Assembly (NCBI GenBank): GCA_011742915.1
Contig: JAAQTN010000021.1
Location: forward strand, 1-64,000
From: Billgrantia desiderata
GTDB taxonomy: Bacteria > Pseudomonadota > Gammaproteobacteria > Pseudomonadales > Halomonadaceae
DNA length: 64,000 bases
Direction: 5' to 3'
Shown piece after piece: positions 1 to 64,000 of the stretch (within the stretch, counting starts at the first letter, position 1; every line of letters starts with the position of its first letter). The translations under genes and the position numbers were made by a program. Below the pieces are notes generated by a model. It had not been told where the DNA came from. It ran no database searches and worked only from the letters and a program-made list of their open reading frames with translations.

Positions 1-180
1 GCCTTGAAATGGTGTGACTTCTCACCACCTCATCGACAAGCGCCCACATGAATTACCTGATCGATTGTTAAAGAGCGGCTCCTTTTCTCTTCAAGCCTCA
101 GCCTGAAGCGCGGAGCGTCTCGCTTGCTGTCGCGGCCGCCGATCCAGGGATCGAGGGGCCTCGCCAGCGCCCTGCGAGGA
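1..180 (-). other. Leader of a ribosomal RNA operon (boxA), 16S gene lies left of the window
   Basis: Read on the minus strand, positions 64-76 give GCTCTTTAACAAT, the boxA antitermination element of gammaproteobacterial rRNA leaders. It is followed by a segment resembling the E. coli leader (ATCAGGTAATTCATGTGGGCGC). Two strong promoters lie just upstream on the same strand. The 16S rRNA itself is not in the window, so its presence to the left is inferred. No protein gene is supported in 1-666. Confidence 0.8.
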
Positions 181-186
181 AGGCGT

Positions 187-214
187 ATTCTACTGAAGCG
201 CCGGAGTTTGTCAA
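187..214 (-). promoter_or_regulatory. rrn promoter P2 (sigma-70)
   Basis: On the minus strand there is a perfect TTGACA -35 (209-214), a 16-nt spacer and TAGAAT as the -10 (187-192). It sits about 110 nt upstream of boxA. The short 16-bp spacer and near-consensus hexamers are typical of rRNA promoters. Confidence 0.75.
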
Positions 215-312
215 CTCTCTTCGGGGCCGTCACCGAGGTGATCCTGACCGCGAAGACCAGCCGGAGCCGGCGACCGCAAGCCCGTTGCCGGACCCGCTTT
301 CGAGTGGGGCGC

Positions 313-340
313 ATTCTACCGAATCCGCCGTGGGCGTCAA
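313..340 (-). promoter_or_regulatory. rrn promoter P1 (sigma-70) with A/T-rich upstream element
   Basis: On the minus strand: TTGACG (335-340), a 16-nt spacer, and TAGAAT (313-318). The bases immediately upstream of the -35 (341-360) are A/T-rich (AAAATTCTCA), as expected of an UP element. Its -10 and spacer length match those of P2 126 nt downstream, so these are tandem rrn promoters. Confidence 0.75.
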
Positions 341-532
341 GTGAGAATTTTGCGAAACGAGCCGAAAAATCCAAACCGGGACAACCACTTACCACTCTTC
401 CCACCGCCTGCGACGTTGCCCGTCACCGGCAGCGGATGCGTACTTTACGGTTTTCCCCCGGGCCCCGCAAGGGGCGGCGGGAAAAATATTTCAGGGGCGT
501 GACCGAGCGGTGACGCTACGCGGGCGGACGAG

Positions 533-569
533 CTATCCACAGGCGCTCGCAGCGAGGGGCTGTGGATGG
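533..569. repeat. Inverted ATCCACAG / CTGTGGAT pair resembling two DnaA boxes
   Basis: ATCCACAG (535-542) and CTGTGGAT (560-567) are perfect inverted arms, with a small internal hairpin CGCT-CGC-AGCG between them. Position 533-541, CTATCCACA, differs from the DnaA box TTATCCACA at one base; the other arm differs at two. The function is unknown. It lies about 190 nt upstream of rrn P1. Confidence 0.4.
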
Positions 570-593
570 TTTGCCACCCAGGGCGAAGACGAC

Positions 594-616
594 GACGCCC
601 GCACGAGGCGGGCGTC
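594..616 (-). terminator. Hairpin downstream of tyrS
   Basis: A 9-bp perfect stem GACGCCCGC/GCGGGCGTC with a 5-nt loop lies 50 nt past the tyrS stop codon. The minus strand lacks a strong U-tract (CGTCGTCTTC follows), so this is a weak intrinsic terminator or simply a 3'-end hairpin. Confidence 0.45.
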
Positions 617-666
617 GGTAGAGCAACTGACTTGTCATCGGTTGGCCTGAGAGCCGGTGGAATGAC

Positions 667-1866
667 TCAGCGTAGCGTCACCCGGGCATAGCGCTTCTTG
701 CCGGCCTGGATCACGTAGCTCTTGCCGGTGTCGAGCATGGCATCCTTGGCGACGACCTCGCCGTCGACCTTGACCCGGCCGTTGCCCAGCATGTCCTTGG
801 CCTGGGCGCTGTTGTTGGCCAGACCCGCCCGATTGAGCACCGCAGCGATGGGCGCCTGGGCGCTGCCCTCGAAGTCGACCTCCACCTCGGGCAGGTCTGC
901 GGGCAGCTCGCCTTCGGCCAGGCGGTTACCGGCCGACTTGTGGGCATTGGCCGCGGCCTCTTCGCCGTGGTAGCGGCCGATCAGCTCGCGAGCGAGGATC
1001 ATCTTGATGTCGCGCGGGTTGGCACCGGCCTCGACGTCGCGCTTGAGCGTCTCGATCTCTTCATTCGATTTCAACGAGAGCAGCTCGAAGTAGCGCCACA
1101 TCAGGCTGTCGGGCATGGAGACGAGCTTGTTGAACATCGAACCCGGCGCCTCGTCGACGCCGACGTAGTTGCCCAGCGACTTCGACATCTTCTGCACGCC
1201 GTCGAGCCCCTCGAGCAGTGGCATGGTGATGACCACCTGCGGCTCCATGCCGAAGTGCTTCTGGATCTCGCGCCCCATCAGCAGGTTGAACTTCTGGTCG
1301 GTGCCGCCCATCTCGACGTCGGCCTCGAGCGCCACGGAGTCGTAGCCCTGCACCAGCGGGTAGAGGAACTCGTGGATGGAGATCGGCTGGCCCGACTTGT
1401 AGCGCTTGTCGAAGTCGTCGCGCTCGAGCATGCGCGCCACGGTGCTCTGGGCGGCCAGCTCGATCATCTTGGCCGCGGTGAGCTGGCTGAACCACTCGGA
1501 GTTGAAGCGCACCTCGGTCTTTTCAGGATCGAGGATCTTGAACACCTGCTCCTTGTAGGTCTGGGCATTGACCCGGACCTCTTCCTCGGTGAGCGGCTTG
1601 CGGGTGACGTTCTTGCCGGTGGGATCGCCGATGCGACCGGTGAAGTCGCCGATCAGGAAGATGATCTGGTGGCCGAGATCCTGGAACTGGCGCATCTTGG
1701 TCAGCAGCACGCTGTGGCCGAGGTGCAGGTCGGGAGCGGTGGGATCGAAGCCCGCCTTGATGCGCAGCTTGCGGCCGGACTCGAGCTTCTTGATCAGCTC
1801 GTCCTCCAGCAGGATCTCCTGGGTGCCTCGTTTCAGCAGCGCCAGCGCGCTTGCGACCTCACTCAT
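667..1866 (-). CDS. tyrS: Tyrosyl-tRNA synthetase
   Basis: Class I aminoacyl-tRNA synthetase that charges tRNA-Tyr with tyrosine in the cytoplasm. The 399-residue protein has the HIGH-type motif HLGH at residues 48-51 and KMSKS at 226-230. It ends in an S4-type RNA-binding domain ([20 protein letters not shown] region). The length and motif pattern fit the shorter, second bacterial TyrRS type rather than the E. coli 424-residue form. The reading frame is open upstream to 2280, but the ATG at 1866 follows a GGGAG ribosome site and begins the conserved sequence, so it is preferred. It is transcribed towards the rrn promoters and divergently from anmK. Confidence 0.95.
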
Positions 1867-1981
1867 CGTCTCCCACTCCAAATACGTTGATCGCCCTTGC
1901 GGGCAGGGTCCATCGAATGGGGCACGATGGTAGCATGACTTGATGCCTCGCGGTCCCCCCAGCCTAAGGGAGAAAATAGAG

Positions 1982-3112
1982 ATGGCACTGTTCGTGGGCC
2001 TGATGTCCGGCACCAGCCTGGACGGCATCGATGCCGCCCTGATCGAGATCGACGCCGCAGGGAGGGCGCGCCTGCTCGCCAGCCACGCCGAGCCGATGCC
2101 CGAAGCGCTGCGTGAGCTCCTGCTGAGGCTATGCCAAGCCGAGCGGATCGCCTTCGCCGAGCTGGCCGGCGCCGAGGATGCCTTCTGCCGGCTCCAGGCC
2201 GCTGCGGTCGGACACCTGCTCGCCGGCAATGGCATCGCCACCGGGCAGATCGCCGCCATCGGCAGCCACGGCCAGACCATCGAGCATGCGCCCTGGGGCC
2301 ACGCCGAAGGGCCGGCCTATACCCTGCAGCTCGACAACCCCAGCCTGCTGGCCGAGCTGACCGGCTGCACGGTGGTGGCGGACTTCCGCCGCCGCGATCT
2401 GGCCGCCGGCGGTCAGGCCGCCCCGCTGGCGCCGGCCTTTCACGAGGCGCTGTTCCGGCGTGCGGGGCAGTGGCAGCTGGTGCTCAACCTGGGCGGTTTC
2501 GCCAACCTGACCCTGCTGCCACCCGCGGAAAGCGAGGCCGAGGTGATCGGCTTCGATACCGGCCCGGCCAACGCGCTGCTGGATGCCTGGCACGCCCGCC
2601 ATCGCGGCGGCCGCTACGACCCCGAGGGCGCCTGGGCCGCCTCGGGCCAGGTGGACGACACCCTGCTGGAGCGCCTGCTTGCCGAGCCGTTCTTCCATCG
2701 CCCGCCGCCGCGCAGTACCGGGCGCGAGGTGTTCCACCTCGACTGGCTCGCAGGTCACCTCACGGGTAAGGAGCGTCCTGCTGACGTGCAGGCGACCCTG
2801 GCGGAGCTGACCGCCACCAGCGTGGCCCTGGGCATCGAGATGGCACGCGAGCTGGCCGGCGCGCCTCCGGCCTCGGCGCTGATCCCGTGTGGCGGCGGCG
2901 CCCACAACGGCGATCTGCTCGGCCGCCTGGCCCGCCACCTGCCGGAAACCGCCCTGGTACCCAGCAGCGACTGGGGATGGCCGGCCGACTGGCTGGAAGC
3001 CGGCGCCTTCGCCTGGCTCGCCTGGCGTCGCCTGGAGGGATTGCCCGGCAATCTGCCCAGCGTCACCGGCGCCGCCGGCCCGCGCATCCTCGGTGGCGTC
3101 TACGCGCCGTAA
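1982..3112 (+). CDS. anmK: Anhydro-N-acetylmuramic acid kinase
   Basis: Phosphorylates and opens 1,6-anhydro-MurNAc to MurNAc-6-phosphate during cell-wall recycling. The 376-residue product carries the family N-terminus [15 protein letters not shown], the GSHGQTIEH segment, [14 protein letters not shown] and a C-terminal CGGGAHN motif. Its length matches the family (about 370). The ATG at 1982 follows AAGGGAG at a good distance; a longer frame from 1940 adds 14 residues with no family support. It is divergent from tyrS and convergent with pilU, only 13 bases before the pilU stop. Confidence 0.93.
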
Positions 3113-3125
3113 ATTTTATTCAAGG

Positions 3126-4268
3126 CTAAAAGTCGTCGTCGTCGCGCAGCGACAGCCTCTGCGCGGACTCCTGCGCCTTGGCCAGCACGTCGCTCTTCTC
3201 GTCGCCGTACTTGATCATCATGCGCAGCTCGTTGGCCGAGTCGGCGTGCACCATGGCCACCTCCTCGCTGATCCTGCCCGCCTTGTAGAGGTCGTACAGG
3301 GCCTGGTCGAAGGTCTGCATGCCTTGGTCACGGGAGCGGCCCATGACGTTCTTGATCTCGCCCACGTCGCCCTTGCGGATGAGGTCGGCGATCAGGGGCG
3401 TGCGCAGCAGGATCTCGATGGCCGGGCAGCGCCCGCCGTCGCGAGTGGGCAGCAGCTGCTGGGCGACGATGGCGTGCAGGTTGAGCGACAGATCGAGCCA
3501 GATCTGCTCGTGGCGCTCGTGGGGGAAGAAGTGAATGATGCGGTCCAGCGCCTGGTTGGCGTTGTTGGCATGCAGCGTGGCCAGGCACAGGTGGCCGGTC
3601 TCGGCGAAGGTCAGGGCGTGTTCCATGGTCTCGCGGGTGCGCACCTCGCCGATCAGCACCACGTCCGGCGCCTGACGCAGGGTGTTCTTCAGCGCCACCT
3701 CGAACGACTCGGTGTCGATGCCCACCTCACGCTGATTGATGATCGCCTTCTTGTGCGGATGCACGTACTCGATGGGATCCTCGACGCTGATGATGTGGCC
3801 GCCCACGGTCTCGTTGCGCTGCTGGATCATCGACGCCAGGGTGGTCGACTTGCCGGTACCGGTACCGCCCACCACGAATACCAGCCCGCGCTTGAGATTG
3901 GCCAGCTCGCCCAGTTGCGGCGGCAACGAGAGTTCCTCCAGGTGAGGAATCTCGTAGGCGATGCGCCGAATGACCATGGCCAACTGGTTGCGCTGCTGGA
4001 AGGCGCTGACCCGAAAGCGGCCTCGCCCGCTGAGACTCAGGGCGAAATTGGCCTCACGCTCCTGCGCGAAGCGCTCCTTGAGCCCTTCGGGCACGGCCAC
4101 GTTGACCAGCTCGCGCACCTGCTCCACCGAGAGCCGCTGGTCGCCCAGCGCGGTGAGCTTGCCGGCGGTCTTGATGGTAGGCGGTGCCTGGACAGAGATC
4201 AGCAGGTCCGAGGCCTCCTGCCGGGCCATGATGTCGAGCAGCTGCTCCAGCCATTCCTGTGCTTTCAT
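3126..4268 (-). CDS. pilU: Type IV pilus retraction ATPase PilU
   Basis: Accessory retraction motor ATPase working with PilT at the base of type IV pili. The 380-residue protein has an N-terminal PAS-like/N2 region, Walker A GGTGTGKST at 134-142, a Walker B/His-box region (VVLIGEVRTRETMEHAL) and the secretion-ATPase signature. It is longer than PilT and has PLIADLIRKGDVGEIKNVM where PilT has its conserved AxRNLIR motif, which separates it from PilT. It starts 32 bases after the pilT stop, so the two form a pilTU operon. It ends in an acidic DDDDF tail. Confidence 0.93.
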   Translation of the reverse strand: MKAQEWLEQLLDIMARQEASDLLISVQAPPTIKTAGKLTALGDQRLSVEQVRELVNVAVPEGLKERFAQEREANFALSLSGRGRFRVSAFQQRNQLAMVIRRIAYEIPHLEELSLPPQLGELANLKRGLVFVVGGTGTGKSTTLASMIQQRNETVGGHIISVEDPIEYVHPHKKAIINQREVGIDTESFEVALKNTLRQAPDVVLIGEVRTRETMEHALTFAETGHLCLATLHANNANQALDRIIHFFPHERHEQIWLDLSLNLHAIVAQQLLPTRDGGRCPAIEILLRTPLIADLIRKGDVGEIKNVMGRSRDQGMQTFDQALYDLYKAGRISEEVAMVHADSANELRMMIKYGDEKSDVLAKAQESAQRLSLRDDDDF

Positions 4269-4300
4269 CTCCCCACCCCCTTGTCGTCATTATCGAACAC

Positions 4301-5335
4301 TCAGCCGGTCAGCGCGCTCTTGGCGCGGGCCTGGGCTTCATCGCGATTGACCACGTTCTCCGCCACCAGCTTGGCCAGCGCGGCGTCGAGGGTCTGCATG
4401 CCGATGTTGCCGCCGGTCTGGATGGCCGAGTAGATCTGCGCCACCTTGTCCTCGCGGATCAGGTTGCGTACCGCCGCATTGGCGATGAGGATCTCGTGGG
4501 CGGCCACGCGCCCGCCGCTGCGCCGTTTGAGCAGGGTCTGGGAAATCACCGCCTGCAGCGACTCCGACAGCATCGAACGCACCATGGCTTTCTCTTCGCC
4601 GGGGAAGACGTCGATGATCCGGTCGATGGTCTTGGCCGCCGAGGTGGTGTGCAGGGTGCCGAACACCAGATGGCCCGTCTCGGCGGCGGTGAGCGCCAGG
4701 CGGATGGTCTCGAGATCGCGCATCTCGCCCACCAGGATCACGTCGGGATCCTCGCGCAGGGCGCTGCGCAGCGCCTGGGCGAAGCCGTGGGTGTCGCGAT
4801 GCACCTCGCGCTGGTTGATCAGGCAGCGCTTGCTGCGATGGACGAATTCCACCGGGTCCTCGATGGTCAGGATATGGTCGTAACGGTGATCGTTGATATA
4901 GTCGATCATGGCGGCCAGGGTGGTGCTCTTGCCCGAGCCGGTAGGGCCGGTGACCAGCACCAGTCCGCGGGGCAGCAGGGCAAGTCGGCGGAAGACCTCA
5001 CCCAGCCCCAGGTCCTCCATGGTCAGCACTTCGCTGGGAATGGTACGGAATACCGCGCCGGCTCCACGCGCCTGATTGAAGGCGTTGACACGAAAGCGCG
5101 CCACCCCCGGAACCTCGAAGGAGAAGTCGGTCTCGAAGAACTCCTCGTAGTCACGGCGCTGGCGGTCGCCCATGATGTCGTAGATCAGCTTGCGGACTTC
5201 CTTGTCGTCCATGGCCGGCACATTGAGACGGCGAATGTCGCCATCGACGCGAATCATCGGCGGCAGGCCGGCCGACAGGTGCAGATCGGAGGCGTTCTGT
5301 TTTGCCGAGAACGCCAGCAGTTCGGTAATATCCAT
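4301..5335 (-). CDS. pilT: Type IV pilus twitching-motility ATPase PilT
   Basis: Hexameric ATPase that depolymerises type IV pilin and drives retraction and twitching. It has 344 residues with Walker A GPTGSGKST at 130-138, a Walker B region (VILVGEMRDLETIRLAL) and the PilT C-terminal motif AAVRNLIREDKVAQI. The chosen ATG at 5335 has GCAGGGGA upstream and begins the conserved MDITELLAFS. The frame extends to 5605, but that part overlaps divergent yggS and lacks homology. The neighbours yggS-proC-yggT are the usual Pseudomonas-type context. A pilus presumably encoded elsewhere is needed for its function. Confidence 0.95.
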   Translation of the reverse strand: MDITELLAFSAKQNASDLHLSAGLPPMIRVDGDIRRLNVPAMDDKEVRKLIYDIMGDRQRRDYEEFFETDFSFEVPGVARFRVNAFNQARGAGAVFRTIPSEVLTMEDLGLGEVFRRLALLPRGLVLVTGPTGSGKSTTLAAMIDYINDHRYDHILTIEDPVEFVHRSKRCLINQREVHRDTHGFAQALRSALREDPDVILVGEMRDLETIRLALTAAETGHLVFGTLHTTSAAKTIDRIIDVFPGEEKAMVRSMLSESLQAVISQTLLKRRSGGRVAAHEILIANAAVRNLIREDKVAQIYSAIQTGGNIGMQTLDAALAKLVAENVVNRDEAQARAKSALTG

Positions 5336-5403
5336 GCGATTCCCCTGCTCCCGATTAAGGTTCCAGCGAGTATGACAGACCTTGCGGACATGAAGGACTT
5401 CAT

Positions 5404-6123
5404 GTGGCTGAGATGACGGATACCATGCTTTCCGAGTCGCTGGCCAGCGCTCGGCGACGTTTGGCCGCCGCCCTGTCGGCGGCCGAACGCGCACCCGATG
5501 CGGCCCGGCTGCTGGCCGTGAGCAAGACCAAGCCGGCCGACATGATTCGCGCAGCGTGGCAGCTCGGCCAGCGGGAATTCGGCGAGAACTACGTCCAGGA
5601 AGCACTGGAGAAGCAGACCGAACTGGCCGACCTGAAGGGCATCGTGTGGCACTTCATCGGCCCGCTGCAGGCCAACAAGACCCGCGCGGTGGCCGAGCAC
5701 TTCGACTGGGTGCACAGCGTCGACCGCGAGAAGATCGCCCGGCGCCTGAACGACCAGCGCCCCGAGGCACTGGGCCCGCTCGAGGTCTGCCTGCAGGTCA
5801 ACGTCAGCGACGAGGCCAGCAAGTCGGGCGTGGCCTTCGCCGAGCTGGAAAGCCTGGCGCAAGCGGTGGTCTCACTGCCACGCTTGCGTCTGCGCGGGCT
5901 GATGGCCATTCCGGCCCCGGCGGCAACCATGGCCGCGCAGCGAGCCCCGCTGGCACGCCTGCGCCAGGCCCTAGAAGCGCTACGCAAGCGCTTCCCCGAG
6001 GCCCCGCTGGACACCCTGTCGATGGGCATGAGCGACGACCTGGAAGCCGCCATTCTCGAGGGCGCCACCCTGGTACGACTGGGCACGGCCATTTTCGGCG
6101 CACGGGACACATCGCGTCGCTAG
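5404..6123 (+). CDS. yggS: PLP homeostasis protein (YggS/PLPBP family)
   Basis: Single-domain pyridoxal-phosphate protein with the alanine-racemase N-terminal TIM-barrel fold. It buffers PLP and affects amino-acid metabolism but is not known as an enzyme. The PLP lysine is K41 in LLAVSKTKP, followed by GENYVQE and the C-terminal LSMGMSDDLEAAI phosphate-binding region; about 239 residues. GTG at 5404 is taken as the start because AAGGA (5393-5397) is well spaced; ATG at 5413 is the alternative, but its spacing is poor. It heads the rightward yggS-proC-yggT-metXW series and is divergent from pilT. Confidence 0.9.
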   Translation: MAEMTDTMLSESLASARRRLAAALSAAERAPDAARLLAVSKTKPADMIRAAWQLGQREFGENYVQEALEKQTELADLKGIVWHFIGPLQANKTRAVAEHFDWVHSVDREKIARRLNDQRPEALGPLEVCLQVNVSDEASKSGVAFAELESLAQAVVSLPRLRLRGLMAIPAPAATMAAQRAPLARLRQALEALRKRFPEAPLDTLSMGMSDDLEAAILEGATLVRLGTAIFGARDTSRR

Positions 6124-6180
6124 ACGCACTCGCACCGGCACACGGCCGGTCGCTGGATAACAGAAGAAGGACGAATCGCA

Positions 6181-7005
6181 ATGGCCAGCAGAGTCACCTT
6201 CATCGGCGCAGGCAACATGGCCAGCGCCATCATCGGCGGCATGATCGACAACGGCCACCCGGCCACCGCCATCACCGCCACCTCGCCCAGCGATGCCTTC
6301 CTGGCGCCGGTGCACGAGCGCTACGGCATTCGCACCAACACCGACAACCAGGCCGCGGTGCGTGATGCCGACATCGTGGTGCTGGCAGTGAAGCCTCAGG
6401 TCATGCGCGAGGTCTGCGAAGGACTGCGCGACACCCTGCAGCGCCAGCGCCCGCTGATCATCTCGGTGGCGGCGGGACTCACCGCCGAGTCGCTGCAGGC
6501 CTGGATGGGTGGCGGCCTGCCGCTGGTGCGCTGCATGCCCAACACGCCGTCGCTGGTCGGCGCCGGCGCCGCCGGCCTGTACGCCACTGCCGAAGTGAGC
6601 GACGAGCAGCGCGCCCAGGCCACCGAGCTGCTCGAGGCCGTGGGTCTGGTCGAGTGGGTCGAGCAGGAAGCGCTGCTGGATGCCGTGACCGCCGTTTCCG
6701 GCAGCGGCCCGGCCTACTTCTTCCTGATGTTCGAAGCCATGGAAGAGGCTGGTGTCAAGCTCGGTCTGCCGGCCGAGACGGCGCGGCGACTGGCGATCCA
6801 GACGGCGCTCGGCGCGGCGCGCATGGCACAGCAGAGCGAGCTCACCCCGGACCGCCTCAAGCGCAACGTGATGTCTCCCGGCGGCACCACCGAGCGTGCC
6901 GTGGAGCACATGGAGCAGGCCGGCCTGCGCGGCATCGTGGCCGACGCCATGGACGCCTGCGCCGCCCGCGCCCGGGAGATGGCCGAAGAGCTCGGCCAGC
7001 GATAG
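6181..7005 (+). CDS. proC: Pyrroline-5-carboxylate reductase
   Basis: Last step of proline synthesis: NAD(P)H reduction of pyrroline-5-carboxylate. The 274-residue protein starts with the dinucleotide-binding motif FIGAGNMASAI. It has VRCMPNTPSLVGAGAAG and the ProC signature region TAVSGSGPAYFFLMFEAMEEAG, ending with MSPGGTTERAVE. GAAGGACGAATCGCA precedes the ATG. It is 57 bases after yggS, in the same operon. A 9-bp hairpin and a repeated CGATAGTCTT lie directly after its stop, before yggT. Confidence 0.95.
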   Translation: MASRVTFIGAGNMASAIIGGMIDNGHPATAITATSPSDAFLAPVHERYGIRTNTDNQAAVRDADIVVLAVKPQVMREVCEGLRDTLQRQRPLIISVAAGLTAESLQAWMGGGLPLVRCMPNTPSLVGAGAAGLYATAEVSDEQRAQATELLEAVGLVEWVEQEALLDAVTAVSGSGPAYFFLMFEAMEEAGVKLGLPAETARRLAIQTALGAARMAQQSELTPDRLKRNVMSPGGTTERAVEHMEQAGLRGIVADAMDACAARAREMAEELGQR

Positions 7006-7031
7006 TCTTCTCGGCCAACGATAGTCTTTCA

Positions 7032-7056
7032 GGCCGCTCCCGCTGACGGAGCGGCC
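7032..7056 (+). other. Hairpin between proC and yggT
   Basis: GGCCGCTCC (7032-7040) pairs perfectly with GGAGCGGCC (7048-7056). The element CGATAGTCTT occurs twice just before it, once overlapping the proC stop. No U-tract follows, so it may be a processing or stability hairpin inside the operon rather than a terminator. Confidence 0.4.
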
Positions 7057-7081
7057 ATCTCGACGACATGGAGGAGCCCAC

Positions 7082-7672
7082 ATGGGCCAAATGGGAAATG
7101 CCGGCCTGCTGCTGGTCAACACCCTGATCAACATCTACCTGTTCCTGATGATGCTGCGCTTCCTGCTGCAGGCATCCCAGGCCGACTACTACAACCCCAT
7201 CAGCCAGTCGGTGGTGAAGATCACCCAGCCGGTGGTGCGCCCTTTCCAGGGCTTCCTCGGCCCGGTGCTGGGACGCTTCGACATGGCCACCCTGGCCGCG
7301 GCCTTCGTGCTCAAGGCGGTCAGCATCGTGGCGATCCTGCAGATCGCCGGCATCGGCATGCCGCCGCTCACCCAGGTGGCGATCGGCGCCATTGCGGCCA
7401 TCGCCAACGCCATTCTCAAGATCTACTTCTTCGCCCTGATCGTGATGATCATCCTGAGCTGGGTCGCGCCCAACGCCAGCCATCCTGGGGCGCTGCTGGT
7501 GATGCAGCTGGTGGAGCCGATCATGGCGCCGGTGCGCAAGGTCATTCCGCCGCTGGGCATGATCGACCTGTCGCCGATCGTGGTCTTCATCGCCATCAGC
7601 ATCGTCGATGGTATCGTGGTGGGCGCGCTGACCCGTGCCGCCGGCATTGCCGGCGCTCTGGTGGGGCTGTGA
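7082..7672 (+). CDS. yggT: YggT family inner-membrane protein
   Basis: Small integral membrane protein of the YGGT family, implicated elsewhere in osmotic or cation tolerance, with no defined biochemical activity. The 196 residues contain two copies of the YGGT unit (about 1-95 and 100-190). Each has two hydrophobic segments, and the loops read YNPISQSVVKITQPVVRPF and ASHPGALLVMQLVEPIMAPV. GGAGGAGCCCAC precedes the ATG at 7082. Linkage to proC/yggS is the conserved context. Confidence 0.9.
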   Translation: MGQMGNAGLLLVNTLINIYLFLMMLRFLLQASQADYYNPISQSVVKITQPVVRPFQGFLGPVLGRFDMATLAAAFVLKAVSIVAILQIAGIGMPPLTQVAIGAIAAIANAILKIYFFALIVMIILSWVAPNASHPGALLVMQLVEPIMAPVRKVIPPLGMIDLSPIVVFIAISIVDGIVVGALTRAAGIAGALVGL

Positions 7673-7720
7673 GCCACTGTCGCAGTGACGGACCTCAACG
7701 ACTGGACATGAAAAGACAAG

Positions 7721-8878
7721 ATGCCCGAGCTTCCCGATGACTCGGTCGGTCTGGTGACGCCGCAGACGGCGCACTTCGACGACCCCCTGGCCCTGGCCTG
7801 CGGCAGGACCCTGCCCGCCTACGATCTCGTCTACGAGACCTATGGCACGCTCAACGCCGAGCGTTCCAATGCGGTACTGATCTGCCATGCCCTGTCGGGA
7901 CACCATCATGCCGCCGGCTACCATGACGCCGACGAGCGCAAGCCCGGCTGGTGGGACGCCCATATCGGCCCGGGCAAGTCGATCGACACCAACCGCTTCT
8001 TCGTGGTGTCGCTGAACAACCTGGGCGGCTGTCACGGCAGCACGGGGCCGATCAGCACCAACCCCGCTACCGGGCGCCAGTGGGGGCCCGACTTCCCCAT
8101 GGTCACGGTGAGCGACTGGGTGCACAGCCAGGCGCGCCTGGCCGATCGCCTGGGCATCGAGCGCTTCGCCGCCGCCATCGGCGGCAGCCTCGGCGGCATG
8201 CAGGTGCTGCAGTGGACCCGCCTCTATCCCGAGCGGGTCGCCAACGCGGTGATCATTGCCGCCACGCCCAAGCTCTCGGCGCAGAACATCGCCTTCAACG
8301 AGGTGGCACGCCAGGCGATCCGCTCCGACCCGGACTTCCACGACGGCTGGTACGCCGAGCACGGTACCGCCCCCCGACGCGGCCTCAAGCTGGCACGCAT
8401 GGTGGGGCACATCACCTACCTCTCGGAAGATGCCATGGGCAGCAAGTTCGGCCGCGACCTGCGCAGCACGGACCTCAACTTCGGCTACGACGTGGAGTTT
8501 CAGGTCGAGTCCTACCTGCGCTACCAGGGCGACACCTTCTCCACCGCCTTCGACGCCAACACTTACCTGCTGATGACCAAGGCGCTGGACTACTTCGACC
8601 CGGCAGCGGAGCATGGCGGCGTGCTGGCCGAAGCCGTCGCTCCCTGTCAGTGTCCGTTCCTGGTGGTGAGCTTCACCAGCGACTGGCGCTTCCCGCCGTC
8701 ACGCTCCCGCGAGCTGGCCAATGCCCTGATTCGCGCCGGCAAGCGGGTGAGCTACGTCAACATCGACTCGCCCCACGGCCACGACGCCTTCCTGCTGCCG
8801 GAGCCGCGCTACCAGGCGGTGTTCGCCGCCTTCATGTCTCGCGTCGCCCGCGAGCTGGGCCTGGAGGAGACCGCATGA
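7721..8878 (+). CDS. metX: Homoserine O-acyltransferase MetX
   Basis: Acylates the homoserine hydroxyl as the first committed step of methionine synthesis. It is a 385-residue alpha/beta-hydrolase with the nucleophile elbow GGSLGGMQ (Ser156), catalytic Asp321 (SDWRFPPS) and His354 (HGHDAFLL), and the oxyanion-loop segment [11 protein letters not shown]. Acyl donor (acetyl- versus succinyl-CoA) cannot be settled by eye: Pseudomonas enzymes with this linkage to metW use succinyl-CoA. Its stop overlaps the metW start by 4 bases (ATGA), implying coupled translation. Confidence 0.93.
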
Positions 8879-9480
8879 TGCGCGCCGACCTGGAGCTGAT
8901 TCATCGCTGGGTGCCCGAGGGTGCCCACATTCTCGACCTGGCCTGCGGCGACGGCACCCTGCTCGAAGCCCTGGCGCGCGACAAGGGCGTCACCGGCTAC
9001 GGCCTGGAGATCGACCCGGCCGGCATCACGGCCTGTATCGCCAAGGGCGTCAACGTCATCGAGCAGAACCTCGACGAGGGGCTGGTCCACTTCGAGGACG
9101 ACACCTACGATCTGGTGGTCATGACCCAGGCGCTGCAGGCCCTGCGCCGCCCCGACCGCATGCTCGACGAGATGCTGCGGGTGGCCAACGAGTGCATCAT
9201 CACTTTCCCCAACTTCGCCTACTGGCGCCACCGGGTGCACCTGGGCATTCGCGGCTACATGCCGGTCTCCAAGTCGCTGCCCCATGCCTGGTACGATACG
9301 CCCAACATCCATCTCTCGACCTTCAACGACTTCGAGCACCTGTGTCGCGAGAAGGGGGTGCACATCACCGACCGTGCCGTGGGCATCGGCGATCACGAAG
9401 GCCACTGGGCCACCCGGCTGCGGCCCAACCTGTTCGGCGAGATCGCGATCTTTCGCGTCGCACGCCAGGAGCGCCGCTGA
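8875..9480 (+). CDS. metW: MetW, methionine-biosynthesis methyltransferase-like protein
   Basis: SAM-dependent methyltransferase-fold protein encoded next to metX in proteobacteria; it is required with MetX for homoserine acylation in several species. The 201-residue protein has motif I as [15 protein letters not shown], an acidic motif II (YGLEIDPAG), and the MetW-typical [12 protein letters not shown] and [12 protein letters not shown] segments. The ATG at 8875 overlaps the metX TGA and follows GGAGGA; an ATG at 8878 is also possible. Confidence 0.92.
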
Positions 9481-9538
9481 GGCCGAATCGCGGGTCCGCC
9501 ATTTCAAGGCAGGCCCGCCACTTCAAGGAGAGAGTGCC

Positions 9539-10006
9539 ATGTCGAGCCATCGCATCCTGCCGCTTCGTCACCTTGCCGCCGGCCTGCTGCTGGCGCTGGG
9601 CCTGCTGTCGCTGTCGGCGCATGCCCAGCAGTACGAACAGGTCGGCGATTACCAGATCCACTACAGCGCGGTGAGCACCGACTTCCTGCCCGCTGCCGTG
9701 GCCGAGACCCACGGCATCCAGCGCAGCCCGGCCATGGCGCTGCTCAACGTCAGCGTGCTGCAGGAGGTCGGGAACGAACTGCGGCCGGTCAATGCCCCGG
9801 TCAGCGGTACGGTGGGAGAACTCAAGGGGCAGAATCGCACGCCGCTGGAGTTCCGCACTCTGCGCGAGGGAGATACGCAGTCGCAGGTGGCGGTATTCCG
9901 CATTCGTGACGACGAGCCCATGCGCTTCGATCTGGAAGTGCGCTACGACCGCAACCGGGAGCCGGCCGAGGTGGGCTTCGTGCAGCGTTTCCACATCGAC
10001 CGCTGA
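9539..10006 (+). CDS. DUF4426 periplasmic protein
   Basis: A 155-residue exported protein of unknown function. It has a clear Sec signal peptide (positively charged MSSHRILPLRH, a Leu/Ala-rich core, cleavage near SAHA-QQ) and a compact beta-rich domain with no cysteines. The sequence matches my recollection of DUF4426, which commonly follows metW in Pseudomonas-like genomes. The ATG at 9539 has AAGGAGA upstream. It is 58 bases after metW and 4 bases before the Rieske gene, so it is probably in the same operon. Confidence 0.8.
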   Translation: MSSHRILPLRHLAAGLLLALGLLSLSAHAQQYEQVGDYQIHYSAVSTDFLPAAVAETHGIQRSPAMALLNVSVLQEVGNELRPVNAPVSGTVGELKGQNRTPLEFRTLREGDTQSQVAVFRIRDDEPMRFDLEVRYDRNREPAEVGFVQRFHIDR

Positions 10007-10010
10007 GCCC

Positions 10011-10340
10011 ATGCCCCAGCCTATCGCCCACCTGCAGCAGTTCGATGCCTCGCCGTCGCGGGGTGTCGCGCTGCCCGACGGGCGTCAGGCCTTCCTGGTG
10101 CGCGTTCACGGCCGGGTCAGCGCCTTCGTCAATCGCTGCCCGCATCAGCAGGTGCCGCTCAACCTGCCGGATGGCGACTTTCTCGAAGCAGGCGGCGAAC
10201 TGATTCAGTGCGGCATGCACGGCGCGCTGTTCCTGCCGGAAAGCGGCGAGTGCGTGTTCGGCCCCTGCCAGGGCCGCTTCCTGGAGCCGCTGGCGATCTC
10301 AATCGACGCCGAGGGCAACATTCACTTGGCGAGTGAGTGA
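10011..10340 (+). CDS. Small Rieske [2Fe-2S] protein
   Basis: A stand-alone Rieske domain of 109 residues, likely a soluble electron carrier. The two cluster motifs are visible as CPHQQ (Cys-x-His) and CGMHGA (Cys-x-x-His). The tail is of NirD/ferredoxin-like type (GPCQGRFLEPLAI). Its electron-transfer partner is unknown. It begins 4 bases after the DUF4426 stop. Its last 42 bases overlap the 3' end of convergent sfsA, so both C-termini are encoded by the same DNA. Confidence 0.85.
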   Translation: MPQPIAHLQQFDASPSRGVALPDGRQAFLVRVHGRVSAFVNRCPHQQVPLNLPDGDFLEAGGELIQCGMHGALFLPESGECVFGPCQGRFLEPLAISIDAEGNIHLASE

Positions 10341-11057
10341 CACCGGAAGTTGGCCACCCAGCGCCACCGACACCGGCCGTGAATCTTGCCAGCCGAACTC
10401 GCAGCCGTAGGCCAGCACTTCCACTCCCCGCGCTGCCACGGCCTCGAGCGTGGCGGCGTAGGCCGGGTCGAGGTGTGCTGCCGGCGCCACGTCGCGAATG
10501 CCGGCGTGGGCGATGCAGAACAGCAGCACCGCACGCTGCCCCTGCTCGGCCAGGGCCGCCAGCGCCAGCAGGTGCTTGCGCCCGCGCTCGCTCACCGCGT
10601 CGGGAAAGTAACCGTGGCCATCGCTCTCCTTGAGCGTGACCTGCTTGACCTCGACGAAGGCGGTGCCGCGCTCGGGATCGTCGAGGCGAAAGTCGAGCCG
10701 CGCCCCCTCCACCTTGGCCTCGCGCCGGAGTTCGGCATAGCCGGCCAGCGCGGCAATTCGCTGCCCTTCCAGCGCCTCCTCGACGATGCGATTGGTGCGC
10801 CCGGTATGCACCGAGGCCAGCGCCACGCTACCGTCGGGCTGGGTCAGCTCGATCAGCTCCCAGGTCCAGGCCAGCTTGCGCGCCGGGTTGTCGCTCGGTG
10901 CCAGCCACACCCGGCAGCCGGGCACGTTGACCGCCCGCATCGAGCCGGTGTTGGGGCAGTGCGCCACCACCTCGCGGCCGTCGTCGAGACGCACGTCGGC
11001 CAGGAAACGCTTGTAACGGCGCAGCAGCACGCCGGGAACCAGCGACGGGTACTCCAT
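10299..11057 (-). CDS. sfsA: Sugar fermentation stimulation protein homologue SfsA
   Basis: DNA/RNA-binding, nuclease-like protein of unclear cellular role, named for its effect on maltose metabolism in E. coli. The 252 residues show the N-terminal OB-like part (LRRYKRFLADVRLDDG, HCPNTGSM) and a PD-(D/E)xK-like core (EGARLDFRLDD, AFVEVKQVTL). GGGGAGAGG precedes the ATG. It follows the aminotransferase gene by 9 bases. Its 3' end overlaps the Rieske gene. Confidence 0.92.
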   Translation of the reverse strand: MEYPSLVPGVLLRRYKRFLADVRLDDGREVVAHCPNTGSMRAVNVPGCRVWLAPSDNPARKLAWTWELIELTQPDGSVALASVHTGRTNRIVEEALEGQRIAALAGYAELRREAKVEGARLDFRLDDPERGTAFVEVKQVTLKESDGHGYFPDAVSERGRKHLLALAALAEQGQRAVLLFCIAHAGIRDVAPAAHLDPAYAATLEAVAARGVEVLAYGCEFGWQDSRPVSVALGGQLPVSLTRQVNVALGVD

Positions 11058-11066
11058 GCCTCTCCC

Positions 11067-12227
11067 CTACTGCCGCGCCAGGAAGCGTTCGAGCCGGCTC
11101 ACCGCCTCCTCCAGACGCTCGATCCCGGTGGTGAAGGCAATCCGCACATGATACTCGCCGCCCGTGACGGCGAAGTCGATGCCGGGCGTGATGGCGACGT
11201 TCTCCTCCTCCAGCAGGCGCTGACAGAAGGCCTGGCTGTCGCGGCTGTAGCGCGAGATGTCGAGCCACAGGTAGAAGGCGCCCTGGGGCGGCAGCGAGGG
11301 GGCAAGCCCAAGACGGGCGAGCCCGGCCAGCAGCGCATCGCGGCGACGGCCGAGTTCGCTGCGGCGGGCTTCGAGCAGCGCCCGGCACTCGGGGGTGAAG
11401 GCGGCGAGCGCCGCATGCTGCGCCGGGGTGGGTGCCGCCAGAAAGACGTTCTGCGCCAGCCGGGTCAAGGGTTCCACGGCCGCCTGGGGCGCCAACAGCC
11501 AGCCCAGGCGCCAGCCGGTCATGCCGAAGTACTTGGAGAAGCTGTTGACGACGAAGGCATCCGCGGTCAGCGAGGCCACCGACAGCGGCGCGATGTCGTA
11601 GCTGAGCCCCTGGTAGATCTCGTCCACCAGCAAATGACCGCCGCGTGCGGCCACCGTGTCGGCCACCGCCTTCAGCTGTGCCGCATCGAGCATATGGCCG
11701 GTGGGGTTGGACGGCGTGGCGAGCATCGCCAGCCGGGTCGCCTCTTGCCAGTGCCGCGCGACGAGGTTGGCATCGAGCTGCCAGCCGCTCTGCGGGCCGA
11801 TGGGCACGGTGTCCACCTCGGCACCCGCCAGCGCCATGAAGTGGCGGTTGCAGGGGTAGTTGGGGTCGGCCATCAGCACCCGGTCGCCGGGCCCGACCAG
11901 CAGTTGGCTGGCCAGCAGCAGCGCGCCGGAAGCCCCGGGCGTGACCAGAACCCGCCTGGGGTCGACGTCGGCACCGAAATGCTCGCCGTAGTGGCCGGCG
12001 ATCGCCTCGCGCAGAGCCGGCAACCCCGCCGCCGGGCTGTAGCGCGTGAGTCCGGCCGCGAGGGCCGCCTGTCCGGCCGCCACTACCGGCTCGGGGGTGG
12101 CGAAGTCGGGCTCGCCCACCTCGAGATGAATGACGTCGTGGCCGGCCGCCTCGCGCGCCTGAGCGGCCTCCAGCAGGCTCATCACACGAAAGGGTGCGAC
12201 GCGATCAACGCGCGGATTCCACGACAT
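11067..12227 (-). CDS. PLP-dependent class I/II aminotransferase
   Basis: A 386-residue fold-type I aminotransferase. It shows HLEVGEPDFATPEPV near the N-terminus, ATPSNPTGHMLD, VDEIYQGLSYD and the PLP-lysine site SFSKYFGMTGWRLGW. Its position next to dksA matches an aminotransferase of unassigned substrate in Pseudomonas, so I do not name the amino acid. AGGAG precedes the ATG at 12227. It is followed 9 bases later by sfsA and is divergent from dksA across 230 bases. Confidence 0.9.
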   Translation of the reverse strand: MSWNPRVDRVAPFRVMSLLEAAQAREAAGHDVIHLEVGEPDFATPEPVVAAGQAALAAGLTRYSPAAGLPALREAIAGHYGEHFGADVDPRRVLVTPGASGALLLASQLLVGPGDRVLMADPNYPCNRHFMALAGAEVDTVPIGPQSGWQLDANLVARHWQEATRLAMLATPSNPTGHMLDAAQLKAVADTVAARGGHLLVDEIYQGLSYDIAPLSVASLTADAFVVNSFSKYFGMTGWRLGWLLAPQAAVEPLTRLAQNVFLAAPTPAQHAALAAFTPECRALLEARRSELGRRRDALLAGLARLGLAPSLPPQGAFYLWLDISRYSRDSQAFCQRLLEEENVAITPGIDFAVTGGEYHVRIAFTTGIERLEEAVSRLERFLARQ

Positions 12228-12457
12228 GGCTGACTCCTGAAACACAAAGATAGATGACCGACGTTGGGCACTTTTCCCGTTCCCACGGTCAAAAAACCAT
12301 ACCATTGATTTGACTCACCTGGGGATGCCAGGCGTTGCTGCCAGGTATTGCAAAGTTGGCCAATATCCGATAAACAAGCATGCCTTTGGCGTGAGATACC
12401 TTGCACCAGGTTGCGGCGGGTATTGATCAGCAGTCACTCAAGTAATGAGGCAGTCCC

Positions 12458-12895
12458 ATGCCAGTAGCAGACAAGAAAGCGGAAGCGCCCAAAAAGTTCA
12501 CCCCGTACGAGTCGGCACCGGGTGAAGAGTACATGAACGAGCAGCAGCTTGAGCACTTCCGACAGATCCTGCTGGGCTGGAAACAGGAGCTCATGGAAGA
12601 AGTCGATCGCACCGTGCGCCATCTGCAGGAAGAGGCGAACAACTACGCCGACCCTGCGGACCGGGCCACCCAGGAAGAGGGGTTCAGCCTGGAGCTGCGG
12701 ACCCGCGATCGCGAGCGCAAGCTGCTCAAGAAGATCAACGAGACCCTCGAGAAGATCGACGAGGAGGACTACGGCTACTGCGAGGCGTGCGGCGTCGAGA
12801 TCGGCATTCGCCGACTGGAGGCTCGCCCCACCGCTACGCTGTGCGTCGACTGCAAGACCCTGGCCGAACTCAAGGAAAAGCAGCTCGGCGGCTGA
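12458..12895 (+). CDS. dksA: RNA polymerase-binding transcription factor DksA
   Basis: Binds the RNA polymerase secondary channel and, with ppGpp, mediates the stringent response. The 145 residues have a long coiled-coil with acidic tip residues in DPADRA (D65 and D68) and a four-cysteine zinc finger (C108, C111, C129, C132). All are conserved, so it should be a canonical, active DksA. GAGG lies just before the ATG. A 10-bp hairpin follows the gene before gluQ, the usual downstream partner. Confidence 0.96.
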   Translation: MPVADKKAEAPKKFTPYESAPGEEYMNEQQLEHFRQILLGWKQELMEEVDRTVRHLQEEANNYADPADRATQEEGFSLELRTRDRERKLLKKINETLEKIDEEDYGYCEACGVEIGIRRLEARPTATLCVDCKTLAELKEKQLGG

Positions 12896-12926
12896 GGTCT
12901 CTGCCGTGTGGGTCGCTTCACTTCGC

Positions 12927-12950
12927 AACGGGCACCCCTGGGTGCCCGTT
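12927..12950 (+). terminator. Hairpin after dksA
   Basis: AACGGGCACC pairs perfectly with GGTGCCCGTT around a CCTG loop. Only CGCATG follows, with no U-tract. It may act as a partial terminator or attenuator between dksA and gluQ. Confidence 0.5.
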
Positions 12951-12982
12951 CGCATGTCGGTCGTCATCCCCGGGAGCGCGTC

Positions 12983-13861
12983 ATGACCGGCTACCGCGGT
13001 CGCTTCGCCCCGACCCCCTCGGGCGCCCTGCACTTCGGCTCGCTGATTGCCGCCCTGGCCAGCTTTGTCGATGCGCGCCGGGCCGGAGGCGAATGGCTAG
13101 TGCGTATCGAGGACATCGATCCGCCGCGCTGCCCGGCGGGTGCCGCCGACACCATTCTGCGCCAGCTCGAGGCGTTCGGCCTGCACTGGGACGGCCCCGT
13201 GCTGTGGCAACACTCACGCGACTCGGCTTATGCTGCGGCACTGGAGCGGCTCGAGGCGCTGGGGCTGGCCTATCCCTGTAGCTGCTCGCGCAAGCAGTGG
13301 CGTGACTTTTCGGTCTACCCCGGCTGGTGCCGTGGCGGTCCGCGCGAGCCGGACAAGCCGCTTGCCTGGCGCCTGCGCAGCAACCTCGGCCTGCGTCCGG
13401 TGGTATGGCAGGACCGCCTGTTCGGCGAGCAGCGCTTCGATCCGGCCGAGCTCGGCGACGTGGTGCTCAAGCGCAAGGACGGCCTGTGGGCCTATCAGCT
13501 GGCGGTGGTGGTCGACGACGCCGATCAGGGCATCACGGATATCGTTCGCGGCTTCGACCTGCTCGACAACACGCCCTGGCAGCGCCAACTGCAGCAGGCG
13601 CTGGAGTTGGCCGAGCCGCGCTATCTGCACCTGCCCTTGATCGTCAATCGCGACGGCCAGAAGCTCTCCAAGCAGAATCTGGCCCCGGCGCTGCCGTGCG
13701 AGGAGAGCGCCGTACGGCCGCTGCTGTACCGCGCCCTGGCGGCACTCGACCAGGCGCCGCCCGCCGAGCTGGGCACGGCGCCGGTGCAGGAGCAGCTGGC
13801 CTGGGCCATCGACCACTGGGAACCGAGCCGAATCCGCCCCGAGGCCCACCGCCAGGAGTGA
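12983..13861 (+). CDS. gluQ: Glutamyl-queuosine tRNA(Asp) synthetase
   Basis: Attaches glutamate to the queuosine at the wobble base of tRNA-Asp. It is a truncated GluRS-like protein of 292 residues with the HIGH-like HFGS (17-20), a KLSKQN motif and the Zn site CSCSRKQW...YPGWC. It lacks the C-terminal anticodon-binding domain, as expected for this family. The ATG at 12983 follows CGGGAG. The next gene starts 9 bases after its stop. Confidence 0.93.
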   Translation: MTGYRGRFAPTPSGALHFGSLIAALASFVDARRAGGEWLVRIEDIDPPRCPAGAADTILRQLEAFGLHWDGPVLWQHSRDSAYAAALERLEALGLAYPCSCSRKQWRDFSVYPGWCRGGPREPDKPLAWRLRSNLGLRPVVWQDRLFGEQRFDPAELGDVVLKRKDGLWAYQLAVVVDDADQGITDIVRGFDLLDNTPWQRQLQQALELAEPRYLHLPLIVNRDGQKLSKQNLAPALPCEESAVRPLLYRALAALDQAPPAELGTAPVQEQLAWAIDHWEPSRIRPEAHRQE

Positions 13862-13870
13862 GGAGCGTCC

Positions 13871-14047
13871 ATGTACGTCTACCGCATCATGCTGTTCCTG
13901 GTTCTGGCCGGCTATCTGCTGTCGCCGCTGCTGATGAGCGGCTGGTCGAGCCCCGGAGTCGCCTGGTACCGCCCCTTCGTCATCTGGGGCGTACTGATCG
14001 CCCTGACGCTGTGGCTGGAGCAGAAGAGGAAGCTCGATGAACGCTAG
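13871..14047 (+). CDS. cbrX: CbrX-like small membrane protein
   Basis: A 58-residue protein beginning MYVYRIMLFLVLAGYLLSP and ending [12 protein letters not shown]. It has two hydrophobic segments (about 5-22 and 33-50), so an inner-membrane hairpin is likely. GAGGAG lies at a good distance from the ATG. Its last 11 bases overlap the start of cbrA in another frame, so translation of cbrA is probably coupled to it. A small gene in this position, cbrX, is known from Pseudomonas; the assignment here rests on position, size and hydrophobicity. Its role is probably to set CbrA levels. Confidence 0.75.
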   Translation: MYVYRIMLFLVLAGYLLSPLLMSGWSSPGVAWYRPFVIWGVLIALTLWLEQKRKLDER

Positions 14048-16994
14048 CCTGGTCAGCGTGTTCGCCCTCGGTACCGGCTTCCTGCTGCTGATGTTTCTCT
14101 GCGCCCTGGCGGTGGAGCGGGGCTGGCTGAGCCGCCGCGTGACCCGTCATCCGGCCGTCTACACCCTGGCGCTGGGCGTCTATGCCAGCGCCTGGGCGAT
14201 CTACGGCAGCCTGGAGCTGGCCTCGAGCGCCGGCTACGGCTATCTCGCCTATTACCTGGGCGTGGCCGGCGCCTTTCTGCTGGCCCCGGTACTGCTGGTG
14301 CCCATCCAGCGCATGACCCGCACCCACCAGCTCGCCTCGCTGGCCGACCTGTTCGCCTTCCGCTTCCGCTCGCGCTGGGTCGGCACCATGATCACCGTGA
14401 TCAGCCTGCTGGCGGTGATGCCGCTGCTGGCGCTGCAGGTGCAGACCTTGGGCGATGCCATCTTCCTGATGACCGGCACCGCCTCACCGTCGCTGCTCGC
14501 CCTGGCGCTGTGCGCCCTGATCGCACTGTTCGCGATGATCTTCGGCGCCCGCCACGGCAAGGGCCCGGCGCGACACGACACCCTGCTGGCGGTCATCGCC
14601 CTGACCTCGGTGGTCAAGCTCTTCGCCATGCTGGCACTGGGCGCCATCGCCCTGTTCGTCGTCTTCGATGGCCCCGCCGACCTGCAGCACTGGCTCGACG
14701 GCCCCGGCCAGCTCTACCAGGCTGGCGTGGTGCAGCCGGATGCCGCCCACTGGCGCACCCTGCTGCTGCTGTTCTTCGCCGCCGCGCTGTTGATGCCGCA
14801 CATCTTTCACATCACCTTCGCCGAGACCCTGTCGCGGCACACCCTGCTGCAGGCGAGTTGGTCGCTGCCGCTGTTCCTGCTGCTGATGGCGATTCCGGTA
14901 CCGCTGATCCTGTGGGCGGGCCAGCGGCTGGGCAGCCACGAACTGGTGGGCGCCGCCTATCTGGCCTTCGGTCTCTCCGACGCCTTCTGGGTCCAGGCAC
15001 TGGCGTTCCTGGCCGGCCTGGCCGCCAGCAGCGGCACCATGGTCATCATCGCCATGGCGCTGTCCGGCATGATCCTCAACCACGTGCTGCTGGTGGCCCA
15101 CCCACCCGAGGCCCAGCCCAATCTCTACCGCTGGCTGCGCTGGCTGCGCCGGGCGCTGATGGCCGCGGTGATTCTCAGCGGCTGGCTGTTCTATCGTACG
15201 GTCGGCGTCAACCACGACCTGACCACCCTGGCGCTGGCCGCCTTCGTCGGCATGGCCCAGTGTCTGCCGGGGCTACTGGCACTGCTCTACTGGCCCGGGG
15301 CCAACCGCAAGGGCATGGTCTCGGGGCTGGTCGTCGGCGTGCTCATCTGGCTCGTCGGCCTGTGGCTGCCGCTGCTCACCGGCCTGCCCACCCTGATCCT
15401 GATCCCACCGGGACTCGAGCTGCTCGACGGCGAACCGGACTGGTACGTGGTCACCCTGGTGTCGCTGGCACTCAACGTGCTCGTCTTCATCATCGTCTCG
15501 CTGGCCACGCGGACCTCCGAGGGCGAGCGCGCCGCTGCCGAAGCCTGTTCGGTGGATGCCGTGATCCGGCCCAAGCGCATGCAGCTGCTGGCCGCCACCG
15601 GCGAGGAGTTCAAGCAGCCGCTGGCCCAGGCGCTGGGCGAGGAGGTCGCCCAGCGTGAGGTGGAGCGCGCCCTGACCGATCTCGGCATGTCGCCGCTGGA
15701 TGGCCGCCCCTATGCCCTGCGCCGGCTGCGCGATCGTATCCAGGCCAACCTCTCCGGCCTGATGGGGCCCTCGGTGGCCCAGGACATCGTCGACCGCTAC
15801 CTGCCCTATCGCCGCAGCGGCCAGGAGCCCACCGACGACATCCACTTCGTCGAAAGCCGTCTCGAGGCCTACCGTTCGCGGCTCACCGGCCTGGCCCGCG
15901 AGCTCGACGGCCTGCGCCGCTATCATCGGCGCATCCTCACCCGCCTGCCGGTGGGCCTGTGTGCCTTCGGCGTCGATGACGAACTGCTGATGTGGAACGA
16001 CGCCCTGGCCGAGCTCTCCGGCATCGACGGCGGCAGCGTCGTGGGGGCCAGACGCGACGGCCTGCCGGCGCCCTGGTCCGAGCTGTTGGGCCGCGCCCTG
16101 GTCGAGCCCAACGACCACCTCTACAAGCAGCCGGTCGAACTGCGCGGCAACACCCGCTACCTGACCTTCCATCGCGCCGAACTGCAGGCCGACGACGACG
16201 TGCGCGGCGGCACCGTGATCCTGGTCGAGGACCACAGCGAGATGAAGTGGCTCGAGGACGAGCTGGTGCACGCCGCCCGGCTGGCCTCGATCGGTCAGCT
16301 GGCGGCCGGGGTGGCCCATGAGATCGGCAATCCGGTGACCGGCATCTCCTCGCTGGCCCAGAACCTGCGCTACGACACCGACGACCCCGAAGTGCTGGAA
16401 ACCGCCCAGCAGATCCAGCAGCTGACCGACCGCATCTCGCGCATCGTCAGCTCACTGGTGGGCTTCGCCCATGGCGGTCGTCACGTGAAGGACACCACCC
16501 TGGCGTCGGTCTCCATTGCCGCCATCGCCGAAGAGGCGCTGCACTTGATCCGGCTGGCACGCTCGGGCGAGGATGTCCGGTACCGCAATCTCTGTCCTCC
16601 CGAGCTGAAGGTGCTCGGCGACACCCAGCGGCTGCAGCAGGTGATGATCAATCTGCTGAGCAACGCACGGGACGCCAGCGAGCCGGGCGGCAAGGTGGAC
16701 ATCGATGCCGAGCCGGATGGCGACACGGTTAAGGTCACCGTGACCGACGAGGGGCATGGGCTCGACGACCGGGTTCGCGAGCACCTCTTCGAGCCCTTCA
16801 CCACCACCAAGCCGCCGGGCGAAGGCACGGGACTCGGCCTGCCCCTGGTTTACAGCATCGTTGCCGAGCATCATGGCAGGATAGAGATCGAATCGCCGCC
16901 CCCGGGGGCTGAGCGGGGCACCCGCATCTGTCTGTGGCTGCCCACCGAACGAGAGGATGGTGAACATACCGATGAGCCGGATTCTGATCGTTGA
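14037..16994 (+). CDS. cbrA: Transporter-sensor histidine kinase CbrA
   Basis: Sensor of the CbrAB system for carbon/nitrogen balance and amino-acid use. Its 985 residues carry an N-terminal sodium:solute-symporter-like module with about 12-13 membrane segments (1-490) and a linker. A PAS domain follows at about 630-740. The phospho-acceptor His761 lies in [10 protein letters not shown], followed by an ATPase domain (N-box [11 protein letters not shown] near 868, then DEGHGLDD and [10 protein letters not shown]). Size and architecture match Pseudomonas CbrA (about 983). Whether the transporter domain carries histidine, as reported in Pseudomonas, cannot be read here. It overlaps cbrX upstream and cbrB downstream. 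Confidence 0.93.
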
Positions 16995-18363
16995 AGACGA
17001 AGCCATCATCCGCACCGCACTGCGCCGGCTGCTGGAGCGTCACGACTACCAGGTGAGCGAGGCCGGCTGCGTGGACGAGGCGCTCGCGCTGGAGCCGCGC
17101 GGCTTCGACCTGGTGATCAGCGACCTGCGCCTGCCCGGCGAGCCCGGCACCGACCTGATCGAGCACGCCGCGCCGACCCCGGTGCTGATCATGACCAGCT
17201 ATGCCAGCATGCGCTCCGCGGTGGAGGCGCTCAAGCAGGGCGCCGTGGATTACGTGGCCAAGCCCTTCGACCATGACGAGCTGCTGGAGACCGTGGCCCG
17301 GGTGCTCCATCAGCGGTCGACACACAGCACCTCACCGCCTGACATCACCGATGCCGGCGGCGCACGCCAGCCGATGATCGGCGAGTGCGCCGCCATGCAG
17401 GCGGTCTACACCCGCATCCGCAAGACCGCTCCGGCCGACGTCACCGTGCTGATCCAGGGCGAGTCGGGCACCGGCAAGGAACTGGTCGCCCGCGCCATTC
17501 ACCAGCAGAGCCAACGCGCCCACGCCCCGCTCATCTGCGTCAACTGCGCGGCCATCCCCGAAACCCTGATCGAGTCGGAGCTGTTCGGCCACGAGAAGGG
17601 TGCCTTCACCGGCGCCAGCGCCGCCCGCACCGGCCTGGTCGAAGCCGCCGATGGCGGCACGCTGTTTCTCGACGAGATTGGCGAGCTGCCGCTGGATGCC
17701 CAGGCGCGCCTGCTGCGCGTGCTGCAGGAAGGCGAGATCCGTCGCATCGGCTCGGTGGAGACCCGCCATGTCGACGTGCGTCTGATCGCCGCCACGCATC
17801 GCGACCTGCGCGCACTGTCGAAGACCGGCGAGTTCCGCCTCGATCTCTACTACCGGCTCAACGTGATGCAGATCGACCTGCCGCCGCTGCGCGAGCGCGA
17901 GGACGACATCCTGCTGATCGCCGACGTACTGCTGGAGAAGGCCTGCCAGCGCCACCATCGCGACGGCTTGCGCCTGTCGCGCGCGGCGCGGCGCGAGATA
18001 CGCGACTACCCCTGGCCCGGCAACGTGCGGGAGTTGGAGAACGCGCTCGAACGCGGCGTGATCCTCGCCGAGGGCCATCTCATTCACCCCGACGATCTGG
18101 GCCTCAGGCCGAGCCTGGCACCGGCGCCCCGCAGCATCGTCGAATCCCAGCCGGCCACCGCCCAGGTCGAGAGCGAAGTGCTGGACGCCGAAGAGGACCT
18201 TTCGCTGGAGGACTATTTCCAGCACTTCGTGCTCGAGCACCAGGATCACATGAGCGAGACGGAGCTCGCCCAGAAGCTCGGCATCAGCCGCAAGTGCCTG
18301 TGGGAGCGACGTCAGCGCCTGGGCATTCCACGCAAGAAGCAGGCCCGCCGCAGCAGCGCCTGA
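16972..18363 (+). CDS. cbrB: Sigma-54-dependent response regulator CbrB
   Basis: NtrC-family activator of 463 residues. A receiver domain carries Asp51 in VISDLRLPG. The AAA+ domain has Walker A GESGTGKE at 163-170 and the sigma-54 contact GAFTGA at 210-215. A Fis-type helix-turn-helix lies at the C-terminus ([19 protein letters not shown]). The start [10 protein letters not shown] at 16972 is chosen for the conserved receiver N-terminus; an in-frame ATG at 16957 is possible. It overlaps the end of cbrA, so the pair is co-translated. Its likely main target is the RNA gene immediately downstream. Confidence 0.93.
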
Positions 18364-18410
18364 CCGCCTCGCCCCTTTCTACGACTAATGTCCAAGCGTC
18401 TCGTGCGGCT

Positions 18411-18428
18411 GCGCCAAGGCGCTTTTTT
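18411..18428 (+). terminator. Terminator after cbrB
   Basis: A GC-rich inverted element GCGCC-AA-GGCGC is followed directly by TTTTTT, about 50 bases after the cbrB stop. The loop as drawn is too short, so the real hairpin must open a pair or use flanking bases. Confidence 0.6.
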
Positions 18429-18455
18429 GTGCCCTTCCATACGCTCATGCACCAG

Positions 18456-18508
18456 GTGTTACCTTCCCACCCAGAACCTGCCCCCTCATGGCGCAACCGA
18501 GGTAACAC
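18456..18508 (+). promoter_or_regulatory. Candidate CbrB upstream activating sites for crcZ
   Basis: GTGTTACC (18456-18463) and GGTAACAC (18501-18508) form a perfect 8-bp inverted pair, centred about 45 bases apart. They lie about 100-150 bases upstream of the predicted sigma-54 start. I recall TGTTAC/GTAACA as the half-sites of CbrB elements in Pseudomonas, although the spacing there is shorter. The assignment is inference. Confidence 0.55.
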
Positions 18509-18580
18509 ATTCGCCATGGCACGCCGGGGCGCATCCGAGACGCCAAGGCAAGCCACTGTTTTTCATGAATTAAAAAAAGC

Positions 18581-18598
18581 TTGGCATATGCCGTGCAA
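18581..18598 (+). promoter_or_regulatory. Sigma-54 promoter of the CrcZ-like RNA
   Basis: TTGGCATATGCCGTGCAA contains GG at 18583-18584 and GC at 18595-18596, exactly 10 bases apart. It fits the -24/-12 consensus TTGGCAC-N5-TTGCA well. The predicted start of transcription is about 18608. A sigma-54 activator (CbrB) is encoded immediately upstream. Confidence 0.8.
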
Positions 18599-18607
18599 CA
18601 TTCATGG

Positions 18608-19107
18608 CAAGAAAAACAACATCCGGCTGCATCCCGAGCCAACAACAAAAACAAGGCATCGGTAGAGCAGGGCCTGCGCCAACAACAACAATGGCAGGCT
18701 GTGATAGAGACGCGGCGAGGGGCAACAAGAACAAGATGCCCCGGAGAACGCCGCCCTTCGCTTCGACTGCAACAACAAGACACGAGCGAAGCACCGGATC
18801 CATCAGGACGCGACGCGCCAACCCCGGCCTCCAACAAGAACAACGGCCGCAAACGCGCACCTTCGGCAACAATGCCAACAAGCCGAAGGGAGGCATATCT
18901 TTCATGCCGTCGTGGTTGGATTATTGTTTTGAATACGAGGCGGTCGCATAACCAGGAACGTCAACAATCACAACAACACTGTTTGCCTGTGACTCTTGGT
19001 GACTGTGGTGCGTATTCAAGGCGATGCGCCATCACGAAGAAGAAACAGCCGCAAGGACGCAGCATCACCTTAGCTTGTGAGAGGAGGCCCACGGGCCTCC
19101 TCTTTTA
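18608..19107 (+). ncRNA. crcZ: CrcZ-like decoy small RNA (about 500 nt)
   Basis: The 852-base gap between cbrB and pcnB holds no convincing protein gene but is full of A-rich triplet runs. Seven exact AAnAAnAA motifs occur: 18609, 18641, 18681, 18724, 18771, 18833 and 19037; near-matches lie at 18868, 18963 and 18972. Six hairpins hold these runs in their loops or span a loop boundary. In Pseudomonas, CrcZ sits in this exact position, is driven by CbrB and sigma-54, and sequesters Hfq/Crc through such motifs. Here the transcript would run from the sigma-54 start to the terminator at 19106, longer than the roughly 400-nt Pseudomonas RNA. Position, promoter, motif content and structure agree; expression and Hfq binding are inferred. 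Confidence 0.85.
19081..19106 (+). terminator. Intrinsic terminator of the CrcZ-like RNA
   Basis: GAGGAGGCCC pairs with GGGCCTCCTC across a minimal loop and is followed by TTTTAA. It sets the 3' end of the RNA and separates it from the pcnB promoter. Confidence 0.85.
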
Positions 19108-19151
19108 ACATGTCCCTGCTGCGATGCCCTCGCGAGAAACCGCACGCCGCT

Positions 19152-19179
19152 TTGCAAGGTGTCGGCGGTCCGCTACACT
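19152..19179 (+). promoter_or_regulatory. Sigma-70 promoter of pcnB
   Basis: TTGCAA (19152-19157), a 16-base spacer and TACACT (19174-19179). The predicted start near 19186 lies upstream of the ATG at 19216, but downstream of an in-frame GTG at 19159. It therefore argues for the later pcnB start. Confidence 0.55.
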
Positions 19180-19215
19180 CTAGTACTTTCGCACACTGCG
19201 AGTCGATATCGCCGC

Positions 19216-20613
19216 ATGTTCAAAGGATTTACCCGCTTTCTGCAGAGCCCTGGCGCGCATTTCAGGACACTTTTCGGCCCCCAGGATGCCTCAGGGGGGC
19301 ACGCAGGCCCTCGAATCATTCCCCGTGATCAGCACCCCGTGTCGCGTCAGCACTTCAGCGAACCGGCACTCAAGGTGCTCTATCGCCTGCACAATGCCGG
19401 GTTCGAGGCCTATCTGGTCGGCGGCTGCATTCGCGATTCGCTGCTGGGCAAGATGCCCAAGGACTTCGATGTCGCCACCGATGCGACGCCCGAGCAGGTC
19501 CGCGAGCTGTTTCGCAACTCGCGCATCATCGGCCGCCGCTTTCGCATCGTGCACGTGCGCTTCGGCCGCGAGGTGATCGAGGTCACCACCTTCCGCGGCA
19601 CCCACGGCGACGACCACGACGATCATATCGCCCAGCAATCGGAGCACGGCCTGCTGCTGCGCGACAACGTGTGGGGCAGCGTCCAGGAAGACGCCATCCG
19701 ACGCGACTTCACCGTCAACGCTCTTTATTACAGCATCGCCGACTTCTCGATTCACGACTTTGCCGACGGCATGCGCGACATAGAATCGCGCACCCTGCGC
19801 CTGATCGGCGACCCGGCCGTGCGCTACCGCGAAGACCCGGTACGCATGCTGCGCGCGGTGCGCTTCGCCGCCAAGCTGGACTTCCATATCGCCGCCGATT
19901 CGGAAGCGCCGATCGGCGAGCTGGCACCGCTGCTGCTGCAGATTCCGCCGGCACGGCTGTTCGATGAAGTCCTCAAGCTGTTCATGGCCGGCTATGGCGT
20001 GGTGACCTTCCGCCTGCTGCGTCATTACGGCCTGTTCGCCATGCTCTTTCCCGAAACCGATGAGGCGATGGCACAGCAACCCTGGGCCGAGCCGCTCATC
20101 GAGCACGCCCTGGCCAGCACCGACAAGCGCATCCACGAGGAGCGCCCGGTCACGCCGGCGTTCCTCTTCGCCGCCCTGCTGTGGGGGCCCGTACAGCGCC
20201 GCCAGGCCGCGCTGCAAGCCGACGGCATGCCACCCGTTCCGGCACTGCAGCTGGCCTCGCAGCAGGTGCTGTCGCGCCAGCTGCAGCATATCTCCATTCC
20301 CAAGCGTTTCAGCATGCCGATGCGCGACATCTGGGACCTGCAGCAACGCCTGCCTCAGCGGCGCGGCAAGCGCGCTCTGCAGACCCGCGAGCATCCACGC
20401 TTCCGCGCCGCCTACGACTTCCTGCTGCTGCGCGAGGCCGCCGGCGAGATCGAGGCAGGACTCGGCGAATGGTGGACCGCCTACCAGGAAGGCGACGAAC
20501 ATGAGCAGCGGCGTCTGCTCGAGAAGGCCGGCGCCGATGCCGCCCCCGGCGGCGACTCGCGTCGCCGGCGCCCACGCAAACGTCGTCGGCGCAGCTCCTC
20601 CGGCCCCTCATGA
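19216..20613 (+). CDS. pcnB: Poly(A) polymerase I
   Basis: Adds 3' poly(A) tails that promote RNA decay; a class II nucleotidyltransferase related to CCA-adding enzymes. The 465 residues contain YLVGGCIRDSLLG, the catalytic DFDVATDATPEQV, RRFRIVHVRFG and the RNA-binding DAIRRDFTVNAL region. A very basic, Arg/Lys-rich C-terminus (RRRRPRKRRRRSS) is typical of PcnB. The ATG at 19216 is preferred over a GTG at 19159 because the latter lies inside the promoter. The stop overlaps folK by 4 bases. Confidence 0.92.
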   Translation: MFKGFTRFLQSPGAHFRTLFGPQDASGGHAGPRIIPRDQHPVSRQHFSEPALKVLYRLHNAGFEAYLVGGCIRDSLLGKMPKDFDVATDATPEQVRELFRNSRIIGRRFRIVHVRFGREVIEVTTFRGTHGDDHDDHIAQQSEHGLLLRDNVWGSVQEDAIRRDFTVNALYYSIADFSIHDFADGMRDIESRTLRLIGDPAVRYREDPVRMLRAVRFAAKLDFHIAADSEAPIGELAPLLLQIPPARLFDEVLKLFMAGYGVVTFRLLRHYGLFAMLFPETDEAMAQQPWAEPLIEHALASTDKRIHEERPVTPAFLFAALLWGPVQRRQAALQADGMPPVPALQLASQQVLSRQLQHISIPKRFSMPMRDIWDLQQRLPQRRGKRALQTREHPRFRAAYDFLLLREAAGEIEAGLGEWWTAYQEGDEHEQRRLLEKAGADAAPGGDSRRRRPRKRRRRSSSGPS

Positions 20614-21104
20614 CGCCTCTCGTCGACGTCTATGTCGGGCTGGGCAGCAATCTCGAAGACCCCGTCGCCCAGGTGCGCCGGGCGCTCGAAGCGCTCGGCG
20701 GACTGCCGCTGACCGGGCGCGTCGCCGTCTCACGGCTGTATGCCAGTCGTCCGGTTGGCCCACAGGACCAGCCCGACTTCATCAATGCCGTCGCCCACCT
20801 GCGTACCCGTCTCTCCCCTCTTGCCATGCTCGACCAGCTACAGGCCCTGGAGCAGCGCCATGGCCGTGTGCGCCGGCGCCACTGGGGGCCCCGCACTCTC
20901 GACCTCGACCTGCTACTGTACGGTGACGAGCGCCTGGAATTGCCGCGCCTGCGGGTGCCGCACCCCGAGATGACCGCGCGTAGCTTCGTCCTGCTGCCGC
21001 TCGCCGAGCTGTCGCCACAGCTGCAGCTGCCGGATGGACGCCTAGTGGCGGCCCTGGCGAGCGCTCTTGCGACAAGCGATGAGATTGAAGTGTTACCCGG
21101 GTAG
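20610..21104 (+). CDS. folK: HPPK, 6-hydroxymethyl-dihydropterin pyrophosphokinase
   Basis: Transfers pyrophosphate from ATP to the pterin in folate synthesis. The 164-residue protein has the family N-terminus VYVGLGSNLEDP, the DFINAV segment and the signature GPRTLDLDLLLYGD with its metal-binding aspartates, followed by VPHPEMTARSFVLLPL. Its ATG overlaps the pcnB TGA. The next folate gene, folP, is far away at 36351. A TGTTAC element lies within its last codons. Confidence 0.95.
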   Translation: MTPLVDVYVGLGSNLEDPVAQVRRALEALGGLPLTGRVAVSRLYASRPVGPQDQPDFINAVAHLRTRLSPLAMLDQLQALEQRHGRVRRRHWGPRTLDLDLLLYGDERLELPRLRVPHPEMTARSFVLLPLAELSPQLQLPDGRLVAALASALATSDEIEVLPG

Positions 21105-21160
21105 CGCCGAGTGAGGGGCCAAGTGTTACCAGTCGACACGACTGCCTTATTCTGGTAACA
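21090..21160 (+). promoter_or_regulatory. TGTTAC/GTAACA element cluster upstream of panB
   Basis: GTGTTACC occurs at 21090-21097 and again at 21123-21130. The second copy belongs to a perfect 9-bp inverted repeat, TGTTACCAG (21124-21132) and CTGGTAACA (21152-21160), separated by 19 bases. The core is the same as the pair upstream of the CrcZ-like RNA. It probably binds a regulator, plausibly CbrB. TTGGTGCAGGCGGCTGCAG downstream resembles sigma-54 but has 11 instead of 10 bases between GG and GC. Confidence 0.5.
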
Positions 21161-21224
21161 ATCATGCGCAGCATTGGTGCAGGCGGCTGCAGACCGCTCG
21201 CCCGAGACACAACGAGAGCACGCC

Positions 21225-22016
21225 ATGAAAACCGTCACGCTAAGCACACTGCAGGCCTACAAGCGCGCTGGAGAGACCTTCAGCTGCCTGACCGCCTACG
21301 ATGCTACCTTCGCCCGCACCGCAGCCGAGGCGGGTATCGAGGTCCTGCTGGTCGGCGACTCCCTCGGCATGGTGCTGCAGGGGCATGACAGCACGCTGCC
21401 GGTGACCCTCGACGACATTTGCTACCACACTCGCTGCGTGGCGCGCGCCAAGGGCGCCAGCCTGCTGATGGTCGACCTGCCCTTCATGAGCAATGCCACC
21501 ACTGAGCGCATGCTCAACGACGCCGGCGAACTGATGCGTGCCGGCGCCGAGTTGGTCAAGGTCGAGGGCGAAGCCTGGATGGCCGAGGGCATTCGTGAGC
21601 TGACCCGCCGTGGGGTACCGGTCTGCGCCCACCTGGGCCTGACGCCGCAGACCGTGCACCAGTTGGGCGGTTACAAGGTGCAGGGACGCGATGCCGAACG
21701 GGCGGCGCAGATCCTCGAGGATGCCCGCACCCTGGCCGATGCCGGCGCCTCGGTCATTCTGCTGGAGTGCGTGCCGGCCAGCCTCGGCCGTGCCGTCACC
21801 GAGGCCCTCGACGTGCCGGTGATCGGGATCGGTGCCGGCCCCGACACCGACGGCCAGATCCTCGTCATGCATGACGTGCTGGGCGTCACTCATGGACGCA
21901 CGCCGCGCTTCGTCAAGAACTTCATGGCCGAGGCCGACGACATCCCCGATGCGTTCCGCCGCTATCACGAAGCGGTCAAGGCACGCCGCTTCCCGGCCAA
22001 GGAACACAGCTTCTGA
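21225..22016 (+). CDS. panB: Ketopantoate hydroxymethyltransferase
   Basis: Adds a hydroxymethyl group from methylene-tetrahydrofolate to ketoisovalerate, the first step of pantothenate and CoA synthesis. The 263-residue TIM-barrel has LTAYDATFA, VGDSLGMVLQG, LMVDLPFMSN, KVEG (Mg2+ site) and GIGAGPDTDGQILVMHD. ATG at 21225 follows GAGAGCACGCC. It is the first gene of panBCD and sits behind an unusual TGTTAC/GTAACA cluster. Confidence 0.95.
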   Translation: MKTVTLSTLQAYKRAGETFSCLTAYDATFARTAAEAGIEVLLVGDSLGMVLQGHDSTLPVTLDDICYHTRCVARAKGASLLMVDLPFMSNATTERMLNDAGELMRAGAELVKVEGEAWMAEGIRELTRRGVPVCAHLGLTPQTVHQLGGYKVQGRDAERAAQILEDARTLADAGASVILLECVPASLGRAVTEALDVPVIGIGAGPDTDGQILVMHDVLGVTHGRTPRFVKNFMAEADDIPDAFRRYHEAVKARRFPAKEHSF

Positions 22017-22040
22017 TACTACGCTCTAGATCCAGGAGTC

Positions 22041-22895
22041 ATGCCGTTGCGTACTCTGCGAGACATTTCGGCGCTGCGTGAGGCACTCGGCGAGTATCGC
22101 CGCCGCGGGCAGCGCATCGGCCTGGTGCCGACCATGGGCAATCTCCACGCCGGCCACCTGGCGCTGGTGGAGGCTGCCAGGCGTCATGCCGACGTGGTGG
22201 TCGCCACCGTGTTCGTCAATCCGCTGCAGTTCGGCGCCGGCGAAGATCTGGACGCCTATCCGCGTACCCTGGCCGACGATCAGGCCAAGCTCGAGGCCGC
22301 CGGCTGCGACCTGCTGTTCGCGCCCAGCGACACCACCCTCTACCCCCGCGGCCTGCAGAGCCTGGCTCAGGTGCGCGTGCCGGGGGTCAGCGAAGGGCTT
22401 TGCGGCGGCTCGCGCCCCGGCCACTTCGACGGCGTCGCTACCGTGGTATCCATTCTCTTCAACCTGGTGCAGCCCGACGTGGCCTGCTTCGGCGAGAAGG
22501 ACTACCAGCAGCTGGCGGTGATCCGCAAGCTGGTGGCGGATCTGCACTTCCCCATCGAGATCGTCGGCGTGCCCATCGTGCGCGCCGAGGACGGGCTGGC
22601 GCTCTCCTCACGCAACGGCTATCTCGATGCCCGCGAGCGCGACACGGCAGCAGAGCTGCAGCGCACCCTGGTCGCCCTGCGCGAGGCCTTGGAAGCCGGA
22701 GAGCCCGTCGCAGCTACGCTCGAGGCGGGGCTGGCGCGGCTGCGCGCGGCCGGCTTCGAGCCCGACTATCTGGAGCTGCGCGCCGCCGACCTGACAGCGG
22801 TGAGCGCCACCACCCGCGAGGCCGTGCTGCTCGCCGCCGCACGCCTGGGCAAGACCCGCCTGATCGACAACCTGACCCTGACCCTGCCGCACTGA
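22041..22895 (+). CDS. panC: Pantothenate synthetase
   Basis: ATP-dependent condensation of pantoate with beta-alanine. The 284-residue protein has the HIGH-like [23 protein letters not shown], the [17 protein letters not shown] loop, [10 protein letters not shown] and the KMSKS-like [13 protein letters not shown] lies 5 bases before the ATG. It is 24 bases after panB and 36 before panD, so all three pathway-specific steps lie in one operon. Confidence 0.95.
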
Positions 22896-22931
22896 GGCGG
22901 TTCCCAGCGCTACCTGGAGGTAAAACCCCGG

Positions 22932-23312
22932 ATGTTCACCGTCATGCTCAAGGCCAAGCTGCACATGGCCCGTGTCACCCACGCCGTGCTCAACTATGAA
23001 GGCTCCTGTGCCATCGACGGCGAACTGCTGGACATGTCCGGCATTCGCGAGAACGAGCAGATCCAGATCTACAACGTCGCCAACGGCCAGCGCTTCACCA
23101 CCTATGCCATTCGTGCCGAAGAGGGCTCGAAGGTCATCTCCATCAACGGTGCCGCCGCCCATCTCGCCGGCCCCGGCGACCGCGTGATCATTTGCAGCTA
23201 TGCTCATTACAGCGAGGCCGAACTGGAGCACCACCAGCCACGCCTCGTCTACCTGCAGGAAGGCAACGTCGTCAGCCATACCAGCAACGCCATTCCCGTC
23301 CAGTTTGCCTGA
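22932..23312 (+). CDS. panD: Aspartate 1-decarboxylase proenzyme
   Basis: Pyruvoyl enzyme that makes beta-alanine from aspartate for pantothenate. The 126-residue proenzyme has the self-cleavage site YEG-SCAID (Gly24-Ser25) and the catalytic region around Lys9, Tyr58-type residues and NGAAA. GGAGGT lies before the ATG at an 11-base spacing. Last gene of panBCD. Confidence 0.95.
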
Positions 23313-23359
23313 CCGGCCAGGAAACCGAGCGACGAAGCCGGGCGTTTCTCCAAGGGGGA

Positions 23360-23389
23360 TTGCCGCAGTGCACAATAGTCGCCTATGCT
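23360..23389 (+). promoter_or_regulatory. Candidate sigma-70 promoter of the thiolase gene
   Basis: TTGCCG (23360-23365), an 18-base spacer and TATGCT (23384-23389), 40 bases before the thiolase ATG. The match is moderate. Confidence 0.45.
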
Positions 23390-23428
23390 GGTCCGGATAA
23401 CGTCAGTGAACGACTCAGGAGAATTACA

Positions 23429-24604
23429 ATGCAAGATGTGGTAATAGTCGCCGCTCGTCGCACCGCCATCGGCGCCTTCGGAGGATCGCTTGCCGGTATC
23501 GCCGCCAGCGACCTCGGCGCACTGGTGATCAAAGACATCCTGGCCTCCACCGGCGTGGCCGCCGACCAGATCGACGAGGTTCTGCTCGGCCAGGTGCTCA
23601 CCGCCGGCGTGGGTCAGAACCCGGCCCGCCAGGCCGCCATCAAGGCCGGCCTGCCCGCGGCCGTACCCGCCATGACCATCAACAAGGTGTGCGGCTCGGG
23701 CCTCAAGGCGCTGCACCTGGCGACCCAGGCGATCCGCTGCGGCGATGCCGAGCTGATCATCGCCGGCGGCCAGGAGAACATGTCGGCCTCGCCCCACGTG
23801 CTGCCCAACTCGCGCAACGGCCAGCGCATGGGTGACTGGAAGGCCATCGACACCATGGTGCACGACGGCCTGTGGGACGCCTTCAACGACTACCATATGG
23901 GCATCACCGCCGAGAATCTGGCCGAGAAGTACGGCATCACTCGCGAGGAGATGGACGAGTTCGCCGCCGCCTCGCAGCAGAAGGCCGCCGCTGCCATCCG
24001 GGAGGGCCGCTTCAAGGGCCAGATCGTGCCGGTGGAGATCCCCCAGCGCAAAGGCGACCCGGTGGTCTTCGACACCGACGAGAACCCGCGCGAAGTGAGC
24101 GCCGACAAACTCGCCGGCATGCGTCCCGCGTTCAAGAAGGACGGCACCATCACCGCCGGCAATGCCTCCTCGATCAACGACGGCGCCGCCGCCGTGATGA
24201 TCTGCTCCGCCGCCAAGGCCAAGGAGCTCGGCCTCGAGCCGCTGGCGCGCATCGCCGCCTACTCCAACGCCGGCGTCGACCCGGCGATCATGGGCATCGG
24301 CCCGGCCCCGGCCACCCGTCGCTGCCTGGAAAAGGCCGGCTGGAGCCTGGACGATCTCGACCTGATCGAAGCCAACGAGGCCTTCGCCGCCCAGGCGCTG
24401 TCGGTCAACAAGGAGCTCGGCTGGGACACCTCCAAGGTCAACGTCAACGGCGGCGCCATCGCCCTGGGTCACCCCATCGGCGCCTCCGGCTGCCGCGTGC
24501 TGGTGTCACTGCTGCACGAGATGATCGCCCGTGACGCCAAGAAGGGTCTGGCTACGCTGTGTATTGGCGGTGGACAGGGCGTCGCCCTGGCAATCGAGAG
24601 GTAA
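23429..24604 (+). CDS. Acetyl-CoA C-acetyltransferase (thiolase II)
   Basis: Condenses two acetyl-CoA to acetoacetyl-CoA or the reverse. The 391-residue protein has the nucleophile Cys88 in [11 protein letters not shown], His348 in [10 protein letters not shown] and the second active-site Cys378 in CIGGGQG. It is of the biosynthetic PhaA/AtoB type. No phaB or phaC is adjacent, so a role in polyhydroxybutyrate synthesis, common in Halomonas, is plausible but unproven. AGGAGAATTACA precedes the ATG. It is monocistronic between panD and the convergent pnp. Confidence 0.93.
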
Positions 24605-24631
24605 AGCCGCTGCGCTAGCGTGGCAGCACTC

Positions 24632-24668
24632 AAAAAACCGCCCCCATGGCCTGGCCATGGGGGCGGTT
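24632..24668 (-). terminator. Strong terminator of pnp
   Basis: AACCGCCCCCATGGCC and GGCCATGGGGGCGGTT form a 14-16 bp stem. On the minus strand it is followed by TTTTTT (A-run at 24632-24637). It ends the pnp transcript, and the hairpin may also stop the thiolase mRNA from the other side. Confidence 0.9.
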
Positions 24669-24691
24669 CGCGTTACGGCGTCGGGTGCGGC

Positions 24692-26824
24692 TTACAGCGC
24701 GACTTCGGCCTCGGCGGCTTCGAACGCAGCCTTCTCTTCCGCGCTGATCTCCTTGATGGTGAGCTTCACGCGGTTGCGGTTGTCGATGTCGAGCACCTTG
24801 ACCACCACCTCGTCACCCTCGTTGAGGAAGTCACGCACGTCGTTGACCCGCTCGGGCACGATCTGCGAGATGTGCACCAGACCGTCGGTCCCCGGCATGA
24901 TGTTGACGAAGGCGCCGAAGTCGGCGATACGCACCACCTTGCCGCGGTAGAGCTTGCCGATCTCGGCCTCGGCGGTGATCGACAGCACGATGTCGATGGC
25001 CTTCTTGGCCGCCGCCTTGTCCTCAGCGTAGATGCGCACGGTGCCGTCGTCGTCGAGATCGATGGAAGCGCCGGTGTCCTCGCAGATCTTGCGGATGGTG
25101 GCGCCACCCTTGCCGATGACGTCGCGGATCTTCTCCGGATCGATCTTGATGGTGGCCATGGAGGGCGCGTTCTCGGAGACCTCGGCGCGACTCTGGCCGA
25201 TCACCGCGTTCATCTGCTCGAGGATGTGCAGGCGGGCCTCGTGGGCCTGCTGCAGGGCGATCTCCATGATCTCCTCGTTGATGCCCTCGATCTTGATGTC
25301 CATCTGCAGCGCAGTGACACCGGCGGCGCTGCCGGCCACCTTGAAGTCCATATCGCCCAGGTGGTCCTCGTCACCGAGAATGTCGGTGAGCACGGCGAAG
25401 CCGCTGTCGTCCTTCACCAGGCCCATGGCAATGCCCGCCACCGGCGCCTTCATCGGCACGCCGGCATCCATCAGCGCCAGCGAGGCGCCGCAGACGGAGG
25501 CCATGGAGCTGGAGCCGTTCGACTCGGTGATCTCGGAGACCACGCGAATGGTGTAGGGGAAATCCGCCTCGTCGGGCAGCATGGCCTGCACGCCGCGGCG
25601 CGCCAGACGGCCGTGGCCGATCTCGCGGCGCTTGGGACCGCCCATGAAGCCGGCCTCGCCCACGCTGTAGGGGGGGAAGTTGTAGTGCAGCAGGAAGCGG
25701 TCCTTGCGCTCGCCTTCCAGCGATTCGATCAGCTGGGCGTCGCGCAGGGTGCCCAGGGTGGCGATGACGATGGCCTGGGTCTCGCCGCGGGTGAAGATCG
25801 CCGAGCCGTGGGTCTTGGGCAGGCTGCCCACCTCGATGGCCAGCGGCCGCACGGTCTTGTGATCGCGTCCGTCGATACGCGGCTCGCCCTTGATCACGCG
25901 CGAGCGCACCGTCTTCTTCTCGAGACCGGCGAAGGCACCCTTGACCTCGTCGGCGTCGAACTTGCCCTCTTCCTCACCGGCCAGCTGCTCAACCGCCTGC
26001 TCCTTGAGCGCAGCGAGCACATCCTGACGCGCCATCTTGTCGGTGATGCGATAGGCTTCGCCGACCTTGGCCTCGAAGGCAGCGGCAATGGCCTGCTTGA
26101 GCGCAGTGTTCTCGGCGGGGGGCTGCCAGTCCCACTTGGGCTTGCCGGCTTCGGCGGCCAGCTCGTTGATAGCGCGGATGGCGACCTGCATCTCCTGGTG
26201 GCCATAGAGCACGGCACCCAGCATCTCGTCCTCGAGCAGCTCGTCGGCCTCGGACTCGACCATCAGCACGGCCTTCTCGGTGCCAGCGACCACCATGTCC
26301 AGTTCGGAGCTGGCCAGCTCTTCCACGGTGGGGTTGAGGAAGTAGCCCTTCTCCTCGTCGAAGCCCACGCGGGCGGCACCGATGGGGCCGTTGAACGGCA
26401 CGCCGGAGATCGCCAGGGCCGCGGAGGTGCCGAGCATGGCGGCAATGTCCGGATCATGGTTGCGGTCGGTGGAGAGCACCGTACAGATGACCTGCACCTC
26501 GTTCATGAACCCCTTGGGGAACAGCGGACGAATGGGGCGGTCGATCAGCCGCGAGGTGAGGGTCTCCTTCTCGGTGGGACGTCCCTCACGCTTGAAGAAG
26601 CCGCCGGGGATCTTGCCCACTGCGTAGGTCTTCTCCTGATAGTGCACGGAGAGCGGGAAGAAATCCTGCCCGGGCTTGGTGTCCTTGCGGGCCACCACGG
26701 TGCACAGCACCACGGTTTCGTCCATGGTGACCATGACGGCACCAGTGGCTTGGCGGGCAATGCGCCCGGTTTCCAGGGTGACGGTGCTGCGACCGTATTG
26801 AAACGTTTTCTTGACCGGATTCAC
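24692..26824 (-). CDS. pnp: Polyribonucleotide nucleotidyltransferase (PNPase)
   Basis: Phosphorolytic 3'-5' exoribonuclease of the RNA degradosome. About 710 residues: two RNase PH domains with an alpha-helical linker, a KH domain ([15 protein letters not shown]) and an S1 domain ([23 protein letters not shown]). The start is taken as GTG at 26824 ([11 protein letters not shown]) because AAGGAAG is ideally spaced. An upstream in-frame TTG at 26839 would place that same sequence inside the gene. Downstream of rpsO as in E. coli, with a stable hairpin in between. Confidence 0.95.
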
Positions 26825-26942
26825 GGCGACTTCCTTCAACTTGTCTCTACTTCATGTATGGGTCGTTTTTGACTCGGCGACCATTTTAGGGGTTGACGCG
26901 CGCGAGAGCCACCTATACCACCGATTTCACCCCTGGAAACGC

Positions 26943-26973
26943 AAAACGGGCAGCCCCATGGGGCTGCCCGTTT
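26943..26973 (-). terminator. Hairpin between rpsO and pnp
   Basis: AAACGGGCAGCCCC pairs with GGGGCTGCCCGTTT (14-bp stem, tiny loop). On the minus strand, TTTT follows. It can act as the rpsO terminator. In E. coli the same interval also holds the RNase III site through which PNPase autoregulates. Confidence 0.8.
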
Positions 26974-26993
26974 CGTTTCCAGCTTCGCGTCGT

Positions 26994-27263
26994 TTAACGA
27001 CGCAGGCCGAGGCGCTGGATCAATGCCTGATAGCGCGCCAGGTCCTTGCGCTTCAGGTAGTCCAGCAGCTTGCGGCGCTGGTTGACCATGCGGATCAGGC
27101 CACGACGGGAGTGGTGATCCTGCTTGTTGGTCTTGAAGTGGTCCTGCAGGCCGTCGATGTTGGCGCTCAGCAGGGCCACCTGAACCTCGGGGGAACCGGT
27201 GTCGTTGTCGCCACGGCCGAATTCCTTGACGATCTCGGCCTTCTGTTCAGCGGTAAGTGCCAT
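26994..27263 (-). CDS. rpsO: 30S ribosomal protein S15
   Basis: Primary 16S rRNA-binding protein of the small subunit platform. The 89-residue product has the full S15 fold: [35 protein letters not shown] and [23 protein letters not shown] precedes the ATG. It lies between truB and pnp, as in E. coli. S15 often binds its own leader mRNA; the 103-base leader is the place to look. Confidence 0.97.
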
Positions 27264-27366
27264 CTGTATCTCCAGTAAGCAATATGCCTGAAACGTGAAT
27301 GTGTGAGACCACGCATATTTGCAGTCTCGGGCGTCTCTCCCTCCAGGGCAGCGCTTGCGCTCCCCC

Positions 27367-28284
27367 TCACTCGGCTGCGGTATTGAGCAGCCGCTTCGGC
27401 GCCACCTCCCGTGGCCCCGTCACCACGCCGAGCCCGATGAAGGTCTCGCCGCAGTAGAGTCTCGTCAGCCTGCCGGCCTGTTCGCCGCCGACATCGACGC
27501 TGGCCGCCTGGCCGTGCACGAGCCGCTGTCTGGCGCGCTCGTCGACGTCGAGCCTGGGCAGATGCGCCACCAGCACGTCGACCGGCAGCAGCGCCGCCTC
27601 GCGCTCATCCTGACCCGCCAGCGCTTCCAGCGCCTCGATGGGCAGCATGCCCTCGCTGTCGAAGGGACCGGTACCCAGGCGTCGCAGGGCGGTGATATGC
27701 GCCCCACTGCCGAGTGCCCGGCCGATGTCCTCGGCCAGGGTACGCACGTAGGTGCCCTTGCTGACCCGGACTTCCAGCTCGAAGGCATCGCCCTCGAAGG
27801 CAAGCAGCCGGGCATCATACACCGTCACGCGGCGCACTGCACGCTCGACGCTCTTGCCCTCGCGGGCCAGCTCGTAGAGCTTGCGCCCCTGATGCTTGAG
27901 CGCCGAATACATCGGCGGCGTCTGCTCGATCTCACCGCGAAAGCGCTCGAGCACGCGCTCGACGTCCGCCGCCGTCAGCGACGGCACCGCACAGCGCTCG
28001 ATCACCTCGCCCTCGGCGTCGCCGGTGTCGGTCACCGCGCCCAGTTGTACCCGGGTGCGATAGACCTTGTCGGCCTCGAGCAGGTGCGCCGAGAACTTGG
28101 TCGCCTCGCCCAGGCACACCGGCAGCAGCCCGGTGGCCATCGGATCGAGGGTGCCGGTATGCCCCGCCTTCTGCGCCTGCAGCAGGCGTCGCACCCGCTG
28201 CAGGGCATGGTTGCTCGAGGCGCCCTTGGGCTTGTCGAGCAGCAGCACGCCGTTGACCGGCAGACCGCGACGGCGCCGTGCCAT
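27367..28284 (-). CDS. truB: tRNA pseudouridine-55 synthase
   Basis: Makes pseudouridine 55 in the T-loop of tRNAs. The 305 residues contain [15 protein letters not shown], the catalytic Asp in [29 protein letters not shown] and a C-terminal PUA-like domain. Its ATG overlaps the rbfA stop by one base (TGATG), indicating coupled translation. Confidence 0.95.
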
Positions 28285-28700
28285 CAGCCGCGCTCTCCTT
28301 CGTCGCCATCGGCCGGGCCGTGCTCGTCGTCGCCGTGGCGGGCACGGTCGCTGGAGACGGCCTCGTCGATCAGCGAGGAGAGCCGCTGGCCGCGCACCAC
28401 GCTCTCGTCGTAGTGGAAGCGCAGCTCCGGCACGTGACGCAGCTTGATGCGCCGGGCGATCTGACTGCGCAGGAAGCCCGCCGCCTGCTTGAGGACCTTG
28501 AGGTTCTCCTTGATGCGCTCGGGGCTGTCCTCGCCCAGCAGGGTCACGTAGACGTCGGCATAGCCGAGGTCACGGCTGACCGTGACCCCGCTGACGGTGA
28601 CCATGCCCAGGCGCGGGTCCTTGACCTCGCGCTGGATCAGCACGGCCAGCTCCTTCTGCAGCTGGTCGCCGACCCGGTCGGTACGCTTGAACTCGCGCAT
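28284..28700 (-). CDS. rbfA: Ribosome-binding factor A
   Basis: Binds immature 30S subunits and aids 16S 5'-end maturation, important in the cold. The 138-residue protein has a KH-type fold (DPRLGMVTVSGVTVSRDL, IARRIKLRHVPELRFHYD) plus an acidic, disordered tail rich in D, E and G. It lies between infB and truB in the classic nusA-infB operon. Confidence 0.95.
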   Translation of the reverse strand: MREFKRTDRVGDQLQKELAVLIQREVKDPRLGMVTVSGVTVSRDLGYADVYVTLLGEDSPERIKENLKVLKQAAGFLRSQIARRIKLRHVPELRFHYDESVVRGQRLSSLIDEAVSSDRARHGDDEHGPADGDEGERG

Positions 28701-28718
28701 GCACTACTCCCGCTGCGA

Positions 28719-31247
<2,529 letters not shown>

Positions 31248-31274
31248 CTCGACCCTCCTCAGCCCGTGACCCGT

Positions 31275-32768
31275 TTACTGTTCGTTCTCGAACCAGGGCG
31301 CACGGGCAGTCATGATCAGTGCTGCAGCGCGCTCCTCGTCCATGCCCTCGATGTCCATCAAGTCGTCGACGGACTGCTCGGCGAGATCCTCCATGGTAAC
31401 GATGCCCCGGCTGGCCAGGATGAAGGCCAGATGACGCTCCATGCCATCCATCTCCAGCAGGTCGTCGGCCGGCTGAGCGCCGTCGAGTTCCTCTTCGGAG
31501 GCGATGGCCAGCGTCAGCAGCTCGTCCTTGGCGCGGGCACGCAGCTCTTCCACCAATTCTTCGTCGAGCTCCTCGATCTCGAGCATCTCCTCGAGGGGCA
31601 CGTAGGCGATCTCTTCCAGCGTGGTGAAACCCTCTTCCACCAGCAGCCGGGCGAGGTCGTCCTCGATCTCCAGATGCTGAATGAAGTTCTCGACCAGGCT
31701 GTCGATTTCCTGCTCGCGCTTGTCCTCCGCCTCGCTCTCGGTCATGACGTTGATCCGCCAGCCGGTGAGCTCGGAAGCCAGGCGCACGTTCTGCCCGCTA
31801 CGGCCGATGGCCTGAGCCAGGTTGTCCTCGGCCACGGCCACGTCCATGGCATGCGCATCCTCGTCGACCAGGATCGAGCCGACATCGGCGGGTGCCATGG
31901 CGTTGATCACCAGCTGAGCGGGATTGTCGTCCCACAGGATGATGTCGACTCGCTCGTTCTGCAGCTCGCTCGACACCGCCTGGACGCGGGAGCCGCGCAT
32001 GCCGACGCAGGCGCCGACCGGATCGATGCGGCGGTCGTTGGTCTTGACCGCGATCTTGGCCCGCGAGCCCGGGTCGCGTGCCGCGCCCTTGATCTCGATG
32101 AGCTGCTCGGCGATCTCCGGCACCTCGATCTTGAACAGCTCGATGATCAGCTCCGGGCAGGTACGCGACAGGATCAGCTGCGCGCCACGCGCCTCGGCAT
32201 CGACCTTGAGCAGCAGTGCGCGAACGCGATCGTTCATACGGTAGCGCTCGCCGGGGATCATCTCGCTGCGCGGCAGGAACGCCTCGGCGTTGTCGCCCAG
32301 GTCGATGATCAGGCCGTCGCGGGTGGTCTTCTTGACGATACCGGCGACCAGCTCACCCTCGCGCTCGGCGTACTGCCGTACCACCTCGGCCCGCTCGGCC
32401 TCGCGCACCTTCTGCACGATGACCTGCTTGGCGGTCTGGGCGGCGATACGACCGAAGGCGGCATTCTCGATCTGCTCCTCGACCACGTCACCCAGCTTGA
32501 GCGGCGGCTCGCGACGCGCGGCGAAGGACTCCTTGATCTCGGCGTCGGGATTCTCGAACTCGTCGTCTTCCACCACTTCCCAGCGGCGGAAGGTCTCGTA
32601 GTCGCCCGTTTGACGGTCGATGTGCACGCGCACGCTGACCTCGCGACCTTCGAAGCGCTTGCGTGACGCGCTGGCCAGCGCCGCCTCCACCGCCTCGAAG
32701 ATCACTTGACGCGGTACGCCCTTCTCGTTGGAGATCGCATCGACGACCATCAGAATTTCTTTACTCAT
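31275..32768 (-). CDS. nusA: Transcription elongation/termination factor NusA
   Basis: Binds RNA polymerase to modulate pausing, termination and rRNA antitermination. The 497 residues have an N-terminal RNAP-binding domain, an S1 domain ([19 protein letters not shown]), two KH domains ([35 protein letters not shown]) and two acidic C-terminal AR2 repeats, which are typical of gammaproteobacteria. It is 27 bases upstream of infB. boxA in the rrn leader at 64-76 is a natural target of the Nus complex. Confidence 0.96.
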
Positions 32769-32820
32769 GCCTTTGCCTCGCCAGAAAACCTGTTCTTGTG
32801 CACCGAACCTGGCCTGCGCC

Positions 32821-33282
32821 TCAGTCCTCGAATCGCGGAACTACCCGTGCCTGATCGATGCTTTCGATAGGAAAGCAGTACTCCTCGCCGTCGAGCTGCA
32901 GCAAGACCTCGTCTTCCTCGATACCGGCCAGCAGCCCCTGGAACTTGCGCCGTCCGTCGAAGGCCACGCGCAGCTTCAGTGCCACCTCGTGCCCGGCGTA
33001 GCGCGCGAACTGATCGAGGGTGTACAGCGGACGATCCATACCCGGTGACGACACCTCCAGGCGATACTCGCCCGGGATGGGATCTTCCACGTCGAGCACG
33101 GCACTGACCTGACGGCTCACGTCGGCGCAGTGGTCCACGCTCACACCGTCGGCATGATCAATGTAGATCACCAACTGGGAGTGCTTGCCCTGGGGGCGAT
33201 ATTCGATGCCCCAGAGCTCGAATCCCATGGCGGTGACCACCGGTTCGATCAGCGCATGCAGCGCAGCGTCCTTGAGTGCCAC
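32821..33282 (-). CDS. rimP: Ribosome maturation factor RimP
   Basis: Assists 30S subunit assembly. The 153 residues contain [19 protein letters not shown], the [16 protein letters not shown] region and [15 protein letters not shown], ending in the SH3-like C-terminal domain. The start is GTG at 33282 with AGGAG 8 bases before it; the frame is open to 33435, but that stretch contains a terminator. First protein gene of the rimP-nusA-infB operon. Confidence 0.94.
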
Positions 33283-33403
33283 AGAGAAAGCTCCTACAGC
33301 CGTTGCATCAGGCACCTGGCCGGGAGTGAACAGGAAAGCTAGGTGGCTGATTGGCGTTGCCCGGATAAGCCCTGCCGACCCATGCCGGCAGTAAGCTGCT
33401 AAC

Positions 33404-33432
33404 AAAAAGCCCCTTCGCAGGAAGGGGCCTTT
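33404..33432 (-). terminator. Terminator between tRNA-fMet and rimP
   Basis: AGCCCCTTC and GAAGGGGCC form a stem around GCAG. On the minus strand, TTTTT follows (A-run 33404-33408). It ends the tRNA transcript, with partial read-through into rimP expected by analogy with E. coli metY-rimP. Confidence 0.75.
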
Positions 33433-33496
33433 CACAAGAAACCTGTAGTACCACTTTCGCCACTCTGCATCCCCCGAAGGGACGCCTGGCCGAAAA

Positions 33497-33573
<77 letters not shown>

Positions 33574-33710
33574 ACATTCCAGGTCGGCGATTGTAGGCGT
33601 GGACAGCGCTTGCGTCAAGGAGACTTGCGCTAGACACGGGCCTGCAATCTTCCTGGTGCCAATCCTGCTTCTGACGACTCGCGATCCCAACGGGTTCGCA
33701 GCGTTTCAGA

Positions 33711-33797
33711 TGGTGCCGAAGGCGGGACTTGAACCCGCACGACCGTAAGGTCACTACCCCCTCAAGATAGCGTGTCTACCAATTCCACCACTTCGGC
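33711..33797 (-). tRNA. tRNA-Leu (GAG)
   Basis: An 87-nt class II tRNA with encoded CCA, anticodon GAG (in CTTGAGG), and a long variable arm (TGACCTTACGGTCG). It begins GCCGAAGTGGTGGAATTGG. Located between secG and tRNA-fMet, the same place as E. coli leuU. Confidence 0.95.
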
Positions 33798-33822
33798 TTG
33801 CTTGACTGCCGGAACCGCGACC

Positions 33823-34182
33823 TCAGTCGTCGCTTTCCTCCAGCACTGGCGCGGTATTATCCACGTCACGGGCTTCGTCGTCAAGCGTCGGCAAGCCGCG
33901 CTGCTGCTCGATCAGGCGTGCATCGGGGATGCCCGCTTCCGGCGCCTGCCCGGCCTGGGTGGCGAAGTAGGCCAGGGTCAGTGAAGTGGCGAAGAAGGCC
34001 GCAGCCAGCACCGCCGTGGTACGCGAAAGAAAACCGCCGGTCCCGCGCGAGCCGAAGACGGTCTGCGAGGCACCGCCACCGAAGGCGGCACCGGCTTCGG
34101 CGCCCTTGCCCTGCTGAAGCAGGATGAGAACGACCAGGGCGACGGCAATCGCCACATGGATCATGAGAATGGCAACTTGCAT
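33823..34182 (-). CDS. secG: Protein-export membrane protein SecG
   Basis: Third core subunit of the SecYEG translocon. The 119-residue protein has two membrane helices (about 3-21 and 54-73) separated by the conserved loop LLQQGKGAEAGAAFGGGASQ and FGSRGTGGFLSR, followed by an acidic cytoplasmic or periplasmic tail. Its ATG is 4 bases after the tpiA stop. Confidence 0.94.
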   Translation of the reverse strand: MQVAILMIHVAIAVALVVLILLQQGKGAEAGAAFGGGASQTVFGSRGTGGFLSRTTAVLAAAFFATSLTLAYFATQAGQAPEAGIPDARLIEQQRGLPTLDDEARDVDNTAPVLEESDD

Positions 34183-34186
34183 GAGT

Positions 34187-34936
34187 TCAACCTGCTGACT
34201 GACAAATGGCTAGGAAATCGTCGACCTTGAGCGAAGCACCGCCCACCAGGCCGCCGTCGATGTCGGGCTGAGCCAGCAGCTCAGCCGCGTTGTCGGCATT
34301 CATGCTGCCGCCGTAGAGCAGACGCAGGCCCGCCGCCAGAGCACGGTCATAGCCGGCCTGGTATTCGCGAATACCGGCCATGACCTCCTGGGCCTGCTCG
34401 GGCGTGGCCGTGCGCCCGGTACCGATCGCCCAGACCGGCTCGTAGGCGATGACGACACGCTCACGCTGATCGGGCTCCAGGCGGGCCATCACATAGCCTA
34501 CCTGACGCAGCACCACCTCCATGGTCTTGCCGGCATCGCGCTCTTCCAGCGTCTCGCCCACGCACAGAATCGGGGTGATCCCCACGTTCAGCGCGGCCAG
34601 CAGCCGGTCGAGCACGGCCTCGTCGTCCTCGCGATAGAGCTGACGACGCTCGGAGTGGCCCGCCAGGGCGTACTCCACGCCGAACTCCTTGAGCATCCGC
34701 CCGCTCACTTCGCCGGTGCGGGCACCGGAGTGCAGCGGGTTCAGGGTCTGCGCCCCCAGGCGGATCGGCGTGCCCTCGAAGGCGCGCCGCGCCGCGTCCA
34801 GATAGGGGAAAGGCGGCAGAACGACCACGTCCAGCGACGCCGGGAGCGTCTTTTCGGCAAAACGATGACCGAACTCCTCGACCAGCGCGGCCGAACCGTT
34901 CATCTTCCAGTTCCCGGCAATCAGCGGCGTGCGCAT
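34187..34936 (-). CDS. tpiA: Triosephosphate isomerase
   Basis: Interconverts dihydroxyacetone phosphate and glyceraldehyde-3-phosphate. The 249 residues have the catalytic Lys in GNWKMNG, the His in LAGHSERRQ, the Glu in AYEPVWAIGTG and the phosphate loop LYGGSMNADNA. GAGGACGCAGC precedes the ATG. It sits between glmM and secG, its normal place. Confidence 0.96.
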   Translation of the reverse strand: MRTPLIAGNWKMNGSAALVEEFGHRFAEKTLPASLDVVVLPPFPYLDAARRAFEGTPIRLGAQTLNPLHSGARTGEVSGRMLKEFGVEYALAGHSERRQLYREDDEAVLDRLLAALNVGITPILCVGETLEERDAGKTMEVVLRQVGYVMARLEPDQRERVVIAYEPVWAIGTGRTATPEQAQEVMAGIREYQAGYDRALAAGLRLLYGGSMNADNAAELLAQPDIDGGLVGGASLKVDDFLAICQSAG

Positions 34937-34964
34937 GCTGCGTCCTCTTTCAAAGTGGAGCGAA

Positions 34965-34993
34965 ATGGTATAGGAGGTGCCTAGTCAAGACAA
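34965..34993 (-). promoter_or_regulatory. Candidate promoter of tpiA-secG
   Basis: On the minus strand: TTGTCT (34988-34993), a 17-base spacer and TACCAT (34965-34970), 28 bases before the tpiA ATG. A hairpin GACAACCG/CGGTTGTC at 34989-35010 overlaps it and the glmM stop. Confidence 0.4.
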
Positions 34994-35008
34994 CCGTTGC
35001 AGCGGTTG

Positions 35009-36358
35009 TCAACCCAACTCGCCCTCGACCTGAGCGGCGAGGCGCCGTGCCAATCCCTCGACATCGAGGTGCGCGCGCCCTTCGACCATGACGCGAATCA
35101 GCGGCTCCGTGCCCGAAGGGCGCAGCAGTACGCGCCCCTCGTCGCCCAGCTCCGCTTCCGCCTCGGCCACGGCATCCTTCACTGCCGGACTCGCCATCAA
35201 TGCCTTGGCATCGCTGCCCGGCGTCAGGCGCACGTTGACCAGCACCTGCGGCACCTTCTCCAGCCCGGCAAGCAGCGTGTGCAGGGGCTTGCCCTCGCTG
35301 ATCATGATCGCCAGCACCTGCAGCGCCGAGACGATGCCGTCACCGGTGCTCTGCACGTCGGCGCAGACGATATGACCGGAAGATTCGCCGCCCAGCTGCC
35401 AGTCGTTGGCCAGCAGGCGCTCGACCACGTAGCGGTCGCCGACCTTGGCGCGCTCGAAGGGAATGTCCATGTTCTCGAGCGCCATGGCCAGGCCGAAGTT
35501 GGTCATCAGGGTACCGACCACGCCGCCCACCAGTTGGCCACGCTGATGACGGTCGCGGGCGATCAGGTAGAGGATGTCGTCGCCGTCGATCTCGCGACCG
35601 TCGGCATCGACCATCAACACCCGGTCGCCGTCGCCGTCGAAGGCGATGCCCAGATCGGCACTCTGCTGGATTACCGCCGCGCGCAGGGTGGCCGGCGAGG
35701 TGGAACCGACGTCGCGATTGATGTTGAGGCCGTCGGGACTGGCCCCGACCAGGCTGACCTCGGCGCCCAGTTCGCGGAACACGCTGGGCGCGATGTGGTA
35801 GGTGGCGCCATGGGCACAGTCGAGCACCATGCGCAGCCCGTGCAGGCTGACCCGGTTGGGGATGGTCGACTTGCAGAATTCGATGTAGCGGCCGGCGGCA
35901 TCGTCGATGCGCATCGCCTTGCCCAGCCTGTCCGCCGCCACCGTGGTCAGCGGCTCGTCCAGCATCGCCTCGATACGCTCTTCGAGCTCGTCGGCGAGCT
36001 TGGTGCCCGCGGTGGAGAAGAACTTGATGCCGTTGTCGGCAAAGGGGTTGTGCGACGCCGAAATGACGATGCCGGCATCGGCACGGAAGGTGCGCGTGAG
36101 GTAGGCGATGCCCGGGGTGGGCATCGGCCCGAGCAGCGCCACGTCGACGCCGGCGGCGGAGAGCCCCGCCTCCAGGGCCGATTCGAACATGTAACCCGAG
36201 ATACGCGTGTCCTTGCCGATCAGCACGCGAGCGCGCCCCGACTCACGGGCCAGCACCCGTCCCACGGCCCAGCCCAGCTTGAGCATGAAATCCGGCGTGA
36301 TGGGGTACTCGCCGACCGTCCCACGAATGCCATCCGTACCAAAGTATTTTCTAGTCAT
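35009..36358 (-). CDS. glmM: Phosphoglucosamine mutase
   Basis: Converts glucosamine-6-phosphate to glucosamine-1-phosphate for peptidoglycan and LPS precursors. The 449 residues begin [10 protein letters not shown], carry the phosphoserine Ser102 in [15 protein letters not shown], a metal-binding [11 protein letters not shown] loop and a C-terminal [11 protein letters not shown] phosphate-binding motif. Its ATG overlaps the folP stop by 8 bases. Confidence 0.96.
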
Positions 36359-37217
36359 TCTCGCAGCCTTCCCTAAGCACGGCCCAAGTCATGTTCACCG
36401 CATCCATGGCAGGGCCAACGTCATGGACGCGCAGGATACGTGCACCGCGCTCGATCGCCAGCGACGCCAGCGCCAGCCCGCCGGGCAGGCGCTCCTCCAC
36501 CGGCCGGCCCAGCACCTTGCCGATCATGCTCTTGCGCGACATGCCCACCAGCAGCGGCAGCTCCAGGGCGGCCAGCCGCTCCATGCGGTTGAGCAGGCGC
36601 AGATTGTGCTCCACGGTCTTGCCGAAGCCGAAGCCGGGGTCGAGCAGCAGCCGCTCGCGGCGCAGCCCGGCCGCCTCGCAGGCCGCCACCCGCGCGGCGA
36701 GGAAGCCGGCCACCGCTTCTTCGATGGGTTCATCATAGTGAGGGGCTTGCTGCATGTCGCGAGGCTCGCCCTGCATGTGCATCAGGCATACCGGCAGGCC
36801 GGTGGCCAGTGCCGCCTCCAGCGCCCCCTCGCGCTGCAGGGCACGCACGTCGTTGAGCATGCCGGCGCCCAACTGTGCGGCCTGCCGCATCACGTCGGGA
36901 TTGCTGGTGTCCACCGACACCAGCGCATCGAGTTCGCACACCAGGCGCTCGACCACCGGCGCCACGCGATCCAGCTCCTGCTGAGTGGACACCGGCTGCG
37001 AGCCGGGGCGGGTCGATTCGCCACCCACGTCGATGATCGCCGCGCCCTCCGCCAGCATGCGCTCGGCGTGACGCAGGGCATCGTCGATGGCGACATGGCG
37101 GCCGCCGTCGGAGAAGGAGTCGGGGGTGACGTTGAGAATCCCCATCACGCGGGGGTAAGAGAGGTCCAGACGATGCCGCCCACACGGCAGCCAAATCGCT
37201 GAAGGAGAATCTGTCAT
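36351..37217 (-). CDS. folP: Dihydropteroate synthase
   Basis: Joins hydroxymethyl-dihydropterin pyrophosphate to para-aminobenzoate; the sulfonamide target. The 288-residue TIM-barrel has [47 protein letters not shown] and [15 protein letters not shown] at 37217 has AGG nine bases upstream; an in-frame ATG at 37226 is too close to that site. It lies between ftsH and glmM. Confidence 0.95.
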
Positions 37218-37263
37218 GTCATGCATCCTGTGACATGGGTCGGGTCAGGTCGCCCCACGGCAA

Positions 37264-37284
37264 AGGCGCCCCGGTGGGGCGCCT
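37264..37284 (-). terminator. Hairpin between ftsH and folP
   Basis: AGGCGCCCC pairs with GGGGCGCCT around GGT. On the minus strand it is followed by TTTG only, so termination is probably partial and folP may be co-transcribed. Confidence 0.45.
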
Positions 37285-37300
37285 GTGTCGGCATTGCGGT

Positions 37301-39313
<2,013 letters not shown>

Positions 39314-39546
39314 ATCATTCAAGGGTCTACCCTCATTGCAAGCTACTCTCGGCCAACGATGCCTGGCTCTAAGACCACGAATGGAGAGGCCATGTTCCGC
39401 CTCGCGGGCCGTACCCGCACCATCCCACACTGTGGCACAGTTGGGCGGCCATGTCTGGCCATAGCGCTATTAGTCTAAAGCTATTGTCGATCGCCCAAGG
39501 CCGGCGCCGCCGCACCCTGGCTCGTGTCGTCGGGCCGAGCCGCGGC

Positions 39547-40257
39547 TCAGCCCCGAAATCCGTCTGCCAGCAGGTAGACTTCGCGCGAGCGGGCGCGGGA
39601 CGCCTCCGGCTTGCGTGTCACCACCTTGGCAAAACTCTCGCGCAGCTCCTTCAGATAGGCATCGAAGCCCTCGCCCTGGAACACCTTGGCCAGGAAGCGA
39701 CCGCCGGGGCGCAGGGTCTGGCGCGCCAGGTCCAGCGCCAGCTCCACCAGGTACATGGCCTGGGGCTGGTCGATGGCGCTCATACCACTCATATTGGGGG
39801 CCATGTCGGACATAACAAGGTCCACCGGCCTGCCATCGAGGACGGCGAGTATCGCCTCCAGCACGGCCTCCTCGGTGAAGTCGCCCTGAATGAACTCGAC
39901 GCCGGCCAGGGCATCCATCTCGAGGATGTCCGAGGCGATCACCATGCCTTCAGGGCCTACGCGGTCGGCCGCCACCTGACTCCAGCCGCCCGGGGCCGCG
40001 CCCAGGTCGATCACGCTCATGCCGGGCTTGAACAGCCGGTCCTTCTCGTCGAGCGCCAGCAGCTTGTAGCTGGCACGGGAGCGATAGCCGTCCTGCCAGC
40101 TCTGCTGCACGAAGCGGTCGTCGAAGTGCTCCTTGAGCCAGCCGGCGCTGCTCTTGCTGGCACTGCTCTTGCCTGCGCTGCCCTTACTGGCACCAGGCCG
40201 CTGGCGGCGCGAGCCGTCGGATGCGCCGTTGCGGGACGAGGAAGTGGATCGAGCCAC
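39547..40257 (-). CDS. rlmE: 23S rRNA 2'-O-methyltransferase RlmE (FtsJ/RrmJ)
   Basis: Methylates U2552 in the 23S A-loop, a late step in 50S assembly. The core has [30 protein letters not shown] with the first catalytic Lys, the SAM motif [14 protein letters not shown] and the Asp in [13 protein letters not shown] at 40257 follows AAGGTGA. From there the protein is 236 residues, about 30 longer than usual. The extra N-terminus (residues 1-36) is Ser/Arg/Lys/Gly-rich and low complexity. Divergent from yhbY, upstream of ftsH. Confidence 0.93.
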
Positions 40258-40421
40258 ACGATCACCTTGACTGAAGACGCCGAGCAGAGCGCAGACATGC
40301 CGGCCCGGTTCGGTATGATGCAGAGCTGGACGAGGGCCCGGTGGGCCTTGCCATGCTTTCGCCGGCGCGCATTTCACCGTACCATGGCAGGTTACGCGCA
40401 ACCGGGAAGACGCAAGATACC

Positions 40422-40748
40422 ATGAGCTTGTCACAGGCACAAAAGAAAGCATTTCGCAGCATCGGCCACCACCTCAACCCGGTGGTGACGGTGTCGGAGA
40501 ACGGTGTCTCCGAGGGGGTGCTGGCGGAACTCGACCGGGCGCTCGCCGATCATGAACTGATCAAGGTGAAGCTGGCCCTGGCCGAACGCGACGATCGCGC
40601 CGCCATGCTCGAGGAGCTGCTGGCGGCCAGCGGCGCCGAGCGCGTGCAGACCATCGGCAAGATGGCGCTGCTCTACCGCAAGAGTCCCCAGGCCAACCCG
40701 AAGCTCTCCAACATCAAGCGCTTCGAGAACCACCACGGGCGCCACTAG
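40422..40748 (+). CDS. yhbY: YhbY family RNA-binding protein
   Basis: Single CRM-domain RNA-binding protein associated with the pre-50S ribosome. The 108 residues match the fold: [43 protein letters not shown] and the GxxG-like [13 protein letters not shown]. Divergent from rlmE, as in many proteobacteria. It ends before a strong bidirectional terminator. Confidence 0.92.
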
Positions 40749-40801
40749 GCGCTGACGCGCCAGCGGCGAGCCCCGGGCTCCGGGCCGCGAGCAACTTCGC
40801 A

Positions 40802-40832
40802 AAAGCCCGCGACAAACTGTCGCGGGCTTTTT
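40802..40832. terminator. Bidirectional terminator between yhbY and greA
   Basis: AAAGCCCGCGACA pairs with TGTCGCGGGCTTT (13 bp, 3-base loop), followed by TT on the plus strand and preceded by AAAA for the minus strand. It can end both yhbY and the convergent carAB-greA transcript. Confidence 0.88.
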
Positions 40833-40835
40833 CTG

Positions 40836-40889
40836 GCTCGTAGCTCGTAGCTCGTAGCTCGTAGCTCGTAGCTCGTAGCTCGTAGCTCA
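40836..40889. repeat. Heptanucleotide tandem repeat (GCTCGTA)7
   Basis: Seven perfect copies of GCTCGTA from 40836 to 40884, then GCTCA, which contains the greA stop codon (minus strand TGA at 40887-40889). It lies in the greA 3' untranslated region between the stop and the terminator. It is not a CRISPR: the units are 7 bases with no spacers. Confidence 0.95.
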
Positions 40890-41359
40890 GCGATGCTCGA
40901 CGCTAGATATCTCGTACTCGACCTCGCCGCCCGGCGTGCTGACCACCACCACGTCGCCCTCCTCCTTGCCGATCAAGGCGCGGGCAATGGGCGAGGTGAC
41001 GGAGATCTTGCCGGCCTTGATGTCGGCCTCGTCCTCGCCGACGATCTGGTAGCTCACCTCCTCGTCGTTGCCGAGGTTGATCAGCTCCACGGTGACGCCG
41101 AAGATCACCTTGCCGGTCTGCGGCAGCTTGGCTACGTCGATCACCTGGGCGTTGGAGAGCTTGCTCTCGATCTCCTGGATACGCCCCTCGATGAAGCCCT
41201 GCTGTTCGCGCGCCGCGTGGTACTCGGCATTCTCCTTGAGATCGCCGTGTTCACGCGCCTCGGCGATGGCCGCGATCACTTTGGGGCGCGCCTCGCTCTT
41301 GAGCTCCTCGAGTTCCTTGCGCAGGCGTGCTTCGCCGGCAACGGTCATCGGGACCTTGT

Positions 41360-41363
<4 letters not shown>
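40887..41363 (-). CDS. greA: Transcription elongation factor GreA
   Basis: Stimulates transcript cleavage by backtracked RNA polymerase. The 158 residues have the N-terminal coiled-coil with the acidic tip region ([20 protein letters not shown]) and the C-terminal FKBP-like domain ([29 protein letters not shown]). ATG at 41363 overlaps the carB stop (ATGA) and follows AGGAG, so greA is the third gene of carA-carB-greA, an arrangement also known in Pseudomonas. Confidence 0.95.
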
Positions 41364-44590
<3,227 letters not shown>

Positions 44591-44645
44591 GTCGGTTCCC
44601 GCGGCTGGATTCGTTGAAATCAGGCGATAAGACGATGGGAGCCGC

Positions 44646-45806
44646 TCAGCGGCGCTCGCGCATCATCGTCACGAAGCGGTCGAACAGCGGCGACACGTCG
44701 CGCGGTCCGGGGCTCGCTTCCGGGTGGCCCTGGAAGCTGAAGGCCGGGCGGTCGGTCAGCTCGATGCCCTGCAGCGTGCCGTCGAACAGCGAACGGTGAA
44801 TGGCGCGCACGTTGCCCGGCAGGCTCGCCTCGTCGACGGCGAAGCCGTGGTTCTGGCTGGTGATCATCACGTGACCGCTGTCGAGGTCCTGCACCGGGTG
44901 GTTGGCGCCGTGGTGGCCGTGGTTCATCTTCACCGTCTTGGCACCGGCGGCCAGCGCCAGCAGCTGGTGGCCGAGGCAGATGCCGAACACCGGCACGTCG
45001 GTCTCGAGGATCTCCTGGATCGCCTTGATGGCGTAATCGCAGGGCGCGGGGTCGCCGGGGCCGTTGGCCAGCAGGATGCCGTCCGGATTGCGCGCCAGCA
45101 CGTCGCTGGCCGGGGTCTGTGCCGGCACCACGGTGAGGCGACAGCCGCGGGAGGCCAGCATGCGCAGGATGTTGTACTTCACGCCGTAGTCGTAGACCAC
45201 CACGTGGAAGGGGCGCTCGCTGCCACTGGCATCGACGTTACCCTGGCCCAGCACCCACTCTGCCTCGTTCCACTCGTAGGCCTGCTTGCAGCTGACTTCC
45301 TTGGCCAGGTCCATGCCCTTGAGCCCGGGGAACGCCCGCGCCGCGGCCAGCGCACGCTCGACGGCGTCTTCGCCCTCGGCCTCGGCGCCGGCCAGGATGG
45401 CACCGTTCTGGGCACCCTTGTCGCGCAGGATGCGGGTCAGGCGGCGGGTGTCGATGTCGGCGATGCCGAGCACGTTCTGGCTCTTGAGGTAGTCGGAGAG
45501 CGACTGCTCAGAGCGGAAGTTGCTGGCGATGAGTGGCAGGTCGCGAATCACCAGGCCGGCGGCGGCGATCGAGCCCGACTCGACGTCTTCGGCGTTGACG
45601 CCGGTGTTACCGATGTGCGGGTAGGTCAGGGTCACGATCTGTCGGGTGTAGGAGAGGTCGGTGAGGATCTCCTGATAGCCGGTCATGGCCGTATTGAACA
45701 CCACCTCGCCGCTGGTTTGCCCATCGGCGCCGATGGCGGTGCCGTGAAACACACTGCCGTCTTCCAGGGCCAGTATCGCGGGTCTGCTCAATGCGGGGCT
45801 GTTCAA
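44646..45806 (-). CDS. carA: Carbamoyl-phosphate synthase small chain
   Basis: Class I glutamine amidotransferase subunit that supplies ammonia to CarB. The 386 residues have an N-terminal CPSase domain ([26 protein letters not shown]) and a glutaminase domain with the nucleophile Cys in [12 protein letters not shown] and His/Glu in [11 protein letters not shown]. The best start is TTG at 45806, preceded by GGGAGGAC; no in-frame ATG lies near. The leader contains a U-tract hairpin. Confidence 0.95.
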
Positions 45807-45885
45807 GACAAGGTCCTCCCATGCTGATGCGAGCCTGAGGGGCGCAGGCTCGGCGGCTATCGTCGCGGCGACAGATTTGGCTCGT

Positions 45886-45928
45886 AAAAAAGCGGGACGA
45901 AGCCGATGGAACCGGTTTCATCCCGCTT
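45886..45928 (-). terminator. Terminator or attenuator in the dapB-carA interval
   Basis: On the minus strand AAGCGGGA (from 45928) pairs with TCCCGCTT, with further pairs inside, and is followed by TTTTTT (A-run 45886-45891). It lies 80 bases upstream of the carA start. It either ends dapB mRNA or acts as an attenuator of carAB-greA. The rest of 45807-46101 holds no gene I can support. Confidence 0.75.
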
Positions 45929-46101
45929 GTTGTCTCTGTTTGCTCGGGGCTGGCCACGCAACAAGCGCGCAGTTGGACTGCTGTATTTCAGGCGCCCGGC
46001 CAAAATTTTGGAGATGTTACAGGATTCTCCCAACTTCGACCACCCCCTACTGCCCCAGAAGTGTTGGATTCCGCCGCACCTCAGGGGCGCCCCGGGGCAA
46101 C

Positions 46102-47025
<924 letters not shown>

Positions 47026-47037
47026 TCAAGGAACGCC

Positions 47038-49014
47038 ATGTCTGAGTCGATGCCGCCCGACACCACCCGTGCAGCCGCCCTGCTCGAGCTGCTCGAACGT
47101 CATCCGCGCGTGCTGCTCACCGGCCCGCCCGGCAGCGGCAAGAGCACCCTGGCGCGGAGTACGGCGACAGCCCTGGCCGAGCGCGGCCAGGTGTGCCGCT
47201 GCCTGGCCGCCGACCCCGGCCTGCCCGGCTTCGGCCCGCCCGGCGCCGTGTGCCTGGGGCGCTGGGACGAGCGCCTGGACGACTGGCAGTTGGAAGCCAT
47301 CGCGGCGCTCGCCACCCTGGACAGCGCCCGCTTCCGCCTGCCGCTGACAGAAGCCGTACGCCGCATGGCCGCGCAGGTCGTCGAGGAGCCGCTGCTCATC
47401 GACGCCCCCGGCGTGGAGCGCGGCATCGGCGGTGCCGAGCTGCTGCCGACACTGGCCGGCGCCGGCCGGGTGAGTGCCGTGGTACGCCTGGCGCCGGCGC
47501 AGGTGAGCGACCCGTATCCGCATGAGCGCGCCGCCCTCGGCCTGGCGACGCTGAGCCTGCCTGCGCACCCTCAGGCGCGCCACCCCGGCAAGCAGCTGCG
47601 CCGCCAGTGGCGCACCGCCGCCTGGGATGAGTATCTCCACAGCGCCGAGGCGCGGGAGCTCGAGCTGTCGGCGCTGACCATCGTCGGCGCCCCGCCGCCC
47701 GGCGACGCGCCTCATGCCTGGCCAGGGCGTCAGATCGGCCTGCTCGATGCCGGCGGGGCGACCCTGGCCATGGGCGAAGTGTTGGCTCTGGTGGGGGATC
47801 GGCTCAGCGTGCGCACTCCGCCCCTGACGGGCACGCCGCGTACCCTGGTGATTCGCGATGCCCGGCGCAGCGCCGAAGGACAGCTCGGCACGGCGCGCCC
47901 TCACCCTCGCTCCTCGGCCGCATCCGGTGAAGCGCCGGCGCTCTCGTACACTCCTCAGGAGAGCGCCACCGGCCCCCGCCCGACGCTGCGCCTCGATGGC
48001 CTGCGCGCCACGCTGGTCAACGGCGTGTTCGGCGACCCGCTGCTGCATCTGCGCCTGCGCCACCGCAAGCGCAGCCTACTGTTCGACCTAGGCGACCCCG
48101 GCCGGCTGCCGGCGCGGCTGGCCCACCAGATCAGCGACGTGTTCATCAGCCATGCCCATGTCGACCACATCGGCGGTTTCCTATGGCTGCTGCGCTCGCG
48201 CATCGGCGACTACTCGGCCTGCCGGGTCTACGGCCCGCCGGGACTCGCCGCTCACCTGGACGGCTTTCTGCGCGGCATCCTGTGGGACCGGGTCGAGCAG
48301 AAGGCGCCTCGCTTCGAGGTCTTCGAGCTGCACGGTGAACGCCTGGCCCACTATCGGCTCGTCGCCGGCCAGCCGATGCAGGCGCGCTCACCGCGCGAGG
48401 TCGATGACGGCGTGATCCACGCCGAGCCCAGCTTTCGCGTGAGAGCGGTCACCCTCGACCACGGCACCCCGGTACTGGCCTTCGCCTATGAGCCGGCGAC
48501 CCAGCTCAAGGTGCGCAAGGAGCGCCTGAACGCACACGGCTGGGCGCCCGGCCCCTGGCTCGGCGAGCTCAAGCAGCGCGCGCAGGAAGGCGGCGACGCA
48601 GGCGAGATCGCCCTGCCCGACGGCAGCCGTCAGCCCGTCGCCGGGCTGGCCGAGCAACTGCTGTTCGCGCAGCCAGGCCAGCGCCTGGTCTATGCCACCG
48701 ACTTCGGCGACACACCGGAGAACCGCGAGCGCCTGTGTGCGCTTGCCCACGGCGCCGAGGTGCTGTTCTGCGAGGCTTCGTTTCGTGAAGACCAGGTCGA
48801 GCAGGCCCGGCGTACCGGCCATCTGACCGCCCGCGCCTGCGGCGAGATCGCCGCCGCGGCCGGGGTCGGCCAACTGGTGCCGTTCCACTTCTCGCGCCGT
48901 CACGTGGAGGACGTGAGCGAGCTCTACGCCGAGATTCGCCGCCATTTTCCGCGGCTGGCCGCCACGCCGGGCAGCGAGAGCACCGACGAGCAGCACGACG
49001 ACGTGGAAGGCTAG
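47038..49014 (+). CDS. Fusion of Clp1/Grc3-like P-loop kinase and metallo-beta-lactamase domain
   Basis: A 658-residue two-domain protein. The N-terminal half (about 20-240) has Walker A GPPGSGKST at 29-37, then ADPGLPGFGPPGAVCLG, which resembles the Clp1/Grc3 DPGQ-PPG segment. IDAPGVERGIGGAELL resembles their NTPGW-GxG motif. A possible basic lid is LRRQWRTAAWDEY. The second half (about 310-645) is RNase Z/ElaC-like: SHAHVDHIGG (H372, H374, D376, H377), YATDFGDTPEN, FCEASF, and a late His617 in PFHFSRR. Clp1 proteins phosphorylate RNA 5'-OH ends; RNase Z-type enzymes cleave RNA. A combined RNA end-processing or repair role is inference. Its stop overlaps the convergent EamA gene by 4 bases. 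Confidence 0.8.
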   Translation: MSESMPPDTTRAAALLELLERHPRVLLTGPPGSGKSTLARSTATALAERGQVCRCLAADPGLPGFGPPGAVCLGRWDERLDDWQLEAIAALATLDSARFRLPLTEAVRRMAAQVVEEPLLIDAPGVERGIGGAELLPTLAGAGRVSAVVRLAPAQVSDPYPHERAALGLATLSLPAHPQARHPGKQLRRQWRTAAWDEYLHSAEARELELSALTIVGAPPPGDAPHAWPGRQIGLLDAGGATLAMGEVLALVGDRLSVRTPPLTGTPRTLVIRDARRSAEGQLGTARPHPRSSAASGEAPALSYTPQESATGPRPTLRLDGLRATLVNGVFGDPLLHLRLRHRKRSLLFDLGDPGRLPARLAHQISDVFISHAHVDHIGGFLWLLRSRIGDYSACRVYGPPGLAAHLDGFLRGILWDRVEQKAPRFEVFELHGERLAHYRLVAGQPMQARSPREVDDGVIHAEPSFRVRAVTLDHGTPVLAFAYEPATQLKVRKERLNAHGWAPGPWLGELKQRAQEGGDAGEIALPDGSRQPVAGLAEQLLFAQPGQRLVYATDFGDTPENRERLCALAHGAEVLFCEASFREDQVEQARRTGHLTARACGEIAAAAGVGQLVPFHFSRRHVEDVSELYAEIRRHFPRLAATPGSESTDEQHDDVEG

Positions 49015-49922
49015 CCTGGCTCCCGCCTGCCGTCCTGGCGCAGCAGCAGCCCGATGGCGGTGAGCACCAGCGCGCTGCCCGGCAGCCAGTGCCAGCCGAG
49101 CTGCTCGGGGGCGGTGGCGAACAGCAGCAGCATGGAGACGAAGGGCACCATGTAGCCGTAGGCGGTCACGGCCCCCGGCGTGAGCACCGCCGTGGCGCGC
49201 TGCATCAGCCAGAAGGTGAGCGCGCTGGAGAAGAGCCCGAGATAGACCACCAGGGCCAGATCCTGCCAGCGCATGGCGACGAGGTGGGTAGCCGGCTCGA
49301 TGGCGAGCCCCAGCAGGCCGATGGCGATCCCGCCCAGCCCCAGACTCCAGAAGGTGCGCACCGCCGCGGACTCGGGCAGCCACTGCCGCGCCAGCCCCCA
49401 CTTGCTCAGCACCGGATAGAGCGCCGACGACACGCAGCCGAGGAAGAACACCGCCTCGCCGACTCCCACCCGCATGCCTTCACCGTGGCTGCGGGCCTCG
49501 GCGAAGGCGAGCGCCAATGCCCCGGCGGCGCCCAGCGCGAGAATGGCCGGCAGCTGCCAGCCCAGCCGCTCGACGCGAAAGCCCAGCCCCAGCAGGTAGG
49601 CCAGCAGTGGCACGGTGACGTAGAGGGTGGCCATGGAGAGCGCGGTGGCGTGATGGGCGGCCCAGAACATGGCACCGAAGAAGCCGGCCAGGCACAGCCC
49701 CATCAGCGTGTAGAGCGGCAGCAGCCGCCAGGTGGGCAGGAAGTCGGACGAGCGCCGCGCCAGCCACCACAGCCCGGCACAGGCGATGGCGAAACGTAGC
49801 GCGGTGAGCGACAGCGGCGGCAGCTCGCTCATCAGCCCCACGGCGGGAAACGACAGCCCCACCAGCAGGGCCCACAGCAGCATGCCGAGGTGGGCCAGGC
49901 GGGGCGACAGCGGGGTGCTCAA
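49011..49922 (-). CDS. EamA/DMT-family transporter
   Basis: A 303-residue inner-membrane protein with ten predicted hydrophobic segments in two homologous halves (LSFPAVGLMSELPPLSLTAL, VYLGLFSSALTFWLMQRA), typical of drug/metabolite exporters such as RhaT/YdcZ relatives. The substrate cannot be told. The start is TTG at 49922, overlapping the DUF2218 stop (TTGA); an ATG 13 codons later is the alternative. Probably translated together with the DUF2218 gene. Confidence 0.88.
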   Translation of the reverse strand: MSTPLSPRLAHLGMLLWALLVGLSFPAVGLMSELPPLSLTALRFAIACAGLWWLARRSSDFLPTWRLLPLYTLMGLCLAGFFGAMFWAAHHATALSMATLYVTVPLLAYLLGLGFRVERLGWQLPAILALGAAGALALAFAEARSHGEGMRVGVGEAVFFLGCVSSALYPVLSKWGLARQWLPESAAVRTFWSLGLGGIAIGLLGLAIEPATHLVAMRWQDLALVVYLGLFSSALTFWLMQRATAVLTPGAVTAYGYMVPFVSMLLLFATAPEQLGWHWLPGSALVLTAIGLLLRQDGRREPG

Positions 49923-50200
49923 TTTTCCCAGACGATGGCCAGTTCCTCGTCGCCCGCCATGCGCTGCAGGTGGGAATCCACCACGCCCTCGAGGCGGTCG
50001 AGTACCTCATCGTCCAGCGCCTCGATGGCCACCAGCAGCTTGCCCGGCTCGACGCGCATGACGCAGGAGCCGCCCTCGAACGCCACGCGACTCTGCTCCT
50101 CGCCCTGCTCCACCTCCAGCTTGTGCGCCCAGTGCTTGCACAGCCGTTTCATCACCCTCGCCCCGGACTCGGTGGCGATCTCGGCACGCGACATCGGCAT
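49919..50200 (-). CDS. DUF2218 domain protein
   Basis: A 93-residue cytoplasmic protein that matches the DUF2218 pattern: MSRAEIATESGARVMKRLCKHWAHKLEV, a central strand region (FEGGSCVMRVEPGKLLVAIEA) and an acidic C-terminal helix. No function is known to me. ATG at 50200 has GGAG nine bases upstream. Its stop overlaps the transporter start. Confidence 0.8.
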   Translation of the reverse strand: MPMSRAEIATESGARVMKRLCKHWAHKLEVEQGEEQSRVAFEGGSCVMRVEPGKLLVAIEALDDEVLDRLEGVVDSHLQRMAGDEELAIVWEN

Positions 50201-50323
50201 AGCAACGATCTCCATTCGTATCTGAGCCAACAGACTAAGATGCCGGAGCGGGTTGGCGCCAGCCCCGATGCGCAGCGCAGGGCGGAACGCCGGGTTCGAA
50301 GGAACCGTCCACGCCGAAAACGC

Positions 50324-50357
50324 AAAAGCCCCCGACACCGCAAGGGCTCGGGGGCTT
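50324..50357 (-). terminator. Terminator of dnaJ
   Basis: AAGCCCCCGA pairs with TCGGGGGCTT (10 bp, 12-base loop). On the minus strand TTTT follows (A-run 50324-50327). It ends the grpE-dnaK-dnaJ transcript. Confidence 0.85.
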
Positions 50358-50375
50358 GCGTGGCGCAGTTCCGCC

Positions 50376-51527
50376 TTACGGCTTCATGTCCTCGAAGAAC
50401 TTCTTCACGCCGTCGAAGAAGCCGCTCTTCTTGGGCGAGTGGTGGGCGCTGTTGCTGCCCCCCAGGCTCTCCTGGAACTGACGCAGCAGCGCCTTCTGGT
50501 CTTCGCTGAGGTTGACCGGGGTCTCCACCACCACCTTGCACAGCAGGTCGCCGGGCGGACCGCCGCGTACCGGCTTGACGCCCTTGCCGCGCAGGCGGAA
50601 CAGCTTGCCGGTCTGGGTCTCGGGCGGGATCTTGAGCTTGACCCGGCCGTCCAGGGTGGGCACTTCGAGCTCGCCGCCCAGCGCAGCGTCGACGAAGTTG
50701 ATCGGCACCTCGCACTGCAGGTGCTTGCCGTCGCGCTGGAAGATGCGGTGCGGCTTGATCGCCACCTGCACGTAGAGATCGCCGGGCGGGCCGCCGTTGA
50801 TGCCGGACTCGCCCTCGCCGTTGAGACGAATGCGGTCTCCGGTGTCGACCCCGGCGGGAATCTTCACCGACAGGGTGCGGGTCTCGCGCACGCGGCCTTC
50901 GCCGTGGCACTTGTGACACGGCACCTTGATGTGCACGCCGCTGCCGTGACAGGTGGGGCAGGTCTGCTGCACGGCGAAGAAGCCCTGCTGCATGCGCACC
51001 TGGCCCAGGCCGTTACAGGTGGGGCAGGTCTCCTTGGTGGAGCCAGGCTCGGCGCCCTCGCCGTCGCAGCGGCTGCACTCCACGTGACGCGGCACGCGGA
51101 TGTCCACCGTGGTGCCGGCCACCGCACTCTCGAGGTCGAGTTCGAGGTTGTAGCGCAGGTCGCTGCCGCGCTGCGGCGCATGGGGGCTGCGCCGGCCGCC
51201 GCCGCCACCGAAGATGTCGCCGAACACGTCGCCGAAGATGTCGCTGAAGCCGCCGGCACCCGCGCCGCCGAAGCCGCCCGCACCGAAACCGCCGGCCTGG
51301 CCATCTACGCCGGCATGGCCGAACTGGTCGTAGGCGGCACGCTTCTCGCCGTCGGAGAGGATCTCGTAGGCCTCGGAGACCTCGCGAAACTTCTCGGCGG
51401 CCTTGTCGTCATCCGGATTGCGGTCCGGATGGTACTTCTGCGCCAGCCGTCGGTAGGCCTTCTTGATCTCTTTGGTGTCGGCCCCTCGCTCGACGCCGAG
51501 CACCTCGTAATAATCGCGTTTGGACAT
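50376..51527 (-). CDS. dnaJ: Chaperone DnaJ
   Basis: Hsp40 co-chaperone that stimulates DnaK ATPase. The 383 residues show a J-domain with HPD ([10 protein letters not shown]), a Gly/Phe-rich linker, a zinc domain with four CxxCxGxG motifs ([32 protein letters not shown]) and a C-terminal client-binding domain. ATG at 51527 is the conserved [11 protein letters not shown]; the frame runs further to 51581. It is 105 bases after dnaK. Confidence 0.96.
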
Positions 51528-51632
51528 GGGTCCATGCGCCTCCTGGTCTAGGCAGTGCTGCCCGATCCGCGGAAACGGCAACGCGGGAGTCGTCCCCCCG
51601 CGCTACCGTCGTCCGTGGCATCGCCGTGGCGA

Positions 51633-53564
<1,932 letters not shown>

Positions 53565-53685
53565 AGGAAATCCTCGAAAATTCGTTTGCCTTGAATCCAT
53601 CGCTGCGGCAGCTGCCGCGGTTGACGTCTATCTGGGGGCGTCGGGTGGCTTTTCAAGCCCCGCCCCCGTTTTCATTCGCTAGGCC

Positions 53686-54315
53686 TCAGCCGGCGGCCTG
53701 ACTGACCACTACCATGGCCGGGCGCACCAGACGCCCGTTGAGCAGGTAGCCCTTCTGGATCACTTCCATCACGCTGTTGGGCTCGAGCTCGGGGTTCGGC
53801 ACCATGGCCATCGCTTCGTGGAACTGCGGGTCGAACGGCTCGCCGGCCGGCTCGACCGTTTCGACGCCGAACTTGGCCAGCACGTCGTGCTGCATCTTCA
53901 GCGTCATGGCCACGCCTTCGCGATGGGCGTCGCTGGCGTCCTCGCCCATGGCGTCCAGCGCCTTCTCGAGGCTGTCGACCACCGGCAGCAGCTCCTTGAC
54001 GAAGCGCTCCAGGGCAAACTTGCGCGCCTTCTCGGCCTCCTGCTCGGCGCGGCGGCGCACGTTCTGCGCTTCGGCGGCGGCACGCAGCGCCTGGTCCTTG
54101 GCCTCCGCCAGGCTCTGCTCCAGTTCCTCCACCTGGGCCGCCAGCATGTCGGCCTCGGGGTTGTCGCTCACCTCCGTCGGTTCCTCGGGCGCCGCGGCGT
54201 CGTCCTCCACGAGGCCGGCCGCCTCGTCCAGCTCGCCTTCCAGCGGCTCCGGCCGGGCCTCTTCCTCGCGCCGCGCCAGCTCGTCGTCAAGCGGGGTCTG
54301 GGGTTCTTTAGCCAT
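53686..54315 (-). CDS. grpE: Nucleotide exchange factor GrpE
   Basis: Releases ADP from DnaK. The 209 residues have an acidic, disordered N-terminus (1-60), a long coiled-coil ([19 protein letters not shown]) and the conserved C-terminal [16 protein letters not shown] and [21 protein letters not shown] at 54315 has AGGAG seven bases upstream. First gene behind the sigma-32 promoter. Confidence 0.95.
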
Positions 54316-54394
54316 GCGCATCTCCTGAAGCAACACCGGCCCAGCGAGGCCGGAAAGATTTCGAATCGGCGAATGCCTTGAAGGTCTGCCGCCT

Positions 54395-54422
54395 ATATGG
54401 GGGTCCTCGCCGCAAACTCAAG
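54395..54422 (-). promoter_or_regulatory. Sigma-32 heat-shock promoter of grpE-dnaK-dnaJ
   Basis: On the minus strand: CTTGAG (54417-54422), a 14-base spacer and CCCCATAT (54395-54402), an excellent fit to CTTGAA-N13/15-CCCCATNT. It is 80 bases before grpE. Confidence 0.85.
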
Positions 54423-54461
54423 TGATCGGGCATCAACGATGGGGTCTGTTGTACGGCTGTG

Positions 54462-54499
54462 TTGTGAGCCGATCTCGACTACTGTATAAAAACGCAATA
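54462..54499 (+). promoter_or_regulatory. recN promoter with LexA (SOS) box
   Basis: TTGTGA (54462-54467), 17 bases, TATAAA (54485-54490). Overlapping the -10, 54480-54499 reads TACTGTATAAAAACGCAATA, matching 14 of 20 positions of TACTGTATATATATACAGTA, with the left half perfect and the right half weak. Confidence 0.7.
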
Positions 54500-54548
54500 A
54501 CGTGTATGGATATCCAGCTCACCAGGATACCGGCCGCCGGGAGGTCCC

Positions 54549-56225
54549 ATGCTGACTCAGCTTGCCATTCGCGATTACGCCATCGTCGATACGCTCGATC
54601 TGGAGCTTGCCGGCGGCATGACCGCCATCACCGGCGAGACCGGTGCCGGCAAGTCGATCCTGCTCGGCGCCCTGGGGCTGTGCCTGGGTGAGCGCAGCGA
54701 CGCCGCCAGCGTACGCCACGGCTGCGAGCGTGCCGATCTCTCGGCGCGTTTCGACATCGCCGCGCTGCCCGCCGCCCGCGCCTGGCTCACGGAGCGCGAG
54801 CTGCCCGCCGACGACTGCCTGCTGCGCCGGGTAGTGACCGCGAGCGGTCGCTCCAAGGCGTGGATCAACGGCCAGCCGGCCACCGTGGCCGATCTCAAGG
54901 CGCTGGGCGAGCACCTGGTCGAGATCCACGGCCAGCACGCCCACCAACTGCTGCTGCGCGAGGAGACCCACCTGCGCCTGCTCGACGACTTCGCCGGCAA
55001 CCGCGCCGCGGTGAACGCACTCAGCGAGACGTTCCGCCGCTGGCAGGCGACCCGCAAACGCCTCAAGCAGCTGAGCGAGAGCGGCGACGAGGTACAGGCG
55101 CGCCGCCAGCTGCTGCGCTATCAGGTCGAGGAGCTCGACCTGCTGGCGCTGGGCGACGAGGAGCTCGCCACCCTGGAGCACGAACAGGAGCAGCTCGCCC
55201 ACGCCGAGGAGACGCTGCGCGAGGCACAGCACGCCGCCGAATGCTGCGACAACGACGAAGGCGGCGTATTGACCCTGCTCAACCAGGCGATGCATCGGCT
55301 CGATCCGCTGCCGGGCAGCGGCCGCGGCGCATTGGCCGAGATCCTCGCCATGCTGGGCGAGGCGCGCATCCAGGTCGAGGAGGCGGTGCGCGAACTGCAT
55401 CGCTTCGCCGATGCCACCGAGCTGGACCCGGAGCGCCTGGCTTGGGTCGAGTCGCGCCTGGGCGAGGTGCATCGCATCGCCCGCAAGCACCACGTCATGC
55501 CCGAGGAGCTGCCCGCCCTGCACCGCCGGCTGCAGGCCGAGCTGGACGGCCTGGAGGGCGGCGAACACGATCTCGAGGCGCTGCGCGCCGAGGTCGAGAG
55601 CCTGCGCGACAGCTGGCGCGAGCAGGCACGAAGCGTTGGCGAGTCCCGCCAGCAGGCGGCGGCCAGGTTCGGCAAGGCGGTGCAGGAGCAGCTCGCCTTC
55701 CTGGCCATGGGCAAGGCACGCTTCGAGGTGGAAGTCTCGCCGCGCCAGAGCCCGCAGGTCGACGGCATGGAGGAGGTGCGCTTTCTGATCAGTGCCAACC
55801 CCGGCCAGCCGCCACGCCCGCTGGCCAAGGTCGCCTCGGGCGGCGAATTGTCGCGCATCAGCCTGGCGATCCAGGTGGTCGCCGCACGCCACTCGACCAT
55901 CCCCAGCCTGGTGTTCGACGAGGTCGACGTGGGCATCTCCGGCGCCACCGCCGAGATCGTCGGCCAGCTGCTGCGCCGCCTGGGCGAGCAGGGCCAGGTG
56001 ATGACCGTGACTCACCTGCCCCAGGTGGCGGCGCAGGCGCACCACCATCTGCACATCGAGAAGCAGGCCAAGCGCGACACCACCCTGACCCGCATGGCGC
56101 TGCTCGACGAGGCCGGCCGGGTCAGCGAACTGGCGCGCATGCTGGGCGGGGTCAACCTCTCCGATCGCACCCTGGCCCACGCGCGCGAGATGCTGGATGC
56201 CAGCCAGCAGGGCGCCGCCCACTAG
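54549..56225 (+). CDS. recN: DNA repair protein RecN
   Basis: SMC-like ATPase involved in double-strand break repair. The 558 residues have Walker A GETGAGKS at 29-36, a long Glu/Arg-rich coiled-coil (about 150-365), the signature SGGELSRISLAIQV and Walker B LVFDEVDVGISG. Length matches the family. GGGAGGTCCC precedes the ATG. Expected to be SOS-induced through the upstream LexA box. Confidence 0.95.
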   Translation: MLTQLAIRDYAIVDTLDLELAGGMTAITGETGAGKSILLGALGLCLGERSDAASVRHGCERADLSARFDIAALPAARAWLTERELPADDCLLRRVVTASGRSKAWINGQPATVADLKALGEHLVEIHGQHAHQLLLREETHLRLLDDFAGNRAAVNALSETFRRWQATRKRLKQLSESGDEVQARRQLLRYQVEELDLLALGDEELATLEHEQEQLAHAEETLREAQHAAECCDNDEGGVLTLLNQAMHRLDPLPGSGRGALAEILAMLGEARIQVEEAVRELHRFADATELDPERLAWVESRLGEVHRIARKHHVMPEELPALHRRLQAELDGLEGGEHDLEALRAEVESLRDSWREQARSVGESRQQAAARFGKAVQEQLAFLAMGKARFEVEVSPRQSPQVDGMEEVRFLISANPGQPPRPLAKVASGGELSRISLAIQVVAARHSTIPSLVFDEVDVGISGATAEIVGQLLRRLGEQGQVMTVTHLPQVAAQAHHHLHIEKQAKRDTTLTRMALLDEAGRVSELARMLGGVNLSDRTLAHAREMLDASQQGAAH

Positions 56226-56257
56226 CCGGACGCTCGGGCAGCCCCCAGCCCATACGC

Positions 56258-56291
56258 CAGCGGCCCCGGTCAATGCTGACCGGGGCCGCTG
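56258..56291. terminator. Hairpin between recN and fur
   Basis: CAGCGGCCCCGGTCA pairs perfectly with TGACCGGGGCCGCTG (15 bp) around ATGC. No U-tract on either strand, but it is the only strong 3'-end candidate for these convergent genes. Confidence 0.6.
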
Positions 56292-56337
56292 TCATGATCG
56301 TGCCAGCCGAGCTGTTTCGAACGCCTGCTTCGTCGGG

Positions 56338-56784
56338 CTATTTGCGCGGCAGGCCGTCCTGGCGCGTGGCGTTGGAGCCACGCGGGCGCACGTAGAGCAC
56401 CAGTGCGTGATCGACCAGCTCGAAGCCGTGCTCCTCGGCGATCTCCTGCTGACGCCGCTCAATGGTCTCGTCGAAGAATTCGATGATCTCGCCGCTGTCG
56501 AGGCACACCATGTGATCGTGATGCTCCTCCTGGGAGATCTCGAACACGGCATGACCGCCGTCGAAGTTGTGGCGAATCACCAGGCCTGCCGACTCGAACT
56601 GGGTCAGCACGCGATAAACGGTCGCCAGACCGACGTCCTCTCCGGCTTCCAGCAGAGTCTTGTAGACATCCTCGGCGCTCAGGTGATGCTGACCCGTGGC
56701 ATTCTCGAGGATCTGCAGGATCTTGACTCGGGGCAAGGTGACCTTCAGGCCTGCCTTGCGCAGTTCATGGTTCTGGTCGGCCAT
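56338..56784 (-). CDS. fur: Ferric uptake regulator Fur
   Basis: Fe2+-dependent repressor of iron-uptake genes. The 148 residues have a winged-helix DNA-binding domain (GLKVTLPRVKILQIL, DVGLATVYRVLTQF) and the metal-binding EEHHDHMVCLDSG. The second cysteine of the E. coli CxxC zinc site is Ser here (CLDS), as in several Fur proteins lacking the structural zinc pair. ATG at 56784. Divergent from bamE, 72 bases away, as in Pseudomonas. Confidence 0.95.
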   Translation of the reverse strand: MADQNHELRKAGLKVTLPRVKILQILENATGQHHLSAEDVYKTLLEAGEDVGLATVYRVLTQFESAGLVIRHNFDGGHAVFEISQEEHHDHMVCLDSGEIIEFFDETIERRQQEIAEEHGFELVDHALVLYVRPRGSNATRQDGLPRK

Positions 56785-56856
56785 GTTCGCTCTTCGCAGT
56801 ATCAGGTAGGGTCGGGTATGATCGACCGAATCCACGATAGTGAAGAACGGACACAA

Positions 56857-57342
56857 ATGCAAAAGCTGATCAAAACCCTCCCTCTCGTCATCGCCCTGAC
56901 CGTGGTCGGCGGCTGCGTTTACAAGCGGGATCTGCCCCAGGGCAACTACATCACCGAAGGTATGGTGCAACAGCTCCAGCCCGGCATGAGCCGCGCCCAG
57001 GTCGTCGACGTGATGGGCCGCCCGCTGCTGGAAGCGCCTTTCAATGCCAACCAGTGGGACTACGTGTTCCGCCTCGACGAGGCGTACGGCGGCGTACAGC
57101 AGCGCCGGGTCACGCTGACCTTCGACGGCGAGCGGCTGGTCAACGTGCAGCGTGAAGGCGACTTCTCCGAGGATATCGAGCTGCGGCCGCAAAACGGTGT
57201 CGGCCCGGCCATCGAAGGCGCCGACCCCATGGGCGAACTGCCGGCCACCCAGCCGGAAGCCGCTCCCGAGGCCGCGCCCGACGCCGGCGGCACCCTGCCC
57301 CGGGGCGGCGAGCCGGCGACGACCGAACCGCTGGCACAGTAA
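56857..57342 (+). CDS. bamE: Outer-membrane assembly lipoprotein BamE
   Basis: Small lipoprotein of the BAM complex that inserts outer-membrane proteins. The 161 residues have a lipobox TVVGGC with lipidated Cys20, then the SmpA/OmlA domain (GNYITEGMVQQLQPGMSRAQV, DVMGRPLLEAPF, WDYVFRLDE). It ends with an unusual Pro/Ala/Glu-rich tail of about 50 residues. Neighbours fur and rnfH-ratA-smpB are its normal context. Confidence 0.93.
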   Translation: MQKLIKTLPLVIALTVVGGCVYKRDLPQGNYITEGMVQQLQPGMSRAQVVDVMGRPLLEAPFNANQWDYVFRLDEAYGGVQQRRVTLTFDGERLVNVQREGDFSEDIELRPQNGVGPAIEGADPMGELPATQPEAAPEAAPDAGGTLPRGGEPATTEPLAQ

Positions 57343-57354
57343 CGCGCGGCCGGG

Positions 57355-57642
57355 TCAGCGCCCGGCGCGCCGGAGCCGCGCCTCCTTGGGGTCGATCTCG
57401 AGGGGGCGATAGACCTCGACCCGGTCGCCGGCACGCAGGCGGTGGGTGTCGGGGTCGCGCAGCAGCTGGCCGAAGATGCCCAGATCCGCCTCGGCAAAGT
57501 GCGCCGCCGATAGTTCCGGGAAGTGCTTCTCAAGCTCGGCCAGGGCAACGGCCTGGCGCGCCGTGGTGCCCGCAGGCACCTCCAGCGCCACGATGCGCTG
57601 CCGCTCGGGTAGCGCGAAGGCGACCTCTACCTGAAGCCCCAC
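57355..57642 (-). CDS. RnfH/RatB family ubiquitin-like protein
   Basis: A 95-residue beta-grasp protein of the RnfH (UPF0125) family with no firm function. Features: VEVAFALPERQRIVALEVP, AHFAEADLGIFG and the C-terminal RVEVYRPLEIDPKEARLRRA. The start is GTG at 57642, one base after the ratA stop, so translation is coupled to ratA. Commonly paired with ratA. Confidence 0.88.
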   Translation of the reverse strand: MGLQVEVAFALPERQRIVALEVPAGTTARQAVALAELEKHFPELSAAHFAEADLGIFGQLLRDPDTHRLRAGDRVEVYRPLEIDPKEARLRRAGR

Positions 57643-57643
57643 C

Positions 57644-58078
57644 TCAGCGCCCGTACAGCTCGTCGGCGCGCCGGGTGAAGGCGTCCACCAGCTGACCGGC
57701 AACCTGCTGGAACAGCTTGCCGAAGGCCATGCCCAGCAGCCGGTTGGCGAACTCGAACTCCAGTTCCAGGCATACCTTGCAGGCACCCTCGCCCATCGGC
57801 AGGAACAGCCAGCGCCCTCGCAGCCGCTTGAAGGGGCCGCTGACCAGCGACATCTCGATACGTTCGGGTTCGATCAGGTCGTTGCGCGTGGTGAAGCTCT
57901 GCTCGATACCCGCCCGCCCCAGGGTCATCTCACCGATCAGGTGCGACTCGTCGCGCTCGAGCAGCCGCGCCCGCCGACAGCCGGGCAGGAATTCCGGATA
58001 GCGCTCGAAGTCGTTGACCAGTTCGAACATGTCCTGAGGGGTGTGCCGCACCAGGGCGGACCGATTGACCATTGGCAT
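57644..58078 (-). CDS. ratA: RatA family START-domain protein
   Basis: Coenzyme Q-binding/START-like protein; in E. coli it is described as a 50S-binding toxin, and relatives (Coq10) bind ubiquinone. The 144 residues contain [39 protein letters not shown] and [19 protein letters not shown] at 58078 follows GGAGAG. Divergent from smpB. The function in this organism is open. Confidence 0.88.
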
Positions 58079-58205
58079 TGAGCTCTCCGCTGACTTCACA
58101 GTGCCCAGGGCGTATCATGAGCGGTTATTTCATGCCTTGAATGGTAACACGCTTCCCCTCATATCGAAGGAAGGGTGCCATCAGCAGAACGTGACAAGAG
58201 GTTCC

Positions 58206-58697
58206 ATGGCCGACAAGAAAGGCAAGGGCAAGGGCCCTGGCGGCGGCGTCATCGCCCAGAACAAGAAAGCTCGCTTCGAGTATCACATCGACGAGACCTT
58301 CGAGGCCGGCCTGGTGCTGGCCGGCTGGGAGGTGAAGAGCCTGCGCGCCGGCAAGGCCCAGCTCACCGACACCTACATCCTGATAAAGGATGGCGAGGCC
58401 TGGCTGCTGGGTAGCCACATCACCCCGCTCAACACCGCCAGCACCCACGAGATCGCCGATCCGTCCCGCACCCGCAAATTGCTGCTGCACCGCAAGGAGA
58501 TCGCCAAGATCTTCTCGCGCTCCCAGGAGAAGGGCCACACCTGCGTGCCGCTCAAGCTCTACTGGAAAGGCAACAAGGTGAAGTGCGAGCTGGCCCTGGT
58601 GACGGGCAAGAAGCTGCACGACAAGCGCGCCACCGAGAAGGACCGCGACTGGCAGCGGCAGAAGGGCCGCATCATGCGGGAACATACCAAGGCCTGA
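58206..58697 (+). CDS. smpB: SsrA-binding protein SmpB
   Basis: Binds tmRNA and brings it to stalled ribosomes. The 163 residues have [37 protein letters not shown] and the basic C-terminal tail [19 protein letters not shown] that enters the mRNA channel. It is directly upstream of the tmRNA gene, so both parts of the trans-translation system are together. Confidence 0.96.
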
Positions 58698-58780
58698 GAC
58701 GTCATAGCGTAGGAGATGTCGGCTGGCTCCCCGAAAACGGCAAGAATCGGGGAAACGAGGGAACCAGCCCTGCCAACAGG

Positions 58781-58809
58781 TGTCATAGACGTACCCATGC
58801 TGCTAAGAT
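58781..58809 (+). promoter_or_regulatory. Promoter of ssrA
   Basis: TGTCAT (58781-58786), 17 bases, TAAGAT (58804-58809), 11 bases before the mature 5' end. The -35 is weak. A hairpin-rich stretch (58708-58774) after smpB precedes it. Confidence 0.5.
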
Positions 58810-58820
58810 GGGTCTGCTAC

Positions 58821-59200
58821 GGGGGCGACATGGCTTCGACGCCGATGACAACCTCCTAGGTGCATGCCGAGAGCGTGATGTATCTCGTAAATCCAACATC
58901 ACGACTAAATAGTCGCAAACGACGACAACTACGCTCAGGGCGCGCTGGCAGCTTAATAGCTGTTAGCTTCTAGTCCGGCCCCAAAGCGATGTGCCCATTC
59001 ATCGCGGAGGGGATATGAGCCAAGACTGATGGGATCGCGGTTGGTGGTGTCCTCTCGCCAATCGCTAAACTTTAGAGGAATCGCGTAGCTGGATCCTGCC
59101 CGTTGGAGCCAGATGCGTTAAACCAAAAAACGGACCTAAGCATGTAGAGCCGAAGAGCGAGTGTCGGCGGACGCGGGTTCGATCCCCGCCGCCTCCACCA
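58821..59200 (+). ncRNA. ssrA: Transfer-messenger RNA
   Basis: About 380 nt. The 5' end GGGGGCG pairs with 3' CGCCTCC-ACCA to form the acceptor stem; the T-arm is GCGGGTTCGATCCCCGC. The tag reading frame starts at GCA (58915) and ends with TAA (58954-58956), encoding ANDDNYAQGALAA. This is three residues longer than the E. coli ANDENYALAA but keeps the degradation signal. Partner smpB is just upstream. Confidence 0.95.
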
Positions 59201-59210
59201 ATCGAGTACG

Positions 59211-59238
59211 AAAAAAGCACCCTTGGGGTGCTTTTTTC
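59211..59238 (+). terminator. Terminator of ssrA
   Basis: AAAAAAGCACCC pairs with GGGTGCTTTTTT around a short loop, ending in a T-run. Symmetric, so it could also stop the convergent crp/fnr-like transcript. Confidence 0.92.
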
Positions 59239-59299
59239 GTTTCGGCACGTCAAGACTCACCGCGGCTCACGCGACCTGGTCGCCAATGGAAGCCTTGGG

Positions 59300-60043
59300 C
59301 TAATGAAAGCCGTGGAACGCGGAGGATAGCGTTTCGTCGATATAGGTGTCGTTGAACTCGACCAGCCGCGCCAGCGCCTGCGGGTCGGGCAGCACCACGT
59401 GCTGGCGGTCGCGCACCACCAGGCCTTCGTCGCGCAGCATGGAGAAGGTGCGGCTCACGTGCACCGCGCTCAATCCCAGCGCATCGCCGATCTGCTCCTG
59501 GGAGAGCGGCATCAGGAAGCCGTTTTCCGCCACCGCCCCGATCCGCTTCAGGCGCAGATAGAGTTCGTAGAGGAAGTGCGCCAGCCTCTCGTGGGCCGCG
59601 TAGCGACCGAGATAGACCAGCCGCTCGGTGAGCATCGCCTGCTGACGCACCACCGTGGCGATGATACCCGCCGCCAGCGCCGGCGAGCGCCCGATGAGCT
59701 CGAACAGTTGCTGATGCGTGAACGGGCTGATCACGCCGTCGTTGATCATCGCGACACCCGCCAGCCGCCGCGCAAAGCCGAAATCCCGCATGCCGATGAT
59801 GTCACCGGGCAGGTAGACCTTGAGAATCTGCATCGAGCCGTTGCCCAGGTTGCGGTAGGAGTAGGCCCACCCCTCCTTGACCACGCAGAACAGGTCCACG
59901 TCAGCGCTCTCCTGCCACAGCACCTCGCCGGCAGCGGCTCGCCTGGGATTGAGCTCCAGATCCAGCAGCAGGGTCTTGTCTTCTGCCGTCAAAGCGCCGT
60001 GTCTGCCCAAGCCCTGCATCACTATACTGTCCAGTAGGGTCAC
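59300..60043 (-). CDS. Crp/Fnr family transcriptional regulator
   Basis: About 247 residues: an N-terminal cyclic-nucleotide-binding-like barrel (LDLELNPRRAAAGEVLWQE, ILKVYLPGDIIGMRDF), a dimerisation helix and a C-terminal helix-turn-helix (LSQEQIGDALGLSAVHVSRTF). The N-terminal cysteine cluster of Fnr is absent (one Cys in all), so it is not an Fe-S oxygen sensor of that type; the ligand is unknown. GTG at 60043 follows GGAGAGG; ATG at 60019 is an alternative. Divergent from the polyamine genes, which it may control. Confidence 0.88.
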   Translation of the reverse strand: MTLLDSIVMQGLGRHGALTAEDKTLLLDLELNPRRAAAGEVLWQESADVDLFCVVKEGWAYSYRNLGNGSMQILKVYLPGDIIGMRDFGFARRLAGVAMINDGVISPFTHQQLFELIGRSPALAAGIIATVVRQQAMLTERLVYLGRYAAHERLAHFLYELYLRLKRIGAVAENGFLMPLSQEQIGDALGLSAVHVSRTFSMLRDEGLVVRDRQHVVLPDPQALARLVEFNDTYIDETLSSAFHGFH

Positions 60044-60213
60044 GCTCTGCCTCTCCGGCTTATGGTTGATTCTGCGCAATACTAAAACACAAGCTTATAT
60101 AGAGATTCATAACGCAGGTTATAGACGAGAAATAATGCTAAAACGGCCCGCCGTTCTCGGGCTCCGAGCGGCGCCACCCCCTCCTTTGGTCTAAGTCATC
60201 ACGACAAAATCAC

Positions 60214-60242
60214 TTGCCCCCGGCTGCGCTGGGGGCCATTAT
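60214..60242 (+). promoter_or_regulatory. Candidate promoter in the 317-base gap before the polyamine genes
   Basis: TTGCCC (60214-60219), 17 bases and CATTAT (60237-60242). A GC-rich hairpin lies inside the spacer, so it could instead be a structural element. The gap 60044-60360 also has an A/T-rich part (60080-60135) with a small inverted repeat ATAAC-GCAG-GTTAT at 60109-60122. No gene is seen in it. Confidence 0.4.
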
Positions 60243-60360
60243 CTGCGCGCAAGCGACGAGCGAGACCGGGGTGGCATCGGGCACGGGCATGCGAGATGGC
60301 CGAAACTCCGATAAGACCCTACGCTTTCATACACATCCCCGATCTGGATTCGAGAGGCCC

Positions 60361-61560
60361 ATGAGCAAAGTCCTGATTATCGGCGCCGGTGGCGTCGGAG
60401 GCGTCGTCACCCACAAGTGTGCCCAGCACCCCGAAGTGTTCAGCGAGATCTGCCTGGCCAGTCGCAACGAAGCGAAGTGCAAGGCCATCGCCGCTCAACT
60501 GGATCGCCCGATCCAGACCGCTCAGGTGGACGCCGACAGCGTCGACGATCTGGTGGCACTGATCGAGTCGTTCAAGCCGGACGTGCTGATCCACGTGGCC
60601 CTGCCCTATCAGGACCTGACCATCATGGAGGCGTGCCTGAAGACCGGCGTGCCCTACCTCGACACTGCCAACTACGAGCACCCGGACGAAGCCAAGTTCG
60701 AGTACAAGGAGCAGTGGGCCTTCCACGACCGCTACGTCAAGGCGGGCAACATGGCCACCCTGGGCTGCGGCTTCGACCCGGGCATGACCAACATCTACTG
60801 CGCCTACGCCCAGAAGAACCTGTTCGACGAGATCCACCGCATCGACATCCTCGATGCCAACGGCGGCGACCACGGCTACCCCTTCGCCACCAACTTCAAC
60901 CCGGAGATCAACATTCGCGAGATCACCGCGAAGGGTCGCTACTGGGAGAAGGGCGAGTGGAAGGAGACCGACCCGCTGGCGGTGAAGCGCAAGTTCGACT
61001 TCGACGGCATCGGCGAGAAGGACATCTACCTGCTCTACCACGAGGAGCTCGAGTCGCTCAGCCAGAACATCAAGGGGCTGGAGCGCATTCGCTTCTGGAT
61101 GACCTTCTCCGAGAAGTACATCACCCACCTCAAGGTGCTCGAGAACGTCGGCATGACCAGCATCGAGCCGATCGAAGTGGGCGGCGCCAGGATCGCCCCG
61201 CTGGAGTTCCTCAAGGCGGTGCTGCCCGACCCGGCCTCGCTGGGCCCGCGCACCAAGGGCAAGACTAACATCGGTATCATTGCCGACGGCGTCAAGGACG
61301 GCAAGCGGCGCAAGGTGTACATCTACAACATCTGCGACCACGAGGCCTGCTATCGCGAGGTCAAGTCCCAGGCGATCTCCTACACCACCGGCGTGCCGGC
61401 GGTGACCGGCGCCATGCTGATGCTGGAAGGCATCTGGAAGGGCGCTGGCGTGTTCAACGTCGAACAGCTCGACCCCGACCCCTTCATGGCCCGTATCGGT
61501 GACATGGGCCTGCCGTGGCAGATGGTCGAACTCGATCCGGAACACGACCCGCTGGCATGA
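60361..61560 (+). CDS. Carboxynorspermidine dehydrogenase (saccharopine dehydrogenase family)
   Basis: Reductively condenses aspartate semialdehyde with a diamine (diaminopropane or putrescine) to carboxynorspermidine or carboxyspermidine. The 399 residues have the NAD(P) motif VLIIGAGGVGGVVTHK, LIHVALPYQDLTIMEACLK, and GCGFDPGMTNIYCAYAQ, as in this family. The assignment over saccharopine or lysine enzymes rests mainly on the overlapping nspC gene. ATG at 60361 after GAGAGG. Its stop overlaps nspC by 4 bases (ATGA). Confidence 0.9.
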   Translation: MSKVLIIGAGGVGGVVTHKCAQHPEVFSEICLASRNEAKCKAIAAQLDRPIQTAQVDADSVDDLVALIESFKPDVLIHVALPYQDLTIMEACLKTGVPYLDTANYEHPDEAKFEYKEQWAFHDRYVKAGNMATLGCGFDPGMTNIYCAYAQKNLFDEIHRIDILDANGGDHGYPFATNFNPEINIREITAKGRYWEKGEWKETDPLAVKRKFDFDGIGEKDIYLLYHEELESLSQNIKGLERIRFWMTFSEKYITHLKVLENVGMTSIEPIEVGGARIAPLEFLKAVLPDPASLGPRTKGKTNIGIIADGVKDGKRRKVYIYNICDHEACYREVKSQAISYTTGVPAVTGAMLMLEGIWKGAGVFNVEQLDPDPFMARIGDMGLPWQMVELDPEHDPLA

Positions 61561-62708
61561 CGAGTCTCGACTTCGACATCCACGCCTGTCCGTCGCCGGC
61601 CTACGTGGTCGACGACAAGCTGCTGCGCAAGAACCTGGAGCTGCTGCGGCAGGTCCAGGAAGCGAGCGGCGCAAGGATCCTGCTGGCACTGAAGGGCTTC
61701 GCCATGTGGGATACCTTCCCGCTGGTCAGCCAGTACCTGGTGGGCACCACCGCCAGCGGGCAGGACGAGGCGCGCCTGGGCGCGGAGACCTTCGGCGGCG
61801 AGGTGCATGTCTACTCGCCGGCCTTCACCCCCGAGGAGATGGCGGTGGTGCTGCAGTACGCCGACCACATCAGCTTCAACTCCCCGGGCCAGTGGCGCCG
61901 TTTCCGCGACACCGTCGCAGCGGCGCCGCGCCAGGTCTCCTGCGGCTTGCGGGTGAACCCCGAGCACTCCACCGGTGCGGTGCCGCTCTACGACCCCTGT
62001 GCGCCGGGCTCGCGGCTCGGCACGCGGGTGTCGGATCTCGCCGAGGGCGACCTGGCAGGGCTCGAGGGGCTGCACTTCCACACCCTGTGCGAGCAGAACA
62101 GCGACGCCCTGGAGGAGACCCTGGCGGCGTTCGAGGAGAAGTTCGGCCGCTACCTGACCGGGCTCCGCTGGGTCAACTTCGGCGGCGGCCACCACATCAC
62201 CCGCGCCGACTACGACATCGAGCGGCTGGTACGGGTGGTGCGCGGCTTCCGTGAGCGTCATCCGCACCTCACCGTCTACCTGGAGCCCGGCGAGGCGATT
62301 GCGCTGAATACCGGCTACCTGGTGTGCTCGGTACTGGACATCGTCGAGAACGACGGCCCCAACCTCATCCTCGACACCTCGGCCACGGCGCACATGCCCG
62401 ACGTACTGGAGATGCCCTACCGGCCGCACATCATCGGCGCCGGCGAGCCGGGCGAGAAGCCCTTCACCTATCGCCTGGGCGGCACCACCTGCCTGGCCGG
62501 CGACGTGATCGGCCGCTACTCGTTCGACCAGCCGCTCGCCATCGGCGACCGCCTGGTGTTCACCGACATGGCCCACTACACCATGGTCAAGACCACCACC
62601 TTCAACGGCATTCGCCTGCCGTCGATCTGCCGGGTCGACGAGCGCAGCCGCGAGGTACGCACGGTGAAGACCTTCGGCTACGAGGACTACATGCAGCGGT
62701 TGAGTTGA
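61557..62708 (+). CDS. nspC: Carboxynorspermidine decarboxylase
   Basis: PLP enzyme of the alanine-racemase fold (fold type III) that removes CO2 from carboxy(nor)spermidine. The 383 residues have the PLP lysine K46 in LLALKGFAMW, GLHFHTLCEQNSD, NFGGGHHITRADYD and GEAIALNTGYLV. Together with the preceding gene, it makes norspermidine or spermidine without S-adenosylmethionine. Followed by a terminator. Confidence 0.93.
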   Translation: MTSLDFDIHACPSPAYVVDDKLLRKNLELLRQVQEASGARILLALKGFAMWDTFPLVSQYLVGTTASGQDEARLGAETFGGEVHVYSPAFTPEEMAVVLQYADHISFNSPGQWRRFRDTVAAAPRQVSCGLRVNPEHSTGAVPLYDPCAPGSRLGTRVSDLAEGDLAGLEGLHFHTLCEQNSDALEETLAAFEEKFGRYLTGLRWVNFGGGHHITRADYDIERLVRVVRGFRERHPHLTVYLEPGEAIALNTGYLVCSVLDIVENDGPNLILDTSATAHMPDVLEMPYRPHIIGAGEPGEKPFTYRLGGTTCLAGDVIGRYSFDQPLAIGDRLVFTDMAHYTMVKTTTFNGIRLPSICRVDERSREVRTVKTFGYEDYMQRLS

Positions 62709-62728
62709 GACACCGCTGCACGAAGAGA

Positions 62729-62748
62729 GCCCCTGCGGGGGCTTTTTC
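62729..62748 (+). terminator. Terminator after nspC
   Basis: AGCCCC pairs with GGGGCT around a 4-base loop, followed by TTTTT. It separates nspC from the aspartate kinase gene, which therefore likely has its own promoter. Confidence 0.82.
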
Positions 62749-62852
62749 GTATCTGCACCGCCACTTGCACGGCGCGGCGGGTTCCCCTTTCACTGGCCGC
62801 CGTTATGACCCATGGTGTAGGGCACGACGTCACCAGACAGGGAGAGCCCGAC

Positions 62853-64000
62853 ATGACGACCGTATTCAAGTTCGGCGGCGCCTCGATCAAGGATGCCGAT
62901 GCGATACGCCACCTGACCCCGCTGCTCGAGCGGCATCGCGACCGCCCGCTGGTCGTGGTGGTCTCGGCCATGGGCAAGACCACCAACAAGCTGGAAGCGC
63001 TTCTGGCCGCCGCCCGCGGCGAGGGCGGGACGCAGGGCGACGAGTACCGCCGCTGCTTCGAGGCCCTGCAGACCGAGCACCGCGAAGCGATCGAGGCGCT
63101 GTTCGGCGACGCCGCCGACTCACCGCGCGAATGCGTCGACGCCCTGTTCGACGAACTCGACGCCCAGCATCGCCGGCATCGCGACAGCGACCATGCCAAG
63201 CACTACGACCAGACCGTGTGCTACGGCGAGCTGATCTCCACCACCATCGTCGCGGCCTGGCTCAACCACAACGACATCGCCACCGACTGGCACGACGCCC
63301 GCGAACTGGTGCGCACCGACGCCTGCTACCAGGCCGCCAACCTCGACTGGTCCACCACCGCCGAGACCGTACGCCAGCGCCTGGCGGGCAGCGACCGCGT
63401 GATCCTGACCCAGGGCTTCATCGGCGGCACCGCGGAGGGTGAGGCTACCACCCTGGGCCGCGAGGGCTCGGACTTCAGCGCAGCGATCTTCGCCCACTGC
63501 CTGGATGCCTGCGAGGTGGTGATCTGGAAAGACGTCACCGGGCTGTTCAACGCCGACCCAAGGCGCTTCGACAACGCCGTACAGCTCGAGCGGATCTCCT
63601 ACGCCGAGGCCACCGAGCTGGCCTGGCACGGCGCCAAGGTGATCCACCCCAAGACCCTGGGGCCGCTGCAGGAGAAGTCGATTCCGCTGACGGTGCGCTC
63701 CTTCGAGACGCCCGATGCCGAGCCCACGGTCATCGACGCCGAGCGGCGCTTCGACAGCGACGTGGCCAGCTGCATCCTGCGCGAAGCGCAGGTGTGGGTG
63801 GAGGTGAGACCGCGTGACTTCTCCTTCATGGACGAGCCGCGCCAGCACGACATTCTCGGCAGGCTGGTGAAGGCCGGCCTTCACGCCAACCTGGTCGACA
63901 GCGGCGCCATGCGCTTCGCCTTCTGCCTCGACAACAAGCCCGAGCGGCTCGAGTCCCTCATCGAGTCCCTGCGTGGCGACTACGAGGTCGGCCGCGAGGA
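62853..64000 (+). CDS. Aspartate kinase, 3' end beyond the window
   Basis: Phosphorylates aspartate towards aspartate semialdehyde. The first 382 residues are in the window: the amino-acid kinase domain with TTVFKFGGASIKD, VVVVSAMGKTTNKLEAL, TTLGREGSDFSAA, VVIWKDVTGLFNADPR and HGAKVIHPKTL, then the start of an ACT-like region. Long alpha-helical insert (about 60-130), as in the Cytophaga/ThrA-type kinases rather than LysC. GGGAGAG precedes the ATG. Its product feeds the substrate of the upstream dehydrogenase, so it may be a dedicated isozyme for polyamine synthesis. Confidence 0.88.
   Translation, partial: MTTVFKFGGASIKDADAIRHLTPLLERHRDRPLVVVVSAMGKTTNKLEALLAAARGEGGTQGDEYRRCFEALQTEHREAIEALFGDAADSPRECVDALFDELDAQHRRHRDSDHAKHYDQTVCYGELISTTIVAAWLNHNDIATDWHDARELVRTDACYQAANLDWSTTAETVRQRLAGSDRVILTQGFIGGTAEGEATTLGREGSDFSAAIFAHCLDACEVVIWKDVTGLFNADPRRFDNAVQLERISYAEATELAWHGAKVIHPKTLGPLQEKSIPLTVRSFETPDAEPTVIDAERRFDSDVASCILREAQVWVEVRPRDFSFMDEPRQHDILGRLVKAGLHANLVDSGAMRFAFCLDNKPERLESLIESLRGDYEVGRE

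Follow-up and report, generated by a model that had tools for sequence, protein, structure and literature searches.

Does the gap between the genes cbrB and pcnB of Billgrantia desiderata encode an Hfq/Crc decoy RNA of the CrcZ type? A 2022 review, in the portion consulted, describes the cbrA-cbrB-crcZ organisation from Pseudomonas and Azotobacter only and calls the system "unique to Pseudomonadaceae" (PMC8871633), in agreement with the original prediction that such RNAs are known only from pseudomonads and Azotobacter. The excerpt of a second paper likewise treats the CbrAB-CrcZ chain as exclusive to pseudomonads (PMC6296734). Excerpts of the open-licence literature joining Halomonas with CrcZ or CbrB gave no report of CrcZ or CbrAB in Halomonadaceae; cbrAB transcripts are noted in a marine community in the part seen of another study (PMC5073097). 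We analysed a window of 64,000 nucleotides, and its sequence makes it highly probable that the cbrB-pcnB gap encodes a CrcZ-type Hfq/Crc decoy RNA of about 500 nt.

Locus and comparison set

The candidate RNA is located between the cbrB stop at 18363 and pcnB at 19216, and all three are on the same strand. The names cbrA, cbrB and pcnB were assigned by synteny and presumably hold; we take two further neighbours to be dksA and gluQ. The locus contains the following features.

12458..12895, + strand: dksA, syntenic neighbour (open reading frame; its leader is among the controls of the orthologue-leader test)
14037..16994, + strand: cbrA, sensor kinase gene (open reading frame with relatives in named genomes)
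16957..18363, + strand: cbrB, sigma-54 response regulator gene (open reading frame with relatives in other genomes)
18608..19107, + strand: putative CrcZ-type decoy RNA, about 500 nt (promoter, CA motifs, fold, terminator and conservation)
19216..20613, + strand: pcnB (open reading frame with relatives in other genomes)

Of the CbrA relatives confirmed in named genomes, 130 in all, the best 80 were kept as comparison loci. Three loci without pcnB (L011, L063 and L077) were dropped, leaving 77 relatives, or 78 sequences with the window. Among the best 80, the nearest CbrA relatives, at 99%, are from Billgrantia ethanolica and B. aerodenitrificans, and the remaining ones belong to genomes titled Halomonas, Billgrantia, Vreelandella and close genera. 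The NCBI taxonomy assigns Billgrantia, Vreelandella and Halovibrio to Halomonadaceae, placed in Oceanospirillales; "order" in all counts given here is that of the GTDB-based genome set and not the NCBI order. The counts of conservation within the family come from related genomes, which are not independent samples. Plasmid records provided short partial matches only. Elsewhere, the window contains Rfam matches to an S15 leader and a tmRNA (27207-27332, - strand, and 58821-59200, + strand) and two tRNAs (33500-33573 and 33714-33797).

Promoter and CbrB subsites

The gap upstream of the candidate RNA contains three control elements.

18457..18462, + strand: CbrB subsite of F type, TGTTAC (exact match)
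18502..18507, + strand: CbrB subsite of R type, GTAACA (exact match)
18581..18598, + strand: sigma-54 -24/-12 promoter element TTGGCATATGCCGTGCAA (GG-N10-GC spacing; +1 at 18608)

The sigma-54 promoter that had been predicted is thus present as a -24/-12 element with the correct GG-N10-GC spacing, and the strict sigma-54 pattern occurs in the cbrB-pcnB gaps of 76 of the 77 relatives. TGTTAC (F) and GTAACA (R) are the CbrB subsites of P. putida according to the excerpt of PMC6296734. P. putida has three subsites, whereas the window has two exact ones, 45 bp apart. Exact F and R subsites are spaced by 44-45 bp in all 78 gaps (45 bp in 77 and 44 bp in one). When 120 hexamers, TGTTAC and its permutations, were compared for this spacing, the best other one reached 3 of the 78 gaps.

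CA motifs, fold and terminator

The CA motif AANAANAA has 13 overlapping starts in the window RNA, at positions 18609, 18612, 18641, 18644, 18647, 18681, 18684, 18724, 18727, 18771, 18833, 18836 and 19037. They form seven clusters on the sense strand of the gap, against one on the opposite strand, and the "at least seven" motifs of the original prediction are correct when counted as clusters. Dinucleotide shuffles of the gap gave an expectation of 0.40 clusters, and none of 300 reached seven. The clusters and the other elements of the RNA are as follows.

18609..18619, + strand: CA cluster 1, at the RNA 5' end (+2) (motif search)
18641..18654, + strand: CA cluster 2, predicted hairpin loop (single-sequence window fold)
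18681..18691, + strand: CA cluster 3, predicted hairpin loop (single-sequence window fold)
18724..18734, + strand: CA cluster 4, predicted hairpin loop (single-sequence window fold)
18771..18778, + strand: CA cluster 5, within a covarying stem (fold and covariation)
18804..18816, + strand: conserved linker CAGGACGCGACGC between CA hairpins (22-sequence alignment)
18833..18843, + strand: CA cluster 6, within a covarying stem (fold and covariation)
19037..19044, + strand: CA cluster 7 (motif search and window fold)
19080..19107, + strand: intrinsic terminator (stem 19080-19089/19094-19103, then a T run)

The relatives have 5-11 sense CA clusters against 0-3 antisense ones in all 77 testable gaps. 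Measured from scored sigma-54 sites, the first CA motif is at RNA position +2 or +3 in 77 of the 78 sequences, the window included, and at -1 in one. A comparison of 15 A6N2 patterns over the 78 gaps gave 1038 sense occurrences of AANAANAA, against 239 of the runner-up and 87 of AANAANAA on the antisense strand. Therefore, it is the AAN period that is kept, and not A-richness alone.

In the window fold, the CA motifs are unpaired at 0.74-1.00. Adenines in CA motifs are unpaired at 0.91, compared with 0.60 for other adenines, and the value is higher in all 78 RNAs. Compensatory changes occur in 24 of the 68 consensus pairs of a 22-sequence alignment of family members, and the covarying stems include those enclosing CA clusters 5 and 6 as well as an AAC-rich loop near 18866. 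Consensus folding of the 22 sequences showed no stems around CA clusters 2-4, the loops of which belong to the single-sequence fold only.

The terminator expected about 500 nt downstream of the promoter was found as a GC-rich stem followed by a T run that ends at 19107. With +1 at 18608, the proposed limits of the RNA, 18608-19107, are correct at both ends. A terminator was recognised ahead of pcnB in 68 of the 77 relatives, in which the RNA is 446-570 nt long (median 499.5).

Near-invariant 3' domain

The 3' part of the RNA is conserved more strongly within the family than the rest of the molecule.

18905..19066, + strand: near-invariant 3' domain, a long imperfect duplex and a small hairpin (alignment and profile searches)
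19046..19062, + strand: small hairpin with ANGGA (19053-19057), CsrA/RsmA-like (pattern match, a lead only)

Both strands of the duplex (approximately 18910-18944 and 19002-19044) are nearly invariant in 22 diverse family members, which exceeds what pairing by itself would need. Of 61 family genomes, 58 have a single match to the domain; a second copy carrying it was not detected in these 61, in a search with strict filters that can lose weak matches. It was not clearly found in 46 loci of other families or in those of the family with the strongest Rfam CrcZ matches (f21), the best match being in L138 of family f38 (E=0.0038).

The ANGGA hairpin occurs in 73 of the 78 sequences by a pattern that itself requires GGA, and the N of the motif among the 73 is T in 26, G in 19, A in 14, C in 12 and absent in 2. 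A looser hairpin finder placed GGA within a loop in 26 of 78. The hairpin resembles what we take to be the CsrA/RsmA consensus and provides a lead to a putative site of this kind. The genome contains csrA. According to the excerpted review, RsmA binds CrcZ in its 3' region (PMC8871633).

Partner proteins

The search for hfq and crc that had been suggested for this genome found both genes. The product of hfq has its best solved match in Hfq 1u1s, which we take to be that of P. aeruginosa; residue 25 is F in this genome and Y in 1u1s, as aligned. The genome encodes four Exo_endo_phos proteins, one of which is a Crc candidate by its solved-structure matches. The best of these is 2myi, titled exodeoxyribonuclease III, and the next are 4jg3 and 4f1r, both titled catabolite repression control protein. 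The candidate is 46% identical overall, and 11 of the 19 Crc residues named in the excerpt of PMC6422490 are identical and 8 differ. Residues R140, E142 and E193, mutation of which impaired P. aeruginosa Crc according to that excerpt, are all retained. Every one of the 18 own-family genomes in the order sample (own genome included) has a Crc of at least 73% identity. Crc-like genes at E<=1e-50 were found in 289 of the 390 order genomes, and some of them are possibly catalytic paralogues.

Candidate target mRNAs

The leader survey covered 1.52 Mb of this genome (the window and 33 stretches, then 40 more), in which a home-made gene finder delimited 1310 genes. At positions -40..-21, AANAANAA occurs in 10 leaders of the first gene set, compared with 0-4 for control patterns and 2 antisense, and in 9 leaders of the second set, compared with 2-8 and 5. 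Together these make 19 leaders, whereas the controls average 6.36 and reach 12 at most (Poisson p=3.8e-5), for a bin that was chosen on the first gene set. Seven of 9 position bins of the second set, distant ones among them, have more AANAANAA than any control pattern; position specificity therefore comes from the first set only.

Uptake transporters make up 13 of 35 genes with a CA motif near the start, compared with 8 of 45 random genes, a marginal difference (p=0.045) for classes assigned from Pfam by the analyst, with one ABC-F ATPase left uncounted. Among the 35 genes are those for TRAP-type receptors, BCCT, purine permeases, urate oxidase (puuD), phaC, and a TPP enzyme that we read as glyoxylate carboligase and presume to be gcl. 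The CA motif may sit in the end of the upstream gene for phaC and for a cysN-like gene. Orthologue leaders keep the CA motif in 8 of 12 cases for gcl, at -31 to -38, and in 4 of 17 for puuD (own genome included in both), compared with 3 of 625 leaders from eight genes of the neighbourhood taken as controls. A glpK-like gene was rejected as a conserved target, since the motif is in 1 of 24 leaders, that of the own genome, and the gene is not the usual glpK. The leader sequences provide modest evidence for Hfq/Crc targets. As a separate observation, a phaC gene (L168:8429-10264) carries AAGAAGAA 30 nt upstream of its start. Crc is linked to phaC1 in P. putida in the excerpt of PMC9049629.

Rfam model and spread beyond the family

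The Rfam covariance search that had been proposed as a check missed the RNA: the window has no match to the CrcZ model (RF01675, gathering score 95 bits). Therefore, we call it a CrcZ-type RNA and not a member of RF01675. When the gap was scanned permissively, seven matches below threshold to other Rfam families appeared and were taken as chance; among them are Hrs13 on the antisense strand, the best one (23.8 bits with 52 needed, E=0.0018), and Xoo2, which covers the terminator (23.2 bits with 45 needed). A single own-family genome of the order sample (G176) reaches E<=1e-3 for CrcZ (8.4e-4, 22.3 bits). Over the whole order sample, the model matches at E<=1e-3 in 71 of 390 genomes and above its cut-off in 19.

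The only CrcZ match in the rest of the genome has E=2.83 and is at the start of contig C24 (L169). The CA-rich cluster there was considered as a crcY; it has no sigma-54 or CbrB sites and is located in an AT-rich island, and therefore it is not a crcY. The island (L169 1-1722) is at the contig end, beside what the analyst reads as an integrase-like ORF.

Relatives of cbrB (E<=1e-150) were found in 258 and of pcnB (E<=1e-80) in 378 of the 390 order genomes. Sixty loci were hand-picked to span families, some of them for their Rfam matches, and 51 of these 60 have CA clusters at p<=0.05 against shuffles. A sigma-54 element with a CA motif starting at +1..+9 is present in 47 of the 60. Outside the own family and f21, which we infer to be Pseudomonadaceae from its strong Rfam CrcZ matches, this promoter-to-CA spacing occurs in 33 of 46 loci and in 18 of 22 further families; 50 of 66 sigma-54 elements have it, with a chance per site of 0.086. 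The four families lacking it are f7, f29, f43 and f27, and f16, f6 and f38 have it in only part of their loci. The anticipated Halomonas-like copy is thus supported, but the design is not confined to Halomonas: it recurs in many families of the GTDB order.

Some of these loci have unusual arrangements. The cbrB-pcnB gaps of L137, L138 and L139 (f38) and L125-L127 (f47) each hold at least two good sigma-54 elements, with CbrB half-sites close to them and separate CA clusters, as if the RNA gene had been duplicated in tandem. In L142 (G206) and L143 (G007) of family f8, the CA-rich RNA stays beside pcnB, yet the best cbrB match is some 56 kb distant in G206 and on a different contig in G007.

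Alternative explanations

The RNA might be an Hfq sponge or reservoir that acts without Crc or catabolite repression, by general titration of Hfq. In Pseudomonas, CA motifs are Hfq distal-face sites with or without Crc, and the 8 differing residues among the 19 named in Crc would also suit this explanation. However, the CbrB subsites at the cbrAB locus, the conservation of Crc in all 18 own-family genomes sampled and the CA motifs in leaders of catabolic genes argue against it, and we consider it unlikely. Less probable still is that the main function resides in the 3' domain, through protein binding or base-pairing, for example with CsrA/RsmA, and that the CA motifs are secondary. The arrangement of promoter and CA motifs is retained throughout the order, whereas the domain is undetected outside the family, which disfavours this reading despite the stronger conservation of the domain, its single copy in 58 of 61 genomes, its frequent ANGGA hairpin and the presence of csrA.

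It is scarcely credible that the stretch encodes an Asn/Gln-rich peptide or belongs to pcnB as its 5' leader. Open frames of 175 and 115 aa do span the stretch, and a 15-codon ORF in the 3' domain is preceded by GGGAGG. However, the spacing between +1 and the 3' anchor, taken modulo 3, splits 19/25/34 over the 78 sequences, and the longest sense ORF ranges from 28 to 142 aa. The 15-codon ORF was rejected, as its start codon is not conserved and a deletion shifts the frame in L033. The terminator recognised ahead of pcnB in most relatives speaks against a pcnB leader.

Proposed mechanism and significance

The CrcZ-type decoy reading is supported jointly by the promoter, CbrB subsites, CA motifs, loops, terminator, synteny, hfq, crc and candidate targets, and a mechanism can be proposed. 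When the preferred carbon source is scarce, CbrA/CbrB and sigma-54 RNA polymerase would transcribe the approximately 500-nt RNA from 18608. Its seven clusters of AAN repeats, one 5'-terminal and most others predicted to be open in loops, would bind the distal face of Hfq, with Crc. The decoy may thereby draw Hfq/Crc off mRNAs for uptake and catabolic genes, so that catabolite repression would be lifted and less preferred carbon sources could be used. Transcription, CbrB control, Hfq/Crc binding and derepression are all proposed here from sequence.

We speculate further, with considerable doubt, that the CbrAB-CrcZ-Hfq/Crc system is ancestral to all Pseudomonadales (GTDB) and that the Halomonadaceae RNA is a two-headed decoy of Hfq/Crc and CsrA/RsmA. 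If so, AAN loops and a conserved ANGGA hairpin of the family-specific 3' domain would wire carbon control to the Csr/Rsm system in one RNA. With its parts occurring together across Halomonadaceae, and the promoter-RNA design in many other families, the CbrAB-CrcZ-Hfq/Crc chain could plausibly be the default switch of carbon choice in a large order, to which Halomonas production hosts also belong. Comparison of the order-wide loci offers a broad basis for working out which features of CrcZ are important, and the Rfam CrcZ model is too narrow to detect RNAs of the Halomonadaceae type.

Comparison with known systems

The Halomonadaceae RNA shares with CrcZ of Pseudomonas its site between cbrB and pcnB, a sigma-54 promoter with CbrB subsites, several CA motifs and a terminator. 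By the sequence tests it probably works like CrcZ from the same locus, yet it fails the existing Rfam model. It differs in its own 3' domain, in falling below Rfam detection, and in its length of about 500 nt against the 398 positions of the Rfam CrcZ model (RF01675), in accordance with the prediction of a longer than usual RNA. The first CA motif is near the 5' end in both, at +4/+5 in 7 loci of f21, the family with the strongest Rfam matches, and at +2/+3 here. CrcY and CrcX of Pseudomonas and Azotobacter are likewise CbrB-controlled Hfq/Crc decoys in the excerpted review (PMC8871633), to which the window RNA is likened by sequence; in contrast to these, no second copy sharing the 3' domain was detected, under the strict filters, in the 61 Halomonadaceae genomes. 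The RNA also resembles the CsrA/RsmA sponges of RsmZ/RsmY type in its decoy logic and in one ANGGA hairpin, but this hairpin is the single one noted in the window RNA, the body of which carries CA motifs.
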